Assembly: GCA_030041225.1 (NCBI GenBank)
Contig: JASHOG010000130.1
Coordinates: 1-64,000 of the forward strand
DNA: 64,000 nucleotides
Origin: Vulcanimicrobiota bacterium
Lineage (GTDB): Bacteria; Vulcanimicrobiota; Vulcanimicrobiia; Vulcanimicrobiales; Vulcanimicrobiaceae
Direction: 5' to 3'
The stretch's first letter is position 1, and every line of letters starts with the position of its first letter. The notes beneath the pieces are model-generated. The model did no database searches. It saw nothing but the letters and a program-made list of their open reading frames with translations, and was not told the DNA's origin. The position numbers were made by a program, and so were the translations under genes. This document shows positions 1 to 64,000 of the stretch, in pieces.

Positions 1-540
1 CCAAACCTAACGCGCCACGGTACCGCCGCTATGCACGAGCGCGTCAAGTGGCTCTTTGCCAACGATCCCTGCTGGAAGGCCCGCATCATAGCACGATCCA
101 TCGCACATACCAGAGCGTGCTATAATACCGGCCCGGGCTACGGCAGATGTTCGATAGCGTCTAACGGAATGTGGTGCGCGAGCGGACCAGAGCGTGCCAT
201 GTGCGAGTGGCTCATCGAGCAACACATTGTGTTCGAAATGCACAAAGTTCTTCCCAACGGGCGTGTTTGCGACTTCTACTTCGGCGGTATCTATTGGGAA
301 ATGGACGGGATGGATAGACATCTCGACTATTTCGCCCAAAAGTATGGTGATCTGCCGTACGTGGTCGTTGCCCCCGAAGATTTTAAGGCGATCGTTGCGC
401 GACATTTGGGAATCGCCCATGCTATGAACGGCGATCCCATCGTCTCGATCGAACCGTGCGGTGAGGCAATGACGTACGACATCGAGATGGCGCCAAATGG
501 TCCCTTGAACTACATCGCCAACCGTATCGTTTCGCATAAC
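1..540 (+). mobile_element. Intein (C-terminal part) in DnaE with a Vsr/EDxHD-like nuclease region
   Basis: The C-terminal splicing region is clear: YDIEMAPNGPLNYIANR (block F-like) followed by the terminal His-Asn (ending at 540) and a Ser nucleophile at 541. Upstream there is no LAGLIDADG motif. Instead there is E (190-192), then CDFYFGG with Asp at 271-273, then WEMDGMDRH with Glu at 298-300 followed by Asp-Gly and His. This spacing resembles the PD-(D/E)XK-related EDxHD/Vsr nuclease fold seen in some homing endonucleases. The insertion point, between Lys and Ser of the FNKSH segment, differs from the split cyanobacterial DnaE site (before CFN). The N-terminal splicing blocks are outside the window. 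The splicing call is strong; the nuclease-family call is by motif pattern only. Confidence 0.85.
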
Positions 541-1734
541 AGCCACGCCGTCGCGTACGGCATGATCACCTATCAGACCGCGTACCTGAAGGCAAATCAC
601 GGCGTTGCCTATATGACGGCTCTTCTGAGCTCGGTCAAGGATCGCACGGAGAAGCTCGCCGAGTACATCGAAGACGCGCGCCGGTACGGCATCGCCGTGC
701 TTCCCCCCGACGTGAACGAATCCGGCGTCGACTTCACGGCCGTCGGAAGTCAAATTCGCTTCGGCCTCTCGGCGGTCAAGGGGGTGGGAGAGGAGGCAGT
801 GCGCGCGATCATCGAAGCGCGCGAGCGCGGCGGTCCGTTTAGCGACCTTTTCGATCTCGCCGCGCGTGTGAACGCACGCCAAGTGAACCGGCGCGTCTTC
901 GAGGCGCTCGTGAAGTGCGGCGCAACCGACGCGCTTCCGGGAAATCGTGCGGAGAAGCTTGCAGCGCTCGATCTCGCCGTCGATCTCGCCACGCGTGCGA
1001 CGCGCGACGCCGAGCTCGGGCAAGTCTCGCTCTTCGGCGACGGCGCAGCAGGTACAGCGCTCGCTCCCGTGCTCCCGCACCTGAATCCACCGTCGCAGCG
1101 CGAGATGCTTGCCTGGGAGAAGGAGATGCTCGGCATCTTCGTCTCGGGGCATCCGCTCGCGGGCGTGCAGGACCGGCTCGTGCTCATGGGTGCCACACCG
1201 ATAAAGGAGCTGCGTGCGCTCGACGATGATGCGCCGGTGACGGTTGCCGGCGCCGTGTCGAGCCTACGCCGCGCCACGACGCGTGCCGGCGGGCAGATCC
1301 TCGTCGCGCAACTCGAAGATACGACGGGGAGCTGCGAGGTCGTCGTTTTTCCGAAGCTCTACACGCAGGTGCAGCAGCTCTTCGAGCCCGACCGCATTCT
1401 CATCGTCAAAGGCAGATTGCGGCTGCGCGAACGCCCGGGAGCGACGAGCGCGGAGGAGCCGCCGATCGAACTCTCCGTCGGCGCACATGAAGTCGCGCCC
1501 TTCGAAGCACCCGTTGAGCGCGGAGAGATCGTCCGCGGCTGGCACATCGACGTCTCGGAGCGAACGCAGATCGATCGTCTCGCCGCGCTTATCGACGCAT
1601 GGCCGGGCGACGCACCGGTGACGCTGCACGCGCATGGGAAGGTGCGCCGTCTCCCGCGGACGATCGCGGGCGACGTGCGCGTGCGACCGGAGCTCGAGCG
1701 CATCTTCGGCGGCGAACACGTGCGAGAAGCATGA
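1..1734 (+). CDS. dnaE: DNA polymerase III alpha subunit, C-terminal part with intein (5' end outside window)
   Basis: The frame is open from base 1, so the gene enters from the left edge; the first ATG (31) is not its start. Bases 1-540 encode the end of an intein. The host protein resumes at 541 with SHAVAYGMITYQTAYLKA, the conserved polymerase segment normally preceded by Phe-Asn-Lys. Downstream come a helix-hairpin-helix stretch (about 838-936), the beta-clamp-binding motif QVSLF at 1021-1035, and an OB-fold (about 1231-1500, PVTVAGAVSSLRR onward) typical of DnaE. It catalyses replicative DNA synthesis. The stop overlaps the hisZ start (ATGA), so replication and histidine genes are probably co-transcribed here. 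I see no catalytic PHP or palm domain because they lie upstream of the window. Confidence 0.95.
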   Translation, partial: PNLTRHGTAAMHERVKWLFANDPCWKARIIARSIAHTRACYNTGPGYGRCSIASNGMWCASGPERAMCEWLIEQHIVFEMHKVLPNGRVCDFYFGGIYWEMDGMDRHLDYFAQKYGDLPYVVVAPEDFKAIVARHLGIAHAMNGDPIVSIEPCGEAMTYDIEMAPNGPLNYIANRIVSHNSHAVAYGMITYQTAYLKANHGVAYMTALLSSVKDRTEKLAEYIEDARRYGIAVLPPDVNESGVDFTAVGSQIRFGLSAVKGVGEEAVRAIIEARERGGPFSDLFDLAARVNARQVNRRVFEALVKCGATDALPGNRAEKLAALDLAVDLATRATRDAELGQVSLFGDGAAGTALAPVLPHLNPPSQREMLAWEKEMLGIFVSGHPLAGVQDRLVLMGATPIKELRALDDDAPVTVAGAVSSLRRATTRAGGQILVAQLEDTTGSCEVVVFPKLYTQVQQLFEPDRILIVKGRLRLRERPGATSAEEPPIELSVGAHEVAPFEAPVERGEIVRGWHIDVSERTQIDRLAALIDAWPGDAPVTLHAHGKVRRLPRTIAGDVRVRPELERIFGGEHVREA

Positions 1735-2909
1735 GGATTCCGCCGGGCGTTCGCGACTGGCTCCCGCAGGAGTTCGCGTTCAAGCGTGAGGTCGAGGAGC
1801 GAATCCGCGACGTGTTTCACTCGTGGTCGTACAGCGAGGTCTTAACGCCGACCTTCGAGCTCTACGAGGCGCTCGAGCAAGGCCTCGGCGAGCTCATGGC
1901 GGAGACGTTTCGCTTTACCGATCCAAACGGCGCTGCGCTTGTGCTGCGCACGGAGCTTACGACGCCGATCGCGCGTCTGGTCGCCGCTCGCCTTCGCCAC
2001 GCGACGCTCCCGCTGCGGCTCTGCTACCTTGCCAACGCCTTTCGTTACGAAGAGCCGCAGCTAGGGCGCATGCGCGAGTTCACGCAGGCGGGTGCGGAGC
2101 TGATCGGTGCGGCCGGAGCGAGTGCGGATGCCGAGGCGCTCTTCATGGCGGTGGAAACGCTCGACGCAGTCGGTTTGGACGACGCCCGCTTCGATGTCAG
2201 CGATGTCGCCATCGTCGATGGAGCTCTCGCCGGCGTCGGCCTGGTCGAGGAGGACGCGCAGCTCTGCAAGGAGATGATCGCCCGGCGCAATCTCGTCGCC
2301 CTTCGCGAGTTCGGCAGCACCCATGCCGTCGAAGAGCGACGCTTCGAGCGGCTCCTCGAGCTGACGATGATGCGCGGCCGTGACGACGTGTTGCGTGCCG
2401 TCGAGCCGATCTGCGTTACTGAGGCCTCTCAAGCAGCGCTCACGCGCCTCTCGGAGATCCTCGCACGCGCCGCGGCGCTCGGATGGGGGGAGCGCATCAA
2501 CATCGACTTCGCGCTGCTGCGCGATCTGCGCTACTACACCGGCCTCGTCTTCGAAGGCTACATTGCCGACCTCGGCTTCTCGATCTGCGGCGGTGGCCGG
2601 TACGACGCGCTGCTTCCGCGCATGGGCTACAACGTGCCTGCGGTCGGGTGGATGGTAGGCGTCGAGCGCATTCTCCTCGCGCTCGAGCGGCGCCGGAAGG
2701 ATGAGCGGCCGCGCAACGAGGTCGACGTGCTCGTGAGCGGATCGGACGCAGTTGCGCGGCGCGAGCGCGCGAAGGGACTCCGCGTTCGCGTGGACGCACG
2801 TGGGCTGGACCGTGCCGCGCTGCTCGAATACGCGCGCGACAAGGAGATTCCACGAGTGATTCTCGTCCACGGCGGTCGCGAGGAAGAGATTTCAGAGGTT
2901 CCCCGATGA
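1731..2909 (+). CDS. hisZ: ATP phosphoribosyltransferase regulatory subunit HisZ
   Basis: HisZ is a histidyl-tRNA-synthetase-like protein without tRNA charging activity. It pairs with short-form HisG to make active ATP phosphoribosyltransferase, the first step of histidine synthesis. Residues show the class II synthetase-like core: PPGVRDWLPQEF near the N-terminus, FRFTDPNG, a VLRTELTTPIARLV motif-2-like strand, RYEEPQLGRMREFTQAG, and DLRYYTGLVFEGY. The length, 392 aa, is normal for HisZ. The start at ATG 1731 (MRIPPGVRDW) overlaps the dnaE stop by four bases; a longer in-frame reading would run back inside dnaE. Its stop overlaps hisG. A true HisS is less likely because hisG follows directly and is the short form that needs HisZ. 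Confidence 0.93.
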   Translation: MRIPPGVRDWLPQEFAFKREVEERIRDVFHSWSYSEVLTPTFELYEALEQGLGELMAETFRFTDPNGAALVLRTELTTPIARLVAARLRHATLPLRLCYLANAFRYEEPQLGRMREFTQAGAELIGAAGASADAEALFMAVETLDAVGLDDARFDVSDVAIVDGALAGVGLVEEDAQLCKEMIARRNLVALREFGSTHAVEERRFERLLELTMMRGRDDVLRAVEPICVTEASQAALTRLSEILARAAALGWGERINIDFALLRDLRYYTGLVFEGYIADLGFSICGGGRYDALLPRMGYNVPAVGWMVGVERILLALERRRKDERPRNEVDVLVSGSDAVARRERAKGLRVRVDARGLDRAALLEYARDKEIPRVILVHGGREEEISEVPR

Positions 2910-3535
2910 GCGAGCCGCTTGTCATCGCGCTCCCGAAAGGGGCGCTCTACGACGAAGCGGTGCGGCGGCTCGGCGCTGCCGGCGTCGACGTCCCCGGCGA
3001 GGTCGGGCGACGGTTGCACGTGCTCGCGGGAGACGGTGCGACCGAGCTGCTCGTGCTGCGCTCGAACGACGTACCGGCGTACGTGGAGTTCGGTGCTGCG
3101 GATTGCGGCATCGTTGGAAAGGATACGCTCTGGGAGACGGACCGTTCGGTCAGCGAGCTCGCGGATCTCGGCTTCGGTGAGTGCCGGCTCGTCGTCGCCG
3201 CTCGACGCGCCGACGGCTACCACGAAGGCGTGCGATATCCGACGTTCTTGCGCGTCGCAACGAAGTTCAAGCGCGCCGCGCAGGCGTACTTCGCGGAGCG
3301 CGACGTGCCGTGCGAGGTTATCGCGTTGCACGGATCGGTGGAGCTCGCTCCGCTCGTCGGGCTGGCCGACGCGATCGTCGATCTTGTCGCAACCGGAGCG
3401 ACGCTGCGCGAGCACGACATGGTCGTTGTCGACGAGATAGCGCGCTCGAGTGCGCGCTTCGTCGTCAACCCCGTGCGCTTCCGTACGAAGTACGATGCAC
3501 TGACCGGGTTGCTTTCACGTTTGCAACGTGCGTAG
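2906..3535 (+). CDS. hisG: ATP phosphoribosyltransferase catalytic subunit, short form
   Basis: This enzyme condenses ATP and PRPP to phosphoribosyl-ATP. At 209 aa it is the short HisG that lacks the C-terminal regulatory domain and so depends on HisZ, encoded immediately upstream. Visible family sequence includes LVIALPKGALYDEAV at the N-terminus, CGIVGKDTL, and the PRPP-binding loop region EVIALHGSVELAPLVGLADAIVDLVATG. The ATG at 2906 overlaps the hisZ stop (ATGA). The 3' end overlaps hisD by eight bases. Confidence 0.95.
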   Translation: MSEPLVIALPKGALYDEAVRRLGAAGVDVPGEVGRRLHVLAGDGATELLVLRSNDVPAYVEFGAADCGIVGKDTLWETDRSVSELADLGFGECRLVVAARRADGYHEGVRYPTFLRVATKFKRAAQAYFAERDVPCEVIALHGSVELAPLVGLADAIVDLVATGATLREHDMVVVDEIARSSARFVVNPVRFRTKYDALTGLLSRLQRA

Positions 3536-4814
3536 GCCTGAGATCGTCGAAGCCTCCGATTCGCGCCTGGTGAGCTTCTTTACGGCGGGCTGGGCGCCAC
3601 CATCCGAGGTGATCCAAGGTGTCCGCGAGATTATCGAAGACGTGCGCGAGCGCGGTGATACGGCGCTCGTCGAGTACACGCGCCGCTGGGATGACCCGGC
3701 CTTCGATCTCGGTGCTCTACGTGTGCCGATCCCGATGGAAGGGCAAGCCCGGAGCCTTGTGACACCGGAGATCGCGAATGCCCTCGCGATCGCAAAGGAG
3801 CGGATCGCCCGCTTTCATGAGCGGCAACGGCGCGCCGACATCGAGTACGTCGAACCGGACGGAACGCAGTACGCGTTCGTCACGCGGCCGCTCGACGCGG
3901 TTGCAGTGTATGTGCCGGGCGGCTCGGCGGCGCTGCCGTCGACTGCAGTGATGACGATCGTTCCCGCGCGGCTCGCCGGGGTCCCCCGCATTGTCGTCCT
4001 GACGCCCCCGCAGCGCAACGGACGCGTGCACACCGCAGTTCTCTACGCTGCCGCGCTCTGCGGCGCAGCCGAGCTCTATGCGGTCGGCGGCGCCCACGCG
4101 ATTGCCGCAGCCGCGTACGGCACCGAGTCGATCGCCGCGGTCGATAAGATCGTGGGCCCCGGCAGCGTGTGGGTGACCGAGGCGAAACGTCAGGTCTACG
4201 GCGTTGTCGGCACCGATGTCCCCGCGGGGCCGTCGGAGGTGCTCGTGATCGCCGACGAGCACGCGCAGCCGCGTGCGGTCGCAAGCGAGCTGCTGGCGCA
4301 GGCAGAGCACGATCCGCGCTCTCGCGTCGCCGCACTCTCCGAATCGCGCGCTCTCCTAGAAGCGGTCGCCGAGGAACTGGAGAGAAGCGACCCCGAGTCA
4401 CTGTCGCGCGGAGCGATCATCGCGACGGTGATCGAGTGTCGCTGCCGGCTTATCCATGCCGAGAGTTTCTCAGAGCTGTGCGAGACGATCGAGCGCTTTG
4501 CGCCCGAGCATCTCGCGCTGCACGTCTCCGACGCGGAACCGATCCTCGAACGCGTGCGCCACGTCGGCGCGGTCTTCGTCGGCTCCTCGACTCCGGTTGC
4601 CTGCGGCGACTACCTCGCGGGGACGAACCACGTGCTTCCGACGTCCGGTACGGCGCGCTTCGCATCGGGCCTCTCGCTCGCCGATTTCACGCGCACCTTC
4701 GCGGTGGTGCGCAACAGCGAGCAGCGGCTGCGCGGCGATGCGCCTGCGATCGCCGCCCTCGCGGAGCTCGAAGGGCTCTCGCAACACGCCGCCTCGGTAC
4801 GTCCCCAGCATTGA
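3528..4814 (+). CDS. hisD: Histidinol dehydrogenase
   Basis: HisD performs the last two oxidations of histidine synthesis, histidinol to histidine, with NAD+ and zinc. The family landmarks are present: PVAVYVPGGSAALPSTA-type N-terminal loop, VDKIVGPGSVWVTEAKR, the zinc ligands in LLAQAEHD and CGDYLAGTNHVLPT, the catalytic APEHL pair, and the C-terminal histidine in LSQHAASV. The length of 428 aa is typical. A GTG at 3528 is the start, overlapping the hisG stop. Its stop (TGA 4812-4814) overlaps a TTG start of the next gene. Confidence 0.95.
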   Translation: MRRPEIVEASDSRLVSFFTAGWAPPSEVIQGVREIIEDVRERGDTALVEYTRRWDDPAFDLGALRVPIPMEGQARSLVTPEIANALAIAKERIARFHERQRRADIEYVEPDGTQYAFVTRPLDAVAVYVPGGSAALPSTAVMTIVPARLAGVPRIVVLTPPQRNGRVHTAVLYAAALCGAAELYAVGGAHAIAAAAYGTESIAAVDKIVGPGSVWVTEAKRQVYGVVGTDVPAGPSEVLVIADEHAQPRAVASELLAQAEHDPRSRVAALSESRALLEAVAEELERSDPESLSRGAIIATVIECRCRLIHAESFSELCETIERFAPEHLALHVSDAEPILERVRHVGAVFVGSSTPVACGDYLAGTNHVLPTSGTARFASGLSLADFTRTFAVVRNSEQRLRGDAPAIAALAELEGLSQHAASVRPQH

Positions 4815-5608
4815 TCAAGCTCGTCGCGCTCGATCTCGACGGTACGCTCGTTGGACGGGATCTCACGGTGCGCCCGCGTGTGCGCGAGGAGATCGTGCGC
4901 GTCCGTGACGCAGGAGTCGCCGGATGCGTCGTCACCGGCCGCATGTACCGGGCCGCTCTGCCGTATGCGCGACAGCTCGACCTCACCGCCCCGCTCATCT
5001 GCTATCAGGGAGCAGCGATCATCGACCCGGAGAGTGACGACGTGCTCTTCGACGTGCCCGTCGAGAATGACGTGGTGCTCGACCTGGCCGCGACCGCAAA
5101 ACGGGACGGCATGCACGTGCAGCTCTATCGAAACGACAACTACTACTGCGAGCAACGCAACCGGTTCTCCGGCCTCTATGCACGTCTGTCGAATGTCGAA
5201 CCGATCGTCGTGCCGAACCTCGAGGAAGCCTTTGCGGCAAGCGACGCGACGAAGGGCGTGGTCATCGCCGATGCGGATGACGCCGCGGCGTATGCGCCGC
5301 GTCTGGCGGAGCACCTTATGGGGCGCGCGTACGTCACGCGCAGTTACCCGGAGTTCATCGAGGTGCTAAATCCGCACGTCGATAAGGGCGAGGCGCTGCG
5401 GTTCGTCGCGGCGCGCCTCGGTATCGAGCTGAGCGACGTCCTCGCAATCGGGGACTCCTGGAACGACGAACCGCTGCTGCACGCCGCCGGCGTCGCGGTT
5501 GCGATGGGAAGCGCTCCGGAGTCGCTGCTGAAGCTCGCGGACGCCGTGGTCGCAGATGTGGAAAATGACGGCGTCGCCGAAGCGCTTCGGCGTTACATAC
5601 CGGGATGA
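4811..5608 (+). CDS. Cof-type HAD-superfamily phosphatase
   Basis: This is a haloacid-dehalogenase phosphatase with the catalytic motif DLDGTLV near the N-terminus, TGR motif II (CVVTGRMYRAAL), and motif IV IGDSWNDEPLL. The alpha/beta cap between motifs II and III places it in the Cof/YwpJ (type IIB) group. The product is 265 aa from the TTG at 4811, which overlaps the hisD stop; the reading frame upstream lies inside hisD. Its substrate cannot be told from sequence. Because it is translationally coupled to hisD and no histidinol-phosphatase gene is seen here, a role as histidinol-phosphate phosphatase is possible, but Cof proteins usually act on sugar phosphates or cofactor precursors. Confidence 0.85.
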   Translation: MIKLVALDLDGTLVGRDLTVRPRVREEIVRVRDAGVAGCVVTGRMYRAALPYARQLDLTAPLICYQGAAIIDPESDDVLFDVPVENDVVLDLAATAKRDGMHVQLYRNDNYYCEQRNRFSGLYARLSNVEPIVVPNLEEAFAASDATKGVVIADADDAAAYAPRLAEHLMGRAYVTRSYPEFIEVLNPHVDKGEALRFVAARLGIELSDVLAIGDSWNDEPLLHAAGVAVAMGSAPESLLKLADAVVADVENDGVAEALRRYIPG

Positions 5609-6378
5609 GGCGCAAGCAACGGCGGTCGCTGCGCCCGTTCTGGTTCGTCGGCGCGGCTCTGCTCGTGGCTGCCGTCGTTGCCGGGTACTTCGCCGCGAGC
5701 TGGCCGGGCTTCGACGCAAGGCGCGTGCGCGTCACGGGCAACACCGTCGTTCCGGCGCGCGAGATCGTCGCGGCGGCCGCGATCGACTCGCGTAGCAATA
5801 TCTGGCTGCAGAGCTCCGGTGCAATGGAGCGGCGCATCGACCGCATCCCGTACATCCTTAGCGCTGCGGTTCACCGTCGCCCACCCGCCCAAGTGACGAT
5901 CGTCGTGCGAGAGCGGCACCCGTTTGCGGTCGTTCGCAGTGGCGTGCAGAGCGCGCTCGTCGATCCGCATCTGCGCGTGCTCGTCGGGGGTGAGGCGCCG
6001 CAGCTTCCGGTGTTCGTGATCCGCCCGGGTATCGCGCTCGTTCCCGGACGCTTCCTCAGAGAATCGAGCGCAGCGGCGCTTCGCGGGGTCTTTCTCGCGC
6101 TACGGGCGCACGGCATCGACGCGGAGGAACTGAGCGATACCGACGGCGACGTGAGCGCGGTTCTGCCGGGTGGAATCGACGTGTTGTTGGGTGATGAGTT
6201 GACGGCCGCGAGAGCGACGCCGCTCATCGAGCCGATTCTCACGCGCTTCGCACTGCTCGGGAGGTTCGTTCAGACGCTCGACCTGCGCTCACCCACTACA
6301 CCCGTCGTCACCGAGAGAGAGCTCCCTAAGGAGTCGAAGCCGCGTTCGGCGCATCCGTCTGTGCGCCCAAGTCCTTGA
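5605..6378 (+). CDS. ftsQ: Cell division protein FtsQ/DivIB
   Basis: FtsQ is a single-pass inner-membrane protein that links early and late divisome components. After a basic N-terminus (MRRKQRRSLRPF) there is one membrane segment (about residues 11-31), then a POTRA domain starting FDARRVRVTGNTVVPAREIV and continuing through IPYILSAAVHRRPPAQVTI, followed by the FtsQ beta domain. It begins at ATG 5605, overlapping the previous stop. It is detached from ftsA-ftsZ by a chemoreceptor and a small gene on the other strand. Its last 53 bases overlap the 3' end of the convergent small secreted gene. Confidence 0.88.
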   Translation: MRRKQRRSLRPFWFVGAALLVAAVVAGYFAASWPGFDARRVRVTGNTVVPAREIVAAAAIDSRSNIWLQSSGAMERRIDRIPYILSAAVHRRPPAQVTIVVRERHPFAVVRSGVQSALVDPHLRVLVGGEAPQLPVFVIRPGIALVPGRFLRESSAAALRGVFLALRAHGIDAEELSDTDGDVSAVLPGGIDVLLGDELTAARATPLIEPILTRFALLGRFVQTLDLRSPTTPVVTERELPKESKPRSAHPSVRPSP

Positions 6379-6667
6379 AGACGAGCACCGTGCCCTTCGA
6401 TGTGGAGAGCATCACGGAATCGCCGACGTGCATTGCTGCGAAGGTCATGTTCGGGCGGCCGGCGGAGAGCACGGCTCGTTCGCCGTTGGAGAAGCTCACG
6501 ATGATGTGCGTAGGATCTTGCACTTGATCGATGGTCACACGATAGGTCGTATCGGGAAGCTGCGTGGCGGCGTCGAGCATCCGCCCTGCAGAAGCGGTCT
6601 GGGCGGCCGAAACGGCGAGAGGCAGGGCGACTGCCAAGAGCAAAGCGGAACCTACGACTTTCATCAT
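6326..6667 (-). CDS. Small secreted protein of unknown function
   Basis: I do not recognise a family. The 113-residue product has a clear signal peptide (MMKVVGSALLLAVALPLAVSA, cleavage near AAQ). The mature part carries TYRVTIDQVQDPTHIIVSFSNGERAVLSAGRPN and a run of short beta strands, which suggests a small beta-barrel-like periplasmic domain. It starts three bases after the chemoreceptor stop on the same strand, so it probably shares its transcript. Its 3' end runs 53 bases into the convergent ftsQ gene. Confidence 0.65.
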   Translation of the reverse strand: MMKVVGSALLLAVALPLAVSAAQTASAGRMLDAATQLPDTTYRVTIDQVQDPTHIIVSFSNGERAVLSAGRPNMTFAAMHVGDSVMLSTSKGTVLVFKDLGAQTDAPNAASTP

Positions 6668-6670
6668 AGC

Positions 6671-8737
6671 TCAGGATGATAGCGCAAAGGGGCCCTGGTC
6701 TTCTAGGGGCTTCTCGCTCTTTTTTTGCGCGCCGTTGCTAGGCAGGCCATTGCTCCCCACTTCGAAGTGGCCGACGAGCTCCTTGATCTCGCTCGTCTGA
6801 GCGTTGACCTCCTTCGCCCCGCCGGCCATCGAAGCGACAGCCTCCGCATTCTCGATTCCCAGCTCTTCCGCTCTGCGGACGCGCGTCCTTAGGCGCTCGA
6901 TGGCGGCCTGCTGATCGCTCGAAGCGGCAGCGACGTCACCGGTGCGGCGCTCGATCTCCGAGACCGAGGAGAGTATCTGACTCGAGGTGATCGACTGCTC
7001 GCGCATCGTCGCGGCGGCTTCGTGCGTCATCGCGCCCATCTGCTCGCTCGCCTTCGCGAGCTCCTCAGAGCCTCGCGCCTGTTGCGTCGTTGCGATACTG
7101 ATCTCCGCCATCAGACCCGCGACGTGCGCGACGCGCGCGCTGATCTCCTCGATCATCGCGGTGACGTTCTTCGCCGAAGAGGCGTTCGATTGTACGAGTC
7201 CGTTTGCTCGAGCGGCACGCTCGAGCACCGTCGTCGTGCGGCGTTGGATATCGGCGATGAGCGCGCCGATTTGTTTCGTCGACTCCGCCGAGCTTTCGGC
7301 AAGCTTGCGCACCTCGTCGGCAACGACGGCGAAGCCTCGCCCGTGCTCCCCGGCGCGTGCCGCCTCGATCGCCGCGTTGAGCGCGAGCAAGTTCGTTTGA
7401 TCGGCGATGTTTTCGATGAGGTTGAGAATTTCGCCGATCTCGCGCGATGCGTGACCGAGCCCTTCCATCTCCGAGACGACGCCGGAGACCGTCTCGCTGA
7501 TGCTCGTCATGCCGCGCGTCAGCGCGAGGACCTCGTTGCGCCCTTCCCGCACCTGATCGTCTGTGACGCCGGCCTCCGAGCGAACGCGCTCCGCGTTTCC
7601 CGCGACTTGGGCGATCGATGCCGACATCTCTTGCGTGTTCGCGACGGCTTGCTCGACGACGCTGGAGAGGCTGAGCAGGTTGTGATCCATCTCCGCAATC
7701 GACGCCGTCATCTCGGCGACCGCACTCGAAATATCCGAGACCAAGCGCGCGACACCCTCGGCATTCTCCGCAACGGTTCCCGCGGTCGAGCCGAGCTCGC
7801 CGGAATAGGAGAGCGCTTCGCCGAGAACGGTGCGCTCCTCGCGCGCGCGGTCTGCGACCTGCGACGCAAGACGACTGCTGCGTTCGCTCGCCTCTTGCAA
7901 GCTCAAGGCGGCATGCTGAATCTGACCGATCGTGAGGCCGAGGCGCTGCGCGAGGAGATCGATCGCAGCACCCAAGCGCCCGAGGAGGTCGTCACCGCTC
8001 CAACCCGTGCGTGCCGCGAGCTTTCCTCTGCCCAGCGCCTCGAAGATCTCCGCGCACCGGCCGATGCCGAGCAGCATCGAGCGGCGCAGCCACGTCATGG
8101 TAAGCGCGACGGTGCCGAGCAACAGCAGCGGCACGATGATGACGAGCGCAACGCCAAAATCGCGCGCGCCGTTTAAGCGCGCAAGGTGCGTATCGGCGCC
8201 GGTAGCCAATGCGTCGAGCATGCGATGTCCGTCGGCGCTCTGCGCATCGTAGGCGAGAGAAGAGGGGCCGCTCATCCAGCTCGATGCCTGCACGCGTTGC
8301 CCGCGCGCGAGCAACGCGATCGCGCCGCGCTCCTGCATGTCGTAGATGCGCGCGCTCTGTTCGAAGCGATCGGCGAGCGGCGCGAGAGAGGGATCACCGT
8401 CGGCGAGATTGCGCATCGCTCGCGCGTCGATCGGGAACTGCCGCGCGAGTGCGCGCGCCTCGTCGAGGGCCTCGCTGCCGAGCGCGGAGCCTGGATTCCC
8501 CGCTGCTTCCAGCATCGCCGTACGCAGCTCATCGGCGTCGGACGCAACGCGCGCGTACGCAAGCTGCGATCGAACGACGGTATCGCGGAGTTGCTGTGCT
8601 TGATGCGTGATGCCGAAGAGCGCCCACAGCGCGATCGGGACGTTCAAGAGCGTGACAACCGCGGCCAAGCCGAAAGCGACGGCGAGGCCGGACTCGATAA
8701 TCGTGCGGCGGGTGCTGCTCACCTCTTTATTGAGCAT
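6671..8737 (-). CDS. Methyl-accepting chemotaxis protein
   Basis: A 688-residue transmembrane chemoreceptor. Membrane segments lie at about residues 18-42 and 194-216 and enclose a helical ligand-binding domain of about 150 residues. A HAMP-like linker (about 217-270) follows, then the long signalling coiled coil. The conserved hairpin tip is at about 441-480 ([20 protein letters not shown], then [16 protein letters not shown]), where CheA and CheW bind. The window contains no other chemotaxis genes, so it probably feeds a system encoded elsewhere. Since type IV pilus genes lie nearby, control of twitching is conceivable but unproven. It is divergent from ftsA. Confidence 0.93.
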
Positions 8738-8851
8738 CGGCCGCCGCCCCTAGATTATGCACCGCTTTGTGCGGTTCTCCACACGTTTTCACACGTTGTC
8801 CTCAAGGACTCCGCTCCGGGCCCGCTAACCCCCGGCCAGACGCGTCGAGGC

Positions 8852-8892
8852 CTCCTATAGATTGTAGGAGTCTGCCGCCTAGACCGCAATAT
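8852..8892 (+). promoter_or_regulatory. Inverted repeat and possible promoter before ftsA
   Basis: CTCCTA at 8852-8857 pairs with TAGGAG at 8865-8870 around a 7-base loop. Overlapping it, TTGTAG (8863-8868) and CAATAT (8887-8892) are 18 bases apart and could serve as -35 and -10 elements for ftsA. The region separates the divergent chemoreceptor and ftsA genes. The promoter match is weak. Confidence 0.3.
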
Positions 8893-8947
8893 ATGGTGAG
8901 ATAATGGTCGCATGCGCGCTGCCCGGGGCCGGCGAGGCCCCCGAGGA

Positions 8948-10165
8948 ATGAAGCGAGAGGCCCTCTGTGGTCTCGACATCGGCACGACGAAGACGTGCGC
9001 CGTCGTGGCCGTCGAGGGGCCTCACGGCCTTGAGGTCGTCGGCATCGGCGAGGCGCCGTCGCTGGGGATGCGCAAGGGCGTCGTCGTGGACCTCGACCAG
9101 ACCATCAAGTCGATCGAGGCGGCGACGGAGCAGGCCGAGCGCATGGCGGGCCTCCCAGTAGCCGACGTGTACGTCGGCATCACCGGCGACCACATTCGAA
9201 GCACGAACAACCGCGCCGTCGTCGCGACCGCAAACGAGACGCGTGAGGTCTCCGAGGGAGACGTGCGCCGTGTCGTCGACGCTTCGAAGCTCATCAATCT
9301 GTCCGCCGATCGCCAGATCATCCACGCGGTACCACGCTACTTCACCGTCGATGGACAAGAGGGCGTCGAGGATCCGGTCGGCATGGCGGGCGGACGGCTC
9401 GAGGTGGACACGCACATCATCACCGGCGGCGCGACGTTCATCACCAACGTGCTCAAATGCGTGCATCGTGCCGGGCTTGAAGCAGCGGGCGTCGTCTTCG
9501 AGCCGCTCGCGTCGTCGGCCTCGACACTGTTGCCGGAGGAGCGTCAGGTTGGGGTCGTGCTGCTCGACATCGGCGGCGGAACGACCGACGTCGCCGTCTA
9601 CTCGCTCGGCAGCGCGATCTATACCGCGACGATTCCGGTCGGCGGTAACATTCTCACGAGCGATATCGCGCTCGGCTTGAAGACCTCGCACGACCAAGCG
9701 GAATCGGTGAAGCGTGAGCTCGGCGCCGCCGTTCGCGACAGCATCGGTGAGGTGACGGTTCCCGTGCAGACGCTCGACGGGCGAACGACCAAGGACGTTT
9801 CGACCGCGGAGCTGCGGGGTATCGTCGTGCCGCGCGTCCTCGAGACGCTGCGCATGGCGCGGCAGAAGATCATCGAGAACGTGCCGCGCGATCTCGTGCT
9901 CGGTGAGGTGGTGCTCACCGGCGGCGGCTCGCTCTTGAAAGGCATCGAAGGTATTGCGGAAGACGTCTTTGGTTTGCCGGTGCGTGTCGGCGTGCCCAAG
10001 CACGTGTCGGGGCTCACCGAGACCGTTGCGCAGCCGCAGTACGCCACTGCGATCGGCCTCGTGCTCTTCGGCGCCAACGGCAACAGCACGCTCATCGAGA
10101 CCTCACGCCGCGCCGGAACGCTCTGGGCGCGGATGCGAAAATTCGTTGCGGATCTATGGAGTTGA
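8948..10165 (+). CDS. ftsA: Cell division protein FtsA
   Basis: An actin-like ATPase that tethers FtsZ to the membrane. The N-terminal phosphate loop GLDIGTTKT, the second phosphate loop LLDIGGGTTDVAVYS, the adenosine motif LTGGGSLLKGIEG and the 1C subdomain between them are all recognisable. The C-terminus ends in an amphipathic, basic stretch (LWARMRKFVADLWS), the expected membrane-targeting helix. I chose ATG 8948 (MKREALCGLDIGTT, 405 aa) because it gives the usual short lead into the first phosphate loop and has GAGG upstream; an in-frame ATG at 8912 would add 12 Arg/Gly-rich residues. ftsZ follows. Confidence 0.95.
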   Translation: MKREALCGLDIGTTKTCAVVAVEGPHGLEVVGIGEAPSLGMRKGVVVDLDQTIKSIEAATEQAERMAGLPVADVYVGITGDHIRSTNNRAVVATANETREVSEGDVRRVVDASKLINLSADRQIIHAVPRYFTVDGQEGVEDPVGMAGGRLEVDTHIITGGATFITNVLKCVHRAGLEAAGVVFEPLASSASTLLPEERQVGVVLLDIGGGTTDVAVYSLGSAIYTATIPVGGNILTSDIALGLKTSHDQAESVKRELGAAVRDSIGEVTVPVQTLDGRTTKDVSTAELRGIVVPRVLETLRMARQKIIENVPRDLVLGEVVLTGGGSLLKGIEGIAEDVFGLPVRVGVPKHVSGLTETVAQPQYATAIGLVLFGANGNSTLIETSRRAGTLWARMRKFVADLWS

Positions 10166-10181
10166 ATTTCTTTACGTCATC

Positions 10182-10188
10182 GGAGGAG
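10182..10188 (+). promoter_or_regulatory. Shine-Dalgarno site that decides the ftsZ start
   Basis: GGAGGAG lies six bases before ATG 10195. The longer in-frame reading from ATG 10156 has no comparable site and overlaps ftsA, so 10195 is preferred. Confidence 0.8.
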
Positions 10189-10194
10189 AACGGA

Positions 10195-11268
10195 ATGGCA
10201 GACGGACGTCGTTACGTGCCCGAGCACACAGCGACCATCAGAGTGATCGGCATCGGCGGAGGCGGCTGTAACGCCGTCAACCGCATGATCGAAGCGGGGC
10301 TCACCGGCGTGGAGTTCTACGCCGTGAACTCCGACGTGCAGGCATTGCGAAGTTCGCTTACTGAGAACACGGTGCACATCGGCGGCGGGAGAACCCGCGG
10401 CCTTGGCGCAGGCGCAGATCCATCACTTGGACGCGAGGCAGCGGAGGAGTCACGCGAAGATCTGAGCATGGTGCTCTCCGAGTCCGATCTCGTTTTCATC
10501 ACCGCCGGCATGGGGGGCGGCACGGGAACGGGCGCGGCACCGATCATCGCGGAGCTCGCGCATGATGCGGGCGCGCTGACGATCGCGGTCGTGACGAAGC
10601 CCTTCACGTTCGAAGGGCGCAAGCGCATGCAGATTGCCGAGCACGGTATCGCCGAGCTCGAGCAGAAGGTCGACACGCTCATCACAATTCCGAACGAGCG
10701 CATCCTGCAAGTGATCGAGAAGAAGACGCCGCTCAACGAGGCCTTCGCCTATGCCGACGACGTGCTGCGACAAGGTATCGCAGGTATCAGCGATCTCATC
10801 ACGCAGCCCGGGCTCATCAATCTTGACTTCGCGGACGTGAAGACCATCATGACGGATGCGGGCTCGGCGATGATGGGCATCGGCGAGGGCACGGGCGAGC
10901 ATCGCGCCGCCGACGCCGCGCAGAAGGCGATCGCATCGCCGTTGCTCGAGACGACGATCGAAGGCGCACGCGGCGTGATCTTCAACATCACGGGCGGCCC
11001 GGACATGGCGATGTACGAAGTGAACGAGGCGGCGGAGATGATCAGCCGCGCGGTCGATCCCGACGCGCAGATCATCTTCGGCGCATCGATCGACAAGGGC
11101 ATGCAGGGCAAGGTTCGGGTCACGGTGCTCGCCGCGGGCTTCGGCGCGGCGCGCAGCTTCCACGGCTCGGTCGCCGGCTTCACGTTCGACTCCGGGAAGT
11201 TCGATACCGTGTCTCCGGTCAACATGGACGATATCGAAGTACCCGCGTTCTTGAGGTACAGAGGCTAG
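10195..11268 (+). CDS. ftsZ: Cell division protein FtsZ
   Basis: A tubulin-like GTPase that forms the division ring. The N-terminal nucleotide loop GIGGGGCNAVNRM, the tubulin signature GGGTGTGAAPIIAE and the catalytic T7-loop region NLDFADVKTIM are intact. The product is 357 aa. The linker is very short and ends in the conserved C-terminal peptide DIEVPAFLR, which binds FtsA; this fits with ftsA immediately upstream. Translation most likely starts at ATG 10195, after a strong ribosome-binding site. The stop codon touches the left arm of a long inverted repeat. Confidence 0.97.
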   Translation: MADGRRYVPEHTATIRVIGIGGGGCNAVNRMIEAGLTGVEFYAVNSDVQALRSSLTENTVHIGGGRTRGLGAGADPSLGREAAEESREDLSMVLSESDLVFITAGMGGGTGTGAAPIIAELAHDAGALTIAVVTKPFTFEGRKRMQIAEHGIAELEQKVDTLITIPNERILQVIEKKTPLNEAFAYADDVLRQGIAGISDLITQPGLINLDFADVKTIMTDAGSAMMGIGEGTGEHRAADAAQKAIASPLLETTIEGARGVIFNITGGPDMAMYEVNEAAEMISRAVDPDAQIIFGASIDKGMQGKVRVTVLAAGFGAARSFHGSVAGFTFDSGKFDTVSPVNMDDIEVPAFLRYRG

Positions 11269-11372
11269 AAAGCTCTCTGGACTTGGCTCAGCCCGTCGTC
11301 GGCTCGGGGCTCATTTGCCGTAGCAAACTTCGCCCACTCGCCTCCTCGGCCTGAGCCAAGCCAGAGGCTTTC
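11268..11372. repeat. Long imperfect inverted repeat between ftsZ and thyX
   Basis: The arms at 11268-11291 and 11351-11372 are nearly exact reverse complements (cores ACTTGGCTCAG and CTGAGCCAAG, flanked by matching GAAAGC..CTCTGG and CCAGAGGCTTTC). They are separated by 59 GC-rich bases. There is no poly-T tract after the right arm, so it is not a classical terminator. It could be a structured RNA element in the ftsZ 3' UTR or thyX leader, or a MITE-like unit. Confidence 0.7.
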
Positions 11373-11379
11373 ACGCGTC

Positions 11380-12177
11380 GTGGCTTACTTAGCGCGGGTG
11401 CTGCTGGACAGTGTCAGCGAGGCGGGGATACGGCTCACCACGATGGAGGTGACGTTTCCCCGCTTCGTTTTGGCGGAGTTTAACACGCACCGGCAGTTCT
11501 CGCGAAATTCTGCGAGCTCGCGCGCAATCCCGACGGCGAAGATCATCGAACGCGTCGAGCATGATCCCGTAACGCCGTTCGAATGGGGCCGCAACGAGAA
11601 GGGCATGTCTGCGAGCGAGGTGCTCGCTGAAGAGGAAGAAGAGAACGCGCGGATCGCGTGGCTTGCAGCTCGCGATTGCGCGGTGACCCAAGCGCGCAAA
11701 CTGCACGAGCTCGGGGTCCACAAGCAAGTCGTCAACCGTCTTTTGGAACCGTTCCTGTGGCATACGGTGATCGTCACCGCGACGGAGTGGGAGAATTTCT
11801 TCGAGCTTCGCTGCTCGCGCAACGCCCAGCCGGAGATCCGCGAGGCGGCGCTGCGGATGCGCGAAGCGATGAACGGCAGCACGCCGAGCCTCGTGAGGCT
11901 TGGGCAGTGGCATACGCCGCTCATCCAGCCGGACGAGCTCAGCCTCGATGGGGAGGTGCGCAAGAGGGTCTCCGCCGCGCGGTGTGCGCGCGTCTCGTAC
12001 CTGACGCACGAGGGAAGTCGCGAGATCGAAAAAGATCTCGAGCTCTACGAGCGCCTGAAGCACGACCGGCATCTCTCGCCCTTCGAGCACGTCGCGAGCC
12101 CGGCTGTGGATAAACTATTTCACGCGAACTTTCGTGGCTGGATCCAGATGCGCCGAGAGATAGAGAGTACCCCGTAA
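11380..12177 (+). CDS. thyX: Flavin-dependent thymidylate synthase ThyX
   Basis: ThyX makes dTMP from dUMP with methylene-tetrahydrofolate, FAD and NADPH. The signature region reads NTHRQFSRNSASSRAIP, a variant of RHRxxSxNxxSxR in which the first Arg is Thr. Downstream RCSRNAQPEIREAALRM and the C-terminal SPFEHVASPA and NFRGWIQMRR segments support the family. The product is 265 aa from GTG 11380; the start region has only a weak ribosome-binding site after the inverted repeat. No thyA is seen in the window. Together with B12-dependent NrdJ this gives a flavin- and cobalamin-based DNA precursor pathway. Confidence 0.9.
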   Translation: MAYLARVLLDSVSEAGIRLTTMEVTFPRFVLAEFNTHRQFSRNSASSRAIPTAKIIERVEHDPVTPFEWGRNEKGMSASEVLAEEEEENARIAWLAARDCAVTQARKLHELGVHKQVVNRLLEPFLWHTVIVTATEWENFFELRCSRNAQPEIREAALRMREAMNGSTPSLVRLGQWHTPLIQPDELSLDGEVRKRVSAARCARVSYLTHEGSREIEKDLELYERLKHDRHLSPFEHVASPAVDKLFHANFRGWIQMRREIESTP

Positions 12178-12219
12178 CGCGCGCGACGCGACAACATGCG
12201 TTAATCAGCATCCACCCTC

Positions 12220-12266
12220 TTGCATGATGCTACGTTTTATGGCATAAGATTTCCTAACAGAGGAGG
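12220..12266 (+). promoter_or_regulatory. Possible promoter and strong ribosome-binding site of the pilus operon
   Basis: TTGCAT (12220-12225) and CATAAG (12243-12248) are 17 bases apart and resemble a housekeeping promoter. AGAGGAGG at 12259-12266 then lies seven bases before GTG 12274, which fixes the pilB start there, not at the in-frame TTG 12220. The promoter is a weak match; the ribosome-binding site is strong. Confidence 0.45.
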
Positions 12267-12273
12267 ATTGGGT

Positions 12274-13632
12274 GTGGCTCTTGCGGCGTTCCGGCTGGAA
12301 CCGGAAGCTCTGCGTTATATTCCTGCGGGCTTTGCGTTCCGGCATGACGTTCTCCCTTATGCGGTTGACGGCTCCGAGCTGCTCGTAGCAGTTCCGGATA
12401 ATGAACCATCGACGGTCGATCGGATCCGATTGCTGACGGGCATGCGAGTTCGCGCGACAGCACTGCCACGCGAGGTTATTCGCAGTGAGCTTGCGGTCGC
12501 GTACGGTTCGGCGGACGCGAAGGAAGGAATCGAAAGTTCAGCTCCTGCCGTGCGACTCGTGGACGAGATCCACGCGCTTGCCGTTCGATCGCATGCATCG
12601 GACGTGCATGTCGAGCCGTTCGAAGGCGGTGGCCGCGTGCGCCAGCGAGTCGATGGAGGCCTTTCGGAGATACGGCGCCTGGATCGGAGCCTTCACGTGC
12701 AAGTCGTCGCACGGTTGAAGATCCTTGCCTCACTTGACGTGGGCGATCGCCGCCAGCCGCAGGACGGGAGGTACTCGTTCGACGTTGACGGAGCACCGAT
12801 CGACGCGCGCCTCTCGTCGGTCACGACCGTGGACGGAGAACGCCTCGTGATACGCCTCTTCGATGCTCGCTTGCAACGGCCGTCGCTCGACCACCTCGGT
12901 ATGGATTCTGAGACACTGCGTCGGGTACGAGCGTTGCTCTCCGCAACACATGGGTTCGTCATCGTCTGTGGACCGACAGGCAGCGGGAAGACCACGACGC
13001 TGTACGCTGCGCTCGAAGAGCGTCGATCTCCTGAAGAGCACGTGTGTACCATTGAAGACCCGGTAGAGATGCGCTTAGGCGGCGTCACGCAGGTCCAGAT
13101 CAACGTGCGCGCGGGCATGACATTTGCGCGGGCGCTGCGCGCTATGCTACGCCAGGACCCGAACGTCGTCATGATCGGAGAGATGCGCGACGCAGAAACG
13201 GCAAACGTTGCAATGTCTGCGGCCCTCTCCGGTCAACTCGTATTAACGAGCCTCCACAGCCGCGATGCGGTCCGCGCGGTCGAGCGCCTTGCGGACCTGG
13301 GCGTTCCACGGCAGGCAGTGGCGGCCTCGCTCACGGGAATCATTGCGCAGCGGCTCGTGCGTACCAGTTGCCAACAGTGCGCGGGCGAGGGTCACCGAGA
13401 ATGCTGCCGAGGAAGCGGGTTTGCAGGTCGGACCGGTATCTTCGAGTGCGTTGCGATAGGTGCGGAGCTTCGGGAGGCGATCGCGTCGGGCGCTACGGGC
13501 AGCCAGCTGCGCGGAGTTGTCGAGCGTGACTCCCAAGGAAGTTTGGCGCGCGACGGATTGCGGCATGTTATTGCGCGACGCACAACGACGGTCGAGGTGC
13601 AGCGCGTGCTGGGCGAGTACGGCGCATCGTGA
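12274..13632 (+). CDS. pilB: Type IV pilus assembly ATPase PilB/GspE family
   Basis: The cytoplasmic hexameric motor for pilus extension. An N-terminal MshEN-like domain (residues 1 to about 80) is followed by the secretion ATPase core: Walker A GPTGSGKTT at residues 233-241, the Asp box around CTIEDPVEM, Walker B VVMIGEMRDAETA and the His box TSLHSRDAVRA. A cysteine-rich loop (CQQC, then CC before GFAGRTGIFE) corresponds to the zinc-binding C-module of GspE proteins. It starts at GTG 12274 (452 aa). Its stop overlaps the pilT GTG, so the two motors are translationally coupled. Confidence 0.93.
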   Translation: MALAAFRLEPEALRYIPAGFAFRHDVLPYAVDGSELLVAVPDNEPSTVDRIRLLTGMRVRATALPREVIRSELAVAYGSADAKEGIESSAPAVRLVDEIHALAVRSHASDVHVEPFEGGGRVRQRVDGGLSEIRRLDRSLHVQVVARLKILASLDVGDRRQPQDGRYSFDVDGAPIDARLSSVTTVDGERLVIRLFDARLQRPSLDHLGMDSETLRRVRALLSATHGFVIVCGPTGSGKTTTLYAALEERRSPEEHVCTIEDPVEMRLGGVTQVQINVRAGMTFARALRAMLRQDPNVVMIGEMRDAETANVAMSAALSGQLVLTSLHSRDAVRAVERLADLGVPRQAVAASLTGIIAQRLVRTSCQQCAGEGHRECCRGSGFAGRTGIFECVAIGAELREAIASGATGSQLRGVVERDSQGSLARDGLRHVIARRTTTVEVQRVLGEYGAS

Positions 13633-14672
13633 CAACGAGCCCTCTCGGCACGGTACTCGTCACCGATGCGCTCCACGCCGCACATGTCCGCAGGGCCTCA
13701 GATGTTCATCTCGTACCGCTGTGCCCACCCGTGCTCCGCGTGGACGGGCGCCTGGAACCTTGTCAGGGCCCGGGGCTCGAAGCCCACGACCTCGCGGCGC
13801 TTGCGTCCGTCCTGTTATCGGAGCACGAGCGGGATCTGCTCGAGCGCGATGGTGACGTCACTGCACGGATTGTTGAGAACGCGGTCCCGGTGCGCGTCCA
13901 CGCGACACGAACTGCAGACGGGATCTCGCTTGCGTTGCGTTTTCTTCGCGCAGATGTTCCGTCGCTGCAAGAGCTCGAACTCCCGCACGTGCTTGCCGAG
14001 CTCATTCGCAGGCCGCATGGCCTGATCGTTCTGGGCGGGCCAACGGGAAGCGGAAAGTCGACGACGCTCGCAGCTCTCGTAGCGCTGATGAACGATGAAA
14101 TGTCTCGCAAGATTATCACGATCGAAGAGCCCATCGAGTATCGCCTTGCTTCAAAGCAATCACTGATCGTCCAGCGCCAAGTCGGCCGCGATGTCGCTGG
14201 TTTTGCGAGCGCAGTGAGCGGCGCACTGCGAAGCGATCCGGACGTCATCGTGATCGGCGAAATGCGGGACTCGGCGACAGTAGCCGCGGCGATTACGGCG
14301 GCGGAGACCGGGCACCTCGTCCTCGCGACGTTGCATACGGGCGACTCGGCGCAGTCGATCGACCGCCTGGTGGACGCGTTTCTTGCGGAGCGCGCAGAGT
14401 ACGTCCGTGGTCGCCTCGCGCAAACGCTCGTCGGCATCGTTTGCCAACGCCTTGTCGCACGTTCCTCGGGGATCGGTCGGTGCGTTGCGGTGGAAATTCT
14501 CGTCGTGACGGATGCCGTACGACACATGGTACGCGAGGGAAAGCATCATCAGCTTCCCACCGTGATGTCGACGGGGCGGCGGTTCGGTATGCAGACGCTG
14601 GATGCGCACCTGGCGGAGCTCGCGGCGTCCGGCACGATCGCAGCGGCAGTCGCAGACGCGATAACGGGATGA
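13629..14672 (+). CDS. pilT: Type IV pilus retraction ATPase PilT
   Basis: PilT depolymerises the pilus and so drives retraction and twitching. The PAS-like N-terminal domain begins with the typical RRASDVHLVP stretch; Walker A GPTGSGKS is at about residues 137-144, followed by IITIEEPIEY, Walker B VIVIGEMRD and the His box LATLHTGD. The product is 347 aa, as usual for PilT. It starts at GTG 13629 inside the pilB stop and ends inside the pilC start. It lacks the cysteine module of the preceding ATPase, which supports the PilT assignment. Confidence 0.92.
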   Translation: MTTSPLGTVLVTDALHAAHVRRASDVHLVPLCPPVLRVDGRLEPCQGPGLEAHDLAALASVLLSEHERDLLERDGDVTARIVENAVPVRVHATRTADGISLALRFLRADVPSLQELELPHVLAELIRRPHGLIVLGGPTGSGKSTTLAALVALMNDEMSRKIITIEEPIEYRLASKQSLIVQRQVGRDVAGFASAVSGALRSDPDVIVIGEMRDSATVAAAITAAETGHLVLATLHTGDSAQSIDRLVDAFLAERAEYVRGRLAQTLVGIVCQRLVARSSGIGRCVAVEILVVTDAVRHMVREGKHHQLPTVMSTGRRFGMQTLDAHLAELAASGTIAAAVADAITG

Positions 14673-15892
14673 CGCAAACGCTCTTTCACTACACCGCACG
14701 TTCGAGGAGCGGCGCGGTGATAGCGGGTTCGATGCGTGCCCGATCGGGAGGCGAGGCGATCGCACACCTGCGCTCGCGCCGGTTGTTCGTCACGTCGCTC
14801 GAGAGCGCGACGAGCATCCGCGGAAGTCTACGCGTGTTTCTCGCGAGGGTGCAGTTCCGAGGGGCGTCTCGGGCGACGTTCCTGCGCTCGTTAGCCGTGA
14901 TGATGGAAGCCGGGACATCTCTGCAGCGAGCGCTTGCGGTATGCATGGGGCAATGCCCGCGCGGGCCGTTCGCCGAGACGCTACGTGGCGTTGCAGCGGA
15001 TGTCGACGCGGGCGCAGCGCTCTCCGAAGCGATGGCGCGTCGACCGGCAGAGTTCCCGGAGGAGCTTACGGCAATGGTACGGGCGGGCGAGTTAGGGGGC
15101 ACGCTCGAGGAAGTTCTCACGCGCAGTGCAGCGCTCATTGAGCATCGAGAAGCGCTACGTCGGCGGCTGACCGCCTCACTCGCGTATCCGTGTTTCGTTC
15201 TCGCAGTTGCTTTTGGGTTGCTCGCCTTCATCCTCATCGCAACGGTGCCGGCGTTCGCGTCGATTCTCACGCAGCTCCATACTCGCTTGCCTCTGTCGAC
15301 GAGGCTCATGCTCAGTGCGAGCGGCATGCTGCGGTCGCAACGGAGTCTCGAGATTGCGGCTGCCCTCTTGGCAGGCGTGGCCGGCTTCGTCATGATATGT
15401 CGGCGCAACGCTCACGTATTGTCCGCACTTTCGCGAGGCATGCTGGGTACACCGCTGATCGGCGCGCTTCAGCGATGCGCCAACGTTGCGGCCTTTGCAC
15501 GCACCTCGGGAATGCTGGTGCAGTGCGGGGTCATCATCACCGAGGCTGTTCGTGCAGCCTCGGACGTGCTCCCGAACCAGGTGTACCGCCGCGCGGCGAT
15601 AGAGATCGAGCGAGCGCTCCATGAAGGGCGAGCGCTTGCGCCCGCTTTGGAGAGGAGCGGCCTCTTCGGTGCACTCTGCGTTCAGCTGGTGGCGGTCGGC
15701 GAGGAGTCCGGGACACTCGATGCGATGCTGTTGCGGATCGCGGAGCATCATGAGGCAGAGATCGATGCGTTGCTGCGCACGTTGGTTGCGGTATTGGAAC
15801 CCGCATTGATCGTCGTCCTCGGAGGCATCATCGGCACAATCGTTGCCTCCATTCTCATCCCACTCTACAGCGCGATAGGAAACGTCCATTGA
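14669..15892 (+). CDS. pilC: Type IV pilus inner-membrane platform protein PilC
   Basis: PilC/GspF is the polytopic platform that contacts the ATPases and the pilin. Two GspF domains are visible. The first runs from ASRATFLRSLAVMMEAGTSL to a membrane pair near LTASLAYPCFVLAVAFGLL. The second runs from NVAAFARTSGMLVQCG to the C-terminal membrane segment ALIVVLGGIIGTIVASILIP. The product is 407 aa from ATG 14669, overlapping the pilT stop; the open frame upstream lies inside pilT. Its stop overlaps a TTG start of the sigma-factor gene. Confidence 0.93.
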   Translation: MTQTLFHYTARSRSGAVIAGSMRARSGGEAIAHLRSRRLFVTSLESATSIRGSLRVFLARVQFRGASRATFLRSLAVMMEAGTSLQRALAVCMGQCPRGPFAETLRGVAADVDAGAALSEAMARRPAEFPEELTAMVRAGELGGTLEEVLTRSAALIEHREALRRRLTASLAYPCFVLAVAFGLLAFILIATVPAFASILTQLHTRLPLSTRLMLSASGMLRSQRSLEIAAALLAGVAGFVMICRRNAHVLSALSRGMLGTPLIGALQRCANVAAFARTSGMLVQCGVIITEAVRAASDVLPNQVYRRAAIEIERALHEGRALAPALERSGLFGALCVQLVAVGEESGTLDAMLLRIAEHHEAEIDALLRTLVAVLEPALIVVLGGIIGTIVASILIPLYSAIGNVH

Positions 15893-16584
15893 CGGCGAGC
15901 TATCTGTCGCGGGATGATCTCGTATCACGCTACCGACATCTTTGCGCTCGCGCCGCGAAGCGATTCATCCGGCCAGGCCTCGACCGCGCAGATCTAGAGC
16001 AAGTCGCTGCGATCGGGCTGATCAAGGCCGCGGATCGCTTCGATCCGGAGTGTCGCACGCCGTTCGCCGCGTACGCATGGCTCTTGATGGTTGGCGAGCT
16101 CATGCATCACGTTCGCGACTGCGAGCGTCTCGTGCGGGCGCCCAGGCGCATGCGCCAGCTCGATCGCCGGTGGACCAATGCCGAACATGAGGTGTGGATG
16201 CGATACGGTCGCGAACCGACATACGCGGAGATCGTCGCTATGACCGGGGCGACCTCGAGTGAGTGTCGAGAGCTGCGTCAATACCGAGCGGCCAATCACG
16301 TCGTGCCGTTCGACTCCCTGAAGCCCCTCGACCAGCAAGCCCTTGCGTACACAATCGAGTCAGAACTGGACCGCATCGCGATGGAGAGCGTCTTTGCCGG
16401 CGTCTCGCCCCTGGAGCGTGTGATTCTACGCGAGATTTATCAGCGCGATACGCCGATCGCCGTGCTGGCGGTGAGATTGGGATACTCACGCCGACACCTA
16501 GCACGACTCCATCGTAGAGCTCTTCGACGGCTCGCGACGGCGATGCGTCCAACGGTGCGGTGCACGGGGCACTATTCGTCGTGA
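15889..16584 (+). CDS. Group-3 sigma-70 factor (SigB/SigF/FliA-like) inside the pilus operon
   Basis: A 231-residue alternative sigma factor with region 2 (ADLEQVAAIGLIKAADRFDP, FAAYAWLLMVGELMHHVRD, the -10 recognition helix area), a region 3 stretch (REPTYAEIVAMTGATSSE) and region 4 helix-turn-helix (SPLERVILREIY, then TPIAVLAVRLGYSRRHLARL). The GELMHHVRD and APRRMRQL segments resemble the sporulation/stress SigB-SigF group more than ECF factors. It starts at TTG 15889 overlapping the pilC stop and precedes the pilin gene by 11 bases. It probably directs transcription of surface-structure genes, perhaps the pilin itself; no anti-sigma gene is adjacent. Confidence 0.88.
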   Translation: MTASYLSRDDLVSRYRHLCARAAKRFIRPGLDRADLEQVAAIGLIKAADRFDPECRTPFAAYAWLLMVGELMHHVRDCERLVRAPRRMRQLDRRWTNAEHEVWMRYGREPTYAEIVAMTGATSSECRELRQYRAANHVVPFDSLKPLDQQALAYTIESELDRIAMESVFAGVSPLERVILREIYQRDTPIAVLAVRLGYSRRHLARLHRRALRRLATAMRPTVRCTGHYSS

Positions 16585-16595
16585 GGAGGTATGTG

Positions 16596-17060
16596 ATGAC
16601 GCGTAGCAGCGAGCGTGGCTTTACGTTGATAGAGATGATGATCGTGGTGGCGATCATCGCAATTCTCGTGACGATTCTTGTGCCGAACCTCATGCGCGCT
16701 CGCGCGCAAGCACAGACGGCCGCGTGCGAAGGAAACCTCAAAGAGATTGCTACCGCGCTCGAGCTCTACGATACGGACAACGATAGCTATCCGCCGAGCG
16801 GAAACGTGGACGGCAGTAACACGGCGCTGCTCCCGTACGTCCAGCAGGTTCCGGTCGATCCTGCCGCAGGTCCAGGCCAACCGTACGTCTACACGGTCGG
16901 CACCGACAGTAGCGGCGAGCCGGAATACACGATCACGTGCCCCGGCCTACACGATCCTGCGACGCTTCAGGTCGTGGATCCCGGTGACACCACGGCTGCA
17001 CACATTCAATATGGCTCCGAAACGGGCTACACGGCCGCCACATCCGGCTCGTCGCAATGA
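16596..17060 (+). CDS. Type IV pilin / pseudopilin
   Basis: The 154-residue product has a class III signal: a short basic leader (MTRSSERG) cleaved before FTLIEMMIVVAIIAILVTIL, with Glu at position +5 of the mature protein. The globular part resembles GspG-like pilins (AACEGNLKEIATALELYDTDNDSYPPSG) and has two cysteines, in AACEG and ITCPG, that could form a disulfide. GAGGAGG at 16583-16589 sets ATG 16596 as the start. Its stop overlaps the next gene's ATG. It may be the major pilin of this system, since no other pilin is found in the operon. Confidence 0.92.
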   Translation: MTRSSERGFTLIEMMIVVAIIAILVTILVPNLMRARAQAQTAACEGNLKEIATALELYDTDNDSYPPSGNVDGSNTALLPYVQQVPVDPAAGPGQPYVYTVGTDSSGEPEYTITCPGLHDPATLQVVDPGDTTAAHIQYGSETGYTAATSGSSQ

Positions 17061-17716
17061 GCGACGTGGTCGCCGATTTCATGCGCGCTCTTTCGCTTCG
17101 CTCTGCGGCTGCGCCCGGGCTCGCCTTTGGTGCGGGCGTTGTGAGCTCCGTGGGTCCTTGCCTCGGCACGCGGGTAGCCTCGTTGAGCGCCCTCATCGAG
17201 GAACAGTCGGGCATGCGGCGGTGCTTGATTGTGGCCGTGTTCGTAACCGGACTCGTGCTCTCGTACATGCTTATCGCGTCATGCGCCGCTCTATGTGTAC
17301 GTACTGCGGTAGCATCGAGAGGTATCTACACACTTCTTGCAGCCGGACTCGTTATCTTCGCCTTGCGCTCGCTGCTGCAGCAGGGTACGCACGCCTGCAA
17401 CCATGAGATCGTGGGTCGCCATGCGTCCTTCGGTTGGGCATTCTTCAACGGTGCATCGCTTGCATTCGTTGCGTCGCCGTGCTGCACGCCGGTAGTTGCC
17501 TCGATTGCCGGCCTCGCAAACAGTGGAACGATGAGCTACACGCTAGCCGTAGCAGCGCTCTTTGCCATAGGGCACGCTCTCCCGCTTGTAGCTGCTACGG
17601 CGTGCGCTGCGCGAGTATCACAAACGTTGCGATCGGAGGGGTGGGGAACAGCTCTTCGTGTCATGAACGGAGGCGTTCTGCTCGCGCTCGGAGGGTACTA
17701 TGCGCTTTTGGCGTGA
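17057..17716 (+). CDS. CcdA/DsbD-like transmembrane thiol-disulfide transporter
   Basis: A 219-residue polytopic membrane protein with about six hydrophobic segments. The two reactive cysteines of the family lie in GVVSSVGPCLGTR and FVASPCCTPV, matching the SPC motifs of CcdA. These proteins pass electrons from cytoplasmic thioredoxin to extracytoplasmic thiols. It is coupled to the pilin by an ATGA overlap, and the pilin has a cysteine pair, so it may keep pilin or other pilus cysteines correctly paired. It lacks the DsbD periplasmic domains. A cytochrome c maturation role cannot be excluded. Confidence 0.82.
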   Translation: MSDVVADFMRALSLRSAAAPGLAFGAGVVSSVGPCLGTRVASLSALIEEQSGMRRCLIVAVFVTGLVLSYMLIASCAALCVRTAVASRGIYTLLAAGLVIFALRSLLQQGTHACNHEIVGRHASFGWAFFNGASLAFVASPCCTPVVASIAGLANSGTMSYTLAVAALFAIGHALPLVAATACAARVSQTLRSEGWGTALRVMNGGVLLALGGYYALLA

Positions 17717-18254
17717 GCTTCAGCCCCAGTCGATGAGCCGTGCGCGGCGCTGCGTCCTGGCAGCGTTGGGCGTCGCGGGAGCCGCGGCGGTCCTCCGTCC
17801 GCAGATCTCTTCGGCGCTGGTGGTGCGCGGTGACGAGATGTTGTACATGTCGAGGCCCTCGCGCGCCCTCGTCTTCTATCATCGAGCGCTGTTTTTTGAT
17901 TCGAACAACGTGACTGCAGCGGACCGTTATGTGTTCGTCTCGATGATGACGCACCGGCGAAGAGTGCTTGAGGGTGCGGTGGCCGTCGCTTCATCGTTCT
18001 TGCAACGGCACGGCGGTGACGTAACGATACTCATGGATCGTGCGCTGTGCAATCGGTTCCTCGGGCGGGAGCGCGCCGCTGAGGTGGACTTCGTTCGTGC
18101 AGGTCTTGGGCGTGCAGGCGCGCCGGCGCTTGTTTTTGCGGGGTTCGCGGCATTGCGTGAAGGCAGTCGGGAGAGAGCGCGCCATTGGTGGCGCATCGCT
18201 CTGCAGGAGCGCCCTGGCTACGCCCCGGCACGTAGGGCGCTGCAACGTCGATGA
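17700..18254 (+). CDS. Membrane-anchored TPR-like protein in pilus operon
   Basis: I do not recognise a named family. The 184-residue product has an N-terminal membrane segment (CVLAALGVAGAAAVL) and then helical hairpins with TPR character (RALVFYHRALFFDS, AAEVDFVRAGLGRAG, ARHWWRIALQERPGYAPARRAL). Its position between the CcdA-like gene and the prepilin peptidase suggests a pilus assembly role, for example as a PilF/TPR-type scaffold. GGAGGG at 17690-17695 supports the ATG at 17700, giving a 17-base overlap with the previous gene. Confidence 0.65.
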   Translation: MRFWRELQPQSMSRARRCVLAALGVAGAAAVLRPQISSALVVRGDEMLYMSRPSRALVFYHRALFFDSNNVTAADRYVFVSMMTHRRRVLEGAVAVASSFLQRHGGDVTILMDRALCNRFLGRERAAEVDFVRAGLGRAGAPALVFAGFAALREGSRERARHWWRIALQERPGYAPARRALQRR

Positions 18255-18853
18255 GCGTTTGGACAGCTCTCACGGAGGAAGCCGTCGCTATGGTTATCCT
18301 TGGCTGTATCGCGCGTGAGGCGGCCGGACGGGTGGGCCTACGACTAAGCGCGCTTCGGCTCGAGGTTATCGTAACGGCTCTTGCGGTGCTCGCAACAGCA
18401 GCCTCCGTGCGTTCTGCGGGAATGCTCGTCTCGGTCGTCGCCGGGCTCGCCGTCGCAGGTGTCAGCGCCGTGACGGATGTGCAAACCGGCTATGTCTTCG
18501 ACCGCGTTCTGATCGCAGGAGGGTTACCGATCCTCATCGCTGGGATCGTGACAGGAGACCTCCCCGCGCTCGCGGCGGGTGCTCTCATCGGCGGAGGTGT
18601 TCCCGCGCTGCTCTATACGGTTACATCCGGACGCGGCATCGGCCTCGGTGACGTGAAGCTCGGTGCTGTTCTCGGCGGGGCCGCAGGCCCGAAGGAGGCC
18701 CTGCATCTGATCGCCGTCGCCTTTATCGTCGGGGGTCTCATTGCGGCCGTTCTACTTTTCGGGCGAAGATACTCGCCCGGTCGCGCGATCCCGTTTGCAC
18801 CATTCCTCGCGATAGGTGCGGGGCTTTCGTTCGGGAGCATGTGGCCGCGGTGA
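18251..18853 (+). CDS. pilD: Prepilin peptidase (A24), short form
   Basis: An aspartic membrane protease that cleaves the pilin leader. The two catalytic aspartates lie in SAVTDVQTGYV and GRGIGLGDVKLG (the GxGD motif). At 200 aa it consists of the membrane peptidase domain only and lacks the N-terminal cysteine-rich methyltransferase domain of canonical PilD. It may therefore cleave without N-methylating the pilin. ATG 18251 overlaps the previous stop, and the 3' end overlaps pilM. Confidence 0.88.
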   Translation: MSVWTALTEEAVAMVILGCIAREAAGRVGLRLSALRLEVIVTALAVLATAASVRSAGMLVSVVAGLAVAGVSAVTDVQTGYVFDRVLIAGGLPILIAGIVTGDLPALAAGALIGGGVPALLYTVTSGRGIGLGDVKLGAVLGGAAGPKEALHLIAVAFIVGGLIAAVLLFGRRYSPGRAIPFAPFLAIGAGLSFGSMWPR

Positions 18854-19806
18854 AGGGTCTGCTCCCCTTGGGCGTGGATCTTGGCACGACCCGTATCCGT
18901 GTTGCGCTCACGGAGCATCTCCCGGTGAAGGGACTGCGACTGCGCGCCGTTGTGTCAAGAGAGCTCGGTGACGTCGACCAAGCACATGGTGGAGAAGAGG
19001 AGCTCGTCGCGAGCGTCGTTGAGGATCTCGTCGGCGAGCTCGACGTGAAGCAACGCGCGTGTGTCACGGCGATTGGCGCTCCGCACGCGCGGTTAGAGGC
19101 ACTGCGCTTTCCGAGGATGACGAGCTTCGAGCGTAGGAATGCGGCCCGGTTCGAGATGCGGGACGAGGCAAAACAGAGCCATCGCGCGCGGATACGAGTC
19201 CACTTGGTTGACCGTGCATCCCAGCTCTTCGCGGTTGGCGCCGTCGATGAGGCGGCGCTAAAGTATCGCCTCAGCGTTCTTCGCAAGGCTGGGTTGCGCG
19301 TCGTCGGCGTGGATCACGATGCCTGTTCGCTTGGTCGACTTCTGCCGAACTTCGATGGGATCGTCGATGTCGGATACCAGCACATGCGGCTGCACCTCTT
19401 CTCGGAAAGGGTACCTGCGACACGTTACGTGGAGAGCGCTGGATCAGACGTCACGCAGGCGATTGCCGGCGAGCTCGCGATCGACGCGCGCAGCGCAGAG
19501 CGGCGGAAGCGAATCCTCGGTGTTGCCGGTGCCGGCGAGGCCGCACTGGATGCGCTCGTTCGTGCCTTATGCGCGCTTGTCGAGCAAGTGCGCGGGCGCG
19601 GTGGGCACATCTCGCGGCTCGGGCTGCTGGGAAACGGCGCCCGTCTGCCGGGCTTTGCGGAGGCTATCGCCCAGCGGCTTCACTCGTCGATCGAGTTGCC
19701 GATCGCCGAGCTTCTGCGGACGGCCGACGTTTCGAGCGAGGTCCTGCAGACGGCATCTCCGGATTGGACACTCGCTGCGGCGTTATCAACGTGGAGCGTG
19801 GTGTGA
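18850..19806 (+). CDS. pilM: Type IV pilus assembly protein PilM (actin-like ATPase)
   Basis: PilM is the cytoplasmic actin-like protein that binds the N-terminus of PilN. The first phosphate loop LGVDLGTTRIRVAL is clear, followed by FPRMTSFERRNAARFEM and the second nucleotide loops (FDGIVDVGYQ, RLGLLGNGARLPGFAEAI). I prefer GTG 18850, which overlaps the preceding stop in the GTGA pattern used throughout the operon; GTG 18841 is an alternative three codons upstream. The sequence is divergent, and the operon position between pilD and pilN supports the call. Confidence 0.85.
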   Translation: MKGLLPLGVDLGTTRIRVALTEHLPVKGLRLRAVVSRELGDVDQAHGGEEELVASVVEDLVGELDVKQRACVTAIGAPHARLEALRFPRMTSFERRNAARFEMRDEAKQSHRARIRVHLVDRASQLFAVGAVDEAALKYRLSVLRKAGLRVVGVDHDACSLGRLLPNFDGIVDVGYQHMRLHLFSERVPATRYVESAGSDVTQAIAGELAIDARSAERRKRILGVAGAGEAALDALVRALCALVEQVRGRGGHISRLGLLGNGARLPGFAEAIAQRLHSSIELPIAELLRTADVSSEVLQTASPDWTLAAALSTWSVV

Positions 19807-20342
19807 CGAGTGTGAGATTCGACTATCTTCGTGATGGGCCGTCGGAGGCGGTCGAGTACCTGCGCGAGTTCTCACGGAGAACTGATGCACGCGCTCTGTT
19901 GAGCTTCCTCGGAACTGCCGCCGGCATCCTGTTGTGTGCGTGGATGCTCGAGGAGATGCACGTCCGGGAGGCACACGCTGAGTTCTTGCAGGCTCAGGCG
20001 CGACTCGATCGCAGCGCCACACAGGCCGGCGTCGTTCGAACGGAAATGGCGCAGCTCCGGCGCGCCGTGGCCTTAGAACGCCGGCTGGAGGGGATTAGAG
20101 ACACATCGACAGTCGCTGCTCGCCGTATGACGTTGCTCGCAAATCGTCTCCCTGAGGAGGCATGGCTCACGTCTCTCACCTGGAGCGAGCGCGGCTTTGA
20201 CCTGGACGGACGCGGCGTGGGCATTCGCAGCGTCGCGAAGGCGCTACGTGCCTATTCAGGCACTCGCCTGATGGCCGTGCGCGCACCCACGGACACGGCC
20301 TCACGGATCCTCGATTTTCGCTTGCACTTGCCGGCGCAATAA
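19803..20342 (+). CDS. pilN: Type IV pilus alignment protein PilN
   Basis: A bitopic inner-membrane protein of 179 aa: a short cytoplasmic N-terminus (MTSVRFDYL), one membrane segment (about residues 36-53, LLSFLGTAAGILLCAWML), a periplasmic coiled coil and a ferredoxin-like C-terminal domain with LPEEAWLTSLTWSERGFDLDGRG, the hallmark of PilN/GspL domains. It starts at GTG 19803, inside the pilM stop. The first residues diverge from the usual INLLP motif, so PilM contact may differ. PilO begins on the next base after its stop. Confidence 0.8.
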   Translation: MTSVRFDYLRDGPSEAVEYLREFSRRTDARALLSFLGTAAGILLCAWMLEEMHVREAHAEFLQAQARLDRSATQAGVVRTEMAQLRRAVALERRLEGIRDTSTVAARRMTLLANRLPEEAWLTSLTWSERGFDLDGRGVGIRSVAKALRAYSGTRLMAVRAPTDTASRILDFRLHLPAQ

Positions 20343-20909
20343 ATGCGGCTTGCCTGGTGGATCTCGATCGCCCTTTCGATGTGCGCGTATATCGGTGTGA
20401 TCACACCGGCTCACCGCGCTATTGCTGGGTTTGAGTCGAAGGCACGCTCTCTGTACGACTCGGCGAATCGCGACGAGCGCCTAATCGAACATGCGCGCGA
20501 GATAAGAGATGACGAGCGTCGAGCGGAGCGTATGATCGCGCAGGTGGGCGGAAACGGTGGGACAGATGCGCTGCTCGAGATGCTGGATCGGGAGAGTGCG
20601 AAGTGCCACGTTCTGATAAGCGGCGTCACACCGACCGCTGACGAGGCCGGCACAGCTCAACTGGACCCGCTACGCTCGACGCTTCTCACGATCGATCTGG
20701 AAGGAAGATTCTCAGGCATCCTTGCGCTTCTCAACCGCCTCGGGGAAGCTGCGCCCCTCGTCAGCGTCGACACGATTGCACTTACACCGGCGCGGACTGT
20801 CGCAAGCGGCTCTCCGATTCTCCACGCGACCCTTGGCATACAGCTCTACGCACTCATGGCAGACCGGCAGAAGGGAAGACCTGATGAGAGCTCTCGCGCT
20901 CCACGATAA
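20343..20909 (+). CDS. pilO: Type IV pilus alignment protein PilO
   Basis: A 188-residue bitopic protein with an N-terminal membrane segment (WWISIALSMCAYIGVITPA), a coiled-coil stretch (SKARSLYDSANRDERLIEHA) and a ferredoxin-like domain ending in LTIDLEGRFSGILALLNRLGE, which matches PilO. It pairs with PilN to form the inner-membrane alignment complex. There is no spacer after the pilN stop. Its last 26 bases overlap the start of the pilP-like gene. Confidence 0.78.
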   Translation: MRLAWWISIALSMCAYIGVITPAHRAIAGFESKARSLYDSANRDERLIEHAREIRDDERRAERMIAQVGGNGGTDALLEMLDRESAKCHVLISGVTPTADEAGTAQLDPLRSTLLTIDLEGRFSGILALLNRLGEAAPLVSVDTIALTPARTVASGSPILHATLGIQLYALMADRQKGRPDESSRAPR

Positions 20910-21300
20910 TCAACGTGGCGTCATGTTTCGCTGGGGAATGTTGACTGCCGTCGCCGCGTGCGCACTCGCACCCCTCTGCGGCGAGAGCTCGATGCAACCG
21001 ACAAGACCGAATTCCGCTCATGCGTCGGCCGTGCTGACAGCGTCGCAGCCTTCACGCATGGGGCCACTTGCACTCGTGCGCGATCCTTTTGTCCCGCAAG
21101 CGGCGGAGCTTCCTCAGGGCGTTGTCGTGCGCGCGGTCGTGTTGGGCACGGCACCGCACGCCCTTGTCGAGCTCGGAGGGGAGACGGTCCTCGTCGGTGT
21201 CGGCGACACAATTGGCGGCGTGCCGGTGGTTGCCATAGACGATCGCGGGGTGCGGTTGGCCGATGGCACGCTACTGCACTTCGAGGAAAGCGGGCTGTGA
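20884..21300 (+). CDS. pilP: PilP/GspC-like pilus alignment protein
   Basis: A 138-residue protein with a hydrophobic N-terminal segment (MLTAVAACALAPLCG, possibly a lipoprotein-type signal) and a small beta domain: RDPFVPQ followed by VRAVVLGTAPHALVELGGE, VGDTIGGVPVVAIDDRGVRL. This DPF plus HR-domain layout is typical of PilP and GspC, which bind the N-domains of the secretin encoded next. I chose ATG 20884 because AAGGGA lies seven bases upstream. Its stop overlaps the pilQ GTG. Confidence 0.72.
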   Translation: MRALALHDNQRGVMFRWGMLTAVAACALAPLCGESSMQPTRPNSAHASAVLTASQPSRMGPLALVRDPFVPQAAELPQGVVVRAVVLGTAPHALVELGGETVLVGVGDTIGGVPVVAIDDRGVRLADGTLLHFEESGL

Positions 21301-22667
21301 GGCGGCTCTTCTTGGCGCCGCTCTTGCTCGTTCTTCTCGCCGCGGACAGCCTACCGAATCCCAAAGTCTCTCTGGACGTGAGGGGCGCGTCGATTGATGA
21401 CGTGCTGGCATTGCTGGCGAAGGAGTCAGGCGCGAACGTGGTGGCCGACCGGTCGATTCGGCAGGAGCACGTTACACTGCGCCTTGTCGGCGTGCGTTTT
21501 CTCGATGCACTACAGATTCTCGCATCGTCGCATGGGCTGGTTGTCGAGCGGCACGGAAACGTGCTCATCGTGGGAACGCCGGAGTCGATGAACCGCAGTG
21601 GCGATGCTGGAGAAGATGGGGTGTCGACGACGGTCCTTCAGCTCCAACACGCGTCCCCGGAGGACGTGAGCAAAGCATTGCTTGCGGTGCTACCTGCTGG
21701 TACGATCGCAACCCCCGATCAGCAGCTGGGTGCGGTTGTCGTCACCGCAGACGCGACGACGCTCGGCCGGGCAAAAACGATTGTAGCAGCGCTCGACGAA
21801 ACACCGCCCGTCGTACTGAGCAGGTACCACTCCCAGGCGTATCGCTTACGCTATACGCGTGCCGACGACGTCGCCAAGGAGCTAAAGGAGTTGCTACCGG
21901 ACGGCACATTTGTTGCCGACGAGGAGCAGAACGCGGTGGTTGTAACGGGAGACGACGAAGCACAAAACGCAGCCTCGCGCGCGATTGGGAACCTCGATGT
22001 GGCCGGACCCGAGGTGCTGCTCGAAGTTCGAGTTGCAGATGTCACACCGCAGAACGACAGTACGAACGTGGGTCTCGAGTTCGGCGGGGTCGTGCAAGGA
22101 ACGCAGACGTCGGGCGCGACCGAGTATGCGTTCACCGGAGGCAGTCTCTCGGTGAATGTCACGCTCAACGCGCTCGTGAGCAAAGGGCAGGCGCAGATTC
22201 TGGCAACGCCGCGTCTGGTGACGCTGAATGGTAAGGAGGCGGACCTGCTGATCGGCGAAACGTACCCCGTCGTCTACAGTACGTCGGTCCTTGGAGGCGA
22301 GAACGTGCAGTTCGTGGACGTCGGCGTGAAACTACGTTTGACGCCGATTATCGGTCCAGACGGCACCGTTACCGCAGAGCTGCATCCTGAGTACAGCGAG
22401 ATCGAAGGGTTCACATCAACCGGCTATCCGATCATCACGAATCGCAAGGTCGACTCCACTCTCCGAGTGCGCGATGGCCAGACGATTGTGCTCGGAGGAC
22501 TCCTGCGCGATACATCGAGCGTCACGGTGCAGAGCCTGCCGTGGCTTAGCGACATTCCGATTATCGGCAAGCTCTTTCAGAACAAGCAGACTGCGCGCGA
22601 GCGTGACGAGATCGTCTTCCTCATCACACCGCACATCGTGGATCCGCAGGCCCCTCCCTCGAAGTAG
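21297..22667 (+). CDS. pilQ: Type IV pilus secretin PilQ
   Basis: The outer-membrane channel for the pilus. A signal peptide (MRRLFLAPLLLVLLAADS) is followed by an STN/N0 domain (VSLDVRGASIDDVLALLAKE), two N1-type KH domains (SKALLAVLPAGTIATP, ADDVAKELKELLPDG) and the secretin core (GQAQILATPRLVTLNGKEAD, VGVKLRLTPIIG, ending IPIIGKLFQNKQTA, IVFLITPHIV). The 456-residue length is short because the AMIN domains of proteobacterial PilQ are absent. Its presence is the best evidence that this organism has an outer membrane. It starts at GTG 21297 and is the last gene of the pilus operon. Confidence 0.93.
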   Translation: MRRLFLAPLLLVLLAADSLPNPKVSLDVRGASIDDVLALLAKESGANVVADRSIRQEHVTLRLVGVRFLDALQILASSHGLVVERHGNVLIVGTPESMNRSGDAGEDGVSTTVLQLQHASPEDVSKALLAVLPAGTIATPDQQLGAVVVTADATTLGRAKTIVAALDETPPVVLSRYHSQAYRLRYTRADDVAKELKELLPDGTFVADEEQNAVVVTGDDEAQNAASRAIGNLDVAGPEVLLEVRVADVTPQNDSTNVGLEFGGVVQGTQTSGATEYAFTGGSLSVNVTLNALVSKGQAQILATPRLVTLNGKEADLLIGETYPVVYSTSVLGGENVQFVDVGVKLRLTPIIGPDGTVTAELHPEYSEIEGFTSTGYPIITNRKVDSTLRVRDGQTIVLGGLLRDTSSVTVQSLPWLSDIPIIGKLFQNKQTARERDEIVFLITPHIVDPQAPPSK

Positions 22668-22682
22668 CGTAAGCCGCCGTGG

Positions 22683-23912
22683 ATGAAGACGGACGCAGTC
22701 ATCGTCGGCGCGGGTGCTGCCGGTTTGGTCGCCGCACGCGAACTCAGCGCGGCGGGAAGAGGCGTGCTGCTGCTCGAGGCGCGCGATCGCGCGGGGGGAC
22801 GCATGCTAACGATCCGCGATCCCCGCGCAAATGGGCCGGTCGAGCTCGGCGCTGAGTTCGTCCACGGCAGCCACGAGCTCATGCTGAGTCTTCTGGAAGC
22901 CGCGGGCATCCCGCGTCAGGAGCGCCCGGATGACGACGACGATGAGGATTGGCTCCAAGAGAAGAAAATCGGCGAGCTCCTGAAGCACGTCGGCAACCTC
23001 GGCGAGGACATGAGCCTCGCGGCGTACGCCAAGCGTTATGCGGTCGATCCCGCGATGCAGGATGTTGCAGATGGAATGCTGGGGTATGCGGAGGGCTTCG
23101 ATGCAGCGGATCCGCAGATCATCTCGGTCCGGGCCTTCGCGCAAGAGTGGTGGAGCGACGCGAGCATTCGCGGCAGCGGCTCGCGCCTGCCGGACGGCTA
23201 CGGCCCGCTCGTCGATTTCATGCTGCGCTCGCTCGGAAGAACGACAGTGCATTTTCGCAGCGTCGTCGAGCGCATCGAGTGGAAACGCGGAGCGGTCACG
23301 GTGCACACCGCGCGCGACGGAACTCGAGAAACGCACGCCGCGCAACGAGCGATCGTCACCGCGCCGTTGCCCGTCGTGCAAAAGCACATCATCTTCGATC
23401 CGCCGCTGCCGAAGAGTACGCAGGAAGCGCTACGCCTACTCGTGATGGGTCCCGTCTATAAGGTGGTGATGATCATCGATGAAACGGTGCTTTCGGGAGT
23501 CGAGTTCGTGCACCACGACGATGCGCCGTTCCCGACGCTGTGGCACAGTCTCCCGAACGCGCGAACGCTCACCGCATGGGCTGGAGGGCCGACGGCGGAT
23601 CGCCTGCGCGGCCTCTCACACGAAGAGATCATCAGGGCGGCGGTGGAGTCGGGGCAGCGCGCGCTCGGCACGAGCCTGGAGAGCACCCTCGAGAACGCCT
23701 ATCTGCACGATTGGCAGCGCGATCCGTTTGCGCTCGGTGCGTACAGCTATGCGGCCGTCGGAGGCCTCGATGCGCGCGACGAGCTCGCGACGCCCATCGA
23801 GGAGACGCTCTTCTTCGCAGGTGAAGCGTGCGCGGGCGACGGATTCGGCGGCACCGTTGCCGGCGCGCTCGACACGGGTCTGCGCGCCGCGCGTGAGGCT
23901 CTACGCCTCTAG
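22683..23912 (+). CDS. FAD-dependent amine oxidase
   Basis: A flavin monoamine oxidase family protein of 409 aa. The N-terminal dinucleotide-binding fold is DAVIVGAGAAGLVAARELSA with the acidic strand end LLLEARDRAGGRM, and the C-terminal FAD contact is ETLFFAGEACAGDGFGGTVAGAL. The substrate (polyamine, aromatic amine or carotenoid-like) cannot be read from sequence. It begins 15 bases after pilQ on the same strand. Its stop overlaps the stop region of the convergent secreted gene by four bases. Confidence 0.88.
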   Translation: MKTDAVIVGAGAAGLVAARELSAAGRGVLLLEARDRAGGRMLTIRDPRANGPVELGAEFVHGSHELMLSLLEAAGIPRQERPDDDDDEDWLQEKKIGELLKHVGNLGEDMSLAAYAKRYAVDPAMQDVADGMLGYAEGFDAADPQIISVRAFAQEWWSDASIRGSGSRLPDGYGPLVDFMLRSLGRTTVHFRSVVERIEWKRGAVTVHTARDGTRETHAAQRAIVTAPLPVVQKHIIFDPPLPKSTQEALRLLVMGPVYKVVMIIDETVLSGVEFVHHDDAPFPTLWHSLPNARTLTAWAGGPTADRLRGLSHEEIIRAAVESGQRALGTSLESTLENAYLHDWQRDPFALGAYSYAAVGGLDARDELATPIEETLFFAGEACAGDGFGGTVAGALDTGLRAAREALRL

Positions 23913-24322
23913 TCTAGCGCGGTGTACGTGCACGACGCTCCAGCTCCGCTTGCCTCTCGCAGTTGGGCGAAGTTGATGGTGCACACGACGGAGGAGGCGC
24001 CCTCATAGATCGTGCCGGCTGCGCCTTCTCCGCGGATGCCCGCCTCGTCCATCGTTGCGTAGAGCTCGTTTGCCGCCCGACCGTTGAGCGAGACGGTCTT
24101 CGTCCCGAAGGTCAGCGTGCAGCCGCGCTGCGTGATTGCGACGTCGCTCACCCGGCAGAGAATCTTCGTAGCGCGGACGACGATCGTGTACGCGGAGGGC
24201 GTGCTCGGGACGCTGCCGTTGAGGACCTGCGCCATCCGGTATTTCTGCGTCGTCGTGAGAAGCGGCGACTGCTGTGCAATCAAGGCCGACAGGGCGAGCG
24301 CTCCGGAACCGTAGAGAGTCAT
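23909..24322 (-). CDS. Secreted protein of unknown function
   Basis: No family recognised. The 137-residue product starts with a moderately hydrophobic segment (MTLYGSGALALSALIAQQ) that may be an N-terminal anchor or poor signal peptide. The remainder has cysteines in ILCRVSDV, RGCTLTFG, VVCTINFA and ASCTYTALD, an even number that could form two disulfides outside the cytoplasm. It is divergent from the padR unit, so the operator-like palindrome between them could control both. Confidence 0.55.
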   Translation of the reverse strand: MTLYGSGALALSALIAQQSPLLTTTQKYRMAQVLNGSVPSTPSAYTIVVRATKILCRVSDVAITQRGCTLTFGTKTVSLNGRAANELYATMDEAGIRGEGAAGTIYEGASSVVCTINFAQLREASGAGASCTYTALD

Positions 24323-24364
24323 AATGCAATCCCTATTCTAGCATCGGAGCAGATTCCGCTGCCG

Positions 24365-24393
24365 TTGACACTACGTGATACGATATATTACGT
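24365..24393 (+). promoter_or_regulatory. Palindromic operator-like site at the padR start
   Basis: The dyad ACGT-N-ATA-N5-TAT-N-ACGT occupies 24373-24393 and ends at the padR start codon (GTG 24392). TTGACA at 24365-24370 directly precedes it. PadR repressors usually bind such AT-rich dyads in their own promoters, so autoregulation is likely. The -10 element is not clear. Confidence 0.5.
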
Positions 24394-24694
24394 GGCACGT
24401 AATAATCTGCCCGAGCCGGCGCTCCTCGTACTTGCGGCACTCGCGGCCGGGCCCAAACACGGCTACGCGATCATCAACGAGATCGAAGGCCAGACCGGGC
24501 GTCGTCTTGGGCCTGGAACGCTCTATGGGATCATCGCGCGACTAGAGAGGAGCGGCTGCATCGCGGCGCTCGACGTCGAAGAGCGCGGCCGCCGGCCCTA
24601 TCGCATCACGCCGGCGGGGCGGCGCGCCTTCGACGAGCAGATGCGCTCCCTCCAGCACTATCAGCGCGCGCTGCGGACCTTGGCGAGCCGATGA
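24392..24694 (+). CDS. PadR-family transcriptional regulator
   Basis: A 100-residue winged-helix protein: LPEPALLVLAALAAGPKHGYAIINEIEGQTGRR forms helices 1-2, LGPGTLYGIIARLERSGCIAAL the recognition helix, and ERGRRPYRITPAGRRAF the wing. It is the minimal PadR type without a long C-terminal helix domain. The start is GTG 24392, within the dyad upstream. Its stop overlaps the next gene (ATGA), and the three genes from here to 27239 form one unit that it probably regulates. Confidence 0.88.
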   Translation: MARNNLPEPALLVLAALAAGPKHGYAIINEIEGQTGRRLGPGTLYGIIARLERSGCIAALDVEERGRRPYRITPAGRRAFDEQMRSLQHYQRALRTLASR

Positions 24695-25029
24695 CGGCTC
24701 GGAGCGCTCGAATCCTGACGAGTCTTTACGCGCGCGACTGGCGCGCCCGATACGGTCCGGAGTTTGAAGCGTTGCTTCGCGAGATGCCCGCGACGCCTGC
24801 AATCGCAGCCGACGTCCTTGCCAACGCCGTCGCGACACGCCGGCGCGAGCTCATGTTTGCGGCCGTCATCGTACTCACCCTCGTCGGGCTTGGATCGGCG
24901 TCACAGGCATGGCGGAGCGGTGCACGCGTCGCCGTGCGGTACTCGAGCGTACCCGTTTCGGACTCGTGCCGCACCTATTCGAGCACTACCGCGAATGGCT
25001 GGATTGCGCGGCGGCAATGCACGGATTGA
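24691..25029 (+). CDS. Small membrane protein paired with PadR
   Basis: A 112-residue protein: an N-terminal SLYARDWRARYGPEFEALL segment, as found in many short proteins encoded next to PadR regulators, then one membrane segment (FAAVIVLTLVGLGSA). Its function is unknown. The ATG overlaps the padR stop. The 3' end overlaps the following gene by 13 bases. Confidence 0.6.
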   Translation: MTARSARILTSLYARDWRARYGPEFEALLREMPATPAIAADVLANAVATRRRELMFAAVIVLTLVGLGSASQAWRSGARVAVRYSSVPVSDSCRTYSSTTANGWIARRQCTD

Positions 25030-27239
25030 TCCCGCTGTTTGCGGCGGCCGTGGCCATGCTCACGCCCACGGCCGCGCAGTCGGCGTCGGTACCCTTTACG
25101 CTGATAGACAATCGCATCGTCGTCGAAGCTCGGATCGACGGTACCGGCCCCTTTGCGATGATCGTCGATACGGGCTCGAGGAGCCTCGTCGTGACGCCCG
25201 CGGTCGCGCAGGCGCTCGGGCTTCGGACGGTTGGGGCCGGTTTTGCAACCGGTGCGGGCAGCGGGCGCGCCGCGCTGCAGTCGACGCGCGTGCCGGCGGT
25301 GCAGCTCGGTGCGTTGACGTTTCGCGGTCTCGATGCAGACGTTATCGACCTGAGCCCGATTCGGCGCGCATTCGGCTTTCCTCGGCTCGACGGCATCGTC
25401 GGCTACAGCATTCTGCGTCGGCTGCGCGTCGAGGTGAACATGGACGCCGGCGCGCTGACCTTCTCTCGCGTTCCCATCGCAGCGCCATCGACGGCGACGA
25501 CGACACCATTGACGGTCGACGATGACGGGCTGATGCGCATTCGTGCCGCAGTCGACGGCGTCGACGGCAGCTTCATCATTGACACCGGCGATCGCTCTTC
25601 CCTCACGCTCCTTCGAGGCTTCGCTACGCGGTATGGCTTTTACGACGATGCGCCCGTTCGCGACGTCGTCACGGGTATCGGCGTCGGCGGACCGATCTAC
25701 AGCGATGTGCTTCGCACCACAGTCTCGCTCTTCGGTGCGACTATGCCGCACGTGCTATCGCGCGCCTCGCGCGATCGCGGAGGCGTGTTTGCCACGGGAT
25801 CCGACGCAGCGAGCGTCGGAAATGGTCTGCTCAAGCGTTTCAACCTCATCTACGATTATCCCGGCAGCACGATCGTTGCCTGGCCGAGCCGCTACGCCAC
25901 GAAGAGCGATGCATACGTGCGCCTAACGCTCGTCGGCGGTGTTTTTCACCGCGAGAGCGTCGAGCCGGATCCAACCATCGTTACCGCTCAGGCACCGCTG
26001 CCGCGTCACGCCGTCCTGGGCGCTGCCGTCGTGCAGCGTAGCGCCGGCGTTACGGTGAGCGCCGTCCTTGCGGGGTCAGCCGCAGCCGCCGCTGGAGTGT
26101 CGGCGGGCGACGTTATTGTCTCTGTTGGAGGACGACCGATCGCGAACGTGGCGGAGTTTCTTCGTAGCGTGCACGTGCTTCATGCAGGACAGGATGTATC
26201 GCTGCGCCTCGCGCGCAACGGCGTCCTTGTGACACTTCCGGTAACCCTCGGCGCGCCGCTGGACGAGCACGACGACGGTGTTACGACGCTCTACGAGAGC
26301 GTCATGGTTGACGACTCAATACGGCGTACGCTCCTGACGGTGCCGCAGGAGATCGGCGGGCGAAGACCGGCCGTGCTCCTCATGGGCGGCATCGGGTGCT
26401 ACTCGATCGACGTCGCATCGAGTGCGCAGGATGCGTACACGCACCTCGCGCATGACCTAACGCGCTCGGGCTTCGTCACAATGCGCATCGAGAAGAGCGG
26501 CGTCGGCGACAGCCAAGGTCCACCGTGTGCGGCGGTCGACTTCGATGCCGAGCAGCGCGGGTACCAGGCGGCGCTCGACGCACTGATGGGCGATGTGCAC
26601 GTGGATCCAGCACACGTCTATCTCCTCGGTCACAGCATCGGCAGCGTCATTGCGCCGCGCTTGGCGCTCACCAACCACGTTGCCGGCGTCATCGTAGCCG
26701 AGGCGATTGGCCGCGACTGGCCGGAATACGAGATTCGTAACCTGCGCCGCCAGCTCGAGCTTGCCGGCGAGTCGCCGTCACTCGTCGACGCGGCGTTGCT
26801 CGAGAAAGCGCAGTGCATGCAGGAACTGCTCTACGAGGAACGCCCGGAGAGCGACATCGAGAGCATCATGCCGTCGTGCGCGACGCACAATCGTATCTAC
26901 CCGACGTCGGACGCGTATGTTCAGCAGGTTGCGCACCTGAACATCATCGCGCCGTGGGAGGGGGTGGCAGTCCCAGTGCTGGCCGTTTATGGGACGGCCG
27001 ACTTCGAAACGGAGCTTGCCGACCACGAGCGGATCGTCGAGGCTGTCAACACGGCGCATTCGGGAGCAGCGACGCTGCGCGTGCTACCGGACATGAGCCA
27101 TCTGCTCGGACGCGCGACCCTCGCGTCGGCCTTCAGCCAGGGGAATGCCGGCGAAGTGTACGACAGCGATCTCAGTACCACCGTCATCAGATGGCTGGGC
27201 CAGCTGGTCAAGTCAGCTCCTTCGTCGCAGGCGCGGTAA
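25017..27239 (+). CDS. Fusion of tandem retropepsin-like domains, PDZ domain and alpha/beta hydrolase
   Basis: A 740-residue extracytoplasmic protein starting at ATG 25017 with a signal peptide (MHGLIPLFAAAVAMLTPTAA). Two aspartyl-protease-like domains follow, with DTGSR at residues 51-55 and DTGDR at 189-193, like gag-polyprotein-type bacterial aspartyl proteases. A PDZ domain spans about 335-412 (AGVSAGDVIVSVGGRPIANV). The C-terminal part is an alpha/beta hydrolase with the nucleophile elbow GHSIGS (Ser 540), a probable acid in YGTADFETELADHE and a His in DMSHLLG. The combination suggests a periplasmic peptidase/esterase; the substrate is unknown. It is the last gene of the padR unit and overlaps the convergent sensor gene by 32 bases. 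Confidence 0.8.
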   Translation: MHGLIPLFAAAVAMLTPTAAQSASVPFTLIDNRIVVEARIDGTGPFAMIVDTGSRSLVVTPAVAQALGLRTVGAGFATGAGSGRAALQSTRVPAVQLGALTFRGLDADVIDLSPIRRAFGFPRLDGIVGYSILRRLRVEVNMDAGALTFSRVPIAAPSTATTTPLTVDDDGLMRIRAAVDGVDGSFIIDTGDRSSLTLLRGFATRYGFYDDAPVRDVVTGIGVGGPIYSDVLRTTVSLFGATMPHVLSRASRDRGGVFATGSDAASVGNGLLKRFNLIYDYPGSTIVAWPSRYATKSDAYVRLTLVGGVFHRESVEPDPTIVTAQAPLPRHAVLGAAVVQRSAGVTVSAVLAGSAAAAAGVSAGDVIVSVGGRPIANVAEFLRSVHVLHAGQDVSLRLARNGVLVTLPVTLGAPLDEHDDGVTTLYESVMVDDSIRRTLLTVPQEIGGRRPAVLLMGGIGCYSIDVASSAQDAYTHLAHDLTRSGFVTMRIEKSGVGDSQGPPCAAVDFDAEQRGYQAALDALMGDVHVDPAHVYLLGHSIGSVIAPRLALTNHVAGVIVAEAIGRDWPEYEIRNLRRQLELAGESPSLVDAALLEKAQCMQELLYEERPESDIESIMPSCATHNRIYPTSDAYVQQVAHLNIIAPWEGVAVPVLAVYGTADFETELADHERIVEAVNTAHSGAATLRVLPDMSHLLGRATLASAFSQGNAGEVYDSDLSTTVIRWLGQLVKSAPSSQAR

Positions 27240-28986
27240 CAAGGCCGCGCAGGAAGTCAAGTTCGATGCGAAGGCGAGTGTTTTCCTCAGCGCGCTCGGC
27301 ATTGGTCACGTGATCGTAGGCGACCGCCGCACGCTGCATGAAGCGCTCGAGCACAGCCTGCTCGTTCGGATCGATATCTGAGGCGTTGACGTGCGCTCCG
27401 AATAGGGCGAAGCCGGTCATGTCCTGTCGGACGCACATGGGGACGGCGAAGGCCGGTGCAGCAGCCCCGTGCGGAAAATCCGCGCGCCCTGAGAGGAACG
27501 GGCCCGCGGTAACGCCGCGTTTTTGCGCTTGCAGGTCGAGTATCAAGGGATCATCGACGTCCAGGTCCTGAGCCTCGCGCTCGGTCCATCCGGCGGCGCG
27601 AGCCCGGGAGAATGCATCGCTTTCGCGCCGGAAAACGGCGACGGAGCTCAGGCGTAGCGCTCGCGCGCTCTCTTCGACGATAAGGCGATCGAGCGCATGG
27701 AGCGAATCGGCGTACATCATCGCATTGCCGACGCGCTCGAGGTGCCGCTCCGCCTCGTGCACGGAGCGGAAGACGTAGCGATCGACGAGCGCATCGATAA
27801 AGGTGTGCAGGCGTTGGATGGCAAGGCCAAGCCCGAGCGCCCCGGCAACTTCCACGACGACGCCGAAGCTCTCGAGACGCTTTGCCACCGCCCAGTCGAG
27901 GAGAATGAGCAATCCGACCCCGACCGACGTGAGCAGCCCATAGACGAGCGCGCGATTGAGGAAGAAGCGGATGTCGATCACGCGATGCTTGAGGATCGCG
28001 TACATGACGGTGATCGGAACGAGGATGTTGGACGTCTGCAGGATGTTGGTGAGCCAAATCGGTATGAAGACGCCGCTTGTGAAGAGCGCGTTGTAGATGC
28101 CGAATCCGCCGTAGCCCAAGATGAAGCCGCACACGACCCACACGACCCGCGGGCGCTCCTGCGGCGTCGCGTGGAGCAGCGTTGCGACAAAGGCCAAAAC
28201 GCCGACCAGATAGCCCAACGGTACGATAGCATCGTAGACTATCGTGCTAACGCTGACCGCGCCCGGCAGAAGCAAGCTGGGACCGATACCGCCGTAGAGG
28301 GCCGCGAGCAGCAAGGGCGGAGAGAGCCATAGCACATCGCGCTCGGTGAATCTCTTCCAGCGCGTGAGAGTATTCGATGGAAAGCGGAGCGCGAAGATGA
28401 TAAATGCAACTAAACCCGCGATCGGCAGTACATTGAACCACGCGGATTGAGCAACCTGAAGCGGCGTGGGAGCCAACGCTTCTGCGGTAACCGAGCCGTC
28501 CACGGCGCTCAGGCCGTAGATGAAGAAGGCCCAGGTGAGAACACCCGGGCGGAGCAGCACCAGCGCCATGACGATGATGCCGAAGGCGATCTGCGAGAGG
28601 ATCAGGACGACGTCGCTCGCATTATCGGCGAGCGTCCGAGCGTGGAGCTTTGAGACGAGCGTTACGTGCTTGAGACTCGCGCCGTGCACAAACGCGAACG
28701 TTGCCGCGACCCCGTCTCGCTCAGCGTTGTAAATCATAAAGATCGATCGCCGGTCTTGCGGCAGCATCGCGGCGAAGTCGATGATGTCTCCCACGCGTAC
28801 GCCCGCCTGGGCCGCGGAACCGCCCGGTGTAACGCTCGTGACGGTGGCCGTGGTGCGGCTCGTGACGGCCTCGGTCATGCCGTAGTTCGCAAACGGGTGC
28901 CACGGCAGCACGAGGTCCGGTGCCGTAAAGGCGATCACAAGCGTCGTCAACCCAACGACAATAACCGTGCGGAGCTGAGACCTCAC
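27208..28986 (-). CDS. PDZ, multi-pass membrane and GAF-type sensor protein
   Basis: A 592-residue protein: an N-terminal signal/membrane segment, a PDZ-like domain (ATVTSVTPGGSAAQAGVRVG, about residues 47-75 onward), then about eight membrane helices (residues 125-375) and a cytoplasmic GAF-like domain (about 400-570) beginning LHALDRLIVEESARALRLSS. There is no histidine kinase, GGDEF or phosphatase domain, so it would need a partner for output. It is a paralogue of the gene at 31503-33185 in the linker (LKHRVIDIRFFLNRALVYGLL against LRHRILDLNFVVTRSAIYAVL). The function is inferred as signal sensing only. Confidence 0.7.
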   Translation of the reverse strand: MRSQLRTVIVVGLTTLVIAFTAPDLVLPWHPFANYGMTEAVTSRTTATVTSVTPGGSAAQAGVRVGDIIDFAAMLPQDRRSIFMIYNAERDGVAATFAFVHGASLKHVTLVSKLHARTLADNASDVVLILSQIAFGIIVMALVLLRPGVLTWAFFIYGLSAVDGSVTAEALAPTPLQVAQSAWFNVLPIAGLVAFIIFALRFPSNTLTRWKRFTERDVLWLSPPLLLAALYGGIGPSLLLPGAVSVSTIVYDAIVPLGYLVGVLAFVATLLHATPQERPRVVWVVCGFILGYGGFGIYNALFTSGVFIPIWLTNILQTSNILVPITVMYAILKHRVIDIRFFLNRALVYGLLTSVGVGLLILLDWAVAKRLESFGVVVEVAGALGLGLAIQRLHTFIDALVDRYVFRSVHEAERHLERVGNAMMYADSLHALDRLIVEESARALRLSSVAVFRRESDAFSRARAAGWTEREAQDLDVDDPLILDLQAQKRGVTAGPFLSGRADFPHGAAAPAFAVPMCVRQDMTGFALFGAHVNASDIDPNEQAVLERFMQRAAVAYDHVTNAERAEENTRLRIELDFLRGLVTAPATKELT

Positions 28987-29072
28987 ACACCCTTATTCGA
29001 GAGGCTGGGCAGATTCCCGCGCCCGCGCGGCGTATCCCGGGGTTCCCGCGAGAGGTGCGCTCGCTTCCCGGC

Positions 29073-29100
29073 TTCGAACACGCCCATACTGCGCCATAAT
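29073..29100 (+). promoter_or_regulatory. Possible promoter of the gene at 29127
   Basis: CATAAT at 29095-29100 is a good -10 element; TTCGAA at 29073-29078, 16 bases upstream, is a poor -35. It lies in the 140-base gap between divergent genes. The gap holds nothing else that I can identify. Confidence 0.3.
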
Positions 29101-29126
29101 CACCAACTCTTCAAAAAGGTCCACAT

Positions 29127-29723
29127 ATGACTTGGGAAATCGTTTCTGCCATTGGATCGCTACTCGCAGGCGTCGTTCTTCTCGTCGCCTCTATCGCCGC
29201 CGTGTTGCAGCTACGGCACCTGCGGCTCTCGAATCAGATGACCGCGTACTTTCACGTTATGGAAAGGCTCTACTCTCCAGAGTTCGTCGAAGCGAGGCAG
29301 TCATTGGAGTCACTCGACCTTCGCGATCCCGCCACGCTCGATAGCATCATAGCCGAAAACAGCCTGGAGAATCACCACGTGCGGATCATTGGAAACCTTT
29401 TTCAGAGCGTGGCGCGTCTCATGAACTTTGGAGTACTCGACGAGGATCTCTTCAACCCGATCGCGGCTCTTGCGGCCAGTACGTGGAAGTCGCTCAGACC
29501 GTTTGCCTACGAATACCGTAAGCGGCATGGCATGCCGCTTTGGGGAGATATGGAATATCTCACCTTCCGCTACGCCACCGGCCGTTCGAAATTTACCTTA
29601 CGGCCTTGGGCCGCTGACTTCTGCGAACGGATAGGAGTCGAGGGGTATCCCCAAACGGCTGCAAGCCTCGCCTCCGACGCTCTTATGCCGGAACAGCCGA
29701 AGGCAGTGGCGAGCGGTGCCTAG
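29127..29723 (+). CDS. DUF4760-like membrane-anchored protein
   Basis: A 198-residue protein with one N-terminal membrane segment (IGSLLAGVVLLVASIAAVLQL) and a helical cytoplasmic domain (AYFHVMERLYSPEFVEARQSL, NHHVRIIGNLFQSVARLMNFG). The layout resembles DUF4760-type proteins of unknown function. AAAAAGG lies shortly before the ATG. Its stop directly abuts the stop of the convergent methyltransferase gene. Confidence 0.6.
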   Translation: MTWEIVSAIGSLLAGVVLLVASIAAVLQLRHLRLSNQMTAYFHVMERLYSPEFVEARQSLESLDLRDPATLDSIIAENSLENHHVRIIGNLFQSVARLMNFGVLDEDLFNPIAALAASTWKSLRPFAYEYRKRHGMPLWGDMEYLTFRYATGRSKFTLRPWAADFCERIGVEGYPQTAASLASDALMPEQPKAVASGA

Positions 29724-30488
29724 TCACTTGAGCTTCATGGCAGCAATGACCACTTCGTCTGCGTCACGCAAGAGCACGTCATGGAGCTCGAAGCCGGCAG
29801 TATCGAGCAGCGATATCCAGCCGGCGACAGTCATGCCGACGTCGATCGGATTGGAGGCGCGGGCCCAAAGCGCGACGGGGTTATAGCCTAGAATCGTGGT
29901 CGCTCGTGACCAGAGGCGTTGCCAGTTGTCCCTCGTATAGCGTTGCGGTAGGGCAGCGGACCATGATTCGATCCCGGGTGCGAACGGGTTTTCCGCGGAG
30001 ACCGGTTCCGCCAGCAGAAATACCCCGCCGGCGCGAAGCAGACCGTGGACGTCTTGGATCAAGCGTTCGGCGCCGGTAGCGTTGAACTGATGCAGCGCGT
30101 TCGCAGTCGCGACGACGTCGTAATCCCTGGAGACGTCCGCTTTCCATCCCGCACCGTTGATATCTCGTACGACGATCTTACCGGGGATCCCGGAGCGCCG
30201 GTTCAGCTGAGCGCATAGAGCGGCGAGAAACGGGTCGCGATCGATGCAATCGACCCGGGCGTTGGGATACTCGTGGACGATGGCTCTCCCTACGTCGCCC
30301 GGACCACAACACAGGTCCAAAGCGCTAATGGCGTTCTCTCGGGGAAACGGAAGGCTCGAGGCCATCAACCGAAGCCCGCGAGCCTTGATCTCTCCTCCCT
30401 GCTCTGCGTGCCACAGGCCTAGCAGCTCATCGACGTGGTCCGCGATTCTCGCTTCGATCTCGGCGTGGGTAATTGGCGGCGCTTGCAT
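29724..30488 (-). CDS. Class I SAM-dependent methyltransferase
   Basis: The SAM-binding motif I is SALDLCCGPGDVGRAIV, the acidic strand 2 end is VDCIDRDPF, and motif post-I/II is DYDVVATANALHQF. At 254 aa it is a free-standing methyltransferase; the substrate is unknown. It lies 82 bases downstream of the AraC gene on the same strand and may belong to the same transcript. Confidence 0.8.
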   Translation of the reverse strand: MQAPPITHAEIEARIADHVDELLGLWHAEQGGEIKARGLRLMASSLPFPRENAISALDLCCGPGDVGRAIVHEYPNARVDCIDRDPFLAALCAQLNRRSGIPGKIVVRDINGAGWKADVSRDYDVVATANALHQFNATGAERLIQDVHGLLRAGGVFLLAEPVSAENPFAPGIESWSAALPQRYTRDNWQRLWSRATTILGYNPVALWARASNPIDVGMTVAGWISLLDTAGFELHDVLLRDADEVVIAAMKLK

Positions 30489-30570
30489 CGGTACCGTCCT
30501 TCCGGGATCATGCTAGCACGCAGCGCGGCGCGCCGGCTTGTACGTATTTGACCGGTCGGCGTGCCGCCTC

Positions 30571-31506
30571 TCAGACCGTGTCGGTTGTACGCTGCACGAA
30601 TGCCGTCGGCGTGAGCCCTGCGAAGTCTCGGAACTCCCTTATAAAGTGCGGCTGGTCGAAGTATCCGCAGCGTGCGGCGATATCGGCCCATGGGAGCGCT
30701 CCGCCCCACGAAGCATTGCCGCTCATGCTCTCGAGGTAGGGCGTGCTTCCGGAATCGTGCTCTCTACTGCGTCCGAACGCGTTGAGCGCGCGCACCGCGA
30801 GGTTGAAGCGGAACAGCCTGGCGACCTTTTTCGGGGCCAAGCCCACACGATTCCGAAACTGCTTGATGAGGTGCCGCTGACTGCACCCGGCTTCGGCTGC
30901 GATCGAGCTCACTGCGATGCCGTTGCGTGCACCAGAAAGACTGCTCCACGCCCACGCCGCAACATCGGGCTTAGCGGCGTGCAGAACACGTTCGGCGATA
31001 ATATGTTCGGCGATATCGAAGCGATCGCTCCAGTTCTCGACTGCATGCAAGCGCGTCATGAGAAGAACGGATAGCCGTGGGTCGATCGCGGCCAGGTCGA
31101 CGGATTGACTTGCGATGAGGTGCATTGGCGTACGAAGGAAAAAGTGCGCACCGAGCGGCGTGAACCGCACCACCATGAAACGGCGTTCTCCGGCAGCCTG
31201 CGTGATCCGATAGCGGTCGTGAAGTCCGGCGACCCACGCGCCGTCACGAGAGATCCAGCCGTCCTGCTCGCCCGAGACGAGCTGTCGATGCGGGGAAGCG
31301 AAGTTCACGACAAGGGAAACTTCGGTTGACGGTAGATGCCGTTCGAGGACGGGGCTTGGGAGATAACTGCTGCTCCCAACAAACCCGTGTATATAGGCCC
31401 GCAGGCAAGGATCGGCGCTGCGCTGGAGCGTTCGCCAGGTCCCAAGAGTGGAAGTGTGCTCGTGTACCTGCACCGGTTCCCGCATTCCGGCGGATCGGAT
31501 TTTCAT
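30571..31506 (-). CDS. AraC-family transcriptional regulator
   Basis: A 311-residue regulator. The C-terminal DNA-binding domain has two helix-turn-helix units: ISSIAAEAGCSQRHLIKQFRN-like (SIAAEAGCSQRHLIKQF) and IAARCGYFDQPHFIREFRDF. It continues with the usual GLTPTAF ending. The N-terminal domain (YLPSPVLERHLPSTEVSLVVNF, VVRFTPLGAHFFL) matches the DUF6597-type sensor domain of many AraC proteins. Its ATG overlaps the stop of the membrane-GAF gene upstream (ATGA), so sensor and regulator are co-translated. A second ATG at 31485 is possible. Confidence 0.87.
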   Translation of the reverse strand: MKIRSAGMREPVQVHEHTSTLGTWRTLQRSADPCLRAYIHGFVGSSSYLPSPVLERHLPSTEVSLVVNFASPHRQLVSGEQDGWISRDGAWVAGLHDRYRITQAAGERRFMVVRFTPLGAHFFLRTPMHLIASQSVDLAAIDPRLSVLLMTRLHAVENWSDRFDIAEHIIAERVLHAAKPDVAAWAWSSLSGARNGIAVSSIAAEAGCSQRHLIKQFRNRVGLAPKKVARLFRFNLAVRALNAFGRSREHDSGSTPYLESMSGNASWGGALPWADIAARCGYFDQPHFIREFRDFAGLTPTAFVQRTTDTV

Positions 31507-33185
31507 CCTGCCGAAGGGCTTAACCTATCGAGCGGTGAGGCGAGTGCCGGCAACAGCAATGCGTACGATGTAGCAACGCTCTGCGCCACGTCGACCAATG
31601 CGCGTAACTCGTCGGGAAGGTACTCGGTATGATCGCGTTTGGGCCCGCAGGCGATTGCCCCGACGACGTCACGCCGAACCGCGAGCGGAATGATCATCCA
31701 ATGCCGTAGCGACGACACCTCGCTGACGAAGGGGCGCTGGCGCTCCAAAAGCTGCAGCACGACCCGGTCGCTACGTTCCAATCGCGCGACACCGGCCCCG
31801 TGCGCACGCACGAGCGCGCGGTCTTCGGCGATGTAAACGGCGATGTCATCCGCGTCAATCGAGCTCGCAATCGCCTCGTAGGTGACACGGAGTAGTTCCG
31901 AGCGAGTTTGGATCAAGTCGGCCTCGCGCGCAAAGCTTTCGAGCAGCTGCAAGCGTTGGATGCGCTCGCGGAAGAGGATGCCGTTGACCCAGTGCTCGAC
32001 CTGAGAGTGGACGGCACGCAGATAGACGCCGATGACGATTGCAAGCGCGAAACTCAGGAGCGGTGGAGCAATCCCCCGCCAAAACCCGCTAAAGACGACG
32101 TCGGAGAGCCTGCCGGCGACCCACTCGGCGCCCACGAACGAGCCGAGAATGAGGATCGAGAGCACCGCATAGATTGCCGAGCGCGTGACGACGAAATTGA
32201 GATCCAGAATGCGATGGCGAAGCGTCGCGTAGATCGGGCCGAGGAGCGTGAAGCTTTGCAGGAGATAGGCGACCCAGAAGAGCCAAGCGGGCCCGTTGAC
32301 GATATAGGCGTCGATTGCGGAAAGCGCGGAACCGATGAACCACCCGATCAGCGTCGAGACGAACCACATCGAGCGCATGCGCTGCTCGGCCGGTGCCGCT
32401 TGAGCGACCGCCCAGAGCGCAACCGCCACGGCGAAACTCGCTACGCATGCCGCGGCGTAGAGCACCGTTACGAGTACGGACGCGAGCAGCGGGAAAAACA
32501 CGGCAAGCGTTATCCCGGTGGAACCTTCGACTCCGGCAACGAGCGCGATGACGAGGACGGCCGCGACAAACAGCGGCGTGCGGCTTCGAATCCCACCCGG
32601 CAAGAGCGCCGCTGCCCAGATCGCGACGTACGACGTTGCGGTTTCGAAGACGAGACCGCCGACGGAGCCAATGGCGAACGAGAGAGTCGGCGTCGGTGCG
32701 CTGTATGCGAAGTCGGTGAATACTGTACCAACTTCTTCGACGATGGCGAGCCATACGACCATGCGCGCGAGTGGGACGGTGCCGGCGCGCATCATGACGA
32801 TGATGCCGAAGGCGGCCTCGAGGATGACGAGGACGAGGTCGATCCAACGTGGCGGCGGCGGCACGCCGGCCGGAACGACCACCGTGACACTCACTGCGCG
32901 CCCGGCGCGGAGAATGGGAACGTGAATCGTTGATCCCGTCGCTGCGCCGGAAAAGTACAGGATACGGTCGTGCGGAGTCGTCGCCGGGACGTCGAGCTCG
33001 TCGCCATCGCGAACGGGAATTGCGGCGGGCGACGGAACGGCGACGATGAGATGCGCGTGCGTTCCGTCGGAGTGCACGTCGAAGAGCCCGATGGTATATC
33101 GGTCGGGCGTGACCGCGTTATACAGCGCCCAAAGAGCGCAGGCAATGCTGATGAGGACGACGACAACACGCGCCGGACCGCTCAT
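31503..33185 (-). CDS. Multi-pass membrane protein with GAF-like domain
   Basis: A 560-residue protein with an N-terminal membrane segment, a small extracytoplasmic domain (residues 25-110), seven or eight membrane helices (about 113-370) and a C-terminal GAF-like domain (RSELLRVTYEAIASSIDADDIAVYI onward). It has no catalytic output domain. It is a paralogue of the protein at 27208-28986, but without a recognisable PDZ consensus. Direct coupling to the AraC gene downstream suggests that it reports to, or is regulated with, that protein. Confidence 0.68.
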   Translation of the reverse strand: MSGPARVVVVLISIACALWALYNAVTPDRYTIGLFDVHSDGTHAHLIVAVPSPAAIPVRDGDELDVPATTPHDRILYFSGAATGSTIHVPILRAGRAVSVTVVVPAGVPPPPRWIDLVLVILEAAFGIIVMMRAGTVPLARMVVWLAIVEEVGTVFTDFAYSAPTPTLSFAIGSVGGLVFETATSYVAIWAAALLPGGIRSRTPLFVAAVLVIALVAGVEGSTGITLAVFFPLLASVLVTVLYAAACVASFAVAVALWAVAQAAPAEQRMRSMWFVSTLIGWFIGSALSAIDAYIVNGPAWLFWVAYLLQSFTLLGPIYATLRHRILDLNFVVTRSAIYAVLSILILGSFVGAEWVAGRLSDVVFSGFWRGIAPPLLSFALAIVIGVYLRAVHSQVEHWVNGILFRERIQRLQLLESFAREADLIQTRSELLRVTYEAIASSIDADDIAVYIAEDRALVRAHGAGVARLERSDRVVLQLLERQRPFVSEVSSLRHWMIIPLAVRRDVVGAIACGPKRDHTEYLPDELRALVDVAQSVATSYALLLPALASPLDRLSPSAG

Positions 33186-33292
33186 TCGATCATCTTTTGA
33201 CTGTGCTGTGACAGGGCCTGCGCTAAGTGCGGATGTTTACTGGGAAGGAGGGCATGTTCCAGGCCCGGGATATTCCCGTGGAAGGAGACGCC

Positions 33293-33901
33293 TTGAGAAA
33301 GATCAGGATCATCGAACACATCTCGCTGGACGGAGTGATTCAAGCCCCGGGCGGGCCGAAAGAAGATGGCGACTATCCTTACGGCGGATGGGCTGTGCCA
33401 TATGCCGACCAGGCTGCGGGAGAGGCGATTAACGCGGCGCACGGCAAGGTTTTCGATCTGCTGCTGGGCCGGCGGACCTACGATATCTGGAGCGACTATT
33501 GGCCGAAAGAGGACGGTCCGATGGCGAACTCTCTGAACGCGGCGACGAAGTACGTCGCGACCCACAGGCCGGAGAGTCTTGGGTGGGGGCCGGTCGAGAA
33601 TCTTGGACCGGAAGTCGTCGCGGGCATCCGGCGCATCAAGGCAAAGAGCGGGCCGGACGTGATTGTCTGGGGCAGCTCGACACTGACACCGGTGCTGCTC
33701 GAACACCGGCTTGCTGATGAGGTCTTGCTGCTCGTCTGTCCGGTCTTGCTGGGCACCGGTAAGCGGTTCTTTTCGGATGCAGCCCCGCCGCGCGAACTCG
33801 CGCTGGTTAGCACGAAGGCCGCGTCCTCGGGCGTCGTCATCAGCACCTACACGCCGGGCGGGCATGTACGAACCGGCTCGTTCGACGAGGAGCCCGCGTA
33901 A
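33293..33901 (+). CDS. RibD C-terminal / dihydrofolate-reductase-like family protein
   Basis: A 202-residue protein of the YyaP/YwjB group: IRIIEHISLDGVIQAPGG at the N-terminus, LLLGRRTYDIWSDYW, then a VIVWGSSTLTPVLLEHRLADEVLLLVCPVLLGTGKRFF segment typical of the group (given here as two halves, VIVWGSSTLT and LVCPVLLGTGKRFF). It is probably an NADPH-dependent reductase, substrate unknown. I chose TTG 33293 because GAAGGAG lies at 33281-33287; an ATG at 33227 would add 22 unconserved residues. Confidence 0.82.
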   Translation: MRKIRIIEHISLDGVIQAPGGPKEDGDYPYGGWAVPYADQAAGEAINAAHGKVFDLLLGRRTYDIWSDYWPKEDGPMANSLNAATKYVATHRPESLGWGPVENLGPEVVAGIRRIKAKSGPDVIVWGSSTLTPVLLEHRLADEVLLLVCPVLLGTGKRFFSDAAPPRELALVSTKAASSGVVISTYTPGGHVRTGSFDEEPA

Positions 33902-33912
33902 ACGTCTACTGC

Positions 33913-34212
33913 CTACCTATGAGGACAACCCTGCCAGCAGCAAGGTCGGCGCATGCCATGACGCATCTTATCGAGCCCGACCACTATGCGGCGTTTCCTC
34001 GTCTCGGTTTTCTTGGCGGACGTAACCCAGCAGATCCACTCATTGCGTGCGAGCGGCGTGATATCCGCCCACAAGCGCTTCGCGAGTGAATCAGACTCTA
34101 TTGCCTTGCGAAAATCCGCCGGCAGTCGATGCGGTACGTACTGGTTTGGGCTCTCTAGCTGGAGCGTCACGTCGACTCCCTGTAGAAGGTGGCTTGCCGA
34201 TAAAGCTGGCAT
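33913..34212 (-). CDS. YdeI/OmpD-associated (DUF1905-type) protein, probably N-terminally truncated
   Basis: The 99-residue frame contains the end of a DUF1905-like domain (VDVTLQLESPNQY, LPADFRKAIESD) and the OmdA helical region (WICWVTSAKKTETRKRRI, then MRHGMRRPCCW). Family members are usually longer, with about 50 more residues ahead of this point. I see no matching sequence in frame upstream of 34212. It may be a decayed gene. The neighbouring DNA also holds an SRPBCC fragment. Confidence 0.55.
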   Translation of the reverse strand: MPALSASHLLQGVDVTLQLESPNQYVPHRLPADFRKAIESDSLAKRLWADITPLARNEWICWVTSAKKTETRKRRIVVGLDKMRHGMRRPCCWQGCPHR

Positions 34213-34573
34213 GTAGGACGCAGCTCGCGAGCAATCGGACGTGTCTTTTGCGCAGCCCCGATCGCAACCTCTGGAGAAATCATCTATAGGGATCCGCCGA
34301 TGTGTTGTTCTGCGCTTGGACAGAAGAGTGTGATCGCTGGTTTGCGTATCCAGGCACCGTGCTGATGCGGGACGAAGTCGACGAAGTTTACGCCGACCTA
34401 AGCTAGCATGAATCTTTTCGGCCTTGGGCCCGTATAGCCGCCACAGGCGTCATCTGGGCGGTGTGGCCCGCATCGGTCCCGGTGCCCTTACGGTGGAACC
34501 GCCGACTGCCCGCAAAGTAAGTTTTCCACAGCGAGGGAATATCGCGGCAACATCCGTATGGTAGGGTTTCCCA
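34213..34573. other. Stretch without an intact gene before the coiled-coil gene
   Basis: Apart from the SRPBCC-like fragment at 34302-34406, I see no recognisable gene, promoter pair or repeat. The 3' part (34407-34573) leads to the coiled-coil gene, with AGGG shortly before its ATG. The reverse-strand frame across 34403-34918 is an antisense shadow of the repeat gene. Confidence 0.6.
34302..34406 (+). pseudogene. Remnant of an SRPBCC/AHSA1-type gene
   Basis: A 34-residue frame from GTG 34302 reads LFCAWTEECDRWFAYPGTVL followed by MRDEVDEVY before a stop at 34404. This matches the N-terminal stretch of AHSA1-type SRPBCC proteins (AWTEPE..RWF..PG). A stop codon (34287-34289) closes the frame upstream, and nothing similar follows. 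It is too short to be a functional SRPBCC domain of about 140 residues. The match is short, so confidence is limited. Confidence 0.4.
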
Positions 34574-35092
34574 ATGGAAGCGCTGCAGGTGCGGATGGAT
34601 GGGCTCGAAGCGTCGCTTGCTGGGCTTCAAAGGTCCGTGCAAGATCTCACCGAGATCGTCATAGCCGGCTTCGACCGCTTCGAGACGCGCTTTCAGCACG
34701 TCGACGCTCGGTTCGATGGTATCGACGCTCGCATCGCTGAGATGGATTATCGCCTGAACGACCGCAACGACGAGCTTGACCAGCGACTGGGCGGACGCAT
34801 AGACGCGCTCGACCAGCGCTTCGGTGCACGCATAGACGAGCTCGACCACCGGCTCGGCGGGCGCATAGACGAGCTCGACCAGCGACTCGGTGGACGTATA
34901 GACGAGGTCAAGGAACACTTAGGCGGACGCATCGACGAGGTCAAGGAGCACTTAGGCGGACGCGTCGACGAGCTCGATCAGCGACTCGGCGGACGCTTCG
35001 ACGATCTGCGTGATGAAATGCGTCGAGGATTCGCCGGTGTCAACGTACGACTGCGAAAGCTGGAGCGCCCAAGCCCGAAGCGCCACCGATAA
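34574..35092 (+). CDS. Coiled-coil protein with 11-residue (hendecad) repeats
   Basis: A soluble 172-residue protein without signal peptide or membrane segment. From about residue 46 to 155 it consists of consecutive 11-residue units close to LDQRLGGRIDE, with variants LDQRFGARIDE, LDHRLGGRIDE and two successive VKEHLGGR(I/V)DE units. Hydrophobic positions recur in an 11-residue pattern, which predicts a long, nearly straight coiled coil with right-handed supertwist. The N-terminus (MDGLEASLAGLQRSVQDLTEIV) looks like heptads. Function unknown; a scaffold or tether is likely. Confidence 0.72.
   Translation: MEALQVRMDGLEASLAGLQRSVQDLTEIVIAGFDRFETRFQHVDARFDGIDARIAEMDYRLNDRNDELDQRLGGRIDALDQRFGARIDELDHRLGGRIDELDQRLGGRIDEVKEHLGGRIDEVKEHLGGRVDELDQRLGGRFDDLRDEMRRGFAGVNVRLRKLERPSPKRHR
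34775..35008 (+). repeat. Tandem 33-bp repeats coding hendecads
   Basis: About seven consecutive 33-bp units, each encoding one 11-residue repeat, for example around GACGAGCTCGACCAGCGACT. Two neighbouring units (VKEHL) are almost identical in DNA, which suggests recent unit duplication. Confidence 0.8.
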
Positions 35093-35140
35093 CGGAATCC
35101 GAGTGAGTCAGAATTTGATGCCATTACAGGAGGCGAGAAC

Positions 35141-35560
35141 ATGACATCCGACGCACAAGCCTGGGCGCACGCTTGGAACAGCCACAAGATCAGCATCGTG
35201 CTGAGCATCCTAGCCAAAGACGTGCAGATACAACAGCCGGAAAATCCGAAGCCGCTCGACTACAGAGGCGCGCGGGGGTTCTTCTCGATGATCTTCACGG
35301 CATACCCAGACTTTCACGTCGAGGTGCGGCAATGGATTGCGCAGGGTGACTCGGCCGTTTCGATCGAGCAGGTTACTGGGACGTGGAGTGGACCCTTCGT
35401 CGATCCCGCAACGGGGAAGAGCACCCCGGGAAACGGGCGCCGGTTCGACCATCCGGGTGCTATGGTAATCCATTACGACGCTGAGCATAAGATCGATCGC
35501 ATCCAAATCATTTGGGATCAACTTCTCGTGGACCGCCAACTCGGTATCACGCCGAAGTGA
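35141..35560 (+). CDS. SnoaL-like / NTF2-fold protein
   Basis: A 139-residue NTF2-like protein: AQAWAHAWNSHKISIVLSIL at the N-terminus, YRGARGFFSMIFTAYPDFHVEV in the middle and RFDHPGAMVIHYD near the end, a pattern of SnoaL-type polyketide cyclase and ester cyclase homologues. The reaction is unknown. A good ribosome-binding site (AGGAGG) precedes ATG 35141. Confidence 0.8.
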   Translation: MTSDAQAWAHAWNSHKISIVLSILAKDVQIQQPENPKPLDYRGARGFFSMIFTAYPDFHVEVRQWIAQGDSAVSIEQVTGTWSGPFVDPATGKSTPGNGRRFDHPGAMVIHYDAEHKIDRIQIIWDQLLVDRQLGITPK

Positions 35561-35578
35561 TCCCTTAGTGCGTCCGAA

Positions 35579-35593
35579 TCGTTACTTTAACGA
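35579..35593. terminator. Small hairpin between convergent genes
   Basis: TCGTTA, a three-base loop, then TAACGA. It sits between the SnoaL-like gene and nrdJ, which converge. There is no T tract, so it is only a weak terminator candidate. Confidence 0.3.
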
Positions 35594-35599
35594 AATACG

Positions 35600-38500
35600 T
35601 TAGCTACAGCCGCTCGTCGCACCGCACGAATCGCACTTCTCGCAGCTCCCGTTGCGGACCATCGTGAGCTGACCGCACTCGGGACACGCGTTGCCGGTGT
35701 AGCCCTTTGCGCGCGAGGCAGTGATCTGCTCGGTACGCGGCGCGGTCGCAACTCCGGTGGTGGCCGAGAGGCGCGAGGCAACCTGGGCCTGCGTGCTTTC
35801 TTCTGAAACCACGTGTGTCGGCGGCGCGCCGACGTGAAAGTGCTCGCTCACCGGATGGAGCCGCTCCGTGTCGCCGGCGGGACGTACCCTGACTTCTCCC
35901 GCTTCCTCGGCGACGTACTCCTCTTCGGCCGCCTCGGTCTCGGGGCCCATCGCATCCATCTCCATCGACGGCTGCACGTGGGCAAGGTCGTAGCGCCCGA
36001 GATATGCGACGGCGAGCTCACGGAAGATGTAGTCGAGGATCGAGGTCGCCATCTTGATGTTATCGTGGCCGACGACCGGGCCGTTCGGCTCGAAGCGCGT
36101 GAAGGTGAAGGCCTCGACGAACTCCTCGAGCGGCACGCCATGCTGCAAACCAAGTGAGATTGCGATCGCGAAGTTATTCATCAACGAGCGGAAGGCCGCA
36201 CCTTCCTTGTGCATGTCGATGAAGATCTCGCCGAGCTGACCGCCTTCGTACTCGCCCGTGCGCAAATAGACTTTGTGCCCGCCGACGATCGCTTTCTGCG
36301 TGTAACCACTGCGACGCTCGGGGAGCCGCCGGCGTTTTGCGATGTAGCGATAGACGATGCGTTCGGCGATCTGCAGCGGCTGCGCAAACGGTTGCTGCGT
36401 CGCCGCTGCGCTCTCTTCGATTGGCCCCTCGCCGCCGAGATCGTAGCTCGCGGCAAGCGGTTGTGAGAGCTTCGACCCGTCGCGATAGAGAGCGACCGCC
36501 TTGACCATGCGCTCCCAGGAGTAGCGGTACGCCTGTTTCACGTCATCGATCGTCGAGGTCTGCGGAAGGTTGATCGTCTTCGAGATCGCCCCGCTGATCG
36601 AGGGCTGCGCGGCAGCGAGCATATCGACGTGCGCGAGCGGCCGGATGAAACGCGTGCCGTACTTGCCGCAGGGCGTTGCGCAATCGAAGACCGGCAGGTG
36701 CTCGTCTTTGAGATAGGGCGCGCCTTCGAGCGTCATCCGCCCGCAGGTGTGCGCCGACGCCTCCTCGATCTGCTGCGGCGAGAAGCCGAGGCCGTCGCGC
36801 AGAACGGAGAAGCTCCAGTCGCCGAGCTGCTCCTCAGTCAGACCGAGCTTGGTCGTGCAGAACTCGTCGCCGAGCACGAACCGATTGAAGGCAAAGGGTA
36901 GCTCGAATGCGGTCGGCAGCGCCGCCTCGACGCGCGCGAGCGCTGCGTCGTCGAAACCCTTCGCGCGTAACGTGGCGCGATTGACGTGCGGGGCCCCTTC
37001 GAGCGTCTCCGTGCCTTTCGCGTAGGTCTCGATCGCCGCGATCTGCTCTTCGGCATAGCCGAGGCGCCGCAACGCGTGGTCGACGGACTCATTGACGATC
37101 TTGAAATAGCCGCCACCGGCGAGCTTCTTGAACTTGACGAGCGCGAAATCCGGCTCAATTCCCGTCGTGTCGCAGCCCATAACCAGAGCGATGGTACCGG
37201 TAGGTGCGATGACGGTCGTCTGCGCGTTCCGGAATCCGGCCACTTCGCCCGTCGCGAGTGCCTCGTCCCACATCGTGCGCGCGAGTTGCCAGATCGACTG
37301 CGTAAAGAGCGTCGGTCGCTGCGTGGCCGGCGTTATCGTCAGCCCTTCATACTCGCTTACTTCAGCCTGATACGCAAAACGGCGATGATTGCGGATAACG
37401 CGCAGCATGTCGTCGGCGTTTACGCGATAGCGCGGGAACGCTCCCAGCTGCTGCGCCATCTCCGCCGAGCAACGATACGCTGCACCCGTCATGAGCGACG
37501 TGATCGCAGCGCACCAATCGAAGGCCTCGGGTGAGTCGTACGGCAGGCCCATACGCATGAGCAGCGTGCCGAGATTCGCATAGCCTAGTCCCAGCGTTCG
37601 GAAATCGTATGACTTCTGTGCGATGACGCGGCTCGGGAACTGCGCCATGAGCACGCTGATCTCGAGCGTAAACGTCCAGATACGGCACGCCTCCGCAAAG
37701 CGCTTCGCATCAAACTCACCTTGCTCGTTTTCGAATGTAACGAGATTCAAGCTGCTGAGGTTGCAGTTATGCGCGATCAAGCCTTCGGCGATGACCGAAC
37801 GCGTGGCGGGCTCGATGACGTCGTAAACCATCGAAAGGCCGTCGGGGACGACTGAGACGACCTTTGGAGCGCGCGGGTTCTTCAGTGCTCCGTTGAAGCT
37901 CTTGGAAAGTATCCCGTTGGCTTTTTGGTGCTTATCCGCGGAACAGGGGAACCCGATGAGTGTAAGATACTTTCGCGCTTGCTGGTTGTAGATGCGCAGT
38001 TGTCCCTGGGGATTCTTGCGGCCGTTGGGATGCATCCAACTGATACGTGACGTGATGCCCATGTCGCTCAAGAGGAGCTGAACCGAACGGAGCAACGCGG
38101 GCGCCGATGACGCGAGCATTACCTCCGGCTCTACGCCGCAGGCTTCCATAATGGAACCGTCCGCGGAAAAAAGTCCTTGGAGATAGGCAACCTTGAGATC
38201 ATCAGGCGCGGAATGGATTTCCGAAGGCACGTCCTTCGTCGTGGCGGTGCCCTGTCTAAAGCCGTAGCGGCCTTCAAGATATCGGATCAGAGAGGACTGA
38301 CTCGCGGAAGTCTGCATGACACCGGAGTGTTGCGTGTAGATCGTGCTGGAGCGCACGTCGGGGGAACCACCGGTGCGGGCCGATGCAACCACCTTTAGCG
38401 AGTTGAGCTCCGCGGTCATGAATTCGGCGGTTTGGCGCTCCTTCGGCCCAAAAACGAGCGCGACGACATTCTTAGAGAAGACGCCATCGCCGGTGAGCCA

Positions 38501-41500
38501 GCCGAGCATGCGCCAGCGCATCACCTGAAGCTGTGGTGACGAAAACGCGATTGCGTTACCGGACTCCCGGATCTCGACACAGTCTTCACCCGGAACGATC
38601 TCGTCGAGCCGCTTCCAGCCGTCGACGGTTAGGAAGCGGTGGTCGGCTGTCGTGCGAATTTGCCGGCCGTCCTTGAGCGTCATCTTGAAAACAGGGCGGA
38701 CTCCCACCTGAGTTACCGCTGCCGGCCGATGCGCTGTTACGCGGCGATGATCGTGCTCGGAATAGATGTCCGTCGTAATGACGATCTGTTCGCCGTCGAC
38801 CTGTGCTTCATGAAGCTCCTCGACCGTCCGTAGTCCTTTTGGCGTGCTGATCCTCGTCTCCGGCGCGAAGCATGCCGTATCATCGAGGAAGAGGTATTCA
38901 CTGCAGGGGTTACTTGCGTTGATGCGGCCGTCTGCGGGACAGGTGTGCCACTCGTTGATCGTCGTGTCGTATTGCACGCCGGGATCGGCGCACTGCCAGG
39001 CGGCAAGAGCGATTTGCTCCCAGAGGTCTGCGGCAGGGACCGACTTCGCAACGCCACCGTCGGTGCGGCGAACGAGGTCCCAGGACTCGCCGGCATCGAG
39101 CTTCTGGAAGAACTCGTTGGGCACGCGTACGGAGTTGTTCGAGTTCTGCCCTGAGACGGTGCCGTAGGCCTCGCCGTCCCAGTTGACGTCGTACGTATCG
39201 ACTTGGAGCGAGGTGTAACCTTGCGTCGCGAAGTCGAGCGCATACTGCACGTTGGCCGCAGGAATGGATGCGGCAAGCGCGGCCCGCATCTCGGAGCGCA
39301 GGCCGGCGTTCAGTGACGGGTCGAGGCGAGCGCCCTCGGGAATGCTCGGGTCGTGAGCGGCCTGAATGATCGCATTCAAGCGCTTCTCGAGCATGAGCGA
39401 TCCGGCGACGAGCGCCGAAACTTTCTGCTCCTCGCGCACCTTCCAGTTGATAAACTGCTCGATGTCCGGATGATCGAGCTTGAGCACGACCATCTTTGCC
39501 GCGCGCCGCGTCGTCCCGCCAGACTTGATCGCGCCTGCGGCGCGATCACCGACGCGGAGAAACGACATCAATCCCGACGACGTCCCGCCGCCGGAGAGCC
39601 TCTCGCCGGCGCTGCGAATATTCGAGAAGTCGCTGCCGGTATTGTGAATGACGACGAGCGCGTTTTCACCGGCCAAGTACGTGTTCGTGCTGCGTGTTGT
39701 AAGATCGTTGAATGCGACCTGCTCTTGGCACGGGGTGACGCTTGTGACGAACGTGACGCTCTCCGCGACGCGGCGTAGCATCTCGATCTCTGCGTCCACC
39801 TCGCTTTCCGGGAATGCAGCAATCGCCGCCGCGAGCTTGTGGGGATTGACCACACCTTCGTAGACGAGCCGGCCGACGTGAAATGGGGCGCCTCCAACGA
39901 GAGCGTGCAAGCCGTCCGAGGTCAAGCCTCCGAATACGCGCTGACTTAGGCGAGGATCCAGCGGAATACAGAAGGAACGCCGCGCCCCGCCACCGTGCTC
40001 CGGACGGAGCGACGATAGGTGCCTTGGCGTCGCCAGATGACGGGCAAAGGCCTTTCGCGAGCGTACGGGCGCAGATCGGCGTACGACAGCTCCAATGGAG
40101 CACGTTCCGCTATCGGTAACGCCGCCGCCCAGCGCGAGCAGAGAGGACATGGCGGCGATCTCTTCGACGAAGAAGCGACTCTCGGAGCAGTACGTCGCGC
40201 GTCCCTCTGAAACCGTCCCATCAGCATCGACGAGTCCAGCCAAGAAGGCGTACCAGAGGTCGTAGCTCCCTTCGCGTATGAACTCGGGAACTGTAAGCGT
40301 TGCGCCCTTAGGCCCAGGCGCATGAACGTAGGCCCGGAAGAATTCGGTTGCTGCAATGCGCGTGCACGTTAAGGTGAGCCCGCTGCTGCCACGCCCGTCA
40401 CGCGTGATGTGCGAGCGCGCATGGAACTTTGTCCAGAGAATTCGCGACACTTTTTCGAGCGGCTCACGATCTTCATCGTGAAAGCGCAGACGCATGCGCT
40501 GGTAGGCGTACGTCGCCCCGCGGCGTCGTGTAAGGGTGCGATGCTCTCCAAGGCTGCCGTCGCCGAGGAAATAGCCAACTAGCCACGCGAGGTCCGCGTC
40601 CGGGGTCACCTGACAAAGCCTCGCAACCCGATAGCGCACCGCGGAGTATGTAAGCGCAGCAAGCGGCCGAGGGTCGTAAATGTGACGTATCGCAGTCGGG
40701 TTGGAAGCGAGTACCGCATCCCCGCGGCGCAGCATGTCCGCTCGCCTTTCGACTATCCGGGACCCATCCCACACCATGAAAGGATGCCAGGCAGAAACCG
40801 TGGCTCGCGCGCCGTTATCGAGCGCGACGTTGAGTTTATCGTCCTGCGCGACGTCATAGTGCCAAAGGCGGTCGATAGCGTCTTCGACGATCTCGCCGCT
40901 AGCGCGATCGAGGGAGAGTGTTCGAAGCCCGGCGCTGCTGACGTCGATATAGCGTCCTTGGCCATCGAAATCGTGAAGCGGCCGTTCCTTCGCGAACTCC
41001 TCAAAAAGCCTCCCGATGCGCACGAGGCCGCGACCAACGACAGGGACGAAGGCCCTCTCCGAGATGCAGCCGCTGCCGAACTTAAAGATGCGCGCCTCGC
41101 GGACCCACAGGTCCATGATGCCGCCTTCGTTGACGAGATCGTCGTCCACGCTCTGAATGAAGCAGTTGTGGACGACGACATTGTTCGTGAGGAACGTATG
41201 GCTCTGCGTCTCGATGTCGTACACGGGCAACGGTTGCGGAAGAAGATCGATCGCGACGATCTCGAGCGCATGAATCTCGAGCACCGCCGTCGCGAGCGCG
41301 CTGCGGCTCGGCCGTGCAAATGATGATAGCGGCTCCGGGTCGATGCCGGAGCGCGCGAAGAGCACGTCGCCGGTCTGCAAGTCGCCGAGCTGGCGCCAGC
41401 GCGCCGTTGCGCCCTGCTGCGAGTAGACGCGGTGATCCTCGGTCGCCTCGATGTACGAACCGTTTGCCAGGTGGACGCGCAAGACGGGTTTGATGCCGGT

Positions 41501-42223
41501 GCGTTTGGCGGCGACGATGCGCGTCGTACCGCGCGCGTCATAGATCTCAAGGCCGAGCAGATGCCGCTCGACGATCTGCCCAATCGGTATCGGGCCGTCG
41601 GGCGTTGAAACGGGAGCCCAATACGGCAGACACGCGTGCGGCGCCGGGTGCTCGTATGCGCTCGTCGAGCGCACGAGCTGTTCGCTTGCGGGATCGACGT
41701 ACCAATGTCCCTGCGCGGGCCCTGATATGCCGTACGCCCAATGCAACCCGGTGTTGAACCACTGCGGCGAGTTCGGCGCGCCGATCTGCCGCGCGAGCAT
41801 CGCGCACATCTCATCGTAGTAGATGCGCGCGTCCTCTTCGGAGTCGAAGTAGTCGTGCTTCCAGCCCCAATACGTCCAGCATCCAGCGAGGCGATTGAAG
41901 ACTTCACGTGAATCACGCTCGCCGCCGAATTGCTCGTAGCGCGAGAGTTTCGCGAGTTGCTCGTCGTCGGCAATGCTGCGCTGCAGCCACGTCGGCACGC
42001 CCTCTTCGGAGACGCGCTTGAGCGCGCGCGGAACACCCGCCTTACGAAAATACTTTTGAGCGAGCACATCGACGGCGACTTGACTCCAAGCAGAAGGCAC
42101 CGTGACGGACTCCGCCTCAAAGATCACCGAACCGTCGGGGTCGACGATACGCGAGGTTCGCGGCTCGAATGTTAAGCCGAAATAAGGATCATTAGGGGCG
42201 GAGTAAGTCCGGCGAAACTTCAT
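35600..42223 (-). CDS. nrdJ: Adenosylcobalamin-dependent (class II) ribonucleotide reductase with three inteins
   Basis: The precursor is 2207 aa; removing three inteins leaves about 1206 aa, normal for NrdJ. Extein landmarks: NSPQWFNTG, the first redox cysteine in [12 protein letters not shown] (residue 354), the phosphate loop [17 protein letters not shown], the thiyl-radical cysteine in NPCSEYL (residue 1107), and the second redox cysteine in CNLSSLNL (residue 1487). The C-terminus is a zinc ribbon ([19 protein letters not shown]) that probably carries the re-reducing thiols. It converts ribonucleotides to deoxyribonucleotides with vitamin B12. ATG 42223 is chosen because AAGGAG lies eight bases before it; an ATG at 42244 would include that site. 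Two NrdR-like boxes lie just upstream. Confidence 0.96.
37766..38872 (-). mobile_element. NrdJ intein 3 (LAGLIDADG type)
   Basis: A 369-residue intein (precursor residues 1118-1486). It starts with [20 protein letters not shown] (block A), has block [20 protein letters not shown], two endonuclease motifs [11 protein letters not shown] and [11 protein letters not shown], block [19 protein letters not shown] and the terminal AHN. The +1 residue is the extein cysteine of CNLSSLNL, the second active-site redox cysteine. All splicing residues are present. Confidence 0.93.
39641..41068 (-). mobile_element. NrdJ intein 2 (LAGLIDADG type)
   Basis: A 476-residue intein (precursor residues 386-861). 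It begins [19 protein letters not shown], has block B around [14 protein letters not shown], endonuclease motifs [11 protein letters not shown] and [13 protein letters not shown], and ends [15 protein letters not shown]. The +1 residue is Thr of TGSDFS, inside the GSGTGS phosphate-binding loop. Block B has the sequence SAWHPF where TxxH is more usual; the His is kept. Confidence 0.92.
41165..41632 (-). mobile_element. NrdJ intein 1 (mini-intein, no endonuclease)
   Basis: A 156-residue intein (precursor residues 198-353) with block [21 protein letters not shown], block [14 protein letters not shown], block [19 protein letters not shown] and terminal HN. It has no LAGLIDADG or other nuclease motif. 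The +1 residue is the cysteine of CFIQSVDDD, the first active-site redox cysteine. Confidence 0.93.
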
Positions 42224-42231
42224 GCGCTGCA

Positions 42232-42237
42232 CTCCTT
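42232..42237 (-). promoter_or_regulatory. Ribosome-binding site of nrdJ
   Basis: AAGGAG on the minus strand, eight bases before ATG 42223. It decides this start over the ATG at 42244, seven codons upstream. Confidence 0.8.
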
Positions 42238-42253
42238 GGGGCATCTATTGTGG
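42238..42253 (-). promoter_or_regulatory. Second (degenerate) NrdR box upstream of nrdJ
   Basis: The right half TATTGTGG matches the NrdR consensus (ACACWATATATWGTGT) and the left half is poor: about 9 of 16 positions agree. It starts 32 bp from the start of the better box, with a 16-bp gap, the spacing known for NrdR box pairs. Confidence 0.5.
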
Positions 42254-42269
42254 CACATTTCGGCGAGAA

Positions 42270-42285
42270 CCACAAGATATTGTGG
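42270..42285 (-). promoter_or_regulatory. NrdR box upstream of nrdJ
   Basis: CCACAAGATATTGTGG agrees with the NrdR consensus ACACWATATATWGTGT at 13 of 16 positions and is itself a near-perfect palindrome. NrdR is the dATP/ATP-sensing repressor of ribonucleotide reductase genes. With the second box the pair covers the probable nrdJ promoter. Confidence 0.72.
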
Positions 42286-42393
42286 TGGTGCGGCGAAATC
42301 CTTGTGTACCGCCTGTCGATGGCCTGAGGATGGTACGTTGAGCCTGTGGAGAGGTGCGAGGATACCGAGGATAGCCGGTGCAAGAGGCGCCGG

Positions 42394-42873
42394 ATGCTCG
42401 GCCCCGATCGCTTCGCCCCGCGCCTCTGCGAGGTGCCGCTCGAGGAGCTGGAAGCCGGCGGCATCCGGGGCCTGATCCTTGACCTCGACAACACGCTTGT
42501 CTGCTGGGGTGGCAGCGAGATCGCTGAGGAGCACCTCGCCTGGGTCCGGCACGCTCGCGACAGGGGCTTTCGTCTAGTGATGCTCTCGAACAACTTCTCC
42601 GATCGCGTTAATGCCGTCGCAACGCGAATGGAGATTCCGTTCGTGGCGAGCGCGCTCAAGCCGTTGCCGCTGGGTTTCCTAACGGCACTGCGCCGGCTCG
42701 GCCTTCCGCGGCGCCACGTTGCGGTCGTCGGCGACCAGCTCTTCACCGACGTGCTCGGAGGAAAGCTCTGCGGGCTCTACACTATTCTCACCGAGCCGCT
42801 CGAACCGAAGGACCACCCGATCACCAACGTCTTCCGCTTCTTCGAGCGCTTGATGCTGCCGCAACGGCGGTGA
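42394..42873 (+). CDS. yqeG: YqeG-family HAD phosphatase
   Basis: A 159-residue HAD IIIA-type phosphatase: motif I LILDLDNTLVCWGG, motif II LVMLSNNFSDRV, Lys in SALKPLPLGF, and motif IV VAVVGDQLFTDVLGG. This order and the N-terminal RFAPRLCEVPLEEL segment match YqeG; PgpP-type relatives act on phosphatidylglycerophosphate, so the role may be in lipid synthesis. I chose ATG 42394 because AAGAGG lies six bases upstream and the B. subtilis protein begins at the same point. The stop overlaps the aroE GTG. Confidence 0.88.
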   Translation: MLGPDRFAPRLCEVPLEELEAGGIRGLILDLDNTLVCWGGSEIAEEHLAWVRHARDRGFRLVMLSNNFSDRVNAVATRMEIPFVASALKPLPLGFLTALRRLGLPRRHVAVVGDQLFTDVLGGKLCGLYTILTEPLEPKDHPITNVFRFFERLMLPQRR

Positions 42874-43586
42874 AGCTCGCGCTCATCGGCGACCCCGTCG
42901 AGCACAGCCGAAGCCCCGAGATCCACGCGGGCTTTCTGCGCGACGCGGGCCTCGACGGAAGTTACGAGGCGATCCGCGTTCGCGCTGGCGAGACGGCCGC
43001 GGCGCTCGCGCGGCTACGCGTGCAGGGCTACACGGGCTGTAACGTCACCTCGCCCCTGAAAGAAGAGGCGCTCACTCTCTGCGGGCGCCTTCTGCCCGCG
43101 GCGAAGCACGCGCGTGAAGTGAACACGATCCTGTTCGGGCGCGAGACCGTCGGCACCACGACCGACGGCATCGGAGCCGCGCAGGCTCTGCGCGATAGGC
43201 TCGGCTCGCTGCGCGGCCGCGAGATCCTCGTGCTCGGTACGGGGCCGACCGCGCGCGCCACGATCGCAACGCTAGCTGATGAAGGCGTCCGCCAATGGCT
43301 CTGGGGGAGAGATGCGGCGAAGGTTGCGGAGCTCGGTCGCTCGTTCGGCGTCCTTGCGTTCGCGGGTGGACCGGTCGCCGATGCGGTGTTCTCCGCGCTT
43401 CCGCCTCGCGTTCGACTTCCACCAGAGATTCTCGCAGCGGCGTCGGTAACAACGCTCGTGATGGACGCAAACTACGGCGAGCGCTCGACCCTCGGCGAGC
43501 AGCTCGATCGCGAGGTCGTCGACGGTTACGAGATGCTCGTCGCACAAGCCCGCGCCTCGTTCGAGTTTTGGCTCGCCGGCACGTAG
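42870..43586 (+). CDS. aroE: Shikimate dehydrogenase
   Basis: AroE reduces 3-dehydroshikimate with NADPH in aromatic amino acid synthesis. The substrate-binding N-terminus LIGDPVEHSRSPEIHAGF, catalytic NVTSPLKEEAL (Lys) and NTDG-like TTTDGIGAAQAL are present, then the nucleotide loop LVLGTGPTARATIATL; the usual GAGG is replaced by GTGP. Length 238 aa is slightly short. GTG 42870 overlaps the yqeG stop. Confidence 0.9.
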   Translation: MKLALIGDPVEHSRSPEIHAGFLRDAGLDGSYEAIRVRAGETAAALARLRVQGYTGCNVTSPLKEEALTLCGRLLPAAKHAREVNTILFGRETVGTTTDGIGAAQALRDRLGSLRGREILVLGTGPTARATIATLADEGVRQWLWGRDAAKVAELGRSFGVLAFAGGPVADAVFSALPPRVRLPPEILAAASVTTLVMDANYGERSTLGEQLDREVVDGYEMLVAQARASFEFWLAGT

Positions 43587-43635
43587 GGGAGGCATTCTAG
43601 GAGCGCCAAGACTTCGACACAATCGAGGAGGAGCA

Positions 43636-44205
43636 ATGAAGCGTATTCTTCCGAGGCTCGTCGCGGCACTCGCGATGGTCACAATGACGCTCGCAACAGC
43701 GAGCGCCGATCCCTATTCGGACCTGAAACAGTCGGAGAAGAAGTTCTACGCGCTGAAAACGTGGCATGCGACTTTGACGACGGCGGGTCAGACGTTCTCG
43801 ATGGACTTCGTTTCACCCGACAGAATGCGCGAGGTGATGTCCCGCGGTATGGCCTTGACGGTCATTGGGCGGAGCGGTTGGATGCAAGTCGGCGGACAGA
43901 CACACCCGTTACCGCCGCCGATGATGGCGATGTTTCAGTCGCGAGTTCAAACAATTCGCACGCTGGGCTTGGAGGGCGACCTCGCAAAGAACTACACGGT
44001 CACGTTTACGGGTATGCGAACTCTGAACGGCATGGCGACACGCACCTACCACTTGGTGAAGAAGAGCGACCGTCGCTACACGATCGACTGGTGGATATCG
44101 ACCGTGACCAACCTACCGTTAGAGGCGCTCGTCAACGTCGACGGCAAAGCGGCGACAATCCTCTACTCCGCCTTCAACTCAGCGATAACCATCTCAGGCC
44201 CGTAA
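43636..44205 (+). CDS. LolA-like periplasmic protein
   Basis: A signal peptide (MKRILPRLVAALAMVTMTLATASA) and a 165-residue mature domain resembling outer-membrane lipoprotein carrier proteins: FYALKTWHATLTTAGQTF, FVSPDRMREVM, then TYHLVKKSDRRYTIDWWIS and LPLEALVNVDGKAATILYS. A role in lipoprotein or lipid transfer is possible; many such relatives have no known function. The ribosome-binding site GAGGAGGAG precedes ATG 43636. Confidence 0.68.
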   Translation: MKRILPRLVAALAMVTMTLATASADPYSDLKQSEKKFYALKTWHATLTTAGQTFSMDFVSPDRMREVMSRGMALTVIGRSGWMQVGGQTHPLPPPMMAMFQSRVQTIRTLGLEGDLAKNYTVTFTGMRTLNGMATRTYHLVKKSDRRYTIDWWISTVTNLPLEALVNVDGKAATILYSAFNSAITISGP

Positions 44206-44219
44206 GGCACGCCGTTGCT

Positions 44220-44359
44220 CGAAAAGTTCCATGGCCGAACCGCTGCTCGCTCGCCATCCTAGCTCGCTCGCGCTACGCACTTTTTTGGAAAAACGAAGTT
44301 TTGAAGTTCACATCCTGTGAAGTCCAAAAAAGTTGCAGTTTCCTCCACGGAACTTTTCG
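44220..44359. repeat. Nested inverted repeats between the LolA-like gene and tRNA-Ser
   Basis: Three nested pairs: CGAAAAGTTCC (44220-44230) with GGAACTTTTCG (44349-44359), CTTTTTTGGA (44280-44289) with TCCAAAAAAG (44323-44332), and TTCACA (44307-44312) with TGTGAA (44316-44321). The middle hairpin has T-rich and A-rich arms, so it could act as a bidirectional terminator for the convergent genes. The outer arms also suggest a mobile-type palindrome. Confidence 0.65.
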
Positions 44360-44391
44360 GGCACCGGTGTGCGCGACTCGCACGAGTGATC

Positions 44392-44479
44392 CGGAGAGGG
44401 GGAGATTCGAACTCCCGAGAGGCTTATCACCTCTGCTCGCTTTCCAAGCGAGTGCATTCAACCGCTCTGCCACCTCTCC
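44392..44479 (-). tRNA. tRNA-Ser(GGA)
   Basis: On the minus strand the 88-base molecule begins GGAGAGGTGGCAGAGCGGTT. It has the seven-base acceptor stem GGAGAGG/CCTCTCC, an anticodon stem CTCGC/GCGAG with loop TTGGAAA (anticodon GGA, reading UCC/UCU), a long class II variable arm and a GGGAG TTCGAAT T arm. The 3' CCA is not encoded. It begins one base after the stop of the EAL gene. Confidence 0.95.
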
Positions 44480-44480
44480 C

Positions 44481-45263
44481 CTAGCTCTTGAAGACGAGAC
44501 CGCCCTTGTGGTACTGCGCGAAGAGCATCTCGAACTCATCCGACGGAAGCGGACGGCCGAAGAGGAAGCCTTGCGCGAGTTCGCACTCGCACTCGCGTAG
44601 AAACTCCGCCTGCGCGTCGGTCTCGACGCCTTCGGCCTGAACGCGCAGCCCGAGCGCGTGCGCCATCGCAATGATTGCGGAGACGATCGCGAGATCGTTG
44701 CCGTCGTTCGGGATATCGCGCACGAAGCTCTTGTCGATTTTTAGCTTGTCGATCGGGAAGCGCTTCAAGTGCGAGAGCGAGGAGTAACCGGTGCCGAAGT
44801 CGTCGAGTGCGAGCGCGATGCCGAGATTCTTGAGCTGCCGCATGATACCGATGGAATCGTCCGCATTCGTCATGGCGACCGTCTCGGTGATCTCGAACTC
44901 GAGGCTCGCGGGATCGTACTGCACGGTACGCAAGATGTTCTCAATCGAGCGCACAAGGTTGTAGTGCACGAACTGCCGTGCCGAGAGATTGACTTCGAGA
45001 AGAATGGGCGCGCTGAACTTGCGCTGCCAGATGTGAACCTGCTCCGTGGCGGTCTTGAGCACCCACTCGCCGAGCTGAACGATAAAGCCGGATGCTTCAG
45101 CTTGCGGTATAAAGACATCGGGTGGGGTGAACTGGTTATCGCCGTGCGGCCAGCGACAGAGTGCCTCGCAGCCGATGATCTCCCCGGTTTGCAAGTCCAC
45201 GACGGGCTGGTAAAAAACGAGGAACTCATTGTTGACCAGCGCGTTTGCGAAGCGCCGGTGCAT
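44481..45263 (-). CDS. EAL-domain cyclic di-GMP phosphodiesterase
   Basis: A free-standing EAL domain of 260 aa. Catalytic features are intact: CEALCRW (EAL motif), LEVNLSARQF (Asn), LEFEITETVAM (Glu), LDDFGTGYSSLSHL (DDFGTG loop), LKIDKSFVRDI (Lys) and QAEGVET (Glu), QGFLFGRP. It should hydrolyse c-di-GMP to pGpG, and the type IV pilus system may be an output. The frame stays open upstream of ATG 45263 through RLSYRQP, but no canonical start is present there. It has no sensor domain. Its stop is one base before tRNA-Ser. Confidence 0.92.
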   Translation of the reverse strand: MHRRFANALVNNEFLVFYQPVVDLQTGEIIGCEALCRWPHGDNQFTPPDVFIPQAEASGFIVQLGEWVLKTATEQVHIWQRKFSAPILLEVNLSARQFVHYNLVRSIENILRTVQYDPASLEFEITETVAMTNADDSIGIMRQLKNLGIALALDDFGTGYSSLSHLKRFPIDKLKIDKSFVRDIPNDGNDLAIVSAIIAMAHALGLRVQAEGVETDAQAEFLRECECELAQGFLFGRPLPSDEFEMLFAQYHKGGLVFKS

Positions 45264-45291
45264 TGGCTGGCGGTAGCTCAGACGCTGCTCC

Positions 45292-46176
45292 CTAGACTCC
45301 GGCTGGGTGCCAGATCGTCTTGATTTCCGAGAAAGCTTCGATCTCGCTCAGGCTTTGCGCGTCGGGCGAGAACCATTCTTCAATGGTGCGCACCGAGCGC
45401 GGACGGGTACGCTTCACGTTCTCGGCTGCCTCGTTCTCGATCTCCGCGGCGAGTTCGCGCTCCGTCTCGTCGTACGTAATCGCGTTGACGTCCATGTGCT
45501 TCGCGAGCACGGGGCCGACCTCGGCGCGCGAGCCGGTCAGGAGGTTGATGACACCCGCCGGTAGATCGCTTGTTGCGACTGCCTCGGCGAAGACCACGGC
45601 CGTACGCGGATCTGTTTGCGAAGCCATGACGACGACCGCATTTCCCGCGACGACCGGCGGTAAGACCACAGAGACGAGGCCCAAGAGCACCGGCGCATCG
45701 GGAGCGAGGACGGCGACGACACCCGTCGGCTCCGGGGTCGAAAAGTTGAAGTGTGGACCGCCGACCGGATTGCGCGTGGAGAGGAGCGCCGCGTACTTAT
45801 CGCACCAGCCGGCGTACCATATGGCACGATCGATCGCGGCCGTCACCTCGGCGCTCGCGGCCGCCTCGTCGCAGTCGGTGCCCTGCTGGACGCGCTCGGT
45901 GAGCTCGGCACGCCGCGCCTCCATCATCTCGGCAAGGCGGTAGAGTACGAGGCCGCGTCCACCGGGGGGCATCTTCCACCAGACCTGCTGGCCGGCTCGC
46001 GCTGCGACCACCGCATCGCGAGCATCCTTGCGGGAAGCCCGAGCGATGTTCGCGGCAAACTCCTCGCCGTCGCGAAGCGGGTCGCTCCGCCCCGACTCCG
46101 AGCGCACGAACGCGCCGTTGATGAAGAGCTTGTACATCTTGCGGACGGGGAGGCGAATGTCGCCGTTCTTGGACAC
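45292..46176 (-). CDS. Aldehyde dehydrogenase homologue lacking the catalytic domain
   Basis: A 294-residue protein similar to the NAD-binding half of aldehyde dehydrogenases: YKLFINGAFVRSESGRSD, VVAVLAPDAPVLLGLVSVVLP, and DLPAGVINLLTGSRAEVG. The catalytic cysteine/GQ-C region and oligomerisation domain are missing, and the sequence ends with IKTIWHPAGV. It resembles the second, non-catalytic ALDH found next to deoC and a normal ALDH in other bacteria, and in ALDH16-type proteins. Those partners lie here about 7 kb away (52576-54953). It is probably a structural partner rather than an enzyme. Confidence 0.78.
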   Translation of the reverse strand: MSKNGDIRLPVRKMYKLFINGAFVRSESGRSDPLRDGEEFAANIARASRKDARDAVVAARAGQQVWWKMPPGGRGLVLYRLAEMMEARRAELTERVQQGTDCDEAAASAEVTAAIDRAIWYAGWCDKYAALLSTRNPVGGPHFNFSTPEPTGVVAVLAPDAPVLLGLVSVVLPPVVAGNAVVVMASQTDPRTAVVFAEAVATSDLPAGVINLLTGSRAEVGPVLAKHMDVNAITYDETERELAAEIENEAAENVKRTRPRSVRTIEEWFSPDAQSLSEIEAFSEIKTIWHPAGV

Positions 46177-46354
46177 GGGAACGAGCTACGACGCGGTGTG
46201 GGATGAGACCTAGCTGGGATACGGCGCTCGGAGAGCTCACGGTGCAGAGCGACCGCCGACGCAAGGGACGATAGACCCTACGCGTTTCGGGACCTTCTCC
46301 CCGATTTTGATCCAAACATAACAGCGCAGTACACGCGTCGGCTAGACTCGACGC

Positions 46355-47143
46355 ATGGCTGTGCTCGCGCCGTCTCGGCACCTCGGCACAAACCTGAGCC
46401 TCGAGCTCTGGTTTCGTTACCTCAATGTCGTTCACGCACTGGCGACTGAGGTCCAGCGCTTCATCTCGAGCCTCCACCTGGGCGTCGCGATCATGCTCGC
46501 GACCGAGGCACAGTACCTGCACGCCCTGCCCATTCTCAGCTCGGTCAGCTCGCGACTGTTGCTCGGGGCAATTCTCTTCTTCGGATATGCGGGGTGGACG
46601 ACGGTTCCGGCGCTGCACCGTGCCTACGCCGTGTTCGTCGCGGCGCACATCGTGCCGAAGGGCGACGCGTACAGCGTCATAGAGGTGCACAGCGCGACGA
46701 TGGCGCCTGCGATCGCCAACGGTTCACTCGTCCTTGTAGATTTCGACGCCTACCGTCACAGCGCGCCGCGGATCGGCGATGTCGTCGGCATCGACCTCCC
46801 GCGCGGGGCGTACCTGAAGCGCATCGTCGCGCTTCCCGGCGACCGCTTTGAAGTGAGCGGCCTCGGGGTCTTCACGAACGGAAGCAAACCTCGCGGATGG
46901 CACAATCGCTTCTATCCCGACTACACGTTAGATGTGGCGGACGACACCTTCGAGGTGAACGGTGTGCCGATCGATCGCAGCATCGCGAACGTTCCGATAC
47001 CTTCGGCATGGAGCGATCCATCGCGCCTACCGCGAAACTGCTACGTTGTGCTCGGCGACAACATCAACGACTCGGAAGACTCGCATGTCTTCGGCTGCGT
47101 CCCTCGCAGCGGGATCATCGGTAAGGTGCTGCGCGTCCTTTAG
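46355..47143 (+). CDS. Signal peptidase I-like (S26) protein with Thr at the nucleophile position
   Basis: A 262-residue protein with one membrane segment (about 66-85) and S26 boxes: HSATMAPAI (residues 112-120), VDFDAYRHSAPRIGDVVG, YLKRIVALPGDRF (general base Lys 155), and VLGDNINDSEDSHVFGCV. The nucleophile position, normally Ser before Met, is Thr 115; a Ser lies two residues earlier. It may still act as a peptidase with Thr, or be inactive. The start is uncertain: no clear ribosome-binding site precedes ATG 46355. The 178 bases upstream contain no other gene. Confidence 0.8.
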   Translation: MAVLAPSRHLGTNLSLELWFRYLNVVHALATEVQRFISSLHLGVAIMLATEAQYLHALPILSSVSSRLLLGAILFFGYAGWTTVPALHRAYAVFVAAHIVPKGDAYSVIEVHSATMAPAIANGSLVLVDFDAYRHSAPRIGDVVGIDLPRGAYLKRIVALPGDRFEVSGLGVFTNGSKPRGWHNRFYPDYTLDVADDTFEVNGVPIDRSIANVPIPSAWSDPSRLPRNCYVVLGDNINDSEDSHVFGCVPRSGIIGKVLRVL

Positions 47144-47859
47144 CGACGGCTGACCGTGACGTCGCCGAAGATCGTCGAGAGCCTGACGTCGGCTGAACCG
47201 ATGGGGATCGAGGAAACACCGTCGACGTCGCCCGCTATCGTATGGGTCTGCACATCGGCGTGAAAGCCTTGCGGTACGGCGAGGCGTATATCCCCAAACC
47301 TCGTGCCGAGTGCGAGCGTACGACCCAGCCAGGCCGAACCTAGGTATGTGGTAACATCCCCTTGCTGCGAGTTCGCATCGACGTCCGATGAGGCGTCGCG
47401 AATCGTGACGTCGCCGTTCGTCGTCCTTGCCTCCACCGCTGCTTCGGCTCCGATAATGGTTACGTCGCCGTTCACGGCAGTCACCGATACGCGCATCGCC
47501 CTCGGGTAGAGAATGTCATAGTCGACGCCGCAGTTCTGAATGCTCCAGAACGCGATGCCGGTACGGTTGCACTCGGAGGCTACGATCGCGGTGTCTCCGT
47601 TGCGTGAGATCTCGACGCTGTCTTTGGGAAGGGTCGCCGGGTCGTTTGTCTCGATACGCGCGCGTATCTCGATCGCCCGGACCGCAGCGCCGGACACACG
47701 AATGTCGCCGTTCTCGCCCTCGACCTGCAACGCCCGAAGCCCGGTCGCAGCCAACTGCGAGGCATAGTTTCTGTGAAACGAGTCGAGGTTCAGGTCGGCG
47801 ACACATGCGGTAACGAGGCACAGCATGCTGCAGGCGGCTACGGTGACGGAAGGTCGCAT
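47140..47859 (-). CDS. DUF4097-like beta-repeat lipoprotein
   Basis: A lipoprotein signal with lipobox LVTAC near residue 19, then repeated short beta strands of the form NGDVTI (VNGDVTIIG, TNGDVTIRD, QQGDVTTYL, IFGDVTVSRR). This is the adhesin-like, single-stranded beta-helix pattern of DUF4097 proteins. The function is unknown; DUF4097 proteins often accompany stress or envelope regulators. It converges with the signal peptidase gene by four bases. Confidence 0.78.
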   Translation of the reverse strand: MRPSVTVAACSMLCLVTACVADLNLDSFHRNYASQLAATGLRALQVEGENGDIRVSGAAVRAIEIRARIETNDPATLPKDSVEISRNGDTAIVASECNRTGIAFWSIQNCGVDYDILYPRAMRVSVTAVNGDVTIIGAEAAVEARTTNGDVTIRDASSDVDANSQQGDVTTYLGSAWLGRTLALGTRFGDIRLAVPQGFHADVQTHTIAGDVDGVSSIPIGSADVRLSTIFGDVTVSRR

Positions 47860-47896
47860 GCCATCGATACGAGCCGGCAGGAAGGAATGTTTCGGG

Positions 47897-49351
47897 CTAC
47901 TGCCCTTGCGCGAGCGAGAAGCCTCTCGTCCCGTCGAAGGTGTAGAGCCCCTCGCTTTTCACGACGTCGAAGCCGGCAGCATCGAGCGCGGAGACGATGT
48001 GCACTGCGTCCTTGGTGGAGAACTGATCGCCGGTGCGCTCGAAGCGACAGGACCAGTGGTCGCTCCAGAACGTGTCCGGGTCGCCGTTGGGCCACACCTT
48101 CGTGCCGCGGTTCGCGATGACGGTCAGCTTCACGCCGGGGATCGCGAGCGCGTTGATCCTCGCGGCGATTGCGTCGGGGTTGCCGCCGGGAAGGTCGATG
48201 AAAAGGTCGACGCCGACGTGCTCCTTGCGGGGGCGCGACGGCGCCGGCTGAACGTCAAGGCGCATCTCGGCTCGTTTTGCGTATCGCACGGCGTGGAGGT
48301 GCTGCGGCTCTTGACCAAGGCGGGCGATCACCGCATCGGCAAACTCGCGCGTGCCGACCTTCTGCTTCGAGATGTGCTCGTCGTAGATGTCGTATGTGTG
48401 CACGCCGTCCTCGATCGTGCGCAGCCACGCGTTGTGAACGCGTTCGGCGATCTCGCCTTGACCGATGTGCGAGAGCATGAGCAGCGCGCCGTGCAAGAGG
48501 CCCGAAGGGTTCGCGAGGTTCTGCCCCGCGCGGCGCGGCGCGGAGCCGTGGATCGCTTCGAACATCGAACAGTGATCGCCGATATTCGCAGAGCCTGCGA
48601 GACCGACGGAGCCGGTCATCTGCGCGGCAACGTCTGAGAGCACGTCGCCGTAGAGATTCGGCATCACGAGGACGTCGAACGCCTCCGGCGTGTCGACCAT
48701 TTTGGCCGAGCCGATGTCGACGATCCAGTGCTCGTTCTCGATGTCGGGATACTCCTTTGCGAGCTCATCGAAGATCTTGTGGAAGAGGCCGTCGGTCATC
48801 TTCATGATGTTGTCCTTCGTGAAGCACGTCACTTTCTTGCGCGTGTGCGCGCGTGCGTACTCGAAGGCGTAGCGAATGACCCTCTCGCTCCCAGGGCGAG
48901 AGATGAGCTTGAGGCACTGCACGACGTCTTGCGTCTGACGATGCTCGATGCCGCCGTAGACGTCTTCCTCGTTCTCGCGCACAATCACGAGGTTCATGTT
49001 GGGGTTCTTCGTGGCGACGTAGGGATGGAGAGAGGCGCACGGGCGAACGTTCGCGTACATGCCGAGGGTCTTACGGACCGTGACGTTGAGGCTCTTGAAA
49101 CCGCCTCCTTGCGGCGTCGTAATCGGCGCCTTCAGAAATACCTTCGTGCGCCGCAGCGACTCCCAGGACTGCGGTTCGATCCCGCTCTGCAAGCCGCGAT
49201 TGTAGATCGACTCGCCAATCTCGATCTGCTCGATGTCGAGCAACGCTCCGGCCTCGTGCAGGACGCGCAGCGTCGCGTCCATGATCTCCGGCCCGATGCC
49301 GTCGCCATACGCGACGGTGATCGGCGTCTTCTTTTCCGCTACAACTGCCAT
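47897..49351 (-). CDS. icd: Isocitrate dehydrogenase, long form
   Basis: It oxidises isocitrate to 2-oxoglutarate. The 484-residue protein has the beta-decarboxylating dehydrogenase core: VAYGDGIGPEIMDATLR, RENEEDVYGGIEH, CFTKDNIMKMTDGLF, FDVLVMPNLYGDVLSDVAAQ and the nucleotide site EAIHGSAPRRAGQNLANPSG. A C-terminal extension of about 150 residues follows, as in the long Thermus-type enzyme. I chose ATG 49351 (MAVVAEKKTP); another in-frame ATG is five codons upstream. Cofactor preference is not settled from sequence. It is the last gene of the leftward run from hppD. Confidence 0.9.
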   Translation of the reverse strand: MAVVAEKKTPITVAYGDGIGPEIMDATLRVLHEAGALLDIEQIEIGESIYNRGLQSGIEPQSWESLRRTKVFLKAPITTPQGGGFKSLNVTVRKTLGMYANVRPCASLHPYVATKNPNMNLVIVRENEEDVYGGIEHRQTQDVVQCLKLISRPGSERVIRYAFEYARAHTRKKVTCFTKDNIMKMTDGLFHKIFDELAKEYPDIENEHWIVDIGSAKMVDTPEAFDVLVMPNLYGDVLSDVAAQMTGSVGLAGSANIGDHCSMFEAIHGSAPRRAGQNLANPSGLLHGALLMLSHIGQGEIAERVHNAWLRTIEDGVHTYDIYDEHISKQKVGTREFADAVIARLGQEPQHLHAVRYAKRAEMRLDVQPAPSRPRKEHVGVDLFIDLPGGNPDAIAARINALAIPGVKLTVIANRGTKVWPNGDPDTFWSDHWSCRFERTGDQFSTKDAVHIVSALDAAGFDVVKSEGLYTFDGTRGFSLAQGQ

Positions 49352-50973
49352 TGCTGAGCGTTCCATCCTTCGCTGATGCCGTTGGGCGTGAAGTTTTGAA
49401 GCTGCAGGGCATGCGTGTAGCGCATCGGCTGATCCATGATGAACACGCCGGGCGCGTCTTGCAGCAGCAGAGCCTGGATCTGCGCGTACGCGCGCTTGCG
49501 CGCGGCGCGGTCGAATGTCGAGAGCGCGCGCGCTTGGAGCGCATCCATCTGCTGCGAGCAGTAGCGGGAGACGTCGTTTCCGTTCGGCGGAATGGCGGCA
49601 CACGTCCAGTTGGACGAGTCGTCGGGGTCGGTTCCCGATATCCACGCATAGAGCGTCATGTCGAACTTGCCGCCGTTGAGAATGCCTCCGTTTTCGGCGG
49701 ACATGTAGAGGGTCGCGTAGGCGTAGCTTTTCAGCTGCACACCGACGCCGACACGCCGAAGCATCTGCTGAACTTCCTCGGCGATGTTCTGCGCGCTGGC
49801 GCTCCCCTGCCCGTAGACGAGCTGCAGCACGAGCGGCGTGCCGTTCTTCTCGCGGATTCCGTCCGGACCGGTATGCCAGCCGGCCGCCTCGAGCATAGCG
49901 GCCGCCTTCGTCGGATCGTAGGGAGTTGGTTTGAGCGTTGCGTCGTACGCCCACGAAAAAGGCGTGAGATCGGCGACGGCGAGCTGCGCGGTGCCGTATT
50001 CGGTGTCGCGGATGATGCTCTTCGAGTCAACCGCGTAGACGAGCGCGCGCCGCACGTCAACGTCATCCAGCGGCACACGCGCCGTGTTGAAGAGAATCGC
50101 GACGTAGGAGGGAGCGCTGACAAGGTCTCCGGTGAGGCCGGGGGCGGACTCCATGATGTGATAACTGAGCGACGTCACTTCGAACTCCACATCGGCCTCG
50201 TGAGACTCGAGGAGCGTCTGCGCGGTATTTTGATCGGGCACAATGAGAATCGTCAACTGCGAGATATGCGGTGCACCGCGGAAGTAGTGCGGGTTTGCAT
50301 CGAGGACGATCTCCTCCCCGCGCTCCCAGCGTGCGAATCGGAACGGTCCAGTGCCGATCGGCGCGGCGTTGAACGGGATCTGATTGAGATTCTGATATTG
50401 CGCCAGGAGATGCGCCGGCAGAATGCGATACGGCGTGTCGCTCTCGGAGAAGAAGGTATCGACTTCCGGTGGATAGACACGCTCCATGTGGAGCACGACC
50501 GTATAGTTGTCCGGGGTATCGATCGACCGTACGACCGTGTAGCCTTTCCGGGAGACCACGTTGTTATTCGGATTCATGATGGCCTGCCACGAGAACTTGA
50601 CGTCACGGCTCGTAAAGGGCACCCCGTCGTGCCACGTAACGCCGTGACGCAGGTGATACGTGATCGTCAGGCCGTTCTTGCTGATGCCGCCGTTCTTCAC
50701 GCTGGGCACAACCGCGGCGAGGTCGGGAACCTCGTTACCGTGGTTATCGATCGTGACAAGCTCGTCGAAGATGAGCCCATCCACCGCAGACTCGATTTGG
50801 TTTTGCGAAAGAATTGGGTTGAGCGTCGTGAGATCGATGGGAACGATGATGCGGAGGTCGCTCCCGCCGGCGGTGGTCGTGCTCGTCGTGGTTCGCGCGC
50901 ACCCGGCGACGACGAGCATGGTGGCGAGCGCGACGAGGAGCGCCCGCAGCGCTCCCAGCTTTAGATGCTCCAT
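49339..50973 (-). CDS. Oligopeptide ABC transporter substrate-binding lipoprotein 1
   Basis: A 544-residue family 5 (SBP_bac_5) solute-binding protein. Lipobox LVVAGC follows a signal segment. Core features are NPILSQNQIESAVDGLIFDE, the GVTWHDGVPFTSRDVKFSW strand and PIGTGPFRFARWERG. It probably captures peptides or related compounds; no permease or ATPase gene lies in the window. It is a close paralogue of the gene upstream (same ends, NGISEGWNAQ). I chose ATG 50973; ATG 50988 is possible. Confidence 0.9.
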   Translation of the reverse strand: MEHLKLGALRALLVALATMLVVAGCARTTTSTTTAGGSDLRIIVPIDLTTLNPILSQNQIESAVDGLIFDELVTIDNHGNEVPDLAAVVPSVKNGGISKNGLTITYHLRHGVTWHDGVPFTSRDVKFSWQAIMNPNNNVVSRKGYTVVRSIDTPDNYTVVLHMERVYPPEVDTFFSESDTPYRILPAHLLAQYQNLNQIPFNAAPIGTGPFRFARWERGEEIVLDANPHYFRGAPHISQLTILIVPDQNTAQTLLESHEADVEFEVTSLSYHIMESAPGLTGDLVSAPSYVAILFNTARVPLDDVDVRRALVYAVDSKSIIRDTEYGTAQLAVADLTPFSWAYDATLKPTPYDPTKAAAMLEAAGWHTGPDGIREKNGTPLVLQLVYGQGSASAQNIAEEVQQMLRRVGVGVQLKSYAYATLYMSAENGGILNGGKFDMTLYAWISGTDPDDSSNWTCAAIPPNGNDVSRYCSQQMDALQARALSTFDRAARKRAYAQIQALLLQDAPGVFIMDQPMRYTHALQLQNFTPNGISEGWNAQQWQL

Positions 50974-52574
50974 TCCTGAGCGTTCCATCCTTCGCTAATG
51001 CCGTTTGGGGTGAAATTCTGAAGTTGCGGGACGTGCACGTAGAGCATCGGCTGATCGTAGAGAAATGCGCCGGGAGCGTCCCGCAGCAAGAGCGTTTCGA
51101 TCTTCGCGTAAGCTCGCTTGCGCACAGCACGGTCGAAGGTCGAGAGCGCAAGATTTTGCGCCGCATCCATCTCCGGCGAACAATAACGTGATGCGTTGTT
51201 GCCGTTGGGTGGGATCATCGAGCACAGCCACTGGGACGAATCGTCAGGGTCGGCACCGGAAAGCCACGGATAGACGGTCATGTCGAACTTCCCTGAAAAC
51301 TGGATCCCGCCGTTCTCCGCCGCAGCATAGAGCGTCGCGAACGCATAGCTCTTCAACTGAACCGCTACACCGACGCGGCGCAGCATCTGCTGTATCTCCT
51401 GAACGAGGTTCTGGTACGCGCTATTGCCTTGGCCATAGACGAGCTGCAGCGAGAGCGGTACCCCGTCCTTCTCGCGCGTGCCGCTTGGGCCGCGAGTCCA
51501 GCCGGCGGCGTCGAGCAGCGCAGCGGCCTTCGCGGGGTCGTACGGTATCGACGGGAGCGCATAGTCGTAGGCCCAGGAGAAGCGAGAGAGATCGGCGTTA
51601 CCGATCTGCGCCGTCCCGAAGGTAATATCGCGCACGATGCTCTTTGCGTCGATCGCATATACGAGCGCGCGTCTCACGTTCACGTCATTGAGCGGCGTCC
51701 GTGTCGTGTTGAACAGGATCGCGGTATACGCCGGGGCCGGCACGCTCAGCCCGACGAGGCGTGGATTCTGGACCAGTCGGTGATAGTTGACGGCCGGCGC
51801 CTCGATCGCGAGATCGAGTTGACCGGCGCTGAGCTCCGTCTCCATCGTGTTCCAATCCGTGACGATGAAGATCGTCAGCTGCGCGATGTGCGGGGCTCCC
51901 CGGAAATAGGTTGGGTTCGCGTCGAGGACGATGCGGTCGCCGCGTTCCCAGCGCGCAAAGCGGAAAGGCCCGGTGCCGACGGGCTGCGAGTTGAACGGCA
52001 CCTGATTGAGATTTGCATAGCCCGAGAGCACATGGGCCGGAATGATCTCGTACGGTGAGTCGCTCTCGCCGAAGAACGTATCGATCATCGGCGGAAAGAC
52101 GCGCCTCATGTGGAGGACGACGGTGTAGGAGTCGGGTGTGTCGATGGAGGCGACTTCGTCGTATCCTCTTCGCGCTGGAACGTTGTTGCGTGCGTTCATC
52201 ACGGCTTGCCAGGAGAACCTGACGTCGCGGCTCGTGAACGCTGCCCCGTCTTGCCACGTGACGCCGCGCCGCAGGTGATAGGTAATCGTCAAGCCGTTCT
52301 TGCTGATGCCGCCGTTCTTCATGGTCGGGACGACGGCCGCGAGATCGGGAACCTCGTTCCCGTGGTTATCGATCGTCACCAGCTTCGAGAAAATGAGGCC
52401 GTCGACAAAACTTTCGACTTGGTTCTGTTCGAGAACCGGATTGAGAGAGTCGATGTCGATGGGAATCCCGATCGTCATCGAGGGGCCGTTCGTCACCGAG
52501 GTAGTCGAGACGATCGTACGGGAACAGGCGGCGCAGCATATCGCCGCCGCGAGTATCAATGCGAGCGCCTTCAT
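50961..52574 (-). CDS. Oligopeptide ABC transporter substrate-binding lipoprotein 2
   Basis: A 537-residue tandem paralogue of the preceding protein: lipobox ICCAAC, NPVLEQNQVESFVDGLIFSK, GVTWQDGAAFTSRDVRFSW and PVGTGPFRFARWERG. I use ATG 52574 (MKALALILAAAICCAAC), one base after the aldehyde dehydrogenase stop, because the longer frame reads into that gene. Its 3' end overlaps the start of paralogue 1 by 13 bases. The two differ in the ligand-contact part, so they may have different ligands. Confidence 0.9.
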   Translation of the reverse strand: MKALALILAAAICCAACSRTIVSTTSVTNGPSMTIGIPIDIDSLNPVLEQNQVESFVDGLIFSKLVTIDNHGNEVPDLAAVVPTMKNGGISKNGLTITYHLRRGVTWQDGAAFTSRDVRFSWQAVMNARNNVPARRGYDEVASIDTPDSYTVVLHMRRVFPPMIDTFFGESDSPYEIIPAHVLSGYANLNQVPFNSQPVGTGPFRFARWERGDRIVLDANPTYFRGAPHIAQLTIFIVTDWNTMETELSAGQLDLAIEAPAVNYHRLVQNPRLVGLSVPAPAYTAILFNTTRTPLNDVNVRRALVYAIDAKSIVRDITFGTAQIGNADLSRFSWAYDYALPSIPYDPAKAAALLDAAGWTRGPSGTREKDGVPLSLQLVYGQGNSAYQNLVQEIQQMLRRVGVAVQLKSYAFATLYAAAENGGIQFSGKFDMTVYPWLSGADPDDSSQWLCSMIPPNGNNASRYCSPEMDAAQNLALSTFDRAVRKRAYAKIETLLLRDAPGAFLYDQPMLYVHVPQLQNFTPNGISEGWNAQEWSI

Positions 52575-52575
52575 T

Positions 52576-54021
52576 CTAGGCGAGGTATTCGCGCAGACCG
52601 TGCACGCCACCCTCGCGCCCGAAACCGGACTCCTTGTAACCGCCGAAGGGCGAGCTCGGATCGAACTTATTGAAGGTGTTGCACCAGACGACGCCCGCGC
52701 GCAGGTGCTGCGCGATCCACATGTTCTTGCTTCCCTCCGCGGTCCAGATGCCGGCGGAGAGACCGTACGGCGTGTTGTTCGCCTTCTCGATTGCCTCGTC
52801 GGGCGTTCGGAAGGTCATGATTGAGAGCACGGGGCCGAAGATCTCCTCGCGCGCGATGCGATGCGAGGGATGGACGTTGGTGAAGAACGAGGCGGGGAAG
52901 AAGAAGCCGCGCGCGGGCAGTTCGCACTCCGCCTGCACGAAGGTTGCGCCCTGCTCGATGCCGCTACGCACGAGCTCGTGAATTTTCTCGAGCTGCACGC
53001 GCGAGTTGATGGCACCGATGTCGGTGTTCTTGTCGAGCGGATCCCCGAGGCGTAGCGTGCGAATGCGGTCGGTGAGGCGTGCGACGAGCTCGTCGTGAAC
53101 GCTCTCCTCGACGAGCAGGCGCGATCCGGCACAGCAGACGTGTCCTTGATTGAAGTAGATACCCTGCACGATGCCTTCGACGGCTTGATCGAGCGGCGCA
53201 TCGGCGAAAATGACGTTCGCGGCTTTACCGCCGAGCTCGAGCGTGATCCGCTTCCCCTTTCCGGAGAGGCGTCGCTGTATGAGCTTGCCCACCTCCGTCG
53301 AGCCGGTGAAAGCGATCTTGTCGATGCCGTCGTTGTCGACCAGCGCCGCGCCGGTGGCGCCGTCGCCGGTGACGATGTTCACAACGCCGGGCGGAAGATC
53401 GGCTTCCTCGATGATCTGTGCTAGTGCGAGCGCCGTGAGCGGCGTTGTCTCGGCGGGCTTGAGCACGACGCTGTTCCCGCACGCCAGCGCAGGCGCGAGC
53501 TTCCACGCTGCCATGAGCAACGGAAAGTTCCATGGCACGATCTGGCCGCAGACGCCGATCGGCGCGGGCGTTTCGCCTGCGCGTAGCGCCCACTCGAGCT
53601 TGTCGGCCCACCCCGCGTGATAGAAGAAGTGCGCGGCCGACTCCGGGATGTCGAAATCACGCGACTCTCGTATCGGCTTGCCGCCGTTCATCGACTCGAG
53701 GACCGCGAGCTCGCGCGAACGCTCCGTGATGGCGCGCGCGATGCGGTAGATGAGCTTCGCGCGGTCGGCCGGTTTCAGCCTGCTCCAACGTTCGAACCCC
53801 TTGCGAGCCGCACGCACCGCACGCTCGACGTCCTCGGCGTCCGCATACGCGACCTGAGCGATCACGCTCTCGTCGGCGGGGTTGATGGTGTCGAAGTAGC
53901 GCTCGCTCTTCGGCGCAGTCCACCCACCGTTGATGAAGAGGCCGTAGCGCTGCCGAATCTTCGGGCGAACGCGCTCCGGCGCCGGCGCATACGTGAATGC
54001 AGTAGTAGCCATGAGCAACAT
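52576..54021 (-). CDS. Aldehyde dehydrogenase
   Basis: A complete 481-residue NAD(P)+-dependent aldehyde dehydrogenase. Catalytic residues: Asn in PWNFPLLMAAWK, Glu in TLELGGKAANVIF, Cys in GHVCCAGSR, and EEIFGPVLS. The glycine motif is FTGSTEVGK. It is coupled to deoC upstream (the deoC stop shares a base with ATG 54021), so acetaldehyde from deoxyribose-5-phosphate is a plausible substrate. A second ATG at 54012 is an alternative. Confidence 0.92.
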   Translation of the reverse strand: MLLMATTAFTYAPAPERVRPKIRQRYGLFINGGWTAPKSERYFDTINPADESVIAQVAYADAEDVERAVRAARKGFERWSRLKPADRAKLIYRIARAITERSRELAVLESMNGGKPIRESRDFDIPESAAHFFYHAGWADKLEWALRAGETPAPIGVCGQIVPWNFPLLMAAWKLAPALACGNSVVLKPAETTPLTALALAQIIEEADLPPGVVNIVTGDGATGAALVDNDGIDKIAFTGSTEVGKLIQRRLSGKGKRITLELGGKAANVIFADAPLDQAVEGIVQGIYFNQGHVCCAGSRLLVEESVHDELVARLTDRIRTLRLGDPLDKNTDIGAINSRVQLEKIHELVRSGIEQGATFVQAECELPARGFFFPASFFTNVHPSHRIAREEIFGPVLSIMTFRTPDEAIEKANNTPYGLSAGIWTAEGSKNMWIAQHLRAGVVWCNTFNKFDPSSPFGGYKESGFGREGGVHGLREYLA

Positions 54022-54949
54022 CAGTCCTTGGGAATGTAGTCGCGGGCGGCGTAGTGGCCGGTCCGCTCTTTTTCAAGCTGCATGAGCAGATCGTCGAGCA
54101 GCAGGCTCGCGCCGATGCGGAAGAGCTCGGGTTGCAGCCACTCGGGTCCGAGCGTTTCGTTCACGATGACGAGGTACGTGAGGGCCTGCTTCGTCGTGCG
54201 AATGCCACCCGCGAGCTTGAGCCCACGCTTCTCGCCCGTGCGGCGATGGAAGTCGCGGATCGCCTCGCACATGACGAGCGCGGTCGCAAAGGTTGCACCG
54301 GTTGGAACTTTGCCGGTTGACGACTTGATGAAATCGGCGCCTGCCTCGAGCGAGATGTCGCTCGCGCGCCGCATCGCTTCATAGCTCCCAAGCTCACCGG
54401 TCTCGAGGATTACTTTCAAATGAATCGGGCCGCAGAGCCTCTTGATCGCGACAATTTCATCGACGACGACGTCCTCATGCCCGGCGAGAAAGGCGCCGCG
54501 ATCGATCACCATGTCGATCTCGTCTGCGCCCGCAGCGATTGCCTGAGCCGTGTCGGCGAGCTTCACGTCCAAGTCGACCAGGCCGCTCGGGAAGGACGTC
54601 GCGACGGAGGCGACCTTCACGCTACTGCCCGCGAGCGCTTCCTTCGCGGTTGCGACGCGATTGGGATAGACGCACACCGCAGCGCAGCTCGGAATGTCGC
54701 TCCAGCCCGGCCGCGGCGTGATGGCTTTTGCGCAGAGCGAGCGGACGCGACCGTCGGAATCTTTGCCTTCGAGCGCGGTGAAGTCGCAGCAGCGAATCGC
54801 GATGTCGATGCCGGCCAGCTTTGCGGACGTCTTGATCGAGCGCTTCGCGAGCTCCGCAGCTCGCGCCTCGAGCATGACCGCGTCGACGTGCACGCGTGGG
54901 CGCGCGAGCGCGGCAATCGCGCCGTTGCGCGACGGAAGCGTTGCCGTGG

Positions 54950-54953
<4 letters not shown>
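54021..54953 (-). CDS. deoC: Deoxyribose-phosphate aldolase
   Basis: DeoC cleaves 2-deoxyribose-5-phosphate to glyceraldehyde-3-phosphate and acetaldehyde. The class I aldolase features are VCVYPNRVATAKEAL, KVASVATSFPSG, DEIDMVIDRGAFLAG, LKVILETGEL, the Schiff-base lysine in ADFIKSSTGKVPTGAT, and GLKLAGGIRTTK. At 310 aa it has an N-terminal extension relative to the E. coli enzyme. ATG 54953 overlaps the hppD stop. Confidence 0.93.
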
Positions 54954-56062
<1,109 letters not shown>

Positions 56063-56115
56063 TTCCTGTGGGCTTGGCGAAGCGTACCAGGCTGCCCTGT
56101 CGAAGGAAGCGCGCC

Positions 56116-57012
56116 ATGCCGAGCTGCGCCCTTACTCCTACCGTCACCTCCGCCTTGACGCAGATCGTCGACTATGCGGGGCTCTTCCCGCCGGCGACGC
56201 TGCCGCTCGAGGAGGCCGCGGCCGAGTACGTACGGCAGCGCAGCGCCCCCTACGCCTGGATGCTCAACAGATTCATCGTGCCCGCGGCACGGATAGAAGC
56301 CCTGGAACGGCTCTTGGAGACGATGCCGGAGCCGGGCGCGCCGCTCCCGCTCACCGTGCTCTTCGACGGCAGAAGCGCCGTGCGGCCGCTGCGACATACA
56401 CTCCCTGAGGCGTGCGAGATCGCGCTGCGCTCGCAGGAGTGCGAAGTTGGCGCCGTGCGCAGTGCAGTTCGCGCGCTTCACAAAGGCCTGGAAGAGCTTG
56501 CTCCAGGCCTGCCCGTCGCGATCGAGCTACCGCGCGGTGTGACGTCGGCGGTTGTCGCCGAGGCGATGGAGGCATACGTCGAGTGCCACTTTGCAGCGAA
56601 GCTGCGCTGCGGCGGCGTCACGGAGGAGGCGACGCCCTCGGTGCGTGAGATCGCCGACTTTCTGCTTACCGCGGTGCACGCCGGCGTTCCGGTGAAGGCG
56701 ACGGCGGGGCTGCACCACCCGATTCGCGCCTTCAATGAAGCCGCGGGGTTTGCGATGCACGGCTTCCTCAACGTGCTCGCCGCCGCAACTTTCGCACCCA
56801 GCTTGGACGGCGCCACAATGCGAGAGATCATCGGAGACCAAGATGCGTCGGCCTTCGCGTTCGACGAACGCGGCTTTTCGTGGCGCGGCCTCGTTGCCGA
56901 CGCTACGCTGCTGGAAGAGACGCGGCACCGGCGCTTTCTCGGCTTTGGAAGTTGCAGTTTCGTGGAGCCGGTAGAAGACTTGATCGCGCTACGCATCCTG
57001 TCGCCTGCGTGA
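56116..57012 (+). CDS. Protein of unknown function next to fumarylacetoacetase
   Basis: I do not recognise a named family. The 298-residue soluble protein has alternating strands and helices suggestive of a TIM-barrel-like fold (TQIVDYAGLFPPATLPLEEA, PVAIELPRGVTSAVVAEAME, AKLRCGGVTEEATPSVREI, VPVKATAGLHHPIRAF). GAAGGA precedes ATG 56116. It is coupled to fumarylacetoacetase (GTGA overlap), so it may take part in homogentisate degradation or its control. Its ligands cannot be read. Confidence 0.65.
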   Translation: MPSCALTPTVTSALTQIVDYAGLFPPATLPLEEAAAEYVRQRSAPYAWMLNRFIVPAARIEALERLLETMPEPGAPLPLTVLFDGRSAVRPLRHTLPEACEIALRSQECEVGAVRSAVRALHKGLEELAPGLPVAIELPRGVTSAVVAEAMEAYVECHFAAKLRCGGVTEEATPSVREIADFLLTAVHAGVPVKATAGLHHPIRAFNEAAGFAMHGFLNVLAAATFAPSLDGATMREIIGDQDASAFAFDERGFSWRGLVADATLLEETRHRRFLGFGSCSFVEPVEDLIALRILSPA

Positions 57013-58202
57013 ACGACTTCCCGATCGAGAACCTCCCGTACGGCGCGTTCGAACGCGACGGCGACGTGCATCTCGGTGTTGCAATCGGGGAGCGCATCTT
57101 CGATCTTCACGCCGCGGCGCGTGCAAGGCTCTTCGACGGCGTCTGCGATCCGGGAGTGCTCCAAGCATCGGTGCTCAATCCTCTGCTGGAAAAGGGGAGA
57201 GAGGTCTGGCACGGGCTGCGCTCTCGCCTCCAAGCACTGCTGAGCGACGAGCAAGAAGCGGGGCTCTACGTCGATGGCGGTGACGCGAGCATGCGGCTAC
57301 CGGTAGCGATCGGCGACTACGTCGATTTTTATTCGTCCGAGAATCATGCTGCGAATCTCGGGCGCATCTTTCGGCCGAACAGCGAGCCGCTCTTACCGAA
57401 CTGGAAATGGATGCCGATCGGCTACCACGGTCGCAGCGGGACGATCGTGATCGACGGTACACGGGTCGTACGCCCGAACGGGCAGCGTAAGCCTTCGGAG
57501 GCGTCCACTCCCGTCTTCGGACCGAGCACGATGCTCGATATCGAGCTCGAGATCGGCTTTATCACGGGAGCGCAGAGTATCTTCGGCCTCGTGCTCGTCA
57601 ACGACTGGAGCGCACGCGACATCCAGGCGTGGGAGTACCAGCCGCTCGGGCCATTTCTCAGCAAATCGTTTGCGACGACGATCTCGCCGTGGGTGGTTAC
57701 GATGGAGGCGCTGCAACCGTTCCGTATCGCGCCGTCGCAGCAGGCGCCTTCGCCACTCGACTACCTTCGTATCCCGGACGACGCGAGCTACGACATCAAG
57801 CTCTCGGTCGAGCTGCAGAGTGCGAGGATGCGCGAGCGTGGCGTCGCGCCCGTCACGATCTCGCGAACGAACGCGCGAGAGCTCTACTGGACGTTCGAGC
57901 AGCAGCTCGCGCATGCGCGCAGTAATGGTGCGACGATTCGCCCTGGCGATCTCTTTGCGTCGGGGACGATTTCAGGTAGCGATCCCTCGAGCTACGGCAG
58001 CTTGATCGAGCTGACGTGGCGCGGAACCAAACCGCTTGCGCTTCCGGGCGGCGAGCGGCGCGAGTTCTTAGAAGACGGTGACGAGGTGACCCTGCGTGGA
58101 TGGTGCGAGCGCGACGGCTTACGCTTGGGCTTCGGCAGCTGCCGCGGCCGCATCGTCCCGCGCGATCAGGTTGCTGCAGGGACCTCGAGCCACGATCGAT
58201 AG
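57009..58202 (+). CDS. fahA: Fumarylacetoacetase
   Basis: It hydrolyses fumarylacetoacetate, the last step of homogentisate breakdown. The 397-residue protein keeps the metal and catalytic residues: DYVDFYSSENHAANLG, WMPIGYHGRSG, MLDIELEIGF (Glu-x-Glu), NDWSARDIQAWEY and SKSFATTISPWVV. Between ITGA and IFGLVLV, near 57566-57578, about 16 residues (the GN-LG-PI loop) present in other members are absent in frame. It starts at GTG 57009, overlapping the previous stop, and its 3' end overlaps the convergent dioxygenase gene by 37 bases. Confidence 0.9.
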   Translation: MNDFPIENLPYGAFERDGDVHLGVAIGERIFDLHAAARARLFDGVCDPGVLQASVLNPLLEKGREVWHGLRSRLQALLSDEQEAGLYVDGGDASMRLPVAIGDYVDFYSSENHAANLGRIFRPNSEPLLPNWKWMPIGYHGRSGTIVIDGTRVVRPNGQRKPSEASTPVFGPSTMLDIELEIGFITGAQSIFGLVLVNDWSARDIQAWEYQPLGPFLSKSFATTISPWVVTMEALQPFRIAPSQQAPSPLDYLRIPDDASYDIKLSVELQSARMRERGVAPVTISRTNARELYWTFEQQLAHARSNGATIRPGDLFASGTISGSDPSSYGSLIELTWRGTKPLALPGGERREFLEDGDEVTLRGWCERDGLRLGFGSCRGRIVPRDQVAAGTSSHDR

Positions 58203-59332
58203 TAGTTCTCGTCTTCGACGTCGCTTGCCGCTCTCGCGATGTGCAACGGTGCGAACGTGTCGACCATCACCGCGATCTCGTCGGTCGATTTCTTCCCGAG
58301 TGATTGCTCGACCGCGCCGGGCTGCGGGCCGTGCGGTGCGCCGGCTGTGTGCAGCGTGATCGAGCCCTCCTCGACGCCGCGGCGGCTCATGAAGTTGCCG
58401 CTCACGTAGTAGAGCACTTCATCGCAATCGACGCTCGAGTGATTGTACGGCACTGGAATCGCGAGCGGGTGATAATCGAAGAGCCGGGGCACGAAAGCGC
58501 AAAAGGCGGCACCCGGTGCTTCGAAGGTCGCGTGCGCGGGCGGCGGTTGATGGAGCTTGCCGGTGATCGGCGCGAACTCGTCGAGGTTGAAGGCGTAAGG
58601 GTAGCAGTAGCCGTCCCAGCCGACGATGTCGCAAGGATGGTGCGCGACGGTGTAGATGGCGTTGCGCTCCTTGCCGGAGACGCGAATCTCGAAATTCCCT
58701 TCCTTGTCGATCGGCGCTTGGAGCACCGGCGCGCGAAAGTCGCGCTCGTAGTAGGGTGCGTGCTCGGCGAGCTGGCCGAACTCGTTGCGAAACTTGCGCG
58801 GAACCTGCACGGGCCCGCCCGTCTCGTAGACGAGCATTCGTGTCTTCTCGGCTGGGTGCACGCGATACGTCGTGCCGACCGGAATGACGAGATAGTCGTG
58901 CTCGCGATAGGCAAGATTGCCGAGCGGCGTCTCCAGCATGCCGCTGCCGTGGTGGACGAAGAGCAGCTCGTCGCCGCGTACGTTGCGGTAGAAGTAGGAC
59001 ATCGGCTCGCTGAACTCGGCGACAGCGATCGTGACGTCATGATTGCCGAGCACGGGGACGCGCGAGGCGATCGCGTCACCCGACGTCGCAATGCGCGCGG
59101 TCTTGAAATGCCGGTTGCGCAGCGGCTCGTTCGGCGAGAACGACACCTCTGGGCGATTCCACGGTTGTACGTCAATCGTCGCGGTCGGTGGGCGCAGGTG
59201 ATAGAGGAGCGAGTAGACGCTCTCAAAGCCTTGCGTCGAGAGCAGTTCCTCCGCGTAGAGGGCGCCGTCGGGGCGGCGAAACTGAATGTGGCGTTTGGCC
59301 GGAAGCTCTCCGGCGCGCATGTACGTTGGCAC
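58166..59332 (-). CDS. hmgA: Homogentisate 1,2-dioxygenase
   Basis: It opens the ring of homogentisate. The 388-residue cupin-type protein has the Fe(II) ligands in PYNHSSVDCDEVLYYVSG (His and Glu) and HTAGAPHGPQPG (His), and RGDELLFVHHGSG in the first cupin half. It lies opposite fumarylacetoacetase, converging with it. With hppD at 54950 the window thus covers three enzymes of tyrosine degradation; no maleylacetoacetate isomerase is seen. Confidence 0.92.
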   Translation of the reverse strand: MPTYMRAGELPAKRHIQFRRPDGALYAEELLSTQGFESVYSLLYHLRPPTATIDVQPWNRPEVSFSPNEPLRNRHFKTARIATSGDAIASRVPVLGNHDVTIAVAEFSEPMSYFYRNVRGDELLFVHHGSGMLETPLGNLAYREHDYLVIPVGTTYRVHPAEKTRMLVYETGGPVQVPRKFRNEFGQLAEHAPYYERDFRAPVLQAPIDKEGNFEIRVSGKERNAIYTVAHHPCDIVGWDGYCYPYAFNLDEFAPITGKLHQPPPAHATFEAPGAAFCAFVPRLFDYHPLAIPVPYNHSSVDCDEVLYYVSGNFMSRRGVEEGSITLHTAGAPHGPQPGAVEQSLGKKSTDEIAVMVDTFAPLHIARAASDVEDENYYRSWLEVPAAT

Positions 59333-59336
59333 GACG

Positions 59337-59825
59337 TTAGTATTTCACGCCGTAACGGCCGACAATCCTCGCGCTCGCCAGCACGTGACCTCGCATTCGA
59401 TCGAGAAGCGATGCACCGTCGAGCGGACTCGCAGCATGCACCGTTGCAACATCGAGCGCGTAGAGCGTGAAGACGTAATGATGAGCGGGCCCGAGGGGCG
59501 GACAAGGCCCGCCGTAGGTTTGCTCACCGAAAGAGTTCATACCGAGCTCGCGCGTGGGAAGCATCACGCCCGCGGGCAGGTGCCTCGTGGAGGGCGGCAG
59601 GTCGTAGACAATCCAGTGGAAGAACCCCGCACCCGCTCGCGCATCGGGGTCGAAGAGCGTCAGCGCAAGCGAGCGGGTTCCGGCGGGAACCGCGCCCCAA
59701 TGGAGCTCCGGGGAGCGATCGCCGCCGGGGCACCGCGCGGCGCCGTGCGCAGTCCAGCCCGGCATCGAGGCTCCCTCATTAAAGGAGAGGCTGAAGAGCT
59801 GAAGGGCGAGTAGAGCGACCACCAT
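59337..59825 (-). CDS. PEBP-family (YbhB/YbcL-like) protein
   Basis: A 162-residue phosphatidylethanolamine-binding-protein homologue with a hydrophobic N-terminal segment. The family motifs are ALTLFDPDARAGAGFFHWIVYDLPP, GMNSFGEQTYGGPCPPLGPAHHYVFTLYALD (given as segments) and LDRMRGHVLASARIVGRYG. The role is unknown, often linked to metabolite or kinase regulation. It lies four bases upstream of the dioxygenase gene on the same strand. Confidence 0.88.
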   Translation of the reverse strand: MVVALLALQLFSLSFNEGASMPGWTAHGAARCPGGDRSPELHWGAVPAGTRSLALTLFDPDARAGAGFFHWIVYDLPPSTRHLPAGVMLPTRELGMNSFGEQTYGGPCPPLGPAHHYVFTLYALDVATVHAASPLDGASLLDRMRGHVLASARIVGRYGVKY

Positions 59826-59850
59826 GGAGGAGTGCTTCGCCTCGGCGCCG

Positions 59851-59859
59851 TGGTATCAT
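59851..59859 (+). promoter_or_regulatory. Extended -10 promoter of the SRP RNA
   Basis: TGGTATCAT, an extended -10 element, lies about seven bases before the first structured bases of the SRP RNA. No good -35 is visible. Confidence 0.5.
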
Positions 59860-59865
59860 GGGACG

Positions 59866-59985
59866 CCATGACGGGGGTTGGGCTTCACGCGGCGTAAACT
59901 CGTGAACCCCGCCAGGACCGGAAGGGAGCAACGGTAAGCGAGCCCTTACGGGTGCCGTGAACCACCTGACCCTCGCCGTGGTCTG
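59866..59985 (+). ncRNA. ffs: Signal recognition particle RNA, small bacterial type
   Basis: The conserved Ffh-binding domain is present: CCAGGACCGGAAGGGAGCAA followed by CGGTAAGCG and a complementary descending strand. The outer strands GCCATGACGGGGG and CCCTCGCCGTGG close the molecule. The RNA guides membrane-protein targeting with Ffh and FtsY. Ends are approximate. It is followed directly by a DUF4446 gene rather than by dnaX. Confidence 0.85.
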
Positions 59986-59994
59986 TCTTTTCTC

Positions 59995-60504
59995 ATGAAC
60001 CAAGTGCTTCCGCCGACGCAGCTCCTCATCTGGATACTGGCCGCTTCACTCGTGATCGCGGCGGTCGTGGTGTTGGTCTACCACGCTCTTGTCGCAAGCC
60101 CGGCGCTGCAGCGAGTGCGCTCCTTGCTCGAGCTCCACGATGGGCTGCTCGCCGGTGAGGGTGCCGGATCAGCGGCAGCATGGTTCGAGCGGCTCGACCG
60201 CTCGCGAGTGGAGCTGGCGCAGGAGCTGGAAAGGGTCACCCGGAGGACGAGCGAACTCGAAACGCTGTCTCGTACCGACCTCTCGCGGGTCGGCTTCGTG
60301 CGGTACGACGCCTTCGACGATACAGGATCGGAGCTCTCGTACGCACTAGCGCTTCTGAATCGCGACGGCGACGGTATCGTTCTCACCAGCATCTACTCGC
60401 GCACCGATACGCGCACGTACGGGAAGGCGGTGAAGCAGTTCGTGACGGCGACGGCAGCCTCGGCAGAGGAGGTTCGAGCGATCGACATGGCGCGGCAATC
60501 GTGA
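59995..60504 (+). CDS. DUF4446-family membrane protein
   Basis: A 169-residue protein with one N-terminal membrane segment (IWILAASLVIAAVVVLVYHAL), a coiled-coil stretch and the DUF4446 domain: SRVGFVRYDAFDDTGSELSYALALLNRDGDGIVLTSIYSRTDTR (seen as SRVGFVRYDAFDDTGSELSY and GIVLTSIYSRTDTRTYGK). Function unknown. Its stop overlaps the GTG of the M23 peptidase gene. Confidence 0.8.
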   Translation: MNQVLPPTQLLIWILAASLVIAAVVVLVYHALVASPALQRVRSLLELHDGLLAGEGAGSAAAWFERLDRSRVELAQELERVTRRTSELETLSRTDLSRVGFVRYDAFDDTGSELSYALALLNRDGDGIVLTSIYSRTDTRTYGKAVKQFVTATAASAEEVRAIDMARQS

Positions 60505-61400
60505 GCGACGATCGCTACTACGTCAAGATCGTGCCGCACAAGGGCGACGTGATCCATCGCCTCGTCATTCGCAAGCGACACGTAGCCGTCGCGGTGGCGC
60601 TTCTCGGCATCTGCATCCTTGCGGCAAGCGCCTTCGCCGGCGTCGAGATCGCGAGGGCTGGGCAAGAACGGGCGGCAATCGTGCGCATCACGAGCCAGAC
60701 CGAGGCGCTGAACCGGCGCCTGCAGAGCGTGCAGCGCGAAGACCAAGAGATTGGGCGCCTCATCGGCGCTCCGGCGACCGCGAAACCCGCAACGCCCGCG
60801 ACGCAGCGGCCCCACAAGCTTTCGTGGACCGGGCCCCCGAACTTACGCGTACTGGAGGCGCACGTTGCGACGTTGACGTCGGCCTCAACCGCGCTGCTCG
60901 ACCAGGCGCGGCGCGAACGCGAGCTCGTTCTGCACGTTCTGAACCTGCGCCATATTCGCGAACTGACGCAAGAGCGGCTCCTCGCCTTCATACCCTCGAT
61001 CGATCCCGTCGCTGGTGCCGAGGTCGTCGGCTGCTTCTGCTGGCGTACCTGGCCGGACGTGGAGTTTCACGAAGGCGTCGATCTCGGCGCGAACTACGGT
61101 GATGAAGTGCGCGCGGCGGCGGCCGGGACGATTGCGGGGGCCGGCTGGGAGGGCGGCTACGGCCTCAAGATCGACATCGATCACGGTAACGGCTATCACA
61201 CGTGGTACGCGCATCTCTCGCGCATCGACGTGCGCGTCGGCCAGCGCGTCTATAAAGGAGAGGAAATCGCCGCGGTCGGCGCGACCGGGTTTGCGACGGG
61301 GCCGCACCTGCACTACCAGGTGATGCTCAACGGTCGCCCGATCGACCCCGCACCATATCTGCACGGCGTGCCGTCGTCGGTGCTCGCGAGCCTGCACTAG
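60501..61400 (+). CDS. M23 family metallopeptidase (murein hydrolase-like)
   Basis: A 299-residue bitopic protein: a short cytoplasmic N-terminus, one membrane segment (VAVAVALLGICILAASAFA), a coiled coil, and a LytM/M23 domain. The zinc site is intact: HEGVDLGANYGDEV (HxxxD), GNGYHTWYAHLS and GPHLHYQVMLNG (HxH). It should cleave peptidoglycan cross-links in the periplasm. It starts at GTG 60501 overlapping the previous stop. Confidence 0.9.
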   Translation: MSDDRYYVKIVPHKGDVIHRLVIRKRHVAVAVALLGICILAASAFAGVEIARAGQERAAIVRITSQTEALNRRLQSVQREDQEIGRLIGAPATAKPATPATQRPHKLSWTGPPNLRVLEAHVATLTSASTALLDQARRERELVLHVLNLRHIRELTQERLLAFIPSIDPVAGAEVVGCFCWRTWPDVEFHEGVDLGANYGDEVRAAAAGTIAGAGWEGGYGLKIDIDHGNGYHTWYAHLSRIDVRVGQRVYKGEEIAAVGATGFATGPHLHYQVMLNGRPIDPAPYLHGVPSSVLASLH

Positions 61401-61419
61401 AGTTCCTCAGGGCTCTCCG

Positions 61420-61704
61420 ATGGATGCGCTGCTCTGCGAGCTCGGCCACTTGCTCTATTGGGCGGTTTTGCTCTACACGATCGCGTTGCTCATCTATGCC
61501 GTCTTCTCGTGGGTCCCGGACCTGCGCGGTGGCGACTTTCAGCGCCTTCTCGCAGGCATCATCGAGCCGCTCCTCATCCCGCTGCGGCGTATCATTCCGC
61601 CGCTCGGCGGTCTGGACATCGCCTTCCTCGTCCTGCTGCTCGCGCTGCAGTTCCTCGTTCTGCGGCCGATCGTCGGCATGACGGCCCAGGTTTGCGCGCA
61701 ATAG
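61420..61704 (+). CDS. YggT-family membrane protein
   Basis: A 94-residue protein with two membrane segments ([20 protein letters not shown] and [17 protein letters not shown]) and the family motif [20 protein letters not shown] between them. YggT proteins are linked to cell division and osmotic stress, mechanism unknown. It lies 19 bases after the M23 peptidase and eight bases before lepA. Confidence 0.88.
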
Positions 61705-61711
61705 TAGCATC

Positions 61712-63535
61712 GTGAAGCTCGAGAACCCGCACCGGCTCGAGACGGCAAGCCGGACGCGGAACTTCTGCATCATCGCGCACATCGATCACGGCAAGACGAC
61801 GCTCTCGGACCGCCTGCTCGAGCTGACGCAGACCGTCGAGGCTCGTGAGATGTCGGAGCAGCTGCTCGACGCGATGGACCTCGAGCGCGAGCGCGGCATC
61901 ACGATCAAGATGCACCCGGTGACACTGCGCTACCGCGCGCGCGACGGCGAGACGTACGAGCTGAACCTCATCGACACACCCGGCCATGTGGATTTCTCCT
62001 ATGAAGTCTCGCGCTCGCTCGCGGCGTGCGAGGGCGCGGTGCTCATCATCGACGCTGCGCAGGGCATCGAAGCCCAGACGCTCGCGAACTACCACCTTGC
62101 GGTCGAGCACGATCTCGCGGTGATTCCGGTGATCAACAAGATCGACTTGCCCGCCGCCGATCCCGAGCGCGTGATGGGAGAGGTTGAAGAGCTGCTCATC
62201 ATGGAGCGCGGCGAGTGCATCCTCGCGAGTGCGAAGAATGGCGTCGGGATCGACGAGATCCTCGAGGCGATCGTCGCGCGCATCGCGCCGCCGAAAGGTC
62301 ATCGCGATCATCTGCGCGCGCTCGTCTTCAACGCGCAGTTCGACCCCTATCGCGGCGTCGTCTCATACGTGCGCGTCGTCGACGGTGAGCTGAAGCCCGG
62401 AATGCGTTTTCTGTCGATGGCGCACGAGCGGGTTTTCGAATGCGCGGAAGTCGGGATTTTCTCGCCGGAGATGCGTCCGACCCAAGCGTTGCGTATCGGC
62501 GACGTCGGTTACGTGATCGGTAACATCAAGTCACTCGGCGAGCTCGATGTCGGCGACACGATCACGGAGGCCTCGAATCCCGCGCACGTCGCGCTTCCCG
62601 GCTATCGCAAAGCCGTCCCTATGGTGTACTGCGGACTCTATCCGAATGAGGGCGTCGAGTACTCCGAGTTGCGTGACGCGCTCGAGAAGCTGAAACTCAA
62701 CGATGCGGCGCTCGTCTATGAGCCGGAGAGCTCGGTTGCGCTGGGCTTCGGTTTCCGCTGCGGCTTTCTGGGGTTGCTCCATATGGAGATCGTGCAGGAA
62801 CGGCTAGAGCGCGACTACGCGCTCGACCTCATCGCGACCTCGCCCTCGGTCGTCTTTCGCGTGACGACAACCGACGGCGACGTGCAGATGATCGACAACC
62901 CATCGAAACTTCCCGCAATGAACGCCGTGCGTTCGATCGAAGAGCCGTACGTCAAGGCGACGATCATCACACCGCCGGAGTACGTCGGTACCATCATGGA
63001 GTTGACGCAGGGGCGACGTGGCGCGCTCGCGGGGATGGAGTACCTCCACGACGGCCGTGTGATTCTCACGTACGAGATGCCGCTGATCGAAGTGATCGTC
63101 GACTTCTTTGATCAGCTGAAGTCCCGGACGAAAGGGTATGCGTCGCTCGACTACGAGCTCATCGGGTATCGCGAAGGCGACCTCGTGAAGCTCGAGATCC
63201 TGCTGAATGGCGAGCCGGTTGATGCTCTCTCGTTCATCATCGCGCGCGAGCGCGCGGCGCAGCGAGGGCGCGCACTCACCGAGCGCTTGAAGGAACTGAT
63301 TCCGCGCCAGCTGTTCGACGTTCCAATCCAAGCCGCGATCGGCGGCAAGATCGTCGCCCGCGAAACGGTCTCGGCGATGCGCAAGAACGTGCTGGCGAAA
63401 TGCTACGGCGGCGACATCACCCGCAAACGTAAGTTACTGGAGAAGCAGAAGGCAGGCAAAGAACGCATGAAACGTATCGGCCGCGTCGAGCTCCCGCAAG
63501 AGGCGTTCATGGCCGTCCTGCGATTGGAGGAGTAG
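61712..63535 (+). CDS. lepA: Elongation factor 4 (LepA)
   Basis: A ribosomal translocation-related GTPase of 607 aa. G1 is [17 protein letters not shown], the switch region [13 protein letters not shown]3 [16 protein letters not shown], and G4 NKIDLP. The domain order with the LepA-specific C-terminal domain ([32 protein letters not shown]) is complete. It starts at GTG 61712. The 3' end contains GGAGG, which may serve as a ribosome-binding site for the next gene. Confidence 0.97.
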
Positions 63536-63537
63536 CG

Positions 63538-64000
63538 ACGGAGGTCTACGTCGCGACGAAGAACACCGGAAAGTTCCGCGAGCTTGAGGCGATCTTCGCT
63601 CACTCGGCGATCAAGCTTGCGACGTACGATGAGTACGTGGACGTCGAGGAGAGCGCAGACTCCTTTCGGGACAACGCCTTGCTCAAGGCGCAGACGTTAC
63701 AGAACCAACTGCGCGAAACCGGCATCGAGGCGGCGGTGATTGCCGACGATAGCGGTCTCTGCGTCGACGCGCTCGATGGGAGGCCCGGCGTGCTCTCGGC
63801 GCGCTACGGCGGTAAAGACTGGACGTGGGAGGATCGTCGCCGGCTGCTCTTGGATGAGATGCGCGACGTGCCCGACGAGAGACGCGGGGCGGTTTTCGTC
63901 TGCTACATGCCGTTGATCGTAGCGGACGGGCAGACGTGGATGAGCGAAGGCTTTGCAAAGGGCACGATCACGCGCGAGGAACGCGGCGTCGGCGGCTTCG
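63538..64000 (+). CDS. rdgB: RdgB/HAM1-type non-canonical purine NTP pyrophosphatase (3' end outside window)
   Basis: It removes dITP and XTP from the nucleotide pool. The frame reads EVYVATKNTGKFRELEAIF at the N-terminus (the family's ATKN-GK motif), then ADDSGLCVDALDGRPGVLSARYGG, VFVCYMPLIVADG. No ATG, GTG or TTG exists in this frame between the lepA stop and the conserved part, or back to 63481. ACG at 63538, five bases after AGGAG, is the position where ATG would be expected. The gene runs off the right edge. Confidence 0.88.

Follow-up and report, generated by a model that had tools for sequence, protein, structure and literature searches.

A group 3 type sigma factor gene within the type IV pilus assembly operon of Vulcanimicrobiaceae and its two candidate promoter sites

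The window, i.e. the whole stretch of 64 kb of DNA that was analysed, contains a complete type IV pilus operon located 3' of ftsA, ftsZ and thyX. The DNA is from Candidatus Eremiobacterota, to which its named public relatives belong. The genes are arranged in the order pilB, pilT, pilC, sigma factor, pilin, CcdA/DsbD-like gene, TPR gene, prepilin peptidase and pilM to pilQ (Table 1). Two gene starts had to be reassigned. The TTG at 12220 chosen by the ORF finder for pilB is part of the -35 box of the promoter element, and the start was corrected to the GTG at 12274 from the position of this element and from related genomes. The listed GTG start of the pilin gene at 16560 is too early and the likely start is the ATG at 16596, which leaves a gap of 11 nt after the sigma stop codon. 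This pilin is the only N_methyl pilin detected in the genome of the window (G000). The CcdA/DsbD-like and TPR genes (17057-18254) are kept within the pilus operon in most of the family.

Table 1. Features of the pilus operon, its promoter elements and the Tad leader of the same genome. Positions refer to the window unless a contig is given.
Feature	Position	Strand	Basis
Operon-head promoter element TTGC-N16-TGGCATAA	12220..12247	+	Conserved about 50 bp 5' of pilB
pilB, assembly ATPase	12274..13632	+	Pfam T2SSE and MshEN; corrected GTG start behind a GAGGAGG ribosome site
pilT, retraction ATPase	13629..14672	+	TIGR01420, 364 bits (cut-off 319)
pilC, inner-membrane platform protein	14669..15892	+	Pfam T2SSF, two stretches
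pil-sigma, group-3-type sigma factor	15889..16584	+	TTG start overlapping the pilC stop; Pfam/NCBIfam matches, orthologs, tree, structure model
Pilin promoter element GTCC-N16-GGGCACTA	16547..16574	+	Within the sigma gene, at its 3' end
Major pilin-like gene	16596..17060	+	Pfam N_methyl (2.7e-9) and T2SSG; GFTLIE motif at 16617
CcdA/DsbD-like membrane protein	17057..17716	+	Weak NCBIfam DsbD-like match (3e-4); place conserved in the window's family (f1)
TPR protein	17700..18254	+	Pfam TPR_2 (8e-4), below cut-off; conserved in the operon
Prepilin peptidase, pilD-like	18251..18853	+	Pfam Peptidase_A24 (8.4e-9)
pilM-like	18841..19806	+	TIGR01175 (5e-10)
pilN-like, by position	19803..20342	+	Open frame, position conserved in relatives
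pilO-like, by position	20343..20909	+	Open frame, position conserved in relatives
pilP-like, by position, start approximate	20890..21300	+	Open frame, position conserved in relatives
pilQ secretin, start approximate	21297..22667	+	Pfam Secretin (2e-47)
Tad leader (L243/L273)	G000, contig C47, before CpaC 1678-3099	-	Conserved TGnCATAATG and dyad

The sigma factor gene, hereafter pil-sigma, is a frame of 231 codons without internal stops. Its TTG start shares bases with the TGA stop of pilC (15890-15892) in a TTGA overlap, while the pilin gene does not overlap. Regions 2 and 4 score above the curated Pfam cut-offs (Sigma70_r2, PF04542, E = 2.5e-10, 40.4 bits against 24; Sigma70_r4, PF04545, E = 1.6e-5, 24.8 bits against 24.1) and TIGR02937 is matched with 75.7 bits (cut-off 42.9). 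Pil-sigma is thus a member of the sigma-70 family. Its top NCBIfam model is TIGR02980 for SigB/SigF/SigG (E = 1.7e-33), although the 116 bits stay below the 234-bit cut-off of this subfamily; with the FliA/WhiG model TIGR02479 it reaches 62.7 bits, below the cut-off of 189.6. No match to the region 3 family PF04539 was found in pil-sigma. In profile comparison, however, the alignment with SigB and FliA structures spans the full length, and the structure model places helices of a middle domain at residues 86-136. Pil-sigma is therefore of the group 3 type, with sigma2, sigma3 and sigma4 but without region 1.1, and is not an ECF sigma factor. The best PDB match by profile is SigB from S. aureus (8x6g). 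In the structure model the single domains are confident, but the pTM is 0.38, so that its own PDB matches identify it only as a sigma factor. The core-binding region 2.1/2.2 and the helix-turn-helix are conserved; pil-sigma is predicted to direct RNA polymerase to promoters.

Neither a recognisable anti-sigma gene of any kind nor, specifically, an RsbW-type anti-sigma factor or an RsbV antagonist adjoins pil-sigma. Since the neighbours at 17057-17716 and 17700-18254 belong to no clear Pfam family, one of them may encode an anti-sigma factor that is not recognised as such. The description in an earlier note on this DNA, a SigB/SigF-like sigma gene flanked by pilC and the pilin gene, an NTGA overlap and no adjacent anti-sigma gene, proved accurate, the overlap being the one with pilC. 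The canonical SigB/F paralogue of the same genome (contig C101) does have RsbV- and RsbW-like neighbours. It lies 3' of these genes and 5' of alaS (L036, 6830-11223); proximity to alaS is also seen for SigF-like genes in Coriobacteriia and their relatives. Actinobacterial PilB genes near SigF-like genes were considered as a parallel to the pilus locus, but they are about 8-10 kb apart, beside alaS, and represent a different arrangement. In a tree of pil-sigmas and canonical SigB/F paralogues the two groups fall on opposite sides of one branch with an SH-aLRT of 100. A second tree agrees with this split; one of its sequences labelled as a paralogue (G076q) proved to be a pil-sigma.

Orthologs of pil-sigma were searched in 98 genomes, 61 of them from the family of the window, and the neighbourhoods were read. 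Within the family 50 of 61 genomes contain an ortholog. It is located directly 3' of pilC in 37 of the 61, frequently with an NTGA overlap, and immediately 5' of pilB in eight (G010, G021-G024, G037, G044, G045), whereas five possess the sigma gene without a pilB-T-C locus. Among the 61 sampled genomes, no convincing absence was found where the pilus locus is readable. Three apparent exceptions were rejected: the contig of G029 ends just 5' of pilB, where the alternative architecture would put the sigma gene, and G005 and G052 have contig gaps with pilB at contig ends, in G005 together with the promoter. The adjacency is shared by the second family of the order and by one more family of the class. 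According to the coordinates of PilC and sigma, the two genes also adjoin in nine genomes from eight further families across the phylum, most of them with the order PilB-PilT-PilC-sigma; no such sigma gene was found in families f10 and f15. Dozens of genera have the ortholog at this position, so the arrangement is not due to chance. Judged from these sequence comparisons, it is ancient and pil-sigma is inherited vertically.

Since function is not demonstrable from position alone, the sigma gene might be a passenger of the operon without any regulatory role. Intact core-binding and DNA-binding regions, a dN/dS of about 0.04-0.2 in every pair tested and the phylum-wide retention of the gene make this explanation extremely improbable.

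Two sequence elements stand out upstream of pilB and of the pilin gene. The head element TTGC-N16-TGGCATAA is common to the genus. Variants with TGCGATAA or TGTCATAA occur in G036, G043, G047, G056 and G058, and in G055 at N17. In G027 the element stands before the lone sigma gene, and relaxed forms with the same spacing were found in G016, G019, G042 and G057. Expressed as TTGC-N16-TGNSATAA, it is present at 11 heads with a spacing of 16 and at one with 17, and in addition in G005. The strict pattern has a single match in the entire genome in each of G000, G001, G003 and G004. It is missing from most operon heads outside the clade of the window. This clade differs from f2, the second family of the order (L070, L071, L168), where CTTTACG motifs are repeated ahead of pilB and a TTGACG-N17-TACCAT of sigma-70-like appearance occurs.

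The pilin element was found as GTCH-N16-KGGYAY at a spacing of exactly 16 bp in 23 of the 38 regions upstream of pilin genes, while any other spacing occurs in at most two. In 300 dinucleotide shuffles of these regions the mean was 0.01 and the maximum 1, which is not a true probability because the genomes are related. It corresponds to GTCC-N16-GGGCA[C/T]; the full element is missing from the remaining 15 of the 38 regions. It is retained before the relocated pilin gene of the split operon in G043, and family f2 has it as well. In the genus of the window it lies inside the sigma coding sequence, elsewhere after the sigma stop codon, and in several genomes the sigma gene stops before GGGCAC. 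Retention of the element beyond the sigma reading frame places the constraint on the DNA and not on the protein. A sigma-54-type site was not found at the pilin gene.

Head and pilin elements agree in their spacing and largely in the -10 box, and both can be described by one combined pattern. Within the window, the two promoters are its only matches. There are four matches in the genome of the window and two in G004; both sets include the head and pilin sites, which in G004 are the sole two. The remaining matches examined in the genus are located in coding frames or overlap with them and are not shared between genomes as promoters, and the head and pilin sites are the only ones recurring across the genus. 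In G019, a gene for a flagellar rod-like protein is located beside a pattern match (L324, contig C6, 435180-435207), which suggests flagellar genes in some members of the family.

We consider it probable that pil-sigma is a functional, dedicated type IV pilus sigma factor, which reads two local promoters and thereby activates its own operon and the pilin gene in a feed-forward manner. This reading is supported because conserved promoters of one type, nearly unique in the genome, are found at the operon head and at the pilin gene. The GGG-type -10 boxes are of the type used by group 3 sigma factors (in B. subtilis SigB the -10 box is GGGTAT) and were therefore counted in favour of recognition by pil-sigma. 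In the proposed mechanism, pil-sigma would guide RNA polymerase to both promoters, [T/G]T[G/C]C-N16-[T/G]GGCA[T/C][A/T]A. The head promoter would yield transcripts of pilB-T-C and of the sigma gene itself, and the second promoter, embedded at the 3' end of this gene, would serve the pilin, which is required in large amounts. Once some input lets the sigma factor accumulate, more of it would be made from the operon (positive autoregulation) and pilin expression would be boosted. The overlapping stop and start codons may couple translation of the sigma factor to that of pilC. Promoter recognition, feedback and translational coupling are steps that we infer from the arrangement.

The -10 box of the head element (TG-n-CATAAG) would also fit the extended -10 of a housekeeping promoter. 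With TG-n-NATAA and 17 bp from the TTG hexamer to the -10 hexamer it looks like an extended -10 sigma-70 promoter, the operon head of family f2 resembles TTGACG-N17-TACCAT, and G026, which has no pil-sigma, keeps TGnCATAAT before its Tad genes. The housekeeping sigma factor or the canonical SigB/F paralogue might thus read both elements, with pil-sigma being merely co-transcribed and directing other genes. This is unlikely, however, since the conserved letters of the head element are the non-consensus ones in 11 of 11 sites (TTGC instead of TTGA, C or G instead of T at -12, and never T as the last base of the -10 box). Moreover, GTCC/GGGCAC at the pilin gene is unlike any housekeeping promoter, and the pattern is used nearly once per genome, contrary to housekeeping promoters. 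With regard to the paralogue, a SigB-type GTTT/GGGTAT site is absent at the pil promoters, and also before the operon of the paralogue itself. Judged by eye, there was no clear signal of co-variation between sigma region 2.4 and changes in the -10 box.

In four genomes with split operons (G015, G016, G043, G048) the sigma gene remains with pilB-T-C, while the pilin gene is relocated. By gene neighbourhood, the tightest association of pil-sigma is with the motor genes rather than with the pilin. In addition, an intact lone pil-sigma is present in G027, G040, G042, G050 and G057, which have neither a PilC match nor an N_methyl pilin. A pilB-type ATPase was not found in these five genomes either, the few T2SSE matches being Tad-type or partial. 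In G042, G050 and G057 the sigma gene is flanked by thyX on one side and by genes of aromatic synthesis (e.g. aroC) on the other, apparently at its old site after loss of the rest of the operon, and in G040 remnants of pilM and pilQ adjoin it. The lone sigmas are nested among pilus-bearing relatives in the tree. They are under purifying selection, and the constraint equals that on the pilus-linked copies (G042-G057: dN 0.22, dS 1.13, dN/dS about 0.20; G050-G019: dN/dS 0.16). An intact and constrained sigma factor in genomes without the pilus implies that pilus control is not its sole use in every lineage, and other targets probably exist in these genomes. No convincing shared one was found in the lone-sigma genomes, where the pattern matches fall almost entirely within coding frames.

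These lone copies, at least three of them conserved at the old site by thyX or aroC, would also be expected if pil-sigma mainly governed a wider surface programme (e.g. Tad pili, polysaccharide or motility) with the type IV pilus as one member, hence outliving the pilus. The box TGGCATAA is indeed common to the Tad pilus leaders. Across the family and the order these leaders keep TGnCATAATG, and a GCGTTAACGC-type dyad replaces the -35 box (L243/L273), which suggests that the dyad is an activator site. The leader is found in G042 and G057, which have lost the type IV pilus, and in G026 without pil-sigma. As a shared target of pil-sigma, the Tad pilus is therefore a mere possibility. Since the leaders lack TTGC/GTCC at a spacing of 16, the strict promoter pattern recurs within the genus solely at the two pil sites and the lone-sigma genomes did not reveal a common target, we regard such a wider programme as quite improbable. 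With respect to the dedicated pilus sigma factor, the feed-forward switch proposed in the earlier note can be retained in part: a dedicated, phylum-wide sigma factor and conserved, near-unique promoters at head and pilin are in line with it, and the closer bond to the motor genes and the probable other targets in pilus-less genomes qualify it. A more comprehensive statement would be that the phylum possesses a pilus-operon sigma family, whose regulon in the genus consists of two promoters in its own operon, the pilin promoter lying inside the sigma coding sequence and the whole forming a self-contained transcription module of the organelle, and which outlived the pilus and was re-used in some lineages; in our judgement this could equally well be right or wrong in its entirety. 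Re-use of a specialised sigma factor could be tested with the lone copies.

The statement of the earlier note that type IV pili usually depend on PilR/RpoN or housekeeping promoters is too narrow, because in cyanobacteria SigF and SigJ control pilA and pilB (PMC2758279, PMC6495340). SigF of Synechocystis PCC 6803, a group 3 sigma factor of the SigB type, is required for type IV pili (PMC2758279, PMC7690835). It directly reads pilA1 and, in proven autoregulation, its own promoter, with a G-rich -10 box GGTAA (PMC2758279). It is the nearest analogue of pil-sigma. Matching promoter elements lie at the pilin gene and at the head of the pil-sigma operon, and pil-sigma may recognise both. However, the -32 box of SigF is TAGGC and not TTGC/GTCC, these papers do not report sigF inside a pilus assembly operon, and other pilus components have not been reported under its control. 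In contrast, pil-sigma of the Eremiobacterota has an overlap with pilC and, as it appears, heads the motor genes as well. In Nostoc punctiforme, the group 3 sigma factors SigJ and SigF drive type IV pilus genes, SigF acting on pilA, and the SigJ box, an extended -10 GGGaAtacT, is located before pilB in cyanobacteria (PMC6495340). Their control is organised as a developmental cascade of hierarchical type in which the regulon of SigJ is large, whereas pil-sigma apparently serves two local promoters. The nearest sequence family is SigB/SigF/SigG with RsbW/RsbV, from which pil-sigma differs by its score below the family cut-off and the lack of such neighbours. FliA (sigma-28) is similar as a dedicated appendage sigma factor with a late structural (filament) gene as target, and its -10 box GCCGATAA resembles TGCGATAA. 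Nevertheless, pil-sigma is far under the FliA/WhiG cut-off, no FlgM-like gene was seen and the appendage is a different one. Streptococcal SigX/ComX acts on unlinked com operons via a different promoter, while the pil-sigma gene sits within the pilus operon. The similarity consists in an alternative sigma factor, pilus-type (competence) genes and a positive feedback loop (PMC5519730).

Hence, sigma control of type IV pili is already known from cyanobacteria, but a sigma gene inside the assembly operon is apparently new; no report of one was found in the freely accessible literature. If the feed-forward reading is correct, an entire phylum of mostly uncultivated members would rely, for control of its type IV pili, on a sigma factor built into the operon with a promoter code of its own instead of PilR/RpoN, and the operon would be a compact model for organelle genes that switch themselves on. 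The promoter sequences make the hypothesis directly testable, and Vulcanimicrobium alpinum would be the natural test organism. The term 'sigma factor' is absent from the main text of the paper on this species, which describes it as cultivated, phototactic and forming type IV pili (PMC9758169).
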